Virus record (IMG/VR): IMGVR_UViG_3300036715_004485
Coordinates: 1 to 37,216 of that record
Length of the DNA: 37,216 nt
Origin: a virus
Direction: 5' to 3' (one strand)
Shown piece by piece: positions 1-37,216 of the stretch; the first letter of the stretch is position 1; each line of letters opens with the position of its first letter. Position numbers and translations under genes: made by a program. The notes beneath the pieces are model-generated. The model did no database searches and was not told the origin of the DNA. It saw nothing but the letters and a program-made list of their open reading frames with translations.

Positions 1-369
1 TCATCCGACCCCCTGCGGTGGCCGGAACACAAGGATTTCTGCGGGTTTGCGGCCCGATGTAGACTGCGGCTGCGGCGTCAGGCGATTTGAGACTAAATGA
101 TCGTTTCTGATCCTAGACGCTCCAAATCGGCGCGAGATTTGAGACTGAAGTGATCGCCAAATGCCACCTTGCGGCCCACTCTCCCGGCCACTCGGCTCGA
201 CATTGCAGTTGATCGTCACCGTGATGTTCGTCCCCTTGATGTCACCGATCACCACCCCACTGTGACCGTTCCCCGGCTTTTCGTCCTGATCCTCGCACAT
301 TGGCTCTTCCGCCTCCTGTTCCAGAATCTTCCTAAGTCTTTCTTTCATCTTATTTTTTTGGTCTGGCAC
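1..369 (-). CDS. Small hypothetical protein at left edge of prophage
   Basis: A 122-residue frame read leftward, starting at GTG (369) or, equally plausibly, at the ATG at 348 (residue 8). The N-terminal third is charged and helix-like. Residues around 38-58 have a GVVIGDIKGTNITVTI-type pattern of alternating glycine and beta-branched residues. The C-terminal half runs through two near-identical DNA repeats (84-156) and looks low in coding character, so the true gene may be shorter or be interrupted by a phage or IS end. It lies beyond the repressor gene in the same direction, where Mu-like phages have their left end. Function is not recognised. Confidence 0.45.
   Translation of the reverse strand: MPDQKNKMKERLRKILEQEAEEPMCEDQDEKPGNGHSGVVIGDIKGTNITVTINCNVEPSGRESGPQGGIWRSLQSQISRRFGASRIRNDHLVSNRLTPQPQSTSGRKPAEILVFRPPQGVG
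84..156. repeat. Pair of direct repeats near the left edge
   Basis: The motif GATTTGAGACT followed by AAA or GAAG and then TGATCG occurs at 84-103 and again at 136-156, 52 bases apart, with one substitution and one single-base indel. A partial inverted copy (CTCCAAATC, 119-127) lies between them. Repeated terminal sites of about 20 bp are expected at the ends of transposable phages, where the MuA-type protein binds, and also at IS21-type ends. I found no matching copy near the right edge of the window, so assignment as a phage end is only an inference. Confidence 0.45.
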
Positions 370-403
370 GACACATATGGCCCCAAGTTGTCATTGTCAG
401 GAT

Positions 404-432
404 CTAGTAAGAACGTCCTAACTTTGACTCAA
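404..432 (-). promoter_or_regulatory. Possible promoter for the left-edge gene
   Basis: On the minus strand TTGAGT (432-427) and TACTAG (409-404) are separated by 17 bases, upstream of the gene ending at 1. The -10 match is poor (three of six). The surrounding 106-base AT-rich gap (370-475) also holds a 10-bp palindrome TTGTTAACAA at 434-443 that could be an operator. This is weak evidence and only a candidate. Confidence 0.25.
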
Positions 433-475
433 CTTGTTAACAACCAGTCAATATCACTGTGTGTGCTTTACACTT

Positions 476-955
476 TTAGGCGGCATACCTTTTTATGAAC
501 TGGATAATCTGCGCTGGCTTGAGCGGCGGCCGTCCTAGGCTTTGCTCTTCCATCTCAGCGACACACAGATTTGCACCCAGTTTCACGGCTTGCTCATCGG
601 TCAATCCAAGGCCCAATTCTGCGCCAACTTCCCTCACGGCCTGCACGCAATCAGTAAGCAATTCCAATGTCTTATCATGTGTGGCACGAGCTGGGTGTAT
701 CACCTGGGACGCTCCCAATTCTCGCGGCCCAATGCCAAGCAACAGCCATGTTGGGCTGATGGTCAGGGAAGTACAGACTTCCGCCAGGAAAGTGATACCG
801 GGCGCGTGGACCTCACGTTCATAGAGGCCGACCATATCCTTCGAGATGCGGAAAACCTTAGCAAACTCCGCTTGTGTTCTCTCACCACGTACCTGCTTCA
901 GTCTCTCGCCAAAGCCAGGAAGCGTTGTTTCCTTCGTTTCACTGGCCTTTGTCAT
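476..955 (-). CDS. Phage repressor, XRE-type helix-turn-helix
   Basis: This is the 159-residue immunity repressor candidate. Residues 14-62 form an XRE/Cro-C1-type domain with the HTH around TQAEFAKVFRISKDMVGLYER (27-47), followed by a linker and a helical C-terminal region (about 90-159) that probably mediates oligomerisation. There is no LexA-like Ser-Lys protease domain. It is transcribed away from the early operon, and its start codon lies directly beside dyad repeats (959-992 and 1046-1071), the classic repressor/Ner arrangement of Mu-like phages. It differs from the true Mu c protein, whose DNA-binding domain is MuA-like, so the call rests on fold and position. Confidence 0.85.
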   Translation of the reverse strand: MTKASETKETTLPGFGERLKQVRGERTQAEFAKVFRISKDMVGLYEREVHAPGITFLAEVCTSLTISPTWLLLGIGPRELGASQVIHPARATHDKTLELLTDCVQAVREVGAELGLGLTDEQAVKLGANLCVAEMEEQSLGRPPLKPAQIIQFIKRYAA

Positions 956-958
956 GAC

Positions 959-992
959 TGAAACGTAACTCCCGCCACAAAATTACGTTTCA
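959..992. promoter_or_regulatory. Operator candidate O1: inverted repeat at repressor start
   Basis: A perfect 10-bp inverted repeat, TGAAACGTAA (959-968) and TTACGTTTCA (983-992), is separated by 14 bases and begins four bases upstream of the repressor start codon. Its core CGTTTCA is shared with the larger palindrome at 1046-1071, which suggests both are bound by the same protein (repressor or Ner). Occupation here would block repressor translation start or transcription, fitting autoregulation. Confidence 0.7.
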
Positions 993-1017
993 GTAAATTT
1001 CTAACTTGTTGTTTAAT

Positions 1018-1037
1018 ATCAATTTTATTGAATTGAT
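1018..1037. promoter_or_regulatory. AT-rich inverted repeat in the early control region
   Basis: ATCAATT (1018-1024) and AATTGAT (1031-1037) form a perfect 7-bp dyad with a 6-base spacer in the most AT-rich part of the control region. It may hold a promoter or an IHF/HU-type bending site. No convincing -35/-10 pair could be assigned on either strand. TGATCCACA at 1034-1042 overlaps its right arm and matches eight of nine positions of a DnaA box. Confidence 0.4.
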
Positions 1038-1045
1038 CCACATAC

Positions 1046-1071
1046 AGCGTTTCAGCGATCGCTGAAACGCT
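1046..1071. promoter_or_regulatory. Operator candidate O2: 26-bp perfect palindrome
   Basis: The half-site AGCGTTTCAGCGA (1046-1058) is followed immediately by its exact reverse complement (1059-1071), giving an uninterrupted 26-bp palindrome with GCGATCGC at the centre. It contains two CGTTTCA cores in opposite orientation, the same core as in the dyad at 959-992. Sited between the divergent repressor and Ner genes, it is the best candidate for the main repressor/Ner operator. In Mu the operators also serve as transpositional enhancer; whether that holds here is inference. Confidence 0.7.
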
Positions 1072-1187
1072 ATTTATTGTGTTTTTTTGTCTGGACAAAC
1101 TAAGTTTCCTGCGTATTCTTATCTCAGAAAGCAACTTATTCACCTTTTCAAAACCGGCCTGGCGAGGCTGGTTTAAACGGAGATTAA

Positions 1188-1490
1188 ATGCGGGCCGCTC
1201 CTCGTATCTGGCACCCCGAAGATATCAAGGCCGCAGTGCGCAAGCAGGGCATCTCATTAGCCCAACTTGCGATCAAGGCCGGCCTTCCTCGTCATTCATG
1301 CCAGCACGCACTTCACGAGCCGAATTCGGCCGGTGAAATCGTGATTGCCGAGTTCCTTGGGAAACCTGTTTCCGAGATCTGGCCACAGCGCTTCAATTCA
1401 GATGGGACTCGACGACATCAAACCCGCCGTGCCTGGAAATGTACGCGGCCCGCAGATGGTCGTCATCGTGAAAATCAGAAGGCGGCGTGA
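1188..1490 (+). CDS. ner: Ner-like DNA-binding regulator
   Basis: A 100-residue protein of the Ner/Nlp family (winged HTH of Mu Ner, E. coli Nlp). Visible family signatures are the N-terminal WHPEDIKAAV (8-17), the HTH ISLAQLAIKAGLPRHSCQHAL (22-42), and the GEIVIAEFLG and SEIWPQRF motifs (49-69). The C-terminal 30 residues after RFNSDGTRR are basic and not conserved in the family. As first gene of the rightward operon next to the repressor it probably down-regulates early and repressor transcription. GGAG about five bases upstream supports the ATG at 1188. A GTTTAAAC octamer (1171-1178) abuts the ribosome site. Confidence 0.9.
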   Translation: MRAAPRIWHPEDIKAAVRKQGISLAQLAIKAGLPRHSCQHALHEPNSAGEIVIAEFLGKPVSEIWPQRFNSDGTRRHQTRRAWKCTRPADGRHRENQKAA

Positions 1491-1708
1491 ACATGGTCGC
1501 CATTTCCGCCGATCTCCCCGGCCGATCACCCTCGTCGGTCATTTTGCGGGAGCAGCCTGCCGGATCGCACCCCCATGCCATCCGGCAGGCATCTAAGCAG
1601 GCCGCCGTCGAAGAAGCGATCGCCAGTGTCTTTTACGGATCGGTCCGTGACCTCGCCCGCGCGGCGATCACCGCACTTGAGCAATGGGAAGCTGATCATG
1701 TCGCGTAA
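1487..1708 (+). CDS. Small hypothetical early protein
   Basis: A 73-residue frame starting at GTG (1487), overlapping the Ner stop as GTGA; an in-frame ATG follows two codons later (1493). Its end overlaps the next gene start by a few bases. The C-terminal half (about 35-70) is an amphipathic helix rich in Ala and Glu. No domain is recognised. Tight coupling with both neighbours supports it as a real early gene, but the N-terminal part has weak coding character. Confidence 0.55.
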   Translation: MNMVAISADLPGRSPSSVILREQPAGSHPHAIRQASKQAAVEEAIASVFYGSVRDLARAAITALEQWEADHVA

Positions 1709-2210
1709 TCCAGACACTCGCCAATTGACCCTCGACGCGATGTTTTTGGCCCCAGCCCCGGAGCCGTCAAAGGCGGCAGGCGGTCTGGATGTTGCGCGCG
1801 AAATTCGCGAACATATCGAGACGGCACTTGATCACGCCAAGCGCAGCAGTGGCGGCCATCTCGACCGCTACGCCATCGCCGCCGAAATGAGCCGGTCTTC
1901 TGGCCGCGAGATCACCAAGAACATGCTGGATCGCTGGACCGCACAATCGGCCGACGCCTGGCGTTTTCCTTTGGAGGCCTTACCGTCCTTCATTCAAGCA
2001 ACCGGCGACTTCGGTCTCTTCGATTTTGTCGCTGAAAGGCTGGGGTGCCGCGTGTTACGCGGAGAAAACGCCTGGATTGCTGAAGTCGGCGCTCTCATTG
2101 CCGCCCGGCAGGAGATCAATCAGCGGTTAGCTAAATACAAGGACGTGCTGCCGAACGGCATGGCCGACGAACTGATGGCACGGGCGCAAAAGCGCAGCGG
2201 TGGCCTCTAA
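1698..2210 (+). CDS. Hypothetical early protein upstream of transposase
   Basis: A 170-residue protein. The ATG at 1698 is preferred over the upstream in-frame extension to 1575 because GGGAAG lies six to seven bases upstream and the extension overlaps the preceding gene entirely. It is mostly helical, with a segment resembling a DNA-binding helix pair around residues 50-85 (YAIAAEMSRSSGREITKNMLDRW) and a basic C-terminus. Its stop codon shares bases with the transposase start (TAATG), so the two are translationally coupled. Similar proteins of unknown role commonly sit just before the A gene in alphaproteobacterial Mu-like phages; no catalytic motif is visible. Confidence 0.75.
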   Translation: MSRNPDTRQLTLDAMFLAPAPEPSKAAGGLDVAREIREHIETALDHAKRSSGGHLDRYAIAAEMSRSSGREITKNMLDRWTAQSADAWRFPLEALPSFIQATGDFGLFDFVAERLGCRVLRGENAWIAEVGALIAARQEINQRLAKYKDVLPNGMADELMARAQKRSGGL

Positions 2211-4354
2211 TGAAATCGCTGATCAGCGCACAGGAGCTAGCGGCCTGCGGACTGGCCGGCCTTGATCCGAGGCGGCCTGGCCAGCAGACGACGACACCGC
2301 AAGGTATCAACAAGATTGCCGCCCGCAATGGCTGGCAACGGGTGCGCGGCCAGGGAAGTGCCAAGGCCTGGTTCTATGACGTCACCAGTCTCGTCAAGAC
2401 CCTTCCACCCACCGCGCGCGATGCGCTGATTGACACACTAACCAAAGCCACCGCCGAAACCGCGCCTGTTACACACTCTACGTCCTTGGTTCCCGCCAAT
2501 GATGCGGTTCAGGTCAAGATCGTGCCAGGCCATCTTGCAGATTGGCAACGTCGTTGTGCTGACGCTCGTGCAGCAATCTTGATTGAACTCAATCAGCTGG
2601 CCACCATCTGCGGTGTCAGCAAGGCGATCAAGCGCCTGGTGGATCTAGCTGCCGCTGGTCACCTGAGGCCGGAACTGCAAGCCATCGTGCCGCAGGCCAA
2701 CGCTAAAGCCGGTGCCAGTGGCGGCCGACATCTCTCACGGCCTACCTTGTATCGCTGGCGCACCGATTATGCGGCCGATGGGTGGAATGGCCTGGTGCCG
2801 CTCGATGCCACCCGACCAAAGGCGGTGCCGGCATGGGCAGGCGACTTGCTGAAACTCTACCGCGTGCCGACCAAGCGGTCATTGGCCGCTGTTCTCGACG
2901 AACTGCACCGCCAATTGCCGGCGGAAGTTGCTCCGCCCTCCTATGACCAGGTGCGTCGATTCCTGACCTCGATGTCAGTCGTCGATCGCGAGCGCGGCCG
3001 GCATGGACCGAATGGTTTGCTGAAATACAAGTCGTTTAAACGCCGCTCAACCGAAGGCCTGGAACCGCTTCATGTGGTGACCGCCGACGGTCACACCTTC
3101 AAGGCCGATGTCGCCCATCCGATCCATGGCCGGCCCTTCCGGCCGGAACTTTGCTCGATCATGGATATTGCGACCCGCTACATCATCGGCTGGTCAGCCG
3201 GTCTCGCGGAAAGTTCCACTGTCTTCTCCGACGCCGTCAGGCACGGCTTGGAAACCTTGGGCATGTTCGCCCTGATCTACATGGATAACGGCAGCGGCCT
3301 CAATTCAGCCGTCATGACAGACGGCGATCTTGGCATGCTGGCGCGGGCCGGCGCCAGCATCACCAATTCTCTGCCGGGCCGCGCACAGGCGCGCGGCAAG
3401 ATCGAACGGCTGCAGCACCTTTTCAAATCATCGGCCCGCGAGCTGGTCACCTATAACGGCCGGGACATGGACAACGAGGCCCGGCGTCGCGTCACCAAGC
3501 GGGTGTCAGCCGATATTCGCCAAGTCGGCGGGTCGCAACTGCTGATGGGATGGCAGGACTTCCTTGCCTGGATGCAAGCCAAGGTCGACGCCTATAACAA
3601 CCGCCCGCATCGGTCTTTGAAGAAAATCCGCGACGGCATCACTGGGGCTGTGCGCCACATGTCTCCGGCCGAATGCCTGGCAGAGTTTCGTGGAAATGGC
3701 TGGGAACCGCATCTGTTGCCGGCTTCGACGATCGATGATCTGGCGCGACCCTACGAGATCCGCGTCACCAAGCGCGGCGAAGTCAAGCTGCCTTGGGGCC
3801 GCTATTTCGATCAAGCGCTTGTACCTTTTGGTGGCGAGCGCGTGCGCGTCGGCTATGACATCCACAATGGCGACCTGGCTTGGGTACGCACGCTGGAAGC
3901 CGGCCGCCTGATCTGCAAGGCCCGCCGCGACGCGAATGTCATCGCGGAACAACCGGCGTCCAAGATCGAGCATGCCTTGCAGCGCCGCGCGCAATCGCGT
4001 GTCGCCCTGCTGGACCAGCACCGCGACGAAGCCTTGGCCGAACTCGGTCAAAGCCCGATCGAGTTGCAGGCCGATCGGCCGATGACGCCGGAACTGGCCG
4101 CCACCATGGCAGTCCTGGAAGCCCAATTTGAAGCCAGCATCGGCAATGCCGGCGCGCCGGTCGCATCACAGCATCATGACGAATCAGAGGATATGAAGCG
4201 CTTCCGCCAAGCCATCGGCATCCATCGCGCCCTCAATGCCGGCGCGCCGGTCTCGGATGCGGATAGCACCTGGTTCAATGGCTACCGCCAGAGCAGTGAA
4301 TTTCGAGGGCTGTTCGCTCTCTACGAAACCTACGGAGACGAAATGTTCTCCTAA
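2210..4354 (+). CDS. A: Mu-type transposase MuA
   Basis: The 714-residue DDE transposase that joins phage ends to target DNA for integration and replicative transposition. Residues 1-65 form the MuA-type winged-helix DNA-binding domain (ends with GSAKAWFYDVTSL). A second helical DNA-binding region spans roughly 110-260. The RNase H-like core carries the catalytic triad D293 (VTADGH), D359 (IYMDNGSG) and E399 (ARGKIERLQ), with DD spacing like MuA. The beta-barrel Mu transposase C-terminal domain follows (about 520-590), then a helical tail with basic coiled segments expected to contact MuB. Starts at TAATG overlapping the previous gene. Residues near 645-680 contain a repeated NAGAPV segment encoded by an exact 19-base repeat. 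Confidence 0.97.
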   Translation: MKSLISAQELAACGLAGLDPRRPGQQTTTPQGINKIAARNGWQRVRGQGSAKAWFYDVTSLVKTLPPTARDALIDTLTKATAETAPVTHSTSLVPANDAVQVKIVPGHLADWQRRCADARAAILIELNQLATICGVSKAIKRLVDLAAAGHLRPELQAIVPQANAKAGASGGRHLSRPTLYRWRTDYAADGWNGLVPLDATRPKAVPAWAGDLLKLYRVPTKRSLAAVLDELHRQLPAEVAPPSYDQVRRFLTSMSVVDRERGRHGPNGLLKYKSFKRRSTEGLEPLHVVTADGHTFKADVAHPIHGRPFRPELCSIMDIATRYIIGWSAGLAESSTVFSDAVRHGLETLGMFALIYMDNGSGLNSAVMTDGDLGMLARAGASITNSLPGRAQARGKIERLQHLFKSSARELVTYNGRDMDNEARRRVTKRVSADIRQVGGSQLLMGWQDFLAWMQAKVDAYNNRPHRSLKKIRDGITGAVRHMSPAECLAEFRGNGWEPHLLPASTIDDLARPYEIRVTKRGEVKLPWGRYFDQALVPFGGERVRVGYDIHNGDLAWVRTLEAGRLICKARRDANVIAEQPASKIEHALQRRAQSRVALLDQHRDEALAELGQSPIELQADRPMTPELAATMAVLEAQFEASIGNAGAPVASQHHDESEDMKRFRQAIGIHRALNAGAPVSDADSTWFNGYRQSSEFRGLFALYETYGDEMFS
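4144..4252. repeat. 19-bp exact direct repeat inside the transposase gene
   Basis: CAATGCCGGCGCGCCGGTC occurs at 4144-4162 and 4234-4252, exactly 90 bases (30 codons) apart and in frame, encoding NAGAPV twice. Each copy contains the 12-bp palindrome CCGGCGCGCCGG. It may reflect a local linker duplication in the MuA C-terminal region or a bound site; no direct evidence separates these. Confidence 0.6.
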
Positions 4355-4359
4355 AGGCT

Positions 4360-4387
4360 GCGGCCCCGTTCTGGAAAACGGAGCCGC
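4360..4387 (+). other. Hairpin between transposase and MuB genes
   Basis: GCGGC-C-CCGTT (4360-4370) pairs with AACGG-A-GCCGC (4377-4387), giving an 11-bp stem with one C-A mismatch and a 6-base loop. No T-run follows (TAAATTT), so it is not a standard intrinsic terminator. It occupies the only sizeable gap (68 bases) between A and B and may attenuate transcription or protect mRNA to set the A:B ratio. Confidence 0.5.
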
Positions 4388-4422
4388 TAAATTTGAATAC
4401 CACAAACCTGGAGTAACTAGAG

Positions 4423-5151
4423 ATGACACAAGCACCACAAACCGTCAACACAATCGCGCCCCTGCGCAATGTCGCCCTGCTATCGACCCAGGTCGATGTC
4501 CTGCTGAACCGCATGGACGGGGAACCAGGCCTTGGTTGCTTCTATGGCCCTGCTGGCTATGGCAAGAGCTTTGCCAAGATCTATGCCGCCAACAAATTCC
4601 GCGCCTACCACGTCCAGGTTGATGATACCTGGACCCGTAAGGTGTTGTGTCAGGAAGTCTTGCTGACGATGTCGATCGCACCGGCCGGCACCATCCCCGA
4701 GATGGTCAAACAGATTGCCGAGCAACTGACCCTGTCGCGCCGACCCTTGATCATCGACGAGGCGGATTTTCTGGTGAAAAAGTCGATGATCGAATGCCTG
4801 CGCGCTATCTACGAGCGCAGCTTGACGCCGATCGTGCTGATCGGCGAGGCCGATTTGCCGAAAGCCCTGGAGCGCTGGGAACGGGTCTACAGCCGGGTGC
4901 TGACCTGGACCCAAGCTGAGCCGGCGACACTCGGTGACGCTCGGCAATTGGCCAAGGTCTATTGCCGCGAACTCGATATCGCCGACGATCTGTTGAAGGC
5001 GCTGTTTGATAAGGCCCATGGGTCCGCACGCCGCGTCGTCAGTGGATTGAGCGTCATCCGCAACCAGGCCCAGGGCTTGAACACCAAGCAGATCAGCGCC
5101 GCGGACTTCAAAGGTGAATTCTTCCCATTCGATCGGAAAGGTGGACGGTAA
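4423..5151 (+). CDS. B: MuB-type AAA+ ATPase, target-DNA activator
   Basis: A 242-residue ATP-dependent DNA-binding protein that selects targets and stimulates MuA. Walker A is GPAGYGKS (42-49) and Walker B is LIIDEAD (109-115); sensor-like residues follow in IVLIGEADLP (about 134-143). The C-terminal third (about 185-242) is the helical domain with HGSARRVVSGLSVI. It is shorter than Mu MuB because it lacks the N-terminal HTH appendage. GGAG lies upstream of the ATG. Its TAA overlaps the start of the next gene (TAATG). Confidence 0.95.
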   Translation: MTQAPQTVNTIAPLRNVALLSTQVDVLLNRMDGEPGLGCFYGPAGYGKSFAKIYAANKFRAYHVQVDDTWTRKVLCQEVLLTMSIAPAGTIPEMVKQIAEQLTLSRRPLIIDEADFLVKKSMIECLRAIYERSLTPIVLIGEADLPKALERWERVYSRVLTWTQAEPATLGDARQLAKVYCRELDIADDLLKALFDKAHGSARRVVSGLSVIRNQAQGLNTKQISAADFKGEFFPFDRKGGR

Positions 5152-5774
5152 TGGCTGGTCGCAAACCCGTGCATCTGACACAGACCGGCAAAATCACTGG
5201 TCGGCAAGCGGTCTGGCAACAGATCCGCAAGATGAAAACCTTCACCATGTCCCAGCTAGCCGATGCGATCAGCGCCGATCGCGACGCCGTGCGCACCTAT
5301 GTCCATAGCCTGCTGAAAGCCGGCATCATTGCGCATCACGGTAAAGTGCCGGCACCGACCGGCGTCTACGGTGTCAATCCGACCGTCAAGATCCTGTCCC
5401 AGATCTATCGCCTGGTGCGCGACGCTGGCCTGGAAGCCCCCCGCCTGCAGCGGGATGGCACGCCTTGCCGGCAGGGCCTGGCGCGCGAGCAAATGTGGCG
5501 CACCATGCAGCTGATCGTCAGCTTCTCGCCCCGTGATCTCGCCGGCACCGCCAGCACCGACCAAATGCCGGTCTCTGAGGTCGACGCCAAGTTTTATCTC
5601 AAGGCACTAAAGGCCGCCGGCTATCTGCAAGTTGTCAAGGAAGCCACCAAGAAGACACAGGCCTGTTACCGCCTGATTAAGCGAACGGGGCCACTGCCGC
5701 CGATGGTGCAGCGGACCAAGGTGGTGTTCGACCAGAACCTGGGGGAAATCGTTCATCATGAGGTGGACGCATGA
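5151..5774 (+). CDS. Winged-helix early protein of unknown role
   Basis: A 207-residue protein with a predicted HTH near residues 28-60 (KTFTMSQLADAISADRDAVRTYVHSLLKAGIIA), typical of a winged-helix fold that ends in a short hairpin with GVYGVNP. A second similar module may lie near 115-175 (MQLIVSFSPRDLAGTA, then VDAKFYLKALKAAGYL, then a strand pair ending CYRLIKRTGPLPP). Two tandem winged helices suggest a DNA-binding role in early regulation or replication. The family is frequent after B in alphaproteobacterial transposable phages. Coupled at both ends by overlaps. Confidence 0.8.
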   Translation: MAGRKPVHLTQTGKITGRQAVWQQIRKMKTFTMSQLADAISADRDAVRTYVHSLLKAGIIAHHGKVPAPTGVYGVNPTVKILSQIYRLVRDAGLEAPRLQRDGTPCRQGLAREQMWRTMQLIVSFSPRDLAGTASTDQMPVSEVDAKFYLKALKAAGYLQVVKEATKKTQACYRLIKRTGPLPPMVQRTKVVFDQNLGEIVHHEVDA

Positions 5775-6139
5775 ATGCCGCCGTCAAAACCACCTGTGTC
5801 ACCAAGGCGCACAAGGCCTGGGGCGCGGAACTGCCCGATTGGGTGGAAACACTGGCGCAAGCTTGTGACCAATCCAGCCAGGCGCAGATCGCCAACAAGA
5901 TCGGGAAGTCAAAGGCGACCGTCAGCCTTGTGCTGACCCGCCAATATAACGCCGGTTTAAACGCCATTGAACAGGCGGTTCGCGGCATCCTCATGGAAGC
6001 CACCGTTGCTTGCCCCGTCGTCGGCGATATCGCCCTCGACCAATGCCACCGCAACCAGCGCAACACCACCGGCCACGGTCTCGAACGCAAGTTATTTGAG
6101 CCACATTGCCGAACCTGCCGCCACCGGAGGGGTAATTGA
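5771..6139 (+). CDS. HTH transcriptional regulator of Mu-like phages
   Basis: A 122-residue protein with an HTH at about 36-56 (SSQAQIANKIGKSKATVSLVL), then NAIEQAVRGILMEATVACPVVGDIALDQCHRNQ. The C-x-V-x-G-x-I ... C-x3-Q block and the terminal CRTC pair (114, 117) suggest a small zinc-stabilised tail. This arrangement is common among early regulators following MuB in transposable phages. The ATG overlaps the preceding stop (ATGA). The target promoter is unknown. A GTTTAAAC octamer occurs within the gene at 5955-5962. Confidence 0.75.
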   Translation: MNAAVKTTCVTKAHKAWGAELPDWVETLAQACDQSSQAQIANKIGKSKATVSLVLTRQYNAGLNAIEQAVRGILMEATVACPVVGDIALDQCHRNQRNTTGHGLERKLFEPHCRTCRHRRGN

Positions 6140-6140
6140 G

Positions 6141-6413
6141 ATGCTGCCATCGAGTGAGCTTGAGAATTTCATGGCCTCGCTGATCGACGCAAAGGACCGT
6201 GGCATGTCCTGGGACGATGTCCGGGGGCTTGTCCGCGAATTGGCTTCGATCCGCCAGCAGGTCATTCAATACGAGCTTTGTGTGGTGCCGCATGAAGTGC
6301 GCGCCAGGGAAGAACTGTTCGCACGCGGCGCCGTCACCCGCGACGGCAATATCATTCGCATCAACCCCTTGCCGAAGCCGCGCTTTGAACCGCCGAAAGG
6401 AGGTGCCGCATGA
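6141..6413 (+). CDS. Small hypothetical early protein
   Basis: A 90-residue protein. The ATG at 6141 is chosen because a strong ribosome site, GGAGGGG, lies at 6126-6132; the longer frame from 5967 lies within the previous gene. The first 60 residues are helical and acidic, followed by a conserved-looking RAREELFARGAVTRDGNIIRINPLP segment. No known domain. Ends with a coupled ATGATG junction to the next gene. Confidence 0.7.
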   Translation: MLPSSELENFMASLIDAKDRGMSWDDVRGLVRELASIRQQVIQYELCVVPHEVRAREELFARGAVTRDGNIIRINPLPKPRFEPPKGGAA

Positions 6414-6739
6414 TGGCCGCGCGGGCGGAAACCAGCCACGTCGTCGACGTCACTGTTGACGGTCAGTGCTTCACCGCATCGATCGCACAGAAAAGCGACC
6501 TTTGTGAACGCTACATCTTGCGCGTGATGATCGATGTCAATCGCTGGACATACATGGTCGCGGAACGCGGCCGGCCGGGAACTGATGCCGCCGTCATCGT
6601 TCCCCCGGTTGATGTCGACGACGCCAGGTGTAAGGCGGTGTCGATCCTGACCGATCGCCGCAGCCTGTCCCAAACAGAACTTCGCGACTGCCTCAATTAT
6701 CTCGCCACGGCAGTCATCGCCCTGCATGGAGAAAAGTAA
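6410..6739 (+). CDS. Hypothetical early protein, first of two diverged paralogues
   Basis: A 109-residue protein starting at ATG 6410 (or 6413) after the ribosome site AAAGGAGG. It opens with beta strands (VVDVTVDGQCFTASI), has a central VIVPPVDVDDARCKAV stretch and ends with a helix LNYLATAVIALHG. The same strand-linker-helix order and several matching residues occur in the following gene (VDVVIDGATKQAKV, PIVVAPANIGIART, MLAAAVVALTG), suggesting an old tandem duplication. Function unknown. Confidence 0.7.
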   Translation: MMAARAETSHVVDVTVDGQCFTASIAQKSDLCERYILRVMIDVNRWTYMVAERGRPGTDAAVIVPPVDVDDARCKAVSILTDRRSLSQTELRDCLNYLATAVIALHGEK

Positions 6740-7068
6740 TGAGCAATATCCCGTTTCGGGTCGGCCAGCCGGTCGATGTCGTGATTGATGGCGCCACCAA
6801 GCAAGCCAAGGTCGAAACCTACCGCATCATCGGTGACCGCCAGATCATGACCGTCCGCGACCATGACGGCCAAGCGATTACCTTGGTGGTCAAGCTGCCG
6901 ATCGTCGAAGGTGGCACCGCGCCCATTGTCGTCGCCCCGGCTAATATCGGCATAGCCCGCACGGTGGCCCTGACGATGCTCTCCGGCCACAGCACGCGGC
7001 TTCCCGTGGCGGCGGAGGCCAACATGCTGGCGGCGGCGGTCGTGGCCTTGACCGGCGGTGCCGCATGA
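6739..7068 (+). CDS. Hypothetical early protein, second of two diverged paralogues
   Basis: A 109-residue protein coupled to its upstream neighbour by TAATG and to the DnaA-like gene downstream by ATGA. Beta-rich N-terminal half (VGQPVDVVIDG, VETYRII, QIMTVRD, ITLVVKLP) and a C-terminal alanine-rich helix. Length is identical to the preceding protein and the pattern is similar, hence the paralogue call. No known domain or catalytic motif is seen. Confidence 0.7.
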   Translation: MSNIPFRVGQPVDVVIDGATKQAKVETYRIIGDRQIMTVRDHDGQAITLVVKLPIVEGGTAPIVVAPANIGIARTVALTMLSGHSTRLPVAAEANMLAAAVVALTGGAA

Positions 7069-7553
7069 CTGGCCAGCCGCCACGTTTGTCGGTTGGCCTC
7101 ATTCAGCAGCGGGTCGCCATGGCCTATGGCCTTGACGTCCGGCTGCTGACATCACCACGCCGTGCCCGGAAAGTCGCCCGGCCCCGTCAGGTGGCCATGT
7201 GGCTTTGCGCCAAGCTGCTGCCGGGTTACTCGCTGCCGGAGATTGGCCGCGCTTTCGGCAATCGTGACCACACCACCATCATGCATGGCATCCGCCGCGT
7301 TGAGGCGCTGTCGGATCATGACCCGGCCTTCTTTGAAACCCTGGTCATCATCCGTGACCGGATCATTGATGAGACGACGGTCCAACCGGTCAACCAGGTG
7401 TCGATCGAGCGTCAGGCCCGCGACCTGGCACAGACCTTCACAAACGCCGCCTATGCATTGGCCGAAGCCAACCCGGATCTCGCTGCCCGCGTCTTCCGGC
7501 GCATCGGTACCAGCTTCAAAACCCACCAATCGCCGAAAGGTAGCAGCCGATGA
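7065..7553 (+). CDS. DnaA domain-IV-like DNA-binding protein
   Basis: A 162-residue protein whose residues 8-92 match the DnaA C-terminal DNA-box-binding domain: IQQRVAMAYGLDVRLLTSPRR, VARPRQVAMWL, then SLPEIGRAFGNRDHTTIMHGIRRVE, including the GNRDHTTIMH signature (65-74). The AAA+ ATPase part of DnaA is absent, so it can bind DnaA-box-like DNA but not unwind an origin by itself. The remaining 70 residues are helical (QARDLAQTFTNAAYALAEANP). It may compete with or redirect host DnaA, or act as a transcription regulator; the role is inference, the domain is clear. Confidence 0.9.
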   Translation: MTGQPPRLSVGLIQQRVAMAYGLDVRLLTSPRRARKVARPRQVAMWLCAKLLPGYSLPEIGRAFGNRDHTTIMHGIRRVEALSDHDPAFFETLVIIRDRIIDETTVQPVNQVSIERQARDLAQTFTNAAYALAEANPDLAARVFRRIGTSFKTHQSPKGSSR

Positions 7554-7660
7554 TCGCCCGCCTGTTTTCGCTGTTGTTCGGCACCCGCCGCAAAGCGGCA
7601 CCGGTGCCGCACTTCGAACGTCTGGCACTCAGCCGAGCCATCACACTCTCAAAGAGGTAA
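7550..7660 (+). CDS. Very small ORF, 36 residues
   Basis: An ATG overlapping the DnaA-like gene's stop (ATGA at 7550) opens a 36-residue basic peptide with a hydrophobic start (IARLFSLLFGT) followed by RRK, a possible short membrane-associated peptide. Its last codons contain AAGAGG, the ribosome site for the next gene. It could be a translated coupling peptide between the two genes. Only position and overlap support it. Confidence 0.45.
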   Translation: MIARLFSLLFGTRRKAAPVPHFERLALSRAITLSKR

Positions 7661-7663
7661 ATC

Positions 7664-8287
7664 ATGGACCAGATCAAGCAAGACATTCCCGCCGGCTTCT
7701 GGATGGATAGCAAAGGCCGCATGGTGCCCGAGGCGATGGTCAACGAAGTCGATAAGCTGGAGGACCAGCTCGTCAAGAAAATGTCGGCCTTTGCTGACGA
7801 ATTGTCAGGCCAGATCGCCCGTTTCAAAGGGCATTGCTTCGACGATGTCGGCGCCTTCATGTCCCTCATTGGCGAGAAGTACGGCGCCGGCCGGGGCGGC
7901 GCCAAGGGCAACGTCACGTTCAGCACCTATGACGGCTGCCTCAAGGTACAAATCGCCGTTGCCGATCATCTGAGCTTCGGCCCGCAATTGCAGGTCGCCA
8001 AGGCGCTCATTGACGAGTGCATTGCCGAATGGGCGGAAGATGCCGGCCCAGAGATCCGCGTCCTGGTCGAACATGCTTTCCGCACCGATCGTGAAGGTCA
8101 GGTCAGCCGTGAAGCAATCTTCGCCTTGCGCCGGGTCAATATCCAAGATCCTCGCTGGCAAAGCGCCATGGAAGCCATCAGCGACAGCATCCGCGTCGTT
8201 GGGTCCAAAACCTACATCCGGTTCTATCGCCGCGAGACACCCCAATCGCCTTGGGTGCCCGTGACGATCGACTTGGCCGCCGCGTGA
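7664..8287 (+). CDS. DUF3164 family protein
   Basis: A 207-residue member of the DUF3164 family common in early regions of Mu-like phages, beginning with the typical GFWMDSKGRMVPEAMV motif, followed by a coiled segment (about 25-65), a GNVTFSTYDG strand and ending SKTYIRFYRRE. The function of the family is not established; placement in early operons suggests a link to replication or host takeover. AAGAGG upstream supports the ATG at 7664. Confidence 0.9.
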   Translation: MDQIKQDIPAGFWMDSKGRMVPEAMVNEVDKLEDQLVKKMSAFADELSGQIARFKGHCFDDVGAFMSLIGEKYGAGRGGAKGNVTFSTYDGCLKVQIAVADHLSFGPQLQVAKALIDECIAEWAEDAGPEIRVLVEHAFRTDREGQVSREAIFALRRVNIQDPRWQSAMEAISDSIRVVGSKTYIRFYRRETPQSPWVPVTIDLAAA

Positions 8288-8295
8288 GGACCACC

Positions 8296-8565
8296 ATGAC
8301 GACAATCATCCGCAGTGTCTTCTGTCCCGTGACCGCATCGGAGGCCCGCAAGATGGTCGCTGAAGGCCGGTTTAAACTGATCAGTGTCGCCGAGTTCCCG
8401 CGCGACGCCCCAACTTATGACGGCCACAATCGACTTGCCTATTTCGCCGTCGAGGGAGTGGCCGCCGCTTTCGAAATGCTGACTCGTCGTGTCGTCGATC
8501 GCGTCAAGCTGGCCGATGGCCCCAAGGAACGCGATGCGCTCCTTGGGGCGATGCAGCCGGCGTAA
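8296..8565 (+). CDS. Small hypothetical early protein
   Basis: An 89-residue protein from ATG 8296 (the frame stays open to 8251, but that would run into the DUF3164 gene). A GAGG sits at the end of DUF3164, six to seven bases upstream. Sequence shows a mixed alpha/beta pattern with EARKMVAEGRFKLISVAEF and a C-terminal helix. Contains GTTTAAAC at 8370-8377, spelling Phe-Lys with TTT-AAA rather than the usual TTC-AAG. No recognised domain. Confidence 0.6.
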   Translation: MTTIIRSVFCPVTASEARKMVAEGRFKLISVAEFPRDAPTYDGHNRLAYFAVEGVAAAFEMLTRRVVDRVKLADGPKERDALLGAMQPA

Positions 8566-8575
8566 GGGGCGTGTG

Positions 8576-8926
8576 ATGGCCGATATCGTCACCGATAGCG
8601 ATCAGGCCAAGCAGGCGAGAGCCGCGCTTGAAGCCTATTATCAACGGCAGCTGCTGCTGGAGGGCGATCTGCGGAAAGAGACCAAGGAAACATTGGTCCT
8701 CTATGTCGCCGCTTACATTATGTGGCGTGGCAAATACTACCTGTCGCTAACGGGTGCAGAATTTGAATCCAGCATTGCAGCGGAACTTGAGCATGTCAGG
8801 AAGTGGCGGGACTCGGCGCTGTGGAATAACCGCAACAAGCGCCTAGATAGCGTGCTCGCCCGCATCAAGTCCGGTGAATTTGGGAAGCCCCGCCGCCGTC
8901 GCAAGCGGCGGAAGGTGCGGCCATGA
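8576..8926 (+). CDS. Small helical hypothetical protein with basic tail
   Basis: A 116-residue protein from ATG 8576; the upstream extension to 8489 overlaps the previous gene and is less likely. It is largely helical (ARAALEAYYQRQLLLEGDLRKETKETLVLYVAAYIMW), and ends in a strongly basic stretch KPRRRRKRRKVRP that could bind nucleic acid. Overlaps the next start (ATGA). Function is not recognised. Confidence 0.65.
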   Translation: MADIVTDSDQAKQARAALEAYYQRQLLLEGDLRKETKETLVLYVAAYIMWRGKYYLSLTGAEFESSIAAELEHVRKWRDSALWNNRNKRLDSVLARIKSGEFGKPRRRRKRRKVRP

Positions 8927-9129
8927 TCGATTGCGATATACAGCCCCACCGGCGCTACGCGCTAGATCCGAAGCCAGGATCGACAATCAACATTAATGGC
9001 GTCGTCTGCAAGATCGTGATTGTCGATAACTGGATGGTTTCACTCTTAACGCCACGCCTCCAGGCATTCACGATCACCTATTGCGACTGGAACCGCAATT
9101 TCGCGAAATACGAGGTGACCCAGCCATGA
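8923..9129 (+). CDS. Small hypothetical beta-rich protein
   Basis: A 68-residue protein with alternating strands (STININGVVCKIVIVDNWMVSLL, FTITYCDWN), overlapped at both ends by ATGA junctions. Such a short beta-barrel-like protein could be an SH3-like domain, but no family is recognised. Confidence 0.6.
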   Translation: MIDCDIQPHRRYALDPKPGSTININGVVCKIVIVDNWMVSLLTPRLQAFTITYCDWNRNFAKYEVTQP

Positions 9130-9413
9130 CCCCGCCACATATCGTCGCATCGCTTGATCTCGCCTGCTTTCTGCAAGTCGTCATGGCCCGCCGGTCGGCG
9201 TTGACAACGACGGAACGGGAGAAAGCCCGCGCCTATGTGATCCGTGGCCTTGCCGCCCTGGTCGGCAAGCCGCTGCCGGCAGGGGAAGCCATCGACAGCG
9301 ACACTGCCATGGCCGCCTTCGATGCGGTCTGTGCTGCCATCGTCGATCTCGGCATCAGCAATGCCGAACTGGCCGCCCATTTCAACCAGACCGCCATCAG
9401 CCGCACACATTGA
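9126..9413 (+). CDS. Small hypothetical helical protein
   Basis: A 95-residue protein, ATG 9126 overlapping the preceding TGA. Consists of several helices (ATTREKARAYVIRGLAALVG-like region and AAFDAVCAAIVDLGISNAELAAHF). The last helix pair resembles a minimal HTH (ISNAELAAHFNQTAIS), so a DNA-binding role is possible but weakly supported. Confidence 0.6.
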   Translation: MTPPHIVASLDLACFLQVVMARRSALTTTEREKARAYVIRGLAALVGKPLPAGEAIDSDTAMAAFDAVCAAIVDLGISNAELAAHFNQTAISRTH

Positions 9414-9421
9414 GGCCCAAC

Positions 9422-9841
9422 ATGACCGATCTTCACCGCAACCAGGAAATCGCCAAGATCAAGATCGGTCAGAAGGAACTCGGTCTTGATGATGCCACCT
9501 ATCGGGCCATGCTGCTGACCCGGACCGGCAAGAAATCGGCCGCCGACCTGTCGTCGTTGCAGCGCCGCGCGGTCCTCGAACATATGAAATCGCTGGGTGC
9601 CTTCAAGGGCGCACCGAAGCGTGCGCGATCGGCCACCGCCCGGATGATCCATGCCTTGTGGAAGAATCTTGAGACGGCCGGCGCGCTCCGTAACCCTAGC
9701 AAGCAGGCCTTGCGCGCCTTTTGTGGCCGGCTGATCCATCCCGGCCAAGAGAATGTCGAGGTCGACCCGGACTTCCTGGATATCGACCAATCCACCACCG
9801 TCATTGAAGCATTGAAAGCCTGGCTAAAGAGGGTTTCATGA
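9422..9841 (+). CDS. gemA: GemA family regulatory protein (gp16, DUF1018)
   Basis: A 139-residue protein of the Mu GemA/gp16 family. The N-terminus shows the family pattern IAKIKIGQKELGLDDATYRAMLLTRTGKKSAADLSSLQRRAVLEHMKSLG, followed by a helical C-terminal half with MIHALWKNLETAG. GemA of Mu affects host gene expression and replication timing through gyrase-related effects. ATG 9422 with GAGG six bases upstream is preferred over the TTG at 9410. Its stop overlaps the Mor gene start (ATGA). Confidence 0.9.
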   Translation: MTDLHRNQEIAKIKIGQKELGLDDATYRAMLLTRTGKKSAADLSSLQRRAVLEHMKSLGAFKGAPKRARSATARMIHALWKNLETAGALRNPSKQALRAFCGRLIHPGQENVEVDPDFLDIDQSTTVIEALKAWLKRVS

Positions 9842-10233
9842 ACGAGTTGATGCGCGGCTGGCCATCCAGCCTGGTCGAAATCGCCGAAGTCATCGGCACC
9901 GGGGCGACGCTTAACCTGGTCGACGCCTTCCGGGGCCTCGATTACTGCTATGTGCCGCATGACATCCCCGCCGATCATCGCATCGCGGAAGCGATCGGGC
10001 CGGCGGCGGCCAAGAAACTGTCGGAGCGCTATGCTGGCGAGAAGCTGTTTCTGCCAGTCCTTGCATCGGCTCGGCATCGGAAGCGCCTGATCGCGGCGGC
10101 CGAAGGCAAGACGTCGGAAGTTGCCCAGCGCTTCGGCGTATCGGCGCGCTGGGTACGCGAAGTCCGCCAAGACACTAGACCGGATACCCGTCAGATCGAT
10201 ATGTTCCAGCACAAGGAACCAGCGGCAGATTAA
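9838..10233 (+). CDS. Mor-type middle/late transcription activator
   Basis: A 131-residue protein of the Mor/C activator family. The N-terminal dimerisation part contains LVEIAEVIGTGATLNLVDAFRGLDYCYVP; the C-terminal HTH is TSEVAQRFGVSARWVREVR (92-110). In Mu, Mor turns on the middle promoter and the related C turns on late promoters. Only one such gene is visible here and it lies directly before the lysis genes, so it may do both jobs. The palindrome at 10242-10257 just downstream is a candidate target. Confidence 0.88.
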   Translation: MNELMRGWPSSLVEIAEVIGTGATLNLVDAFRGLDYCYVPHDIPADHRIAEAIGPAAAKKLSERYAGEKLFLPVLASARHRKRLIAAAEGKTSEVAQRFGVSARWVREVRQDTRPDTRQIDMFQHKEPAAD

Positions 10234-10241
10234 ATGCCTCT

Positions 10242-10293
10242 CCGGCACGCGTGCCGGTGATCAATCAGGGTCAATGCGCGCGACAATGCGCGC
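10242..10293. promoter_or_regulatory. Candidate late-promoter control region
   Basis: The 60-base gap between the Mor gene and the lysis operon contains a 16-bp perfect palindrome CCGGCACGCGTGCCGG (10242-10257) and a tandem direct repeat CAATGCGCGC (10272-10281 and 10284-10293). The palindrome could be a Mor-family operator or an RNA hairpin ending early transcription; no T-run follows it. No clear -10 element is recognisable, as expected for an activator-dependent promoter. Confidence 0.45.
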
Positions 10294-10803
10294 ATGAAAA
10301 TTCGCCAGCTCAAGACATTCGTCATCGTCCCGACATTGAACTATGTCGGCCAAGGCTTGCCGGGCTTCAATAGCCCGGCGGCCGTCGAGTTGTTGCTGGG
10401 CACCACAGCTCACGAAAGTCACTTCGAATATTTGGACCAGGTGACGGGTCCAAATGACGAGACGCTTGGTCCCGGCATCGGCCCCTATCAGATGGAGCCG
10501 CCGAGCCTGAAGGACAATTTTGACAACTTCCTGCACTTCGCAGCCAACCGTGCTCTTTGCGATCGGGTGCTGTCGATGCTCGCCGCGCGACCGTCGATGG
10601 AAGAGCAGCTCGCGACCAATTGGGCATTCGCCACCGCGATGGCCCGCATCAAGTATTGGCGTTCCTCTGTACCGATGGCCGCTCCCGGTGACATAGCCGG
10701 CCATGCCCGCGTGTGGAAGCGGGTCTACAACACACCTCAAGGCGCCGGCCGCGAGGAAGATTTCATTGCCAACTATCGGCGCCTGGTCGCGCCCTACCTC
10801 TAG
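10294..10803 (+). CDS. Endolysin candidate, lysozyme/transglycosylase-like
   Basis: A 169-residue protein with a lysozyme-superfamily look: TAHESHFEYLDQVTGP places a candidate catalytic Glu at residue 41, followed by GPGIGPYQMEPPS, NWAFATAMARIKYWR and GHARVWKRVYNTPQGAG. Small phage proteins with this pattern lie in lysis cassettes. No signal peptide is visible, so export would rely on the holin encoded next. It could instead be a virion-associated muralytic protein. The ribosome site before ATG 10294 is weak. Confidence 0.75.
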   Translation: MKIRQLKTFVIVPTLNYVGQGLPGFNSPAAVELLLGTTAHESHFEYLDQVTGPNDETLGPGIGPYQMEPPSLKDNFDNFLHFAANRALCDRVLSMLAARPSMEEQLATNWAFATAMARIKYWRSSVPMAAPGDIAGHARVWKRVYNTPQGAGREEDFIANYRRLVAPYL

Positions 10804-10811
10804 GAGAAACC

Positions 10812-11453
10812 ATGCTTAAGCTTTTCAGCTTACTGACCCTTGCCGGTCTCTTTAGCATCGCCATGCTGGCAACGCCGATCATCGACCGATTGTTCGGTTC
10901 TTTGCCGGCGCGCAGCCGGGCATTCTGCGCCAATCTGCTATTTGCGGCAGCCGCTGTAACGGCCGGCATGTTGGTGCCCGTCATTGCATTTGCCGATGAC
11001 GGAACCACTTCCGCCGCACCGCTCACCGATATCAATCTCGGCAACATCATCTTGACCCTCTCAGGTGTAGCCGCCGCCGTCGTTGCATCCGCCGCGCATT
11101 TCGGGGTCCGGGCACTGATGAAGTTTCTGGAACAGAAAACTGGCCTCGATCTCGACAACGTCACCCGAAGCTATCTCGATCCCGCGATTGACAAGGCGAT
11201 CGCCTATGCCAACGTCCAGGTGCAGAAGGCGGCCGCCGGCAATCTCAAGGTCGACGTTCACAACGAAACGGTTGCGCATGCGGTCAATTACCTGATCGAC
11301 CGCGTACCGGATGCCCTCGCACATTTCGGCCTCACCAATGATCACCTCGAACAACTGATCGAGGCGCGCATTGGCTCGTGGCTGGGTCAGGACGCCGCCA
11401 CCGGCACCGGGACAGCCGCCGCGCCGGCTGGGACAAAGCTGGTCGGAGCCTGA
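10812..11453 (+). CDS. Holin-like membrane protein
   Basis: A 213-residue protein starting at ATG 10812 after AGGAG. Hydrophobic segments lie at about 1-20, 37-57 and 78-97, followed by a helical region FLEQKTGLDLDNVTRSYLDPAIDKAIAYANVQVQ that resembles the LLH family of phage holins. The C-terminal tail is Ala/Gly/Thr-rich. Position between endolysin and spanins supports a role in timing lysis by permeabilising the inner membrane. Confidence 0.75.
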   Translation: MLKLFSLLTLAGLFSIAMLATPIIDRLFGSLPARSRAFCANLLFAAAAVTAGMLVPVIAFADDGTTSAAPLTDINLGNIILTLSGVAAAVVASAAHFGVRALMKFLEQKTGLDLDNVTRSYLDPAIDKAIAYANVQVQKAAAGNLKVDVHNETVAHAVNYLIDRVPDALAHFGLTNDHLEQLIEARIGSWLGQDAATGTGTAAAPAGTKLVGA

Positions 11454-11456
11454 CCC

Positions 11457-11660
11457 ATGGCCTTGCTTCTCAAGCTGCTTGCCTGGGTCGTTCAATTGCT
11501 GGCCGGTCCGGTGGCGGCGAGAGAAGCCGGCCGGCAGGAAGCCCAGATGGATCAACTCAAAGCGGAAAACAAGGTGAAGGATGAGCAGCTTCAAGTCGCT
11601 TCGGCGCCTCGCGCTGATCGGGCTGCTATTTTGCAGCGCATGCGAAACAACGGCCTCTAG
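11457..11660 (+). CDS. i-spanin (Rz-like), inner-membrane subunit
   Basis: A 67-residue protein with an N-terminal transmembrane segment (about 1-21, ALLLKLLAWVVQLLAGPVAA) and a charged coiled-coil (EAQMDQLKAENKVKDEQLQV), ending DRAAILQRMRNNGL, a C-terminal style common in phage Rz proteins. The o-spanin gene starts inside it in another frame (11581), the diagnostic overlapping Rz/Rz1 architecture. Together they would fuse inner and outer membranes in the last step of lysis. It is shorter than lambda Rz. Confidence 0.75.
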   Translation: MALLLKLLAWVVQLLAGPVAAREAGRQEAQMDQLKAENKVKDEQLQVASAPRADRAAILQRMRNNGL

Positions 11661-11808
11661 GCCCATCGTCACCGATCCGCCGCCTTTCCCCAAGGCCGGG
11701 CCGGCCGTGGCCAAGGAACTGGAGGCGCTGCCGGAAGATCAGTATCCCGCCCTTTGGGACTGGCTGCAGCGGATCACGACATACGCCGACCAGATAGGCG
11801 TCTCATGA
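11581..11808 (+). CDS. o-spanin (Rz1-like) outer-membrane lipoprotein
   Basis: A 75-residue lipoprotein. The basic start and hydrophobic segment SLRRLALIGLLFCSAC carry a lipobox-like CSAC with the modified Cys at 21 (the -3 residue is an atypical Cys). The mature part is proline-rich near its start (IVTDPPPFPKAGP), like Rz1, and ends PALWDWLQRITTYADQIG. Its start lies within the i-spanin gene in a shifted frame, with AAGG upstream of the ATG. Its TGA overlaps the next start (ATGA). Confidence 0.78.
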   Translation: MSSFKSLRRLALIGLLFCSACETTASRPIVTDPPPFPKAGPAVAKELEALPEDQYPALWDWLQRITTYADQIGVS

Positions 11809-12011
11809 GTGACGAAATTGACGATGCCCAGCAATTGCAAATCTACCACACCGAAACCGCGATTGCTGGCGTCGTTTCCCATGTCAAAGAACCGGGTTGC
11901 ACCGATTGCCAGGATTGCGGTGAGCCGATTGATCAACAGCGCCGTACGGCTTATCCGGCGGCACGCCGCTGCATCGACTGTCAGCGTCGACGGGAAAAGA
12001 AGGTCCCTTAA
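11805..12011 (+). CDS. TraR/DksA-type zinc finger protein
   Basis: A 68-residue protein with a C4 zinc finger C35-x2-C38-x17-C56-x2-C59 (an additional Cys at 32) and the family's CGEPID ... R ... YPAARRCIDCQ pattern. Phage and plasmid TraR proteins bind the RNA polymerase secondary channel and mimic DksA plus ppGpp, reshaping host transcription. It lies in the Mu-like position between lysis and terminase genes, coupled to both neighbours (ATGA, TAATG). Confidence 0.9.
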   Translation: MSDEIDDAQQLQIYHTETAIAGVVSHVKEPGCTDCQDCGEPIDQQRRTAYPAARRCIDCQRRREKKVP

Positions 12012-12361
12012 TGGAATTGCTCAAGGATTATGGACCGCCCGTCTTCATCTTGCTGATCCAGATGTTGCTTGCCTGGGTTTCTTGGTCGATGCGCAGAGCG
12101 TTCGCCACTAAAGCCGATCTGCACGGCGTCAACAAGACCGTCACCACCCTTGGCGGGCGTGTCGACAAGGTCGAGTTGGAAATGAAACACATGCCAACCA
12201 AGGACGATTTGCACACCTTGCAGCTCGAACTTGGCGAAGCCGTTGGCGAGATCAAACTGGCCCGAGCCGAATACGGCAGCATCATGGGCCTAATGACCCG
12301 GATGGAAGCCGTTGTAACCCGCCACGAACTCATATTCGTTGATGCGGCGAGGTCGAGATGA
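12011..12361 (+). CDS. DUF2730 family membrane-anchored coiled-coil protein
   Basis: A 116-residue protein with one N-terminal transmembrane helix (about 8-26, GPPVFILLIQMLLAWVSW) and a following coiled-coil (ADLHGVNKTVTTLGGRVDKVELEMKHMPTKDDLHTLQLELGE). It resembles DUF2730 proteins (Mu gp25 position). The role is unknown; the location upstream of terminase genes is conserved in Mu-like phages. Confidence 0.8.
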   Translation: MELLKDYGPPVFILLIQMLLAWVSWSMRRAFATKADLHGVNKTVTTLGGRVDKVELEMKHMPTKDDLHTLQLELGEAVGEIKLARAEYGSIMGLMTRMEAVVTRHELIFVDAARSR

Positions 12362-12717
12362 GCGGAACCAGTTCCGACCTGGGAAGTGCCTGGATACAGC
12401 ATCTGCGCCTGGCGCTGTTGCGGGCGATGCTCGATCTGCCATCCCGCAAGGCGCATGAAAGCCTGCTGGTCGACTTGGTCGGCGCTGTCGGCATCGCGGC
12501 CGATCGCCAGCAAGTGCGCGAGCAACTGGTCTGGTTGCATGACAACGACCTGGTCGTGGCCGACATCGCCCATGGCTCGCTGGTCGCGCTGCTGACGGAA
12601 GCCGGTGAGTGGATCGCTGAAGGTCGGCACCACCACCCCGAGGTCAAGCGGCCGAATGTGACGGCCGGTGTCGCCCGTAAGGCATTCTCGATCTCTCTCG
12701 ACCGATTGAAGCGCTGA
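12358..12717 (+). CDS. gp26-like winged-helix phage protein
   Basis: A 119-residue protein matching the Mu gp26/VpaChn25_0724-type pattern: LRLALLRAMLDLP, then REQLVWLHDNDLV, VALLTEAGEWIAEGRHHHPEVKRP. The helical pairs and short wing resemble a winged-helix fold. Usually encoded directly before DUF1804. Overlaps the preceding gene (ATGA). Function is not established. Confidence 0.8.
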   Translation: MSGTSSDLGSAWIQHLRLALLRAMLDLPSRKAHESLLVDLVGAVGIAADRQQVREQLVWLHDNDLVVADIAHGSLVALLTEAGEWIAEGRHHHPEVKRPNVTAGVARKAFSISLDRLKR

Positions 12718-12719
12718 TC

Positions 12720-13220
12720 ATGGCACACGGTCCAGAGACCTTTGCCAAAGTCCGCGCGGCCTATGTCTATGACCGCCAGAGCCTTGACACGATCGCCGAT
12801 CGCTTTGAAATCGGCATTGCCACGGTGCGACGATGGAAGTCCAAGGCCGAAACAGATGGCGACGACTGGGAGCGTGCCCGATCGGCGGCGCGCATGTCAG
12901 GCGATGGTACGCAGCTTATTGCACAGATGATCCTTGAAGATTATCTGGCGCTACATCAGGCGACGGTCGAAGGCGTCAAATTGGATGCCAAGATCACGCC
13001 GCTTGCCAAGGCGGAAATCCTGTCGCGGCTGGCAGATGCCTTCACCAAGACCATGGCGGCAGTCGGCAAAGCCAGCCCGGAACTGTCGCGCCTGTCGATC
13101 GCCACCGATGTCATGCAGCGGTTTGCCAAGTTCGTCACGCAAGCGTATCCGCATCTCGCGGAATCATTGCTTGAGGTCATCGAGCCATTCGCGGCGGAAC
13201 TCGCCAAGGATTACGGCTGA
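12720..13220 (+). CDS. Small terminase subunit (DUF1804, gp27-like)
   Basis: A 166-residue protein with an N-terminal HTH (YDRQSLDTIADRFEIGIATVRRWKSKAE, about 18-45) for recognising packaging DNA and a helical oligomerisation region (ITPLAKAEILSRLADAFTKTMAAVGKASPELSRL). DUF1804 proteins occupy the small-terminase position immediately before the large terminase in Mu-like phages, as here with a TGATG overlap. Confidence 0.88.
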   Translation: MAHGPETFAKVRAAYVYDRQSLDTIADRFEIGIATVRRWKSKAETDGDDWERARSAARMSGDGTQLIAQMILEDYLALHQATVEGVKLDAKITPLAKAEILSRLADAFTKTMAAVGKASPELSRLSIATDVMQRFAKFVTQAYPHLAESLLEVIEPFAAELAKDYG

Positions 13221-14896
13221 TGTTCGGTCGGTTCAAAGGCAAGGTCAGTAAGACCGAATTCAAGCAGCTCATGGCCGACACGGCCGCCGAGCTGCGCCGT
13301 CGTATTGAGGCAGAGGTCACGGGCCTTGATGACAGCCCCAAGGCGATTGCAGAGCGCCGGGCCAAGGTGTTGGACCCCATAGACGGCTTCGAGTTCTTTT
13401 GCCGGACCTATTTCCCGCATTATCTCAAGTCTCCCAGCGGCAGCCAGCTGCATCGGTATCTGTTTAAACGCTTACCGGAAATCCTTCAAACAGCGGAAGG
13501 CCAGGCCGATGCCATCGCCGCCCCGCGCGGCGAGGCCAAATCTACTTTCGTATCCCAGCTGTTCACCCTCTGGTGCGTAGTGCTGTTAGCCGAGCATTAC
13601 ATCATGATTGGCATGGACGCTTTCGACCAGGCCGCCATTATGGTCGAGGCGATCAAGGCGGAACTGGAGGCCAACCCACGCCTAGCGCTGGACTTCCCTG
13701 AGGCCTGCGGCCAGGGCCGCGTCTGGAAGGAAGGCGTCGTTGTCACTCGGAACGGCATCAAGATCGAAGGTGTCGGCAGCGGGAAACGCTTGCGCGGCCG
13801 CCGGCATGGCCCGCACCGGCCGGGGCTGTTCATCCTCGATGATATCGAGAACGATGAAAACGTGAAGTCACCCGACCAGCGTGACAAGCTGGAAGACTGG
13901 GTCGACAAGGCCGTCATGAATATTGGTGCTGCCGATGGCTCGCTGGACGTCATCTATATCGGCACCATCCTGCATTACGACAGCGTCCTTTCCAGGAAGC
14001 TGCGCAACCCGCTTTGGCGGTCGATCAAGTTTGCCTCGATCATCCGTTGGCCGGATCACATGGATCTGTGGCAGCAATGGGAAGAGGTCATGCGCAACCA
14101 GGGTACGGTGGAAGCCGAGGCCTTCTATGCCGGCCGCCTGGTCGAGATGACCCAAGGCGCGGTTGTCAGTTGGCCCGAGATCCGCCCGCTGATCAACCTG
14201 ATGAAGCTGCGGATCAAGATCGGCCCGGCGTCGTTCGATGCCGAGCAACAGAACGAGCCGATCAATCAGGCCGACGCGCTTTTCGGCAATCCCATCTTCT
14301 GGGTCGAGATCATCCATGAGTGGATCAAGTTCGGTGCCTGCGACCCGTCCTTGGGTAAGAACAACAAATCGCGCGACCCGTCCGCCATTCTGGTCGGCGG
14401 TCTGAACCGCAGCACGGGCGTCCTGGACGTTATCGAAGCATTGGTCCGGCGCCGGCTGCCGGATCGCATTATCGAAGACATCATCGCGATGCAGGAAGTC
14501 CACAACTGCATTCGCTGGGGCATCGAATCGGTGCAGTTTCAAGAGTTCTTTCGGACCGAGCTGGTGGCGCGGTCCGCCAAGCGGGGCATCCCGGTGCCGG
14601 CGATCCCGATCATCCCGATTTCCGATAAGAGCCTCCGCATCGAGCGGATGCAGCCGCATGTCAATAACGGCTTAATCCGTTTCCATGCCAGCCAGACCGT
14701 CTTGCTGGAGCAGATCCGTCAATATCCATCGGCTGATCATGACGACGGGCCTGACGCCCTCGAAATGCTCTATTCGGTTGCTTTCTCCGCCGGTCCATCT
14801 GCCGGCGTTACCGTGCCGCCAAGCGTCGCCAACCGCCGCACATCATCCGGTGCCATGTATGGCCGCCAGTCTAATCGCATGTTTGGGAGACGATAA
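13220..14896 (+). CDS. Large terminase subunit, DNA-packaging ATPase/nuclease
   Basis: A 558-residue motor protein. The Walker A-like loop is PRGEAKST (102-109, Lys107), Walker B is LFILDDIEND with Asp207 and Asp208, and an HRPG linker precedes it. The C-terminal RNase H-type nuclease has D375 (ACDPSLGKN) and D512 (GPDALEML) as candidate metal ligands. It cuts and pumps phage DNA, with flanking host DNA in Mu-type headful packaging, into the prohead via the portal. Contains GTTTAAAC at 13462-13469. The stop overlaps the portal start (TAATG). Confidence 0.93.
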   Translation: MFGRFKGKVSKTEFKQLMADTAAELRRRIEAEVTGLDDSPKAIAERRAKVLDPIDGFEFFCRTYFPHYLKSPSGSQLHRYLFKRLPEILQTAEGQADAIAAPRGEAKSTFVSQLFTLWCVVLLAEHYIMIGMDAFDQAAIMVEAIKAELEANPRLALDFPEACGQGRVWKEGVVVTRNGIKIEGVGSGKRLRGRRHGPHRPGLFILDDIENDENVKSPDQRDKLEDWVDKAVMNIGAADGSLDVIYIGTILHYDSVLSRKLRNPLWRSIKFASIIRWPDHMDLWQQWEEVMRNQGTVEAEAFYAGRLVEMTQGAVVSWPEIRPLINLMKLRIKIGPASFDAEQQNEPINQADALFGNPIFWVEIIHEWIKFGACDPSLGKNNKSRDPSAILVGGLNRSTGVLDVIEALVRRRLPDRIIEDIIAMQEVHNCIRWGIESVQFQEFFRTELVARSAKRGIPVPAIPIIPISDKSLRIERMQPHVNNGLIRFHASQTVLLEQIRQYPSADHDDGPDALEMLYSVAFSAGPSAGVTVPPSVANRRTSSGAMYGRQSNRMFGRR

Positions 14897-16383
14897 TGTC
14901 CCGCTTTCGCCGCGTCATCGACGCATTGTTTTCGCCAGGAGAAGAAGTGCTGAACCGTCAGGAGCCAGCCCTTGAGAAGGCGGCGCCGGTTCGCATCACC
15001 GAGAGTTACGGGACAACCATTGATCCTGACGAAGATGATTGGCGGCCATTGACCGGCAGCCGCCGCCGCCGCGACCTGACGCCCTTGTCCCAGATGCGCA
15101 TGCAGGAACTGGCTGCCTACCAATGGGAGGCCAATCGCCTCACCAATCGCCTGGTCGAGTTGCCGGTGGCGTTCCTGCTTGGCGAGGGTGTCAGCCTCAC
15201 TGTCGATGACCCGCAAGCACAGGAATGGCTGAACGAATTCTGGCTTGATCCGATCAACCGGCTTGATCTCAAGCTGGAAAAGCATGTCCGCGAGCTGTCA
15301 CTGTTCGGCGAAATATGCCTGCCGGTCTTCGTCAACGAGCTGACCGGCGATGTTCGCCTTGGCAAGGTCGATCCATCCGCCATCGTCAAAATCATCACGG
15401 ACCCCGACAACGTCGAAACACCGATCGGCGTCGTCGTCGAAGGACGTTCCGGGAAGAAGAAGATCTACCGGGTCATCTACGAAGGTCGCGATGAAGACCT
15501 GTTCGGCCAAGGGGCGATCAACCTGCGGCGCGGTATGACCGCCGGGGATTGCTTCTTCCATCGGATCAATGACCTCTCGACCGGCCGGCGCGGCCGGTCG
15601 GACATCTTGTCGGCGATCGACCCGGCCGACCAATATGAGCAACTGCTGTTCGGCGAAGGGGACCGGGCCAGCTTGCTGCGCCAAGTCTCCTGGGATGTGA
15701 CGCTGAAGAATGCGACGCCTGAGGAAGTTCAGAAGCGTGCCACCGAGATCACGCCGCCCGAGCCGATGTCTGTTCGCGTCCACAACGACAATGAAGTCTG
15801 GGAGACCCAGACACCTGACTTGAACTCTCTGGATGCCACCGGCACCCTGGACGTGTTGCGCAAGCACGTTTTGGGCGGCAGCACGGTTCCCACCCATTGG
15901 TTCGGCGGCGCCGATGATGTCAATCTGGCGACGGCAAGTTCCATGGGCGAGCCGACATTCAAGGTCTTCTCGCAGCGCCAGCGATTGTGGAAAGCGATCC
16001 TTGAGGCTATCGCGTCCTATGTCATCCAGCAGCGCTTGCTGGCGATCTCCAGCGAAGTCATCGGCCTCCGCCAGATGCCGGGCTTCAAGCCCAAGGCCGT
16101 GTTCCCCGAACTGACCGCCCGCGACACCTCGAAATATACCACCGCCCTGCAACAGGTGGTGGTCGCGGTGACACAGGCCGTGGCCGCCGGCGTGATGTCG
16201 GAGGAGACCGGCGTCAAGCTGATCGCCATGATGGCCGGCCAGCTGGGTCTTGAGATCGATCCGGTCGAGGAATTGAAAGCCGCCCGCGCCGATGCGGCGA
16301 GGCGCGCGGAGAACGATGTTTATACCGTGCCACCCGCCGTCACCGGGGAACAACTGCCGCCCGTAGATGGTGAGGGCATATGA
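14896..16383 (+). CDS. Portal protein
   Basis: A 495-residue phage portal. Recognisable features are the N-terminal LTPLSQMRMQELAAYQWEANRLTNRLVELPVAFLLGEGV, the middle FGEICLPVFVNELTG, GDCFFHRINDLSTGRRGRSDI, and the helical stem and crown region with VPTHWFGGADDVNLATASSMGEP and FSQRQRLWKAIL. The C-terminus is acidic and Ala-rich. It forms the dodecameric ring for DNA passage, docking terminase and neck proteins. It is placed directly after terminase and before MuF, as in Mu-like heads. Confidence 0.93.
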   Translation: MSRFRRVIDALFSPGEEVLNRQEPALEKAAPVRITESYGTTIDPDEDDWRPLTGSRRRRDLTPLSQMRMQELAAYQWEANRLTNRLVELPVAFLLGEGVSLTVDDPQAQEWLNEFWLDPINRLDLKLEKHVRELSLFGEICLPVFVNELTGDVRLGKVDPSAIVKIITDPDNVETPIGVVVEGRSGKKKIYRVIYEGRDEDLFGQGAINLRRGMTAGDCFFHRINDLSTGRRGRSDILSAIDPADQYEQLLFGEGDRASLLRQVSWDVTLKNATPEEVQKRATEITPPEPMSVRVHNDNEVWETQTPDLNSLDATGTLDVLRKHVLGGSTVPTHWFGGADDVNLATASSMGEPTFKVFSQRQRLWKAILEAIASYVIQQRLLAISSEVIGLRQMPGFKPKAVFPELTARDTSKYTTALQQVVVAVTQAVAAGVMSEETGVKLIAMMAGQLGLEIDPVEELKAARADAARRAENDVYTVPPAVTGEQLPPVDGEGI

Positions 16384-16544
16384 GCCGCGTCGTCGTGACA
16401 CTGAAAGGAGCCGATGATCACAAGACAGTGGCGCTCGGATCGCGAACGGCCGTTGTCCTACCGGACGGAAAGATCGCGGTTCTGCCAAAGGGAGCGCAGC
16501 TGATGATCCCAAGGCGAGAGCTTGAAAAGGCCCTGTCCACCTAG
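16380..16544 (+). CDS. Small hypothetical protein, 54 residues
   Basis: ATG at 16380 overlaps the portal stop (ATGA) and opens a 54-codon frame with alternating hydrophobic strands (RVVVTLKG, KTVALGSRTAVVLPDGKIAVLPKGAQLMIP) and a terminal helix. The regular beta pattern and coupling argue that it is translated. No family is recognised. Confidence 0.6.
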   Translation: MSRVVVTLKGADDHKTVALGSRTAVVLPDGKIAVLPKGAQLMIPRRELEKALST

Positions 16545-16559
16545 CGAGAGGTTCGGCCT

Positions 16560-16823
16560 ATGCCCTGCTATCACATCAAATTGCCTGACGGCGGCAAGGT
16601 CATTCTCTGTGGCAGGCTGGGCAAGCACTGTGCCGATTGCGCCGATGTCGGGGCTTATCTCTGCGATTACCCGGTGGGGCCGCGTGGCAAGACCTGCGAC
16701 CGCTCCATGTGCGGGGAGCATGCCCATGAGATCGGGCCGAACCTGCATTACTGTGAGACCCATTTCCGGCTGTGGCAAAAGACGGCGACCCGGCAAGGGG
16801 TCTTGCCGCTGGATCGTGATTGA
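16560..16823 (+). CDS. Cys/His-rich putative zinc-binding phage protein
   Basis: An 87-residue protein beginning PCYHIKLPDGGKVILC, with pairs CADC, LCDYPVG, KTCDRSMC and ends with HYCETHFRLW. This Cys/His layout (KTCD...C..H...C..H) recurs in small phage proteins of many proteobacterial phages and probably binds one or two zinc ions. GAGAGG lies upstream of ATG 16560. Its partner is unknown. Confidence 0.75.
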   Translation: MPCYHIKLPDGGKVILCGRLGKHCADCADVGAYLCDYPVGPRGKTCDRSMCGEHAHEIGPNLHYCETHFRLWQKTATRQGVLPLDRD

Positions 16824-16843
16824 TGGCGGCCGGGTGCTACGGC

Positions 16844-17080
16844 CTATTGCGTCGCCTCGATACTGGCTTGCAGCCGGTTAATGACGTTCGACCGGAATGC
16901 ATCCATCGCCGCCGCCGGCAAGGCTGGTTCGATCGTTTCCAGATCCCAGTTGATGCCGGCGTCATCGGCAGGGAAGACACGGATGCGCATGTTGGTCGTG
17001 CGGTGATTGGGATCATAGGCGATCAGCTTGCCGATCAGAAACCGCTCCAGCGTTTGCCGATGCATAACCGTCTTTTCCAC
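16844..17080 (-). CDS. Reverse-strand small hypothetical protein (moron-like)
   Basis: A 78-residue protein read against all its neighbours, starting at GTG 17080 with GGGGGAA five bases upstream on the minus strand. The sequence has good amino-acid composition: VMHRQTLERFLIGKLIAYDPNHRTTNMRIRVFP, then GINWDLETIEPALPAAAM and a terminal helix. The overlapping plus-strand frame (16820-17146) looks like a shadow. Being independently oriented within the late operon, it may be a moron expressed from the prophage. The first codons overlap a consensus DnaA box (17073-17081). Confidence 0.65.
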   Translation of the reverse strand: MEKTVMHRQTLERFLIGKLIAYDPNHRTTNMRIRVFPADDAGINWDLETIEPALPAAAMDAFRSNVINRLQASIEATQ

Positions 17081-17142
17081 AATTCCCCCATGGTGCTGAA
17101 TACTTCCCTAGGCATCCGACAAAATGCCCAAAGAGTCAACGA

Positions 17143-18033
17143 ATGACGGAAGACGAGAAGACCGCCGCTTTTAACAAAGCCAAGCGCCAACATCTTAAGG
17201 CCGGCATCCGTATCCAGCGTGACACCGCGGCGGAAGTTCAAAGGCTGCTTAAACAGGCCGAAACCGACATCAATACGGCGCTGGCCAATGAGCCGACCGA
17301 CTTCAAGCAATTCCACCTGACAGCTTTGCGTCAGGCGGTCCAGAAGGCGCTGCGTCAGTTCCAGCCAGGTGCGACGGATGCCTTGCATGGTGGCGCCGAC
17401 CAGTCATGGGCTGGCGGTGTCGCCTTGATCGATGCGCCGCTATCGGCCGCCGGCATCGACTTGACCGGCCACCTGGTCGGGGTCGATGTCAGGAAATTGA
17501 CGGCGATGAAATCCTTCCTCACTGGCCGCGTCACCGACATCACGGCGCAGCTCGCCAACCGCATCAATGCCGAGTTGGGCGCAACGGCGATCGGCACACA
17601 GACACCCTTCGAGGCGGCGACCAAGGTCAGCCAGATCATTGAGGGCGGCATGGGGCGCGCTCATACCATCGTGCGGACCGAGCTAGGCCGCGCCTTTTCG
17701 ACGGCCGCACAGGACCGCCATGAACAGGCCGTCAAGGTGGTGCCGGGCATGAAGAAACAGTGGCGGCGATCGGGGAAGCTGCATAGCCGGTTCAGCCATG
17801 ACGCGATCGACGGCCAGATCCGGGATGTCGACAAACCGTTCAACCTTGAGGGGGGCGTCAAGTTGATGTTTCCCCGCGACCCGGCCGGGCCGGCCGCTGA
17901 GACCATCAATTGCGGCTGCACCAGCCTGCCCTATATGGCGTCCTGGGAGGTCATCCGGCCTGGACGCCAGGCGTTTTCGGATGAGGAGATTGCCAACAGC
18001 CGGTCCAAGCGGGATTTGGCGTCCGGTTTTTAG
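17143..18033 (+). CDS. MuF-type head morphogenesis protein (gp30-like)
   Basis: A 296-residue protein with the MuF C-terminal domain: AHTIVRTELGRAFSTAAQDRHEQA, MKKQWRRSGKLHSRFSHDAIDGQI, LMFPRDPAGPAAETINCGCTSLPY. The N-terminal 160 residues are helical. MuF/SPP1 gp7-type proteins are minor head components bound to the portal and assist assembly and DNA ejection. No toxin domain is attached. The ribosome site before ATG 17143 is weak. It lies after a 60-base gap that follows the reverse-strand gene. Confidence 0.93.
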   Translation: MTEDEKTAAFNKAKRQHLKAGIRIQRDTAAEVQRLLKQAETDINTALANEPTDFKQFHLTALRQAVQKALRQFQPGATDALHGGADQSWAGGVALIDAPLSAAGIDLTGHLVGVDVRKLTAMKSFLTGRVTDITAQLANRINAELGATAIGTQTPFEAATKVSQIIEGGMGRAHTIVRTELGRAFSTAAQDRHEQAVKVVPGMKKQWRRSGKLHSRFSHDAIDGQIRDVDKPFNLEGGVKLMFPRDPAGPAAETINCGCTSLPYMASWEVIRPGRQAFSDEEIANSRSKRDLASGF

Positions 18034-18315
18034 GGCCGCTGGCGGCCCTCAGGCCAGGCGCGCGCGGCGGTGGTAGCCCCGGATGGGCGTGATTCAGCCC
18101 AGACCCGTTTAACTGGGGTTTAACGGCAGCGGGTTTCGGGGGCCTGGCTAGGGGTTGTGGCAAAAATGCTATTCGGACCCCATTTCACCCCCTATCTGGG
18201 GGTGCGTCCCGGCCTTCGGGAAGGGCTTCCGGCAGCGGCACCGGTTATTTCCGGTCGGCCGATGCCCCAAGGTGACCAAGTCAACGCCACTTGGCAACAC
18301 CTTAGGAGGCATTTC
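18033..18315 (+). other. Structured non-coding leader within the late operon
   Basis: A gap of about 280 bases, the longest in the late operon. It holds a GGGCCGC/GCGGCCC hairpin (18033-18048) at the MuF stop, an imperfect hairpin CCGTTTAAC/GTTTAACGG (18105-18126), a perfect CACCCCC/GGGGGTG hairpin (18186-18204), an ACCGG/CCGGT hairpin near 18240-18255 and the nested hairpin at 18267-18306. A GTG-initiated extension of the next gene (from 18157) covers part of it, but base pairing and the strong ribosome site at 18304 argue it is untranslated. It could include a promoter or an RNA regulator. Confidence 0.5.
18267..18309 (+). promoter_or_regulatory. Hairpin overlapping the ribosome site of the next gene
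   Basis: An inner stem CCAAGT (18276-18281)/ACTTGG (18289-18294) and an outer stem CCAAGGTG (18267-18274)/CACCTT-A-GG (18298-18306, one bulged A) stack into a long hairpin. The Shine-Dalgarno AGGAGG (18304-18309) begins inside the outer stem, so folding would hide half of it. The start codon is TTG at 18316. This suggests translational control of the gene and its coupled capsid fusion. Confidence 0.6.
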
Positions 18316-18567
18316 TTGGCTCAACCAGACGCTAACCAAGCCGCAGCGGCAGGCGCAGAGCAGCAGCCCGCCGGCGACCGAGCAACCACCCAGGCGCCGT
18401 CAGCCGACAACGCCACCCCGCGCGATCAGTATCCGGCCGCTAGCGACAAGCGGTCCGCAAGCATCGCCAAGAAGCTCAGCATCGATCCCGTCACCATTTT
18501 CGGCATCAACAAGGATGGCACCGTCATCGTGACGGAAGACGGTCGCAAGGTTTCGGTGCCGGCATGA
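18316..18567 (+). CDS. Small hypothetical protein upstream of protease-capsid fusion
   Basis: An 83-residue protein starting at TTG 18316, chosen because AGGAGG is six bases upstream; the frame can be extended in-frame to GTG 18157 (136 residues) without a good ribosome site. The N-terminal half is a disordered Ala/Gln/Pro region; the C-terminal half KKLSIDPVTIFGINKDGTVIVTEDGRKVSVPA forms short strands. Its stop overlaps the capsid fusion start (ATGA). Possibly a capsid accessory or decoration protein; function not recognised. Confidence 0.7.
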   Translation: MAQPDANQAAAAGAEQQPAGDRATTQAPSADNATPRDQYPAASDKRSASIAKKLSIDPVTIFGINKDGTVIVTEDGRKVSVPA

Positions 18568-20876
18568 AGCTTGGCCGGCGTCTGCAATTGCTCGGCACGG
18601 CCGGTCTGACGCCGGCCCGACTGCTGGAAGCCGTCGAGGTCGATTTGATCGCCTTGCGTGACCAGGTGCAAGGTGCGCTCCGCGAGCTGCTGAAGCTCAC
18701 GGGTGATGATTGCGACCCCTGGCCATATGTTTCAGCACTCTATGCCGACAGCGTCATCGTCGACATGGATGGCAAGAGCTACCGCTATCCCTATGCGGTG
18801 GCCGATGATCTCACCATCTCGTTCGGCACGCCTAGCGAAGTCGTCCGCGCCTTCGTTCCCGTCGATGCTGCTGATCCTGCCCCCGTGGTCGCAAGCCCGG
18901 TGGCTGCGGCGCCCGTCGCCAGCACATCCGTGTTGATCGAGGCCGCGTCCGGCGATGGCGTGCCGGCCAATTCCTATTTGGTCCGCGTCATTCGCGCCGG
19001 CCGGTCTCTGAACGGCAATTACTATTCCGACACTTTGCTGCGGGAAGCCGCCCCGATGTTCGAGGGTGTCCGCGTCTTTAGCAAGTCCGACAGCGAGCAC
19101 ACGCTTGGCCAGGGCAAGGACGTTCGGAACCTCATTGGTGGCCTCACCAAGCCGCGCTTCATTGAAGGCACCACGGCGGATAGCGGCGAGATCCAGGCCA
19201 TCATGACCTTGATCTGCGGCGATGACGATCCGGTCGCTATTCGGCTCCGGGAGGCCGTCGAGAAAAACCTGTCCCACCTATTCGGCCTCTCGGTCGATGT
19301 CGTTGGTACCGCCACCGGCACCAAGGGAAATCGCATTGCCGAGGCCTTCATCAAGGTCAATTCCGTCGATCTCATCGTTGAGCCGGGTGCCGGCGGCGGG
19401 ATCATTTCATTCGTTGAAGCCGTCGATACAGGAGAATTCATGGACCGCGCTCAACTCATTGCGCTTATCAACGGCGCAAACCCCGCCTTGCTGCAGGGCA
19501 AGGATCTGACCACGATCACCGATGCCGAATTGCAGACGGTTTTAACGACGGCGCTGCAGGCCACCACCAACAGCGTCGACCCCGCAGCCAGCAACGCCAA
19601 TCTGACGGAAGCGGTGGGGAACCAGTTCCGCATGCGCGACCTGGTCAACGGCTCGAAGCTGCCGGGTGCGGCCAAGCTGAAGATTATCCAGCAGTTCAGC
19701 GGCAATGCCAAATTCACCGAAGCGGCGGTGACCGATGCCATCAAGCAGGAAGCCGCTTACCTGTCGCAGACCCTGGTCGGACTTGGCGGCACCGTTGCTG
19801 ATCTCGGCGAAGGGTCCTTCATCGAAGGCATGAAGGATGAACGCGAAAAGCACGACGACATGCTGGACGCCTTCTTTGACCGCGCGCATAAGGACCACCG
19901 CCAGGCCACGTCGTTCCGCGAATGCTATCGGGCGATTACCGGCGATGCCAAGGTAACTGGCCGCCCCGACCGGACCACGCGTTTCTCTGAAGCCCTGGAC
20001 ACGACTGCCTTTGCCAACGTCCTTGGCAATTCCATAACCCGCCGCATGGTGGCTGACTATAATGCCCAGGTCGACTTGGATATCTGGAAGCTGCTGGCCG
20101 GCGACCCTGTTCCAGTCAACGACTTCCGTACCCAGGAACGCACCCGCTTTGGTGGTTATGGCAACCTGCCGGCCGTGGCGCAAAGCGGTGCCTATACTGC
20201 CCTGACCAGTCCGACCGACGAAAAGGCGACCTATGCCGTCACCAAGCGCGGCGGCCTCGAAAGCGTCACGTTGGAAATGATCAAGAACGACGATGTCGGT
20301 GCGATCCGCCGCATCCCGACGCAGCTCGCCCGCGCCGCGAAGCGCACGCTGTGCCAGTTCGTCTTCGACTTCCTGGTGACCAACCCCACGATCTATGATG
20401 GCGTCGCGCTGTTCCATGCGACCCACGGCAATCTCAGCGTCGCTGCCGCATCATCGGCTTCCTACGCCGCCATGCGTCTCGCCATGATGAAGCAGACGCA
20501 AAAGAACAGCGGCGAAGTGTTGGGCATGGGGCCGTCTCTGGCCTTCGGTCCGCTGGATCTTGAGGAAACCTTCCGTAACATGTTCGTGCGGTCGACCAAC
20601 CTCGACAAAACCTTCGTCCAGTCCCTGATGCCGACCATCGTGCCGATCTTCTATTGGACCGATACCAACGACTTCGTGTTGGCGGCCGATCCGAAGGACA
20701 TCCCGAGCCTTGAAATCGGCTTCCTGGATGGTGAGGAAGAGCCGTCGCTGTTCGTGCAGGATCTGCCCAATGTCGGCTCGTTCTTCAACAACGACGTGCT
20801 GACTTACAAGATCCGCCATATCTACGGCGGCAATCTCCTCGACTATCGCGGCCTGCAAAAGGCGGTTGTGCCTTAA
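18564..20876 (+). CDS. Prohead protease-scaffold-major capsid fusion protein
   Basis: A 770-residue polyprotein. Residues about 115-290 resemble a prohead maturation protease: VRVIRAGRSLNGNYY, candidate catalytic His179 (SDSEHTLG) and Ser243 (FGLSVDVVG), ending VNSVDLIVEPGAGGG. A scaffold-like, helical and charged segment follows (about 293-460). The C-terminal 300 residues are a Mu gpT-type major capsid domain (TLEMIKNDDVGAIRRIP, FDFLVTNPTIYDGVALFHATHGNL). Protease/major capsid fusions are known in some phages; cleavage would release capsid subunits. An internal start at 19440 may provide excess scaffold-capsid. Confidence 0.9.
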   Translation: MKLGRRLQLLGTAGLTPARLLEAVEVDLIALRDQVQGALRELLKLTGDDCDPWPYVSALYADSVIVDMDGKSYRYPYAVADDLTISFGTPSEVVRAFVPVDAADPAPVVASPVAAAPVASTSVLIEAASGDGVPANSYLVRVIRAGRSLNGNYYSDTLLREAAPMFEGVRVFSKSDSEHTLGQGKDVRNLIGGLTKPRFIEGTTADSGEIQAIMTLICGDDDPVAIRLREAVEKNLSHLFGLSVDVVGTATGTKGNRIAEAFIKVNSVDLIVEPGAGGGIISFVEAVDTGEFMDRAQLIALINGANPALLQGKDLTTITDAELQTVLTTALQATTNSVDPAASNANLTEAVGNQFRMRDLVNGSKLPGAAKLKIIQQFSGNAKFTEAAVTDAIKQEAAYLSQTLVGLGGTVADLGEGSFIEGMKDEREKHDDMLDAFFDRAHKDHRQATSFRECYRAITGDAKVTGRPDRTTRFSEALDTTAFANVLGNSITRRMVADYNAQVDLDIWKLLAGDPVPVNDFRTQERTRFGGYGNLPAVAQSGAYTALTSPTDEKATYAVTKRGGLESVTLEMIKNDDVGAIRRIPTQLARAAKRTLCQFVFDFLVTNPTIYDGVALFHATHGNLSVAAASSASYAAMRLAMMKQTQKNSGEVLGMGPSLAFGPLDLEETFRNMFVRSTNLDKTFVQSLMPTIVPIFYWTDTNDFVLAADPKDIPSLEIGFLDGEEEPSLFVQDLPNVGSFFNNDVLTYKIRHIYGGNLLDYRGLQKAVVP
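19440..20876 (+). CDS. Possible internally initiated scaffold-major capsid product
   Basis: ATG at 19440 (Met293 of the fusion) is in frame and has GGAG five bases upstream (19431-19434). Initiation here would give a 478-residue protein lacking the protease, beginning MDRAQLIALINGANPALL, exactly where the protease domain ends and the scaffold-like part begins. Lambda C/Nu3 and Mu I/Z are known precedents for nested protease/scaffold genes. This is a predicted alternative product, not an extra gene. Confidence 0.6.
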   Translation: MDRAQLIALINGANPALLQGKDLTTITDAELQTVLTTALQATTNSVDPAASNANLTEAVGNQFRMRDLVNGSKLPGAAKLKIIQQFSGNAKFTEAAVTDAIKQEAAYLSQTLVGLGGTVADLGEGSFIEGMKDEREKHDDMLDAFFDRAHKDHRQATSFRECYRAITGDAKVTGRPDRTTRFSEALDTTAFANVLGNSITRRMVADYNAQVDLDIWKLLAGDPVPVNDFRTQERTRFGGYGNLPAVAQSGAYTALTSPTDEKATYAVTKRGGLESVTLEMIKNDDVGAIRRIPTQLARAAKRTLCQFVFDFLVTNPTIYDGVALFHATHGNLSVAAASSASYAAMRLAMMKQTQKNSGEVLGMGPSLAFGPLDLEETFRNMFVRSTNLDKTFVQSLMPTIVPIFYWTDTNDFVLAADPKDIPSLEIGFLDGEEEPSLFVQDLPNVGSFFNNDVLTYKIRHIYGGNLLDYRGLQKAVVP

Positions 20877-20906
20877 GGCGCAACCGGGCCCGGGGAAATA
20901 TCGATC

Positions 20907-21575
20907 ATGCTGGATGACGTCAGGACATTGGTGCGCGATCAGATCCGCGACAACGCAGACCGCGTTGACGCTGAACAGGTCGACCGTGCGATTGCCCTGG
21001 CCGTCACCCAGCTTGATGGTGACCGGCCCCGGAAGGTGGTGCGTGATGTCACATCGGCCGGCGGCTATCTGGTGCCGGTGCCGGCGGATGCCCTTGACGT
21101 CGTCAGCATTGAATATCCGATCGGTCGCAACCCGCCGGCCATCCTGGCGCGGCCGGATTGGTCGATCTATGTCGATCCGACCGGCCCGCAGGTTCTGGTA
21201 TCCGATCGGACGGCCGCCAATAGTGTCGTCAGGATGACGCTGGTCGTGCCACATGCCCTGGACGACGCAACCGACACGATCACGCCGACCGCACATGAAG
21301 CGGTGGCAAGCTACGCCTCCGCCATCCTGCACGACCAGATGTCGGCGCAAACCAGCTCGGACAACACCCCGACCATTGCGGCCGATACGGTCAATCCCGG
21401 CAACAAGCCGGATAATTTCGCGTCCCGCGCCCGCACCTTGCGGCAGCGCTATTATGACCTGCTGGGCATCGATCCAAAGCGGGTGCAATCGGCCAGTGTC
21501 AATGTCCGCGTGGTCGTGCCGAGCAGCATCGGCGGCCGCCGCCTGACCCATCACCGCCGCAGGCCCTATCTATGA
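20907..21575 (+). CDS. Head-tail connector/adaptor protein
   Basis: A 222-residue protein with an N-terminal helix bundle (VRTLVRDQIRDNADRVDAEQVDRAIALAVTQL), a beta region and a second helix bundle (TPTAHEAVASYASAILHDQM, then ASRARTLRQRYYDLLG), followed by a basic tail. This matches the adaptor-type neck proteins encoded right after the major capsid gene in many tailed phages. GGGGAAA precedes ATG 20907. It overlaps the next gene (ATGA). Confidence 0.7.
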   Translation: MLDDVRTLVRDQIRDNADRVDAEQVDRAIALAVTQLDGDRPRKVVRDVTSAGGYLVPVPADALDVVSIEYPIGRNPPAILARPDWSIYVDPTGPQVLVSDRTAANSVVRMTLVVPHALDDATDTITPTAHEAVASYASAILHDQMSAQTSSDNTPTIAADTVNPGNKPDNFASRARTLRQRYYDLLGIDPKRVQSASVNVRVVVPSSIGGRRLTHHRRRPYL

Positions 21576-22075
21576 CCGGCGAAATCAACATCACCTGGCA
21601 GACGGACCGGCTGGTGCGGCTTCTGGCGAAGGCGCCCAAGATCGTCTTGAAGGAATTGGTTCCGGCAATGACCGAGGCATCGGCGTTGCTGGAGCGCGAA
21701 GCGAAGGAGCGCACGCCGACCAGTGGCATGGGCACGTTGCGCGACAGCATCGGCGCCATACCGGTGACGATCTCCGGCCATCGCGTGGCGGGTGGCGCTG
21801 AAACCAGCCTGTCTTATGCCATTCCGGTCGAACTCGGTAGTGCGCCTCATTGGGCGCCGCTGCTGCCATTGGTCGATTGGGTGGAGCGGAAGCTCGCCAA
21901 GCGCGGGACTGAGGCCCGCCAGATCGCCCGCATGATCCAGCTGAAGATTGCCAAAAAGGGCACCAAGGGCGCCTTCATGTTCCGTGATGCCAGCGAGGCG
22001 ATCAGGACACAGTATTTCGCCATGATTGCCCGTGCCCTCGATCGCGCCGAAGCCAAGATTGAGGCGCAGCCGTGA
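21572..22075 (+). CDS. Tail completion/neck protein (HK97 gp10 or Mu gpG-like)
   Basis: A 167-residue protein with an N-terminal helix (RLVRLLAKAPKIVLKELVPAMTEASALLEREAKERTPTSG) leading to LRDSIGAIPVT and YAIPVELGSAPHWAPL, the pattern of HK97-gp10-like and virion morphogenesis proteins. Its order after the connector and before the terminator-like gene supports a role joining head and tail. Confidence 0.78.
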   Translation: MTGEINITWQTDRLVRLLAKAPKIVLKELVPAMTEASALLEREAKERTPTSGMGTLRDSIGAIPVTISGHRVAGGAETSLSYAIPVELGSAPHWAPLLPLVDWVERKLAKRGTEARQIARMIQLKIAKKGTKGAFMFRDASEAIRTQYFAMIARALDRAEAKIEAQP

Positions 22076-22689
22076 CCATCACCATGGAAGACATCCGCTT
22101 GGCGATCGGCAGCTGTCTGGCGACGGTGCCGGATATCGGCGTCATCCAGCCCTATGAGCGCTACGCCAAGACCGAGAAGGCCTTTGCTGAACTCTACATG
22201 CGCAAGGTTGGGCCAAAGCTCGACTTGCGCGGCTGGTTCATTCGCCGCGTCGCCTTTCGCGAGACCTCGTATCTGCGGACCCAGACCGTCTTGCAATATG
22301 ACTGGCAGATCCGGGGCTTCATGGCCCTGCAGGACCAAGAAGGCAGCGAGATCGTCATGGACCGCCTGGTCGAGTTGGTCCGCTATGCCTTTAAACAGGA
22401 TTTAACCCTGGGTGGCGTTGCTGTCGCACAACTGGAAACCGGCCAGCCGGTCGGCGTGCAGATGGCTGAAAGCGGCCCGGTCATGTTCGCGGACATCCTG
22501 TGTCACGGGGTCAATCTCACCCTGACGACATCGCATGCCGATGACATCGGCACCGACCCAGCCACGCTCGGCGACTTCCGCACCTGGCACGCCAATTGGG
22601 ATATCCCGAAATTCGGCAATGTCCATCTGCCTTTGCCGGCCGACGCAACGGCCGATGCCACTGACAACGTCACCTTACCGATTTCTTGA
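22072..22689 (+). CDS. Tail terminator-like protein
   Basis: A 205-residue protein starting at GTG 22072 (overlapping TGA as GTGA); an in-frame ATG at 22084 is an alternative. It shows a mixed alpha/beta fold with DIRLAIGSCLATVPDIGVIQPYERY, RGWFIRRVAFRE, QIRGFMALQDQEGSEIVMDRLVELV and a C-terminal insertion with HANWDIP. It sits between the completion protein and the sheath, where Mu-like phages encode the tail terminator (gp37 position). Confidence 0.65.
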   Translation: MTITMEDIRLAIGSCLATVPDIGVIQPYERYAKTEKAFAELYMRKVGPKLDLRGWFIRRVAFRETSYLRTQTVLQYDWQIRGFMALQDQEGSEIVMDRLVELVRYAFKQDLTLGGVAVAQLETGQPVGVQMAESGPVMFADILCHGVNLTLTTSHADDIGTDPATLGDFRTWHANWDIPKFGNVHLPLPADATADATDNVTLPIS

Positions 22690-22702
22690 ACGGAGACCGT
22701 CA

Positions 22703-22870
22703 ATGTTTGTGAAGCCTGCCGCTGGCCTGATGGTGCCAGATCCAGAACGCCAGAACTGCCTGCCGGCGGATGGCGACGACGTGCCAGACACCGAATATTG
22801 GCGCCGCCGTCTATCCGATGGCGATGTCATTGCAGCCAAGACGCCGCGCGCCACCAAGGGTCAGGAGTAA
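22703..22870 (+). CDS. DUF2635 family small tail-region protein
   Basis: A 55-residue protein with the DUF2635 hallmark MFVKPAAGLMVPDPER, then LPADGDDVPDTEYWRRRLSDGDVI. This family is invariably found just upstream of the Mu gpL-like sheath gene. CGGAGA lies upstream of ATG 22703. AGGAG at its very end serves the next gene. The role in the tail is unknown. Confidence 0.9.
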   Translation: MFVKPAAGLMVPDPERQNCLPADGDDVPDTEYWRRRLSDGDVIAAKTPRATKGQE

Positions 22871-22876
22871 CCGACG

Positions 22877-24343
22877 ATGGCATTGTCCTTTAATTCAATT
22901 CCGGTTTCGATCCGTGTTCCCGGTGTCTATGTCGAGATCGACAACACCCGCGCAATTCCCGGCATTACCGGCCTGCCGACCAAGATCCTGGTCATCGGCC
23001 AGCGCCTGACATCGGGCACGGTCCAAGCCTTGACGCCGCAGCTGATCACCAGCCCGGACCAGGCGACGGCCTATTTTGGTATCGGCTCGCAACTGAGCCA
23101 TATGCTGGCGGCGCTGATCAAGGCCAACAACTATACCGAGACATGGGCCATCGCGCTGGATGACAACGCAGCCGGTGCCCTGGCCACGGGGACGCTGACC
23201 TTTACCGGCGCGCCGACAGCCAATGGGACATTGAACCTCTACATCGCCGGCCGCCTGGTCCAGGTCGCGATCACCACCGGCCAGACCGTGGCGCAGATTG
23301 CCACTGCCGTCGTCGCCGCCATTACCGCAATGACCAGCCTGCCGGTCACCGCGTCGGCCGCCGCCGGCGTCGTCACCATCACCGCGCGGCATAAAGGTGA
23401 GTGCGGCAACTATATCGACCTCCGGCATTCCTATAACATTGGGGAAGCACTGCCGGCGGGTCTCGCCTTGGCCGTGGTCGCCATGTCGGCCGGCACCGGC
23501 AACCCGCTGGTTCAGCCGGTTCTCGATCTGATCGGCGACGCCTGGTACACGGATATTGTCAACCCGTACACCGACGCCACCAACCTGACCGCGTATGAAA
23601 CCAAGATGGACACGAATTTCGGTCCGTTGAAGATGATCGATAGTCATGTCTGGACGGCGGCCAGCGGTACGCTCTCGACCCTGACGACATTGGGCCTCAC
23701 GCGCAACTCGTCGCATGTCACCATGATCGGTGCCAAGAATTCCCCGACGCCGCCTTGGGAATGGGCCGCCTGCCTTGCCGGTGTCGCCGCCTATTACCTA
23801 TCGATCGATCCGGCGCGGCCGATCCAGACCTTGACCTTGCCGGGGCTGCTGCCGCCGGCCGTGGTCGACCGCTTCACTTTGCAGGAACGCAACATCATGT
23901 TGTCATCCGGCGTTGCCACCTGGCGCGTCGATGGCGGCGGCAATGTCGTGATCGAGCGGTCAATCACCATGTACCGCACCAATGCCTTCCTGGCGGCCGA
24001 TGCCAGCTTCCTGGATGTCGAGACCATGCGGACCTTGGCCCTGCTGCGCTACGACCTCCGCAACTTCATTGCGCTCAAGTATCCGCGCCACAAGCTGGCA
24101 CGTGATGGCACCAACTTCTCACGTGGCCAGGCGGTGGTGACACCGAAGACCCTGCGGGGCGAAATCATCGCCCGGTTCAAGCTATGGGAAGACCAGGGCC
24201 TGGCCGAAGATATCGAGCAATTCAAGAACGATATCATTGTCGAGATCGACCCTAACGACCCCAACCGGGTCAATGCGCTGGTGCCGCCCAACATCGTCAA
24301 CCAGCTCCGCATCTTCGCGGGTCGCATTCAGTTCCGTCTCTGA
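22877..24343 (+). CDS. Contractile tail sheath protein (Mu gpL-like)
   Basis: The 488-residue sheath subunit. The N-terminus SIPVSIRVPGVYVEIDNTRAIPGITGLPTKILVIGQRL is typical. An inserted strand-rich domain lies at about 110-190 (TANGTLNLYIAGRLVQVAIT). The conserved core and C-terminal handshake region includes PWEWAACLAGVAAYYLSIDPARP, and RNFIALKYPRHKLARDGT, ending IVNQLRIFAGRIQFRL. It makes the phage a myovirus with contractile injection. Confidence 0.95.
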   Translation: MALSFNSIPVSIRVPGVYVEIDNTRAIPGITGLPTKILVIGQRLTSGTVQALTPQLITSPDQATAYFGIGSQLSHMLAALIKANNYTETWAIALDDNAAGALATGTLTFTGAPTANGTLNLYIAGRLVQVAITTGQTVAQIATAVVAAITAMTSLPVTASAAAGVVTITARHKGECGNYIDLRHSYNIGEALPAGLALAVVAMSAGTGNPLVQPVLDLIGDAWYTDIVNPYTDATNLTAYETKMDTNFGPLKMIDSHVWTAASGTLSTLTTLGLTRNSSHVTMIGAKNSPTPPWEWAACLAGVAAYYLSIDPARPIQTLTLPGLLPPAVVDRFTLQERNIMLSSGVATWRVDGGGNVVIERSITMYRTNAFLAADASFLDVETMRTLALLRYDLRNFIALKYPRHKLARDGTNFSRGQAVVTPKTLRGEIIARFKLWEDQGLAEDIEQFKNDIIVEIDPNDPNRVNALVPPNIVNQLRIFAGRIQFRL

Positions 24344-24356
24344 GGAGAAGCGTTAG

Positions 24357-24731
24357 ATGGCAATCACTGGCAATAAGTTCCTTGGTCGGGCGACGATCCG
24401 TGTCGACGGCCAGGTCTGGGAGACCGCACCAGGCGCAACGCTGGATGTCGGCGGCACCAAGCGCAATCCCGTCATCGTTGGCAAGAAGGTCGGCTTTGCC
24501 GAGGAGACGGCGCCGGGCACCCTGGTATGTGAAACCGCCTTGATGACCGGCATGACGCTGGCCGACCTGCGCAATGTGACGGGTGCCACCATCATCTTCG
24601 AAGCGGATACCGGCCAATCCTTCGTGATCAGCAATGCTTTCATCACTGTCCCGCCAACCATGAAGGACGGTGCCGGCGGCAACGTGTCGCTCGACTTCGC
24701 GGGCGATCCGGCGCAGGAGATGGCGGCATGA
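24357..24731 (+). CDS. Tail tube protein (Mu gpM-like)
   Basis: A 124-residue inner-tube subunit with an all-beta pattern: GRATIRVDGQVWETAPGATLDVGG, then ETALMTGMTLADLRNVTGATIIFEADTGQSFVISNAF and DGAGGNVSLDFAGDPAQEM. Its length and order (sheath, tube, chaperone) match Mu gpM. Its stop overlaps the chaperone start (ATGA). Confidence 0.93.
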   Translation: MAITGNKFLGRATIRVDGQVWETAPGATLDVGGTKRNPVIVGKKVGFAEETAPGTLVCETALMTGMTLADLRNVTGATIIFEADTGQSFVISNAFITVPPTMKDGAGGNVSLDFAGDPAQEMAA

Positions 24732-25087
24732 GGACCGTCTTATTGACCCAGCCGTTCGAACTCAAGGCCAAGGACAGCGATGACGTCCTGGAGAAGATCG
24801 ACAAGGTCATGGTTAGGCCGCTTAAAACCGGCGACTTGCTCAGCGCGATCGACGGTGCCGGCGGCAAGGATAACCCCGGCACCTTGCTTCGCCACCTCAC
24901 ATCGCGCGCGACGCGCCTGACCCTGAACCAGATCGACAATCTGTGTCTCGAAGACGGCATGGCAATCTTTGATGCGGTCGAAAGTTTTTTGCCGGCTTCC
25001 CTGCGGACTGGAGCGGATGCCTCGAAGTCATCGCAGGGACCTTTGGATACCCCAACGATGTCGACGACTGGGGACCAGGACGCCTGA
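24728..25087 (+). CDS. Tail assembly chaperone, zero-frame product (gp41-like)
   Basis: A 119-residue chaperone: TVLLTQPFELKAKDSDDVLEKIDKVMVRPLKTGDLL is the family N-terminus, with helical middle LLRHLTSRATRLTLNQIDNLCLEDGMAIFDAVESF. The last 30 residues in this frame are a low-complexity Ser/Thr/Asp tail, as expected when the conserved continuation lies in another frame. Ribosomes that shift -1 at 24985-24991 would instead make a 140-residue fusion ending at 25149. The normal and extended forms together load tail tube subunits on the tape measure. Confidence 0.92.
   Translation: MRTVLLTQPFELKAKDSDDVLEKIDKVMVRPLKTGDLLSAIDGAGGKDNPGTLLRHLTSRATRLTLNQIDNLCLEDGMAIFDAVESFLPASLRTGADASKSSQGPLDTPTMSTTGDQDA
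24985..25039 (+). promoter_or_regulatory. Predicted -1 programmed ribosomal frameshift signal
   Basis: The heptamer T TTT TTG (24985-24991) fits X XXY YYZ with codons TTT and TTG in the zero frame. Six bases later a stem-loop begins: TCCCTGCG (24998-25005) pairs with CGCAGGGA (25032-25039), and GACT (25006-25009) pairs with AGTC (25026-25029) across a 2-base bulge, giving 12 bp in total. Spacing, stem and location in the tail chaperone gene match known phage frameshift sites. Confidence 0.85.
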
Positions 25088-25149
25088 CGTTCTGGTTTAA
25101 CCGGGCAAAGAACTGGCAACGACGCCTCAGAGAAGGTTCCGACACGTGA
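24991..25149 (+). CDS. Frameshift extension of tail assembly chaperone (gp42-like part)
   Basis: In the -1 frame after the slippery site 52 codons are open: AGFPADWSGCLEVIAGTFGYP, then NDVDDWGPGRLTFWFNRAKNW and QRRLREGSDT, stop at 25147-25149. Its Trp and aromatic content and charged end look like genuine protein, unlike the zero-frame tail. There is no start codon of its own, so it is only reachable by frameshifting. The stop overlaps the tape-measure GTG (GTGA), coupling translation. Confidence 0.82.
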   Translation, partial: AGFPADWSGCLEVIAGTFGYPNDVDDWGPGRLTFWFNRAKNWQRRLREGSDT

Positions 25150-26819
25150 AGCTGAGTGTCATCCTTGAAGCCATCGACCGCGTCACCAAACCGGTCAATG
25201 CAATCGCAAAGAGGGTCAGCCGCTTGAATGGTGAGCTGGGGCTCGCCCGCATTGCCGATGCCGGTAAGAAGGTCGGCATGGCCTTTGGCAATGCTGCCAA
25301 AGAAGCCCGCGAAATGGCAACCCGGGTGACGGCGGCGGTTGGCATCGTTGGCGGTGGTTTCTTCGCATTGATCAAAGGTGCGGCCGACGCCGGTTCATCG
25401 ATTTCCGTGCTGGCACAAAAGACCGGCCTTTCCAATACCGCCTTTCAACACCTGGCCTATGCCGCCAAGACCGCGAATGTCAGTCAGGACGATTTTGTCG
25501 CCGGGTTGGAGGAATTGCACAAAAAGGTGGTCGCCGCTAATGCCGGCAATCATCAGATGGCGGCGAATTTCAAAAGGATCGGCGTCAGCCTGCGGGATGC
25601 CCATGGCAAGGCCAAGCCCACTGAGGAGGTCTTTGCCCAGATCGCCGATCACTTCCAGAAGATGCCGGAGGGTGTCAAGAAATCGGCGCTGCATCTCGCG
25701 ATCTTCAATGACGCAGCGGGCAAGTTGCTGCCGCTCGTCAACCAGGGTTCGGTGGGCCTCAATCAGCTTGCAGCCGAAAGTGACAATCTCGGCAACACGC
25801 TCTCAGACAACACCGTCGCTGCGTCGAATGATGCCAATGACAGTTTCGGTCGGCTGACAACCTCACTCTTGGGTGTTCGCAATTCCATCGCTGCGGCGCT
25901 GCTGCCAGCCCTGAAGCCGCTGCTTGACCAGCTCACCTTGTGGATCGCTGCCCACCGCGAGTTAATCGCCGCCAAGATCGTCGACTTCATCCAGAGCATT
26001 CCGGCTAAGGTCAAACAATTGACCGACGCGGTCACTGACCTGACCGCCCGCTTCTCTGGCGTCGTCGCTGTTATCAAGGCGGTGATCGATTGGATCGGGC
26101 CGATGAACGCCGCCTTGATCGTGGTCGCTGGATTGATCGCCGGCAAGTTTCTGATCGCGTTGGCGCAGCTGACTTTGGCTTTCGGCGGGCTTGGCGGTGC
26201 CATGGGGAAAACCACGCTTGCTATTGCGCGCTTTGCCCTCGGTCCCCTGATCGAAACCGCGGTTGCCTTGTTCCAGGCCCTGCGCGCCGGCATTGGCATC
26301 GTGGAGGCGTTCAACATCGCCCTTGCGGCCAATCCGATCGGCCTTGTGATAACGGCCATTGCCGCCTTGGCGGCCGCCGTTTACCTGATCTATAGCAATT
26401 GGGGCACGATCGGCCCCTGGTTTGACAAGCTGTGGTCGGGCATTAAAGACACCTTTAACAGCTTCGTTGCCTGGGTCGAAAAGACATTTGTTGATGCCAT
26501 CTTGGGGTCGTTCCAGCGGATCTCGGACTTCATCAGCCCGATCGTCGAAAGCCTGAAGACAGCCATTGATCTTGGCAACAAAGCGCTAGGCTTTGTGACC
26601 GGCGGCAGTTCCGCCACGCCATCTGTCGCACACGGAAGAGGTGCCGGATCGCTCGGTGCTGCCAATGTCCGACCCGGATCTGGTGCGGCAAAGGTCGACC
26701 TGGGTGGAAAGCTGGACATTAACTTTAGGTATGGCCAGCCGCCGGTTGTTCAGGCGCAGCCGAATGACAACCGCGTCGACTACCGGATCGATAGCGGCCG
26801 CGTGATGCATGACCGCTAA
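25146..26819 (+). CDS. Tail tape measure protein
   Basis: A 557-residue protein starting with GTG 25146, overlapping the stop of the frameshifted chaperone. The N-terminal helices (SVILEAIDRVTKPVNAIAKRVSRLNGEL) precede a conserved SISVLAQKTGLSNTAFQHLAYAAKTANVSQDDF region. Hydrophobic segments lie around 310-400 (AALIVVAGLIAGKFLIALAQL, GLVITAIAALAAAVYLIYS). The C-terminal region is Gly/Ser/Ala-rich. It sets tail length and probably acts in membrane passage. It is rather short for a myovirus tape measure, suggesting a short tail. Confidence 0.93.
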   Translation: MKLSVILEAIDRVTKPVNAIAKRVSRLNGELGLARIADAGKKVGMAFGNAAKEAREMATRVTAAVGIVGGGFFALIKGAADAGSSISVLAQKTGLSNTAFQHLAYAAKTANVSQDDFVAGLEELHKKVVAANAGNHQMAANFKRIGVSLRDAHGKAKPTEEVFAQIADHFQKMPEGVKKSALHLAIFNDAAGKLLPLVNQGSVGLNQLAAESDNLGNTLSDNTVAASNDANDSFGRLTTSLLGVRNSIAAALLPALKPLLDQLTLWIAAHRELIAAKIVDFIQSIPAKVKQLTDAVTDLTARFSGVVAVIKAVIDWIGPMNAALIVVAGLIAGKFLIALAQLTLAFGGLGGAMGKTTLAIARFALGPLIETAVALFQALRAGIGIVEAFNIALAANPIGLVITAIAALAAAVYLIYSNWGTIGPWFDKLWSGIKDTFNSFVAWVEKTFVDAILGSFQRISDFISPIVESLKTAIDLGNKALGFVTGGSSATPSVAHGRGAGSLGAANVRPGSGAAKVDLGGKLDINFRYGQPPVVQAQPNDNRVDYRIDSGRVMHDR

Positions 26820-28053
26820 GGCATGGCTCGATACCCTGCGGCCGGCCAGCTTCCGGGGCGTACCGTTTGATGTCGATAGCGCCGACAAGGCGTTCGGTCC
26901 GCGCACCATCACGCATGAGTTCCCGCTCCGCGATGATGTCAGCCATGAATTCATCGGCAAGCTGCCGCGCACCTTTTCCATCGAAGCCATCCTGATCGGC
27001 GATGATCTCAACGACCAGGTGCGCAGCCTGGAGGATGCCCTTGACGACACCAGCGCCGGGCGCCTGGTGCATCCCTGGTATGGCGAACTTGACGTGGTCG
27101 TAGTTGGCGAGGTTCATACCAGGACCAGCACCCGCGAGGGCCGGGTCGCCCGGATCTCCGCGACCTTCCAACTGGCCGGCGGCCAGCAATCGCCGGTCAC
27201 CAAGATCGATACGGCCGCCACGGTCGACCGTACTGCATCGGCCGCCCGTGACGCGGCGATTGGCGACTTTGCGAAGAACTTCATCGTTGATGGGGTGCAG
27301 GACTTTGTTGTCGATCATGCTATCAGCGTCATTCGGCGCCTGACCGGCCTGTCGCTGTCGACCATGCGGGCCGGTGGCCTGACGACGGATCTGGCGCAAG
27401 GCAACTTGGCCTCGACGGCCCCGGCCTTGGCGGCGATCGGGCCGGCCAGTTTGCAGGACGCGACGGCGCTGGGGACACAGATCGCCGACCTGTTTGCTTA
27501 TCAGTCGGTCAAGACGAAGCCGACCCTGCAGGCGAGCAACAGCCTTATTTCGCTCAGCGACCCCAGCGGGCTGCGCAGCCTGCAAAATACACCAGCCGGC
27601 GTCACACCATCCTGGAAGCGCGCCGCGATCAATCAGCAGAGCCTGATTGCCCTGGCGCAAGTTACGTCGGCGATCGAGGCGGCCCGGACCGGTGCTGTCG
27701 CTGGCTGGGACAGCCGCGACCAGGCCATCACCTGGCGCAACCAGGTCGCCGGCAATCTCGATGACGCGGCCGACACCGCCGGCTCGGCAAAATGGGACAA
27801 CACCTGGCGCACTGCAACCGATCTCCGCGCCGCCACGGTCAAGGATGTCGGCGTCCGGGCGGCACCGCTGCCGCGCCTTGCCACCTATCTGCCGCCCGTC
27901 ACCTTGCCAGCACCCTTGATTGCCTATCGGATCGATGGCGATAACCTCACCACCTTGTTTGACCGTCAGGAGGATCTGCGGCGCCGCAATCGTGTCCGGC
28001 ATCCGGGCTTTGTTTCCGGCGGTCGCCCTTTGGAAGTGCTGATCGATGGCTGA
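26809..28053 (+). CDS. DNA circularisation-type tail protein (Mu gpN-like)
   Basis: A 414-residue protein whose first 130 residues match the DNA circularisation N-terminal domain: WLDTLRPASFRGVPFDVDSADKAFGPRTITHEFPLRD, RTFSIEAILIGDD, LEDALDDTSAGRLVHPWYGELDVVVVGEVHTR. In Mu, gpN is a baseplate/tail hub component, and related proteins protect injected DNA ends. The long helical C-terminal part is less conserved. It overlaps the tape measure gene by eleven bases. Confidence 0.9.
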   Translation: MTAKAWLDTLRPASFRGVPFDVDSADKAFGPRTITHEFPLRDDVSHEFIGKLPRTFSIEAILIGDDLNDQVRSLEDALDDTSAGRLVHPWYGELDVVVVGEVHTRTSTREGRVARISATFQLAGGQQSPVTKIDTAATVDRTASAARDAAIGDFAKNFIVDGVQDFVVDHAISVIRRLTGLSLSTMRAGGLTTDLAQGNLASTAPALAAIGPASLQDATALGTQIADLFAYQSVKTKPTLQASNSLISLSDPSGLRSLQNTPAGVTPSWKRAAINQQSLIALAQVTSAIEAARTGAVAGWDSRDQAITWRNQVAGNLDDAADTAGSAKWDNTWRTATDLRAATVKDVGVRAAPLPRLATYLPPVTLPAPLIAYRIDGDNLTTLFDRQEDLRRRNRVRHPGFVSGGRPLEVLIDG

Positions 28054-29122
28054 GATCAAGCGCGAAGATATTCGGCTGTCGGTCGATGGGGCCCTTTATG
28101 GTGGGTGGAAGGAAGCCCAGGTCGTTCGCTCGATCGAGCAAGGCGCTTTGGCCTTCACCCTCAAAGTGACCGAGAAGTGGCAAGGCCAGCCGACGCGCCG
28201 CGTCATCCGGCCAGGTGCCGCCTGCACCCTGTCCGCCAGCGGCGATGACCTGCTCACCGGCCATGTCGATGACGTGACCACCGATTACGACACCGACCAG
28301 CACACGGTCACCATCGTCGGCCGCGACAAGGTTGGTGATCTGGTGGATTGCGCCGCCATGGTGGATGGCAGTTTCGAGTTTGCCAACCTGTCCTTGCTGA
28401 ATTTCGCGTCGATCATCTGTCAGCCTTACGGCGTTCACGTTATTGCCGAAGCAGATGTCGGGGCGCCTTTCGCGCGTTTCGCGGTCCAGCCCGGCGAAAC
28501 GGCATGGGCGGCGATCGAGCGGGCCTGCCGGCATCGCGCTTTGTTGCCCAATGGCGATGGTAAAGGCGGCCTGGTCCTGACCCGCGCCGGCAGGAGTGGC
28601 CGGGCAAGTGGCACCTTGCAACTTGGTTACAATGTCAAGATCGCCCGTGGCACCTTCAGCTATCGCGACCGCTTCAGCCTGACCGTCGTGCGCGGCCAAC
28701 AGGAAGGCGCCGACTGGCTGGACGGCACTCAGATCACGGGGCCGGAAGGCCGCGCCAAGGACGGCACCATCAGCCGCTACCGGCCGACCGTCATCATCGC
28801 GGAGCAAGCCGGTAACGGCCTTACCCTGCAAGAGCGGGCGCAATGGGAAGTCCGGGTCGCGCGCGGCCGGTCGCGCAATGTCGTCTATACGGTCGCCGGC
28901 TGGCGGGATGACGGCGGTCAGCTCTGGCGGCCGAACACCATGGTCATGGTCAAGGACGATTATCTGGATATTGATTTCGAGATGCTGGTGGTTGCCGTCA
29001 CCTTTGCCATGACGCTGGACGGCAGCACGACCGAGCTGCAGCTATCCTTGCCGGACGCCTATGACCTGCTGCCGGAACCGGACGACGCGTCGCCGGGCAC
29101 CGGATTGTGGGAGGGACGATGA
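28046..29122 (+). CDS. Baseplate hub protein (Mu gpP/gp44-like)
   Basis: A 358-residue protein with the gp27/gpD-type hub fold pattern: IRLSVDGALYGGWKEAQVVRSIEQGALAFTLKVTEKW, LLTGHVDDVTTDYDTDQHTVTIVGRDKVGDLVDCAAM, then WAAIERACRHRALLP and a C-terminal WRPNTMVMVKDDYLDIDFEMLVVAVTF. It anchors the central spike to the tube. Start and stop overlap the neighbours. Confidence 0.92.
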   Translation: MAEIKREDIRLSVDGALYGGWKEAQVVRSIEQGALAFTLKVTEKWQGQPTRRVIRPGAACTLSASGDDLLTGHVDDVTTDYDTDQHTVTIVGRDKVGDLVDCAAMVDGSFEFANLSLLNFASIICQPYGVHVIAEADVGAPFARFAVQPGETAWAAIERACRHRALLPNGDGKGGLVLTRAGRSGRASGTLQLGYNVKIARGTFSYRDRFSLTVVRGQQEGADWLDGTQITGPEGRAKDGTISRYRPTVIIAEQAGNGLTLQERAQWEVRVARGRSRNVVYTVAGWRDDGGQLWRPNTMVMVKDDYLDIDFEMLVVAVTFAMTLDGSTTELQLSLPDAYDLLPEPDDASPGTGLWEGR

Positions 29123-29601
29123 GGGCCGTTCAACGTCTCATGGAGCCGATCCGCCAGCGGGTGATGCTGATGCTGGGGCGTGCCGTTCTCCAGGTCATCA
29201 ACGACGATGCCGGGTTGCAGCGGGTCCAGGTCTCGTTGCTGGCCAAAGAAACCCGCGACAACGTCGAACGGTTTCAACAATACGGCTACACCTCGCACCC
29301 GCATCCGGGTGCCGAAGCCGCTGTCTTGTTCCTGGCCGGCAACCGCGACCATCCGATTGTCATCGCGATCGACGATAGGCGCTATCGCCTGCAGGCGCTG
29401 GAACAAGGCGAGGTCGCTTTGTACACCGATGAAGACCAGCAGGACGGTGGCCACCGCATCGTCATGAAGCGCAACCAGGAGATCGAGATCCATGCCGGAC
29501 AGAAGTTCACCATCGACGTTGGCAGTGGTGCCAGCAAACTGACGATGACACCGAGCGGCACCAAACTGGTGACGCCGGACTTTGAGGCCACGCAATCATG
29601 A
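29119..29601 (+). CDS. Baseplate spike assembly protein V (gp45-like)
   Basis: A 160-residue Mu gp45-like spike. The N-terminal OB-fold region has QRVQVSLLAKETRDNVERFQQYGYTSHPHPGAEAAVLFLAGNRDHPIVIAIDD, followed by a beta-helical needle (GHRIVMKRNQEIEIHAGQKFTIDVG, SKLTMTPSGTKLVTPDF). ATG 29119 is favoured over 29107 by GGGAGGG at 29109-29115 and by the ATGA overlap. It pierces the outer membrane during contraction. The tip appears to be completed by the PAAR-like protein encoded next. Confidence 0.92.
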   Translation: MRAVQRLMEPIRQRVMLMLGRAVLQVINDDAGLQRVQVSLLAKETRDNVERFQQYGYTSHPHPGAEAAVLFLAGNRDHPIVIAIDDRRYRLQALEQGEVALYTDEDQQDGGHRIVMKRNQEIEIHAGQKFTIDVGSGASKLTMTPSGTKLVTPDFEATQS

Positions 29602-29873
29602 GCGGCTATGGCGTGGCGGTTCATGCGCTCGATTTTGCCGGCGGCGCTCAGATGACCGAGGCCAACACCTGGTTCAAGGTGGAAGGCCAAGCGATCGTTG
29701 TCATCGGCGACCTGGTACAGTCTCATGGCACGCCACCACACTCACCGCCGCCGCCCATGGTCGAAGGTTCCGCCTGGTTCCGGGTCGGCGGCATTCCTGT
29801 CTGTCGTCAAGGCCACCACGCAATTTGCGGCCACGCAACCACCGGCCGTCCTTGGTTCAGGCTTAACTCATGA
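29598..29873 (+). CDS. PAAR-like spike-tip protein
   Basis: A 91-residue protein with repeated beta hairpins and conserved-looking ligands: VEGQAIVVIGDLVQSHGTPPHSPPPPMVEGS, WFRVGGIPVCRQGHHAICGHATTGRPWFRL. His/Cys residues in SHG, HS, C and H-x5-GHA positions resemble the metal-binding apex of PAAR-domain proteins that cap VgrG/gpV spikes. Its position between spike and gp46 genes, coupled by ATGA overlaps, supports that. It is a divergent member, so the call is by pattern. Confidence 0.72.
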   Translation: MSGYGVAVHALDFAGGAQMTEANTWFKVEGQAIVVIGDLVQSHGTPPHSPPPPMVEGSAWFRVGGIPVCRQGHHAICGHATTGRPWFRLNS

Positions 29874-30319
29874 TCGCACTCGCTTTCGACACAACGACCC
29901 TTTCCGGCGATCTCGACCTTGCCGGCGCCGGCCTGGCGCAAGACGACAGCCTCACCACGTCGGTCTTGATCAGCCTGTTTTCCGATCGCCGGGCACGCGC
30001 CGATGATCCGCTGCCGGACAATGGCAACGGCGACCGGCGCGGCTGGCTTGGCGATGCCCTGGCCGACATCGAAGGCGACCGCATTGGCTCGCGGCTCTGG
30101 CTCTTGAAGCGAGAGAAGCAGACGGAAGAGACCAGGCGTCGGGCCGAAGAGTACTGCCGCGAGGCGCTGGCATGGCTGGTCAGTGACAGCCTGGCCGTCA
30201 AGGTCGGGGTCACCGCGGATTGGGTGGCGATGGGCATCCTTGGCGTGGAGATCGACATTCTGCAGGCCGATGGAAAAACCGAGAACCTCAAGATCAACGT
30301 CCCAACGAGCGGGGTTTAA
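29870..30319 (+). CDS. Baseplate wedge protein gp46-like
   Basis: A 149-residue Mu gp46-family (W/gp25-like) protein: SLTTSVLISLFSDRRARADDPLPDNGNGDRRGWLGDALAD, SRLWLLKREKQTEETRRRAEEYCREALAWL, then a C-terminal pair of strands MGILGVEIDILQADGKTENLKINVPT. Such proteins link sheath initiation to the wedge. Immediately followed by the J-like gene with no spacer. Confidence 0.93.
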   Translation: MIALAFDTTTLSGDLDLAGAGLAQDDSLTTSVLISLFSDRRARADDPLPDNGNGDRRGWLGDALADIEGDRIGSRLWLLKREKQTEETRRRAEEYCREALAWLVSDSLAVKVGVTADWVAMGILGVEIDILQADGKTENLKINVPTSGV

Positions 30320-31402
30320 ATGCCATTTGATCGGCCGACACCACAGCAGATCCGAGACCGCCTGGCGGCAGAGATCGAGGCCGCCTTGCCGGGTGCCGAT
30401 GCAAGGACACGGCGCTCGGTCGAGGGTGTGCTTGTCCGCGCGATGAGTGTCGCCAGCTATTCGCTGCATGAACATCTCGACTGGGTTTCAAATCAGATCC
30501 TGCCGGACACGGCAGAAGCGGAGATCCTGGAGCGTCACGCGAGCCTGTGGGGCATCCAACGCCGATCAGCAACACCGGCGGTTGGGACAGTTCGCTTTAC
30601 CGGTCTTGCCGGCACGCTGATCCCGGCTGGGTCGCTGCTACGTCGGACGGATGATGTGCGCTACGTGACGGTTGCTGACGCGACGATCGGCACCACCACG
30701 GTGGATGTCGCGGTCACAGCGTCGGTGGCTGGTGCCGCCGGCAATACGCCGACCGGGACCAAAGTGACACTTGTTGCACCCATCGCCGGCATTCAAAGCC
30801 AGGCGCTGGTCATCGCCGATATCTCAGGCGGTGGGCTGACGACTGGCGCCGACATCGAAAGCGATGACGATCTCCGCACGCGCGTCATCACCCGCATGCA
30901 GAAGCCACCCCAGGGCGGCGCCGATTATGACTATCTGGCATGGGCGCAAGACGTTGCCGGCGTCGCGGTCGGCAAGGTCTGGGTCTATCCAGGTTGGCAA
31001 GGATTGGGGTCTGTCGGCCTGGCCTTCCTGATTAAGGCCGGCGCCGGCTATGCCATCCCATCGGCGGCGGACGTTGCTGCCGTCCAGGCGCATATCAATG
31101 CGGTCCGGCCGGTAACGGCACAGGTCTATGCCTTCGCCCCAGCCGTCTATCCGGTGGCGCTCACCATTCGCCTGTCGCCAGATACCCCGACGACGCGCGC
31201 CGCCGTGCTGGCCGAACTGGCGGACTTCTTTACCCGCGAGGCCCAACCGGGTGGTGTTCTCTATCTCTCCCGGCTTCGCGCTGCGATCTCTGTTGCGGTC
31301 GGTGAGGATCATCACGAATTACTGGCGCCGATCGCTAGCATCGTGCCGCCGGCAGCTCAGCTTCCCCAACTCGGTGTCGTCACTTGGGATGTCGGCCCAT
31401 GA
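30320..31402 (+). CDS. Baseplate J-like protein (gp47)
   Basis: A 360-residue baseplate wedge protein. Signatures include the N-terminal RPTPQQIRDRLAAEIEAALPGADAR, LERHASLWGIQRRSATPAVGTVRFTG, AGAAGNTPTGTKVTLVAPIAGIQSQALV, then SDDDLRTRVITRMQKPPQGGADYDYLAWAQDVAGV and the C-terminal LAELADFF. It works with gp46 and gp48 to build the wedge. It overlaps the gp48-like gene (ATGA). Confidence 0.95.
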   Translation: MPFDRPTPQQIRDRLAAEIEAALPGADARTRRSVEGVLVRAMSVASYSLHEHLDWVSNQILPDTAEAEILERHASLWGIQRRSATPAVGTVRFTGLAGTLIPAGSLLRRTDDVRYVTVADATIGTTTVDVAVTASVAGAAGNTPTGTKVTLVAPIAGIQSQALVIADISGGGLTTGADIESDDDLRTRVITRMQKPPQGGADYDYLAWAQDVAGVAVGKVWVYPGWQGLGSVGLAFLIKAGAGYAIPSAADVAAVQAHINAVRPVTAQVYAFAPAVYPVALTIRLSPDTPTTRAAVLAELADFFTREAQPGGVLYLSRLRAAISVAVGEDHHELLAPIASIVPPAAQLPQLGVVTWDVGP

Positions 31403-31983
31403 TTAAGAGCGACTATCTCGACCAGCTATTGTCCTTGATGCCGCCGGGCGACGCCTGGCCGCGCGACGTCGGGACTGTTCTTTCGGCAACGTTGCAGATG
31501 CCGGCGGGCGAACTCGCACGGGTTGATGGCCGGGCTGATGATCTGGCTGATGAGGTTGACCCGCGCACGACTGGCGAGATGCTGACCGATTGGGAAGACG
31601 TCACCGGATTGCCAGACCCTTGCACCGGGCCACTCGACAGCTTCACAGCTCGCCGCGCCCGTTTGGTGCAGAAGCTGACATCCGTTGGTGATCAGAGCCG
31701 CGCCTATTTCATCGGCATCACCACCAGCCTTGGCTATGTCGGGCCGACGATCACGGAATTCTTTGCCTTCACCTGTGATTCGCTCTGCACCGACATCCTC
31801 TATACGGACCCCTGGTGCTACGCCTGGCGCCTCAACATTCACGAGACCACGCTTGAGCGGGACTTCACCGCTGATTCCGGCTGCAGCGAGTACCTGCGGT
31901 TCTGGGGTGACACCGTTCTGGAATGCGTCATCAGCCAGCTTAAGCCGGCCCACACACAAGTCATCTTTGCCTATGGAGTTTGA
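31399..31983 (+). CDS. gp48-like baseplate protein (DUF2313/YmfQ)
   Basis: A 194-residue protein from ATG 31399: YLDQLLSLMPPGDAWPRDVGTVLSATLQMPAGELARVDGRADDLADEVDPRTTGEMLTDWEDVTGLPDPC is the DUF2313 signature, with a cysteine-containing C-terminal region (FTADSGCSEYLRFWGDTVLECVISQLKPAHTQVIFAYG). It is the last of the baseplate wedge set, placed before the fibre genes. Confidence 0.93.
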   Translation: MIKSDYLDQLLSLMPPGDAWPRDVGTVLSATLQMPAGELARVDGRADDLADEVDPRTTGEMLTDWEDVTGLPDPCTGPLDSFTARRARLVQKLTSVGDQSRAYFIGITTSLGYVGPTITEFFAFTCDSLCTDILYTDPWCYAWRLNIHETTLERDFTADSGCSEYLRFWGDTVLECVISQLKPAHTQVIFAYGV

Positions 31984-31989
31984 TCCAGC

Positions 31990-32985
31990 ATGAAACGTAT
32001 TGATACGACAACCAAGGCCGTCGACTTGTTTGGCGTCGGCAAGCCCGGCTTCAAGGACGGTGATCCCGTCTCAGGAACGCCGTCGACGCAGCTCAATGCT
32101 CTATGGTTCAACAACGTCCAGGAAGAGATCGCCAACGTCATTGAAGGTGCGGCTATCGCGCTGGACCCGACACATCGCGATCAGCTTCTGACAGCAATCA
32201 ACCAGCTAATCACGATCAGGCTGCCTGCGGTTTCCCCCTATAGCCGCACCTCGCGGGCATTGGTGATCAAGAACAACGCCGGCACGCCGACGACCAAGAT
32301 GGACGTCACGTTTGACGAATGCATCTTGGCCAACACAGCGATGGCAGCAGGGCTCCTCGCCAAAGCCGGAGCCTTTACGGTTGATCTGTCGGTTGCTGGC
32401 GCTGCTGGTATCGATGTCGGATCAGTTGCGGCAGCGACCTGGTACAATATCTATGCCATCAGCGATGGAGCGGTACTGAAGGGTGTCCTATCCCTGTCGG
32501 CGACCGGGCCGGGTGCTGCTGTTCTGGCGGCCTATCCTTACTACGCGCGCCTTGGCACAGTCCGCACGGCGGCCAACAGCCAGTTTGTCGGCACCGTGCA
32601 ACGGGGGCGGCGGGTGCAGTATGTAACGACCGGCCCAAACCTCACTAGTTTGCCCCTCATGGCATCTGGTACAGCCAGCGCCCTTGCCGTCGCCACGGGC
32701 GGATTTGCCCCCCCAACGGCCGCATCCATTCAGGTGAGCTTGGGCAACTCGGGTGGCAGCGCTGGGTTTATCGGTGCTACTGGCGTCGTGGCATCGAACA
32801 ATTCTGGCACCAACGACAATGCGATTTATATCGGGTCGTCTTCCGCCACCTCCGGCTACGTGCCATCAGTCGTTCAAGGCAGCTTCATCCTGGAAAGCAC
32901 CAATCTCTATTACACCGCGACGGTCGGCTCTGGTGGCACACCGTCATGGAAACTTTCATGTCTGGGTTGGGAGGAAAACATCTGA
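31990..32985 (+). CDS. Tail fibre-like protein
   Basis: A 331-residue protein. The N-terminal region GDPVSGTPSTQLNALWFNNVQEEIANVIEGAAIALDPTHRDQLLTAINQL is the widely shared baseplate-attachment motif of phage tail fibres. The rest is Ser/Thr/Gly/Ala-rich beta structure, ending with strands YYTATVGSGGTPSWKLSCLGWEE. It probably binds the host surface. The stop shares bases with the next gene. Confidence 0.8.
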   Translation: MKRIDTTTKAVDLFGVGKPGFKDGDPVSGTPSTQLNALWFNNVQEEIANVIEGAAIALDPTHRDQLLTAINQLITIRLPAVSPYSRTSRALVIKNNAGTPTTKMDVTFDECILANTAMAAGLLAKAGAFTVDLSVAGAAGIDVGSVAAATWYNIYAISDGAVLKGVLSLSATGPGAAVLAAYPYYARLGTVRTAANSQFVGTVQRGRRVQYVTTGPNLTSLPLMASGTASALAVATGGFAPPTAASIQVSLGNSGGSAGFIGATGVVASNNSGTNDNAIYIGSSSATSGYVPSVVQGSFILESTNLYYTATVGSGGTPSWKLSCLGWEENI

Positions 32986-33488
32986 TGTTGTGTTACTTCA
33001 ATGATGGATTTTCGATGCGCGCGGTCGATGACGACTACGAGCCGGAAACCGGCGAGGTCCTGTTTGAGGGTGCGCCAACCGAAGCGGCATTGACCGCTGC
33101 CTTTTCAGATCGCGCCGGCCGGTTGATCGAAGAGACGAAGGCGAGCGCCATTGCTGAAATTGACCAGAAGGCGGGCCAGGAACGCGCCAAGCATATTACT
33201 GTCGCGCCTGGTCAGGATATGACCTACGAGCGAAAATTTAACCAGGCCGTGGCCTTTCAGGCTGACCCAGCGCCAACACCCGCGAAGTACCCAGCGATCT
33301 ACAATGAGGTGGGTATCACCGCCGCCGACGCGGCCGGCGTCGCAGCTGTCGTCATCGGCATGAATAACGGTTGGGGTCCGCTGGCGGATGCCATTGAGCG
33401 GGGCCGGTTGCGCGCCAAGAAGCAAGTCAGTGAAGCCACAACCCTGGCGGCGATCGACGCGGCACTTGCTGCCCTCAGTTGGTCCTAG
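32985..33488 (+). CDS. Fibre-associated protein with DUF4376-like helical tail
   Basis: A 167-residue protein. ATG 32985 is chosen because GGGAGGAAAA lies upstream and the longer frame from 32946 overlaps the fibre gene. The N-terminal half has short strands and a helix (LTAAFSDRAGRLIEETKASAIAEIDQKAGQERAK). The C-terminal part YPAIYNEVGITAADAAGVAAVVIGMNNGWGPLADAIERGRLRAKKQV is a helical module common in phage tail-fibre neighbours. It may be a fibre chaperone or a fibre subunit. Confidence 0.65.
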   Translation: MLCYFNDGFSMRAVDDDYEPETGEVLFEGAPTEAALTAAFSDRAGRLIEETKASAIAEIDQKAGQERAKHITVAPGQDMTYERKFNQAVAFQADPAPTPAKYPAIYNEVGITAADAAGVAAVVIGMNNGWGPLADAIERGRLRAKKQVSEATTLAAIDAALAALSWS

Positions 33489-33566
33489 CTGCAAGGCGGA
33501 AGTCGTTCCGGTTATCACCGCCACCCCATCCGTGCCATTTGCTAGGCAAATGAGTTGAGCGAGACA

Positions 33567-33947
33567 ATGACCATCGCCGCCTATCAGGATCTGCAATGCG
33601 AGCAAGGTGCTGCTTTCACCCGTACGCTTCAATTGAAGCGTGGCGGTGTTGCTATGCCTCTCACTGGCTACAAGGCCCGCATGCAGGTTCGGCCAAGCAT
33701 CAGCAACGCCGCCATCACGGTTGAGCTGAATACTGAGAACGGCCGGATCTCGATCGATGCTGTCAATGGCGTGGTGACCTTGCGGCTGACGGCAACGGAG
33801 ACCGGCAACTTGAAGGTGCCGAGTGATCGCGCTGGCTTCCCGCATAGTTCAAAGCAGGTTTATGACCTGTTTTTGATACCCGCTGATGGGTCGGCGTTCC
33901 CCATCATGCGTGGCGGCTTTGAGATCGTGGCGCGGGTTACACGATGA
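33567..33947 (+). CDS. Beta-rich tail appendage protein (BppU-N-like)
   Basis: A 126-residue protein (from ATG 33567; a TTG four codons upstream at 33555 is an alternative) with successive strands: GAAFTRTLQLKRGGVAMPLTGYKARMQVRPS, ITVELNTENGRISIDAVNGVVTLRLTATET, KQVYDLFLIPADGSAFPIMRGGFEIV. This pattern resembles the N-terminal domain of receptor-binding baseplate proteins that connects fibres to the baseplate. The gap 33489-33566 holds no clear element. Confidence 0.65.
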   Translation: MTIAAYQDLQCEQGAAFTRTLQLKRGGVAMPLTGYKARMQVRPSISNAAITVELNTENGRISIDAVNGVVTLRLTATETGNLKVPSDRAGFPHSSKQVYDLFLIPADGSAFPIMRGGFEIVARVTR

Positions 33948-35341
33948 CGGATCAATCCCAGGTCATCGTTGTCGAGGTGGCGGAGCAAGCCCCCATCACC
34001 TTGACGATGGGTGATGCACCAGGCAATGCCGGCACCGGGGCAAAGGGTGATAACGGCTGGTCGCCGGTCTGGGGCTTGATCGCCGACAGCGCTCGCATTG
34101 TCGTCAAGGTGATTGACTGGACTGGCGGTGCCGGCACGAAGCCCGATAGCAATGTCTATATCGGCGGCAACGGCTTCGTCAGCGACATCGCCTCGGCTGC
34201 TGATATTCGTGGCCCCATCGGACTACAGGGCACGCCTGGCACTCAGGGCATCCAGGGGCTGCAAGGTCTGCAGGGTCTTCAAGGCATCCAGGGCCTGCAG
34301 GGTTTGCAAGGCCTGGCCGGCGGTGCTGGCACCAATGGTTGGACGCCTATTCTGTCGGTCGTCACCGATGGCGCCAGGCGGGTTCTGCAGATTGCGGCCT
34401 GGTCTGGTGGTACCGGCGCGGTGCCGTCGTCCGGCCTGTATGTTGGGGCATCTGGTCTTGTTCCGGACATTGCATCAGCGGTTGATGTGAGGGGCGCGCC
34501 TGGTGCCGATGGCGCTGGCGGCGGCGGTTCCGCTGCATCGATCACCAACGCGCCCGCTGGCAACGTGGTGTCGACCGATGTGCAATCTGCCATCAATGAG
34601 CTGGACACCAAAAAGCTGATGGCGAGCGGTGCGGTGCTGGCACCGATTGGCACCACACAGGCAACCGCCGCCCAGATCGTGAGCCGTGTTTCGGTCTGCA
34701 CGCCGACCGCCAGTACCGCGATCAAGCTGCCGGCTGCCGTTCCGGGGCAAGAATTCATCGTCTACAACACCGCGACCACCACCAACTTGACTGTGTTTCC
34801 GGCCACAGGCGAGAGTATCGACGGCGCCGCTGCCAACGCCGCATTCAATGCGCGCAACACTGCGAGCGGTAAGGCCTGTTACATCTTCCAGTGCGTTGCT
34901 ACCGGCGCCTGGAAGGTCACGCGAGGCATGACCCTTACGTCAAATGCGCCACAGCCGCTGGGCACGGCTGCAGCGGGTTCATCCAGTGAATGTGCGCGTG
35001 ACGATCATGTCCATCCGTTCACGCCAGGATATGCTCCGGCCAATCAGACGCTGACATTGGGGTCTCAGCTCACGCTGACACATGGCCTTGGGGCCATGCC
35101 GACCACTGTCCTCGTTACCCTAATCTGTCTGACGACCGACCTCGGGTACGCCGTGGGCACCGAGCTGGAGATCATGTATCCGCTCGGCACCGGGACAATG
35201 GGAATAACGGTTGCGAACACGTCCACCAGCATCGTCATTCGAGTGGGCTCCACGCCAATGACGCTTCTTGACGCGACAGGCTCGGCTGTTGGGACGCTGA
35301 CGACGGCGAGCTGGGGTATCAAGGTAAGGGCCTGGAAATGA
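33944..35341 (+). CDS. Tail fibre protein with collagen-like stretch
   Basis: A 465-residue fibre. Residues 38-89 and 132-183 are two copies of a 52-residue module (GWSPVWGLIADSARIVVKVIDW and GWTPILSVVTDGARRVLQIAAW) that bracket a 14-triplet Gly-X-Y collagen-like run (90-131), mostly GLQ and GIQ. A trimerising region and a beta-rich part follow; SSECARDDHVHPFTPG (about 348-363) is a frequent phage fibre motif. The C-terminal strands would form the receptor-binding head. It is coupled to both neighbours (ATGA). Confidence 0.85.
   Translation: MTDQSQVIVVEVAEQAPITLTMGDAPGNAGTGAKGDNGWSPVWGLIADSARIVVKVIDWTGGAGTKPDSNVYIGGNGFVSDIASAADIRGPIGLQGTPGTQGIQGLQGLQGLQGIQGLQGLQGLAGGAGTNGWTPILSVVTDGARRVLQIAAWSGGTGAVPSSGLYVGASGLVPDIASAVDVRGAPGADGAGGGGSAASITNAPAGNVVSTDVQSAINELDTKKLMASGAVLAPIGTTQATAAQIVSRVSVCTPTASTAIKLPAAVPGQEFIVYNTATTTNLTVFPATGESIDGAAANAAFNARNTASGKACYIFQCVATGAWKVTRGMTLTSNAPQPLGTAAAGSSSECARDDHVHPFTPGYAPANQTLTLGSQLTLTHGLGAMPTTVLVTLICLTTDLGYAVGTELEIMYPLGTGTMGITVANTSTSIVIRVGSTPMTLLDATGSAVGTLTTASWGIKVRAWK
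34211..34336 (+). repeat. Collagen-like tandem repeat
   Basis: Fourteen in-frame nine-base units encode Gly-X-Y triplets, with the core unit close to GGTCTGCAG or GGCATCCAG (Gly-Leu/Ile-Gln). The near identity of consecutive units makes the segment prone to slipped-strand length change, which would alter fibre shaft length without shifting frame. Confidence 0.9.
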
Positions 35342-35802
35342 CCGAAACTGATCCGCAGCAACCTGTCGACCAGACGGCATTTTACTACGTCAATGCTGGC
35401 GGCGTTTTTCTCGGTGCTTGGGTTGGTGCCCATGATGCTCCGCAAGACGGTGAGGCAGTTCCATTTCCCCCTGAGGATGCATCTCGCTTCCGATGGAACG
35501 GCGCCGCCTATGAACCGGTCCCCGTGATTGCCGACTATGAGAATGCCGTATCGGATTGGTTGGACGCGACGGTTAAACCCAGGAAATACAAGTCGATCGA
35601 GTCAGTCTGCACCTATGTGAGCAGCACCAATCCTCAATACAAAGTCGAAGCCGAAGCCTGTATCGCCTGGCGCGATGCGGTTTGGGATTACTGCTATGCG
35701 GCCCTGAAAGCCGTCGAGCTTGGACATAGATCAGCGCCGACGATTGCGGCGTTGCTGGCGGAACTGCCGCAGATCGTGTGGCCACCCGTGATCGAGCAAT
35801 GA
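35338..35802 (+). CDS. Tail fibre assembly-like protein
   Basis: A 154-residue protein directly coupled to the fibre gene (ATGA). The N-terminal part YYVNAGGVFLGAWVGAHDAPQDGEAVPFPPEDASRFRWNGAAYEPVP resembles tail fibre assembly proteins that start with a beta-hairpin followed by a proline-rich segment. The helical C-terminal part (ENAVSDWLDATVKPRKYKSIESVCTYVSS, EACIAWRDAVWDYCYAAL) matches a module seen in many phage tail proteins. It probably acts as chaperone for the fibre. Confidence 0.72.
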   Translation: MTETDPQQPVDQTAFYYVNAGGVFLGAWVGAHDAPQDGEAVPFPPEDASRFRWNGAAYEPVPVIADYENAVSDWLDATVKPRKYKSIESVCTYVSSTNPQYKVEAEACIAWRDAVWDYCYAALKAVELGHRSAPTIAALLAELPQIVWPPVIEQ

Positions 35803-35830
35803 TTTCCCGCACTCTTGCCCCGAGGTCCAC

Positions 35831-36190
35831 ATGATCTGGCCCCTAAGCCTTCTCACCAAACCGCGCCCCGATCGCAACGCGGCCAGTGTCTTCATCGCGA
35901 TCAGCCAACTCACCGCAAAGGTTACATCTATGAACAACTCCGTCGAAGAATTGAAGGCCAAGCTCGGTCTTCTCGAAGGCAACCTGCAGAAGGCCGTCGG
36001 TCTTCTCAATGATCAGAAGAGCAAGCTGGACGCCGCCTTGGCGAATGGCATCAGTGAGGATGACATCAAGTCCATCAGTGAACAGCTCGGCAAGGACAAC
36101 GAAGCCTTGGCTGCGGAGATCGCGGCTATTGCTCCGGTTGCTCCGGCTGCCACTGATGCGTCGTCTGACACTGCTGCTGCGGCTCAGTAA
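35831..36190 (+). CDS. Coiled-coil small protein after the fibre cluster
   Basis: A 119-residue protein from ATG 35831 (GAGG five bases upstream); an in-frame ATG at 35930 with AAAGG upstream would give an 86-residue form starting MNNSVEELKAKLGLLEGNLQKAV. The centre is a strong coiled-coil and the C-terminus is an Ala/Pro/Asp-rich low-complexity tail. It may be a structural or packaging accessory. The function is not recognised. Confidence 0.65.
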   Translation: MIWPLSLLTKPRPDRNAASVFIAISQLTAKVTSMNNSVEELKAKLGLLEGNLQKAVGLLNDQKSKLDAALANGISEDDIKSISEQLGKDNEALAAEIAAIAPVAPAATDASSDTAAAAQ

Positions 36191-36281
36191 TCTGATCGAC
36201 AAGATGAATGGCCGGCGGGCAACTGCCGGTCATTTGCTTGTGTCGGCAGTTCAGTAACTTGCAACGGAGATGCTTCCGACA

Positions 36282-36301
36282 GCCTGCAGCGCAGGCATTT
36301 T
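36282..36301 (+). terminator. Candidate intrinsic terminator of the late operon
   Basis: GCCTGC (36282-36287) and GCAGGC (36291-36296) form a perfect six-base-pair stem with an AGC loop, followed by ATTTTC. It comes about 90 bases after the last fibre-region gene. The T-run is short, so strength is uncertain. Confidence 0.5.
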
Positions 36302-36387
36302 CGGTGCTCTAGGGCTTGACCGACTCGGTTGAGGTCTGGGAATGTGGAGATTGGTGTCTTGGAGTTTCAGGGCACCAGAAAAGCGAC

Positions 36388-36413
36388 GGGGCTCTGGTTG
36401 TAGCCAGAGCCCC
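36388..36413. other. Strong 10-bp hairpin in the right-end gap
   Basis: GGGGCTCTGG (36388-36397) and CCAGAGCCCC (36404-36413) form a perfect stem with a 6-base loop. Neither side carries a long T-run, so it may be an RNA-stabilising element or the terminator of an untranslated small RNA. It lies in the 330-base gap 36191-36520, which holds no convincing gene; a 17-codon frame at 36205-36258 is too short to support. Confidence 0.55.
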
Positions 36414-36442
36414 AAACTTAAACCGGCCAGAAAGGCGGTTAT

Positions 36443-36456
36443 TTCGTGATCACGAA
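36443..36456. promoter_or_regulatory. 14-bp palindrome upstream of small HTH-like gene
   Basis: TTCGTGATCACGAA is a perfect palindrome about 65 bases upstream of the small gene at 36521. It could be an operator for that gene or for a dimeric regulator. A short CTCCT/AGGAG hairpin (36501-36513) overlaps that gene's ribosome site, hinting at translational control. Confidence 0.35.
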
Positions 36457-36520
36457 GGACAAGATGTCCCGGTTTGATGATTAAGTCAATCGCCTTCTGG
36501 CTCCTCATAGGAGACCAAGA

Positions 36521-36712
36521 ATGGCAAGTCGTTTGCCTCCGGCCATCGTGGCCGTGATCAAGTTGGCCCGTGCTTTGGGCTACAAGTATGAAGTCATCGC
36601 ATCGTATTTCGTCATCAATCAGGGGCGGATTGCAGATGTGATGAAAGGCCGCATTGGCCCCGAGATCCCGGCAGCTTCGGCGCTGCCACCGGATTTCCCG
36701 GTCAGGGCCTGA
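36521..36712 (+). CDS. Small HTH-like accessory protein
   Basis: A 63-residue protein with AGGAG upstream of ATG 36521. The sequence reads LPPAIVAVIKLARALGYKYEVIASYFVINQGRIADVMKGRIGPEIP; the segment YEVIASYFVINQGRIADVMKGR looks like an HTH with an NQGRI recognition helix. Small proteins with this motif are frequent in alphaproteobacterial genomes. It is followed by a strong terminator (36726-36754), so it forms its own transcription unit. It could be a moron or a host gene. Confidence 0.65.
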   Translation: MASRLPPAIVAVIKLARALGYKYEVIASYFVINQGRIADVMKGRIGPEIPAASALPPDFPVRA

Positions 36713-36725
36713 GTGATGCACAACG

Positions 36726-36754
36726 GGGGCGGAGCGAGAAGCTCCGCCCCTTCT
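36726..36754 (+). terminator. Intrinsic terminator
   Basis: GGGGCGGAGC (36726-36735) and GCTCCGCCCC (36741-36750) form a perfect 10-bp GC-rich stem with a GAGAA loop, followed by TTCT. It begins 14 bases after the stop codon of the small HTH-like gene and so probably ends its transcript. Confidence 0.75.
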
Positions 36755-36850
36755 GCAATGCGCGGGCCGTTCAATTGGCCGCTGCTATTTGACATTGTAA
36801 TGCCACCCCCAGTTTGGCAGGCTCCTGGGACTGTTATCTCAGGGGGAATT

Positions 36851-37216
36851 ATGAGGCTCGTTCGCTCAAGTTTTTCGGCCGGTCTGGCTCTGGTTTTCCT
36901 AGCCGTTCTGTGCGTACCGCAGGCTCGGGCGGAGCCGGATTTAGCTGCCTGGCAAAAGTGCCAAGACAAGATGCTTGAGGCAAATAGGGATGGCATGCTT
37001 GGCAACTTAGAGGTTAAGCCGGGAAGGGCAATAATGGTCGTCGATGCTGAGACTTGGTCAGCAGCCGCTTTCCCTATCAAGATGGCAATAGTTGAGACCT
37101 ACCGTTGCGTGCTGACGCGGGCAGATAGGTCCAAGACGACGCGGATCGAAGTTCGCGACAATATGAACAATCAAGTCGTGGGAGAATACGACGGCGAAAA
37201 CCTGACGATCCCATGA
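36851..37216 (+). CDS. Secreted hypothetical protein
   Basis: A 121-residue protein from ATG 36851 with AGGGGGAA six bases upstream. The N-terminus RLVRSSFSAGLALVFLAVLCVPQARA is a clear Sec signal peptide with likely cleavage after ARA (about residue 27). The mature part contains two cysteines (CQDKM, YRCVLTRA) that could form a disulfide and strand-rich segments (TTRIEVRDNMNNQVVGEYDGENLTI). Base use is less GC-biased than in the tail genes. It is either a prophage moron or the first flanking host gene; the family is not recognised. Confidence 0.7.
   Translation: MRLVRSSFSAGLALVFLAVLCVPQARAEPDLAAWQKCQDKMLEANRDGMLGNLEVKPGRAIMVVDAETWSAAAFPIKMAIVETYRCVLTRADRSKTTRIEVRDNMNNQVVGEYDGENLTIP

Follow-up and report, generated by a model that had tools for sequence, protein, structure and literature searches.

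A predicted P2 gpE/E'-type tail chaperone gene with a -1 frameshift site in a Mu-type contractile tail

Does a short gene lying between a tail tube gene and a tape-measure gene produce one protein or two, and, if two, by which kind of ribosomal shift and in which chaperone family? This question is raised by a virus record of 37,216 bases, analysed over its whole length and referred to here as the window, which contains genes for a Mu-type transposase, sheath, tail tube, tape measure, baseplate hub and baseplate J (Table 1). According to the data described below, the gene is very probably a tail assembly chaperone gene of the P2 E/E+E' type, which would make a 119-aa product and, as a minority product, a 140-aa -1 fusion generated at T TTT TTG.

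Table 1. Features of the chaperone region and its neighbours in the window.
Feature	Coordinates	Strand	Evidence
Mu-type tail sheath, bait for finding relatives	22877..24343	+	phrog_165, E 1.1e-194
Upstream tail tube protein, whose stop shares ATGA with the start of the chaperone	24357..24731	+	PF10618, E 3.9e-28
Zero-frame product (119 aa) of the tail assembly chaperone gene	24728..25087	+	ORF between tube and tape measure; residues 1-88 before the slip
Slippery heptamer T TTT TTG, zero-frame phase	24985..24991	+	T TTT TTN in phase at 42 loci, counting the window
Extension in the -1 frame, 52 aa plus stop, predicted E'/T-like domain AGFPADW...TFWFNRAKNWQRR	24991..25149	+	HMM from relatives; no in-frame start
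Possible stimulatory stem-loop, 8 bp + 2-nt bulge + 4 bp	24998..25039	+	MFE -23.9 kcal/mol, z -2.16
Tail tape measure protein, GTG start overlaps the -1 stop	25146..26819	+	phrog_8462, E 5.9e-52

The geometry of the site is that of a -1 shift. The zero frame reads ...GAA AGT TTT TTG CCG... around the slip, placing the heptamer in the X XXY YYZ phase, and a spacer of 6 nt (24992-24997) separates it from the stem. The open -1 frame covers 24973 to 25149, which gives 52 residues past the slip, and its TGA stop (25147-25149) lies inside the GTGA in which the tape-measure GTG starts at 25146. In all these respects, including the 12-bp stem with its 2-base bulge, which folds as 8 + 4 bp, the description given by a first-pass annotation of this DNA was accurate. 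No ATG, GTG or TTG occurs in the open -1 stretch, and this frame is therefore unreachable by an ordinary start. Heptamers of the form X XXY YYZ are found at 13 of the 9563 in-phase positions of the forward genes of the window, with the run of six T residues (T6) only at 24985-24991.

The stem-loop had also been put forward as part of the signal. It is a real fold at the place where it had been described, while its role as a signal was not established, since it is common only to the near twin L004, in which the stem is kept in an altered form, and none is reported in P2. In the 59-nt context used for the values in Table 1, 5 of 200 shuffled sequences folded as well, and z is -1.65 in a context of 55 nt and -0.99 in one of 99 nt; other folds are present in L006 and in L033-L036. 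A generally conserved stimulatory stem-loop was likewise considered, and is unsupported by the folding downstream of the site in 43 genes, where the mean z is -0.83 and six genes lie below -2. The stem-loop of the window exceeds chance mildly at most and is probably optional; it may help slippage, without being a shared requirement.

A tblastn search of 50,697 phage records with the fusion protein gave no matches, and relatives were therefore gathered by means of the sheath, in a search that drew on IMG/VR contigs, two metagenome-assembled genomes and named phages. At 41 further loci, whose Mu-type sheaths are related to that of the window, T TTT TTN precedes a -1 extension of about 46-63 aa. 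These extensions almost always stop at the tape-measure start or a few bases from it, and they have in common a motif like FPxDW...FxFxPSEL...LxFWxxxA. The in-phase heptamer of the 42 chaperone loci, including that of the window, is TTTTTTG in 25 cases, TTTTTTC in 10, TTTTTTT in five and TTTTTTA in two. Past the slip, the zero frame continues for 31 codons in the window and for 31-34 in its clade (L004, L006 and L033-L036), the usual length being about nine. Conservation of both the heptamer and the downstream frame was the check that the first-pass annotation had named for its -1 programmed frameshift in a tail chaperone, and its presence in 41 other loci makes this proposal well supported.

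Other loci hold variants of this arrangement. In four -1-type chaperones (L007, 2190-2224; L041, 5130-5162; L058, 3470-3500; L064, 2610-2637), the canonical heptamer is replaced by TTT ATG, as in TCT TTT ATG, and these sites perhaps work by P-site slippage on T TTT alone. In Paraburkholderia phage IPK (L013, 6148-6363), an E'-like domain is found in the -1 frame with only 10 nt of zero-frame overlap, and the chaperone locus shows no recognizable slippery heptamer. A slip site was also sought, and not found, in the chaperone gene of Burkholderia phage KS10 (L025, 5970-6576), in agreement with the KS10 paper (PMC2628397).

The same set of relatives bears on whether the fusion might arise from slippage of the RNA polymerase on T6 instead of slippage of the ribosome, given that the run is homopolymeric and that one added U would lead to the same frame. 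For slippage by a bacterial RNA polymerase, six is a short run, and most relatives keep exactly six. Moreover, the run is held in a strict codon phase: within the last 60 codons of 60 chaperone genes in relatives, T6 occurs 27 times in the slip phase and three times in another phase (27/30), while the tube and tape-measure genes of the relatives contain only 15 such runs in 37,822 codons, and these favour no phase. In further relatives, the same -1 domain follows C CCT TTN or sites that are less canonical, and transcriptional slippage would not be expected at mixed heptamers of the former kind. Transcriptional slippage is accordingly a very unlikely source of the fusion.

With ribosomal slippage as the preferred reading, the next point is the family to which the chaperone belongs. 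Among the aligned members, the N-domain matches PF10109 (Phage_TAC_7) in 18 of 19, and the extension matches PF06528 (Phage_P2_GpE) in nine of 19. In profile comparisons with hhalign, the N-domain profile of the family aligns with P2 gpE (96%, E 4.7e-9), and its extension profile, the window included, aligns with P2 E' (97%, E 1.3e-10). Against PF10109, the N-domain of the window scores worse than E 0.01, its extension taken alone is below the Pfam threshold for PF06528, and Pfam and PHROG scans of its two domains returned nothing but a weak match to phrog_166. The place assigned to the window in the P2 E/E' family is thus a prediction that rests on its relatives and not on Pfam matches of its own.

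The P2 record annotates a -1 frameshift in E+E', and the sequence at the site is GGT TTT TTG; slippage at TTTTTTG in P2, and its conservation in P2-like Burkholderia phages, are described in PMC3091744. The window and P2 share an identical heptamer in the same phase, directly upstream of the tape-measure gene, and their N-domains and E' domains are homologous at the family level. They differ in the length of the zero frame after the slip, which is 31 codons in the window and six in P2, and in the stem-loop, which is present in the window, whereas PMC3091744 states that no hairpin was found after the P2 slip site. In addition, the sheath and tube of the window are Mu-type, unlike those of P2. 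Judged from its sequence relationships, the gene encodes a diverged chaperone of the P2 gpE/E' type within a contractile tail of Mu type, and is an ordinary case of something already known.

The Mu-like neighbourhood (transposase, sheath, baseplate) could nevertheless suggest that the chaperone is a relative of Mu gp41 and that the ribosome slips by -2, the more so as the record of Mu itself annotates a verified -2 shift. The two chaperones indeed occupy the same position in a homologous tail module, and both are broadly of the Phage_TAC_7 type. However, Mu and its close relatives hold the unrelated slip sequence CGG GGG CGA and a conserved domain in the -2 frame, belonging to the Gp41_Mu family, and GGGGGCGA is absent from the chaperone gene of the window. 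The Gp41_Mu profile (PF23746) matches 13 of 13 aligned -2-type chaperones and none of the 19 aligned -1-type ones, and it gives no match in the window at E values up to 0.1. The -2/+1 frame of the window stops at 25100, 46 nt short of the tape measure, and has no homologue. The conserved domain lies in the -1 frame, which refutes a Mu-type -2 shift and leaves this explanation with next to no probability. The comparison with gp41/gp42-type chaperones suggested in the first-pass annotation likewise needs correcting: the gene is not a Mu gp41-type chaperone gene in which -1 has replaced -2, for it has no Gp41_Mu match and its relatives match PF10109 and PF06528.

Returning to the P2-type reading, three lines of evidence show that its -1 frame encodes a protein. 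HMMs were built from 40 relatives, with neither the window nor its near twin L004 among them, and were searched against the 714 six-frame segments of the window. The extension HMM matches only the segment 24973-25146 (E 5.6e-13), and when the nearest clade is also removed this segment still matches at E 1.1e-6, everything else being at 0.3 or worse; the N-domain HMM matches only the segment 24533-25084 (E 7.3e-9). Substitutions between L033 and L035 fall on the third position of zero-frame codons in 17 of 25 cases before the heptamer, and after it on the third position of -1-frame codons in nine of 13 cases within the overlap and in five of six beyond it. Between the window and L004, the third zero-frame position accounts for 27 of 41 substitutions before the heptamer, and the third -1-frame position for six of eight beyond the zero-frame stop, the overlap showing no bias. 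When the window and L004 are aligned with the L033/L035 group, scores of 55-61 are obtained for the -1 peptide, and scores between -2 and 11, which is chance level, for the overlapping zero-frame tail; within L033-L036, the zero-frame tail after the slip drifts, while the -1 frame is constrained. Such substitutions show that, in close relative pairs, the zero frame is under constraint up to the heptamer and the -1 frame after it. The description of the -1 frame as protein-like in the first-pass annotation is therefore sound in view of the HMM of the relatives, the substitution pattern and the peptide alignment. That the segment is a gene of its own with independent initiation, or else a decayed remnant, with a sequencing or mutational frameshift, is hardly credible, for although a recognizable domain in the -1 frame is also what a broken gene would show, that frame has no ATG, GTG or TTG, and the two-frame layout recurs in independent contigs at large divergence with the -1 frame under purifying selection.

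The -1 shift had been considered noteworthy for the reason that Mu uses a -2 shift. This does not hold for a member of the P2 E/E' family that has the same TTTTTTG as P2, and among relatives with Mu-type sheaths -1 recoding outnumbers -2 recoding: 56 of 71 such loci are -1 and 15 are -2 (CGG GGG CGA type), in a sample picked by sheath similarity to the window, which is not a census, and with 14 of the -1 labels, at loci lacking a T6 site, assigned by inspection of the frames. Closely related Mu-type tails may differ in mode, one being -1 (P2 E-type) and the other -2 (Mu gp41-type), as in the pairs L020/L026, L044/L099 and L096/L111. On a tree of the 71 sheaths, the mode changes at least seven times, six of these changes being forced by well-supported branches, and 13.8 changes are expected with shuffled labels. 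This alternation probably reflects exchange of the chaperone gene, which is simpler than conversion of the slip site because Gp41_Mu is matched by all 13 of the -2-type chaperones and by none of the 19 -1-type ones. On balance, and with modest confidence, it may be proposed that the recoding mode of the chaperone has been switched many times by gene exchange in homologous Mu-type tails, and that the lineage of the window also keeps an unusually long overlap (31-34 codons) whose zero-frame part drifts freely.

The P2-type reading is based on the in-phase heptamer, the absence of a separate start, the homology and selection in the -1 frame, and the gene order. The long zero-frame overlap and the sub-threshold Pfam scores of the window's own two domains count against it. 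From the former features we infer the slippage itself, its rate, the ratio of the products and the chaperone roles. One gene would thus probably yield a short and a long helper protein. Most ribosomes would read 24728-25087 and produce the 119-aa chaperone in excess, whereas a minority would shift backwards by one base at T TTT TTG, producing the 140-aa fusion, with the extra domain supplied by the -1 frame. The junction peptide would be ...AVESFLAGFPADW if the second slip codon is read before the shift, and F would replace L if the slip comes first.

A comparable system is gpG/gpGT of phage lambda, which has a different heptamer (G GGA AAG) and belongs to a siphophage tail; it is likened to the window by arrangement, namely two-product -1 slippage in the same gene order, and not by sequence homology. 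PMC5009743 describes two products made from one start by -1 slippage, encoded between the major tail and tape-measure genes. By analogy with this system, the N-domain shared by both products would coat the tape measure, and the extra domain would recruit tail-tube subunits.

The window adds to the known tail chaperones a diverged and well-supported two-product example that is missed by single-sequence Pfam searches, and it shows annotators where the frames are to be joined in Mu-type tail modules. With -1 and -2 modes alternating between tails that are close relatives, it can be tested whether such a tail accepts either type of chaperone.
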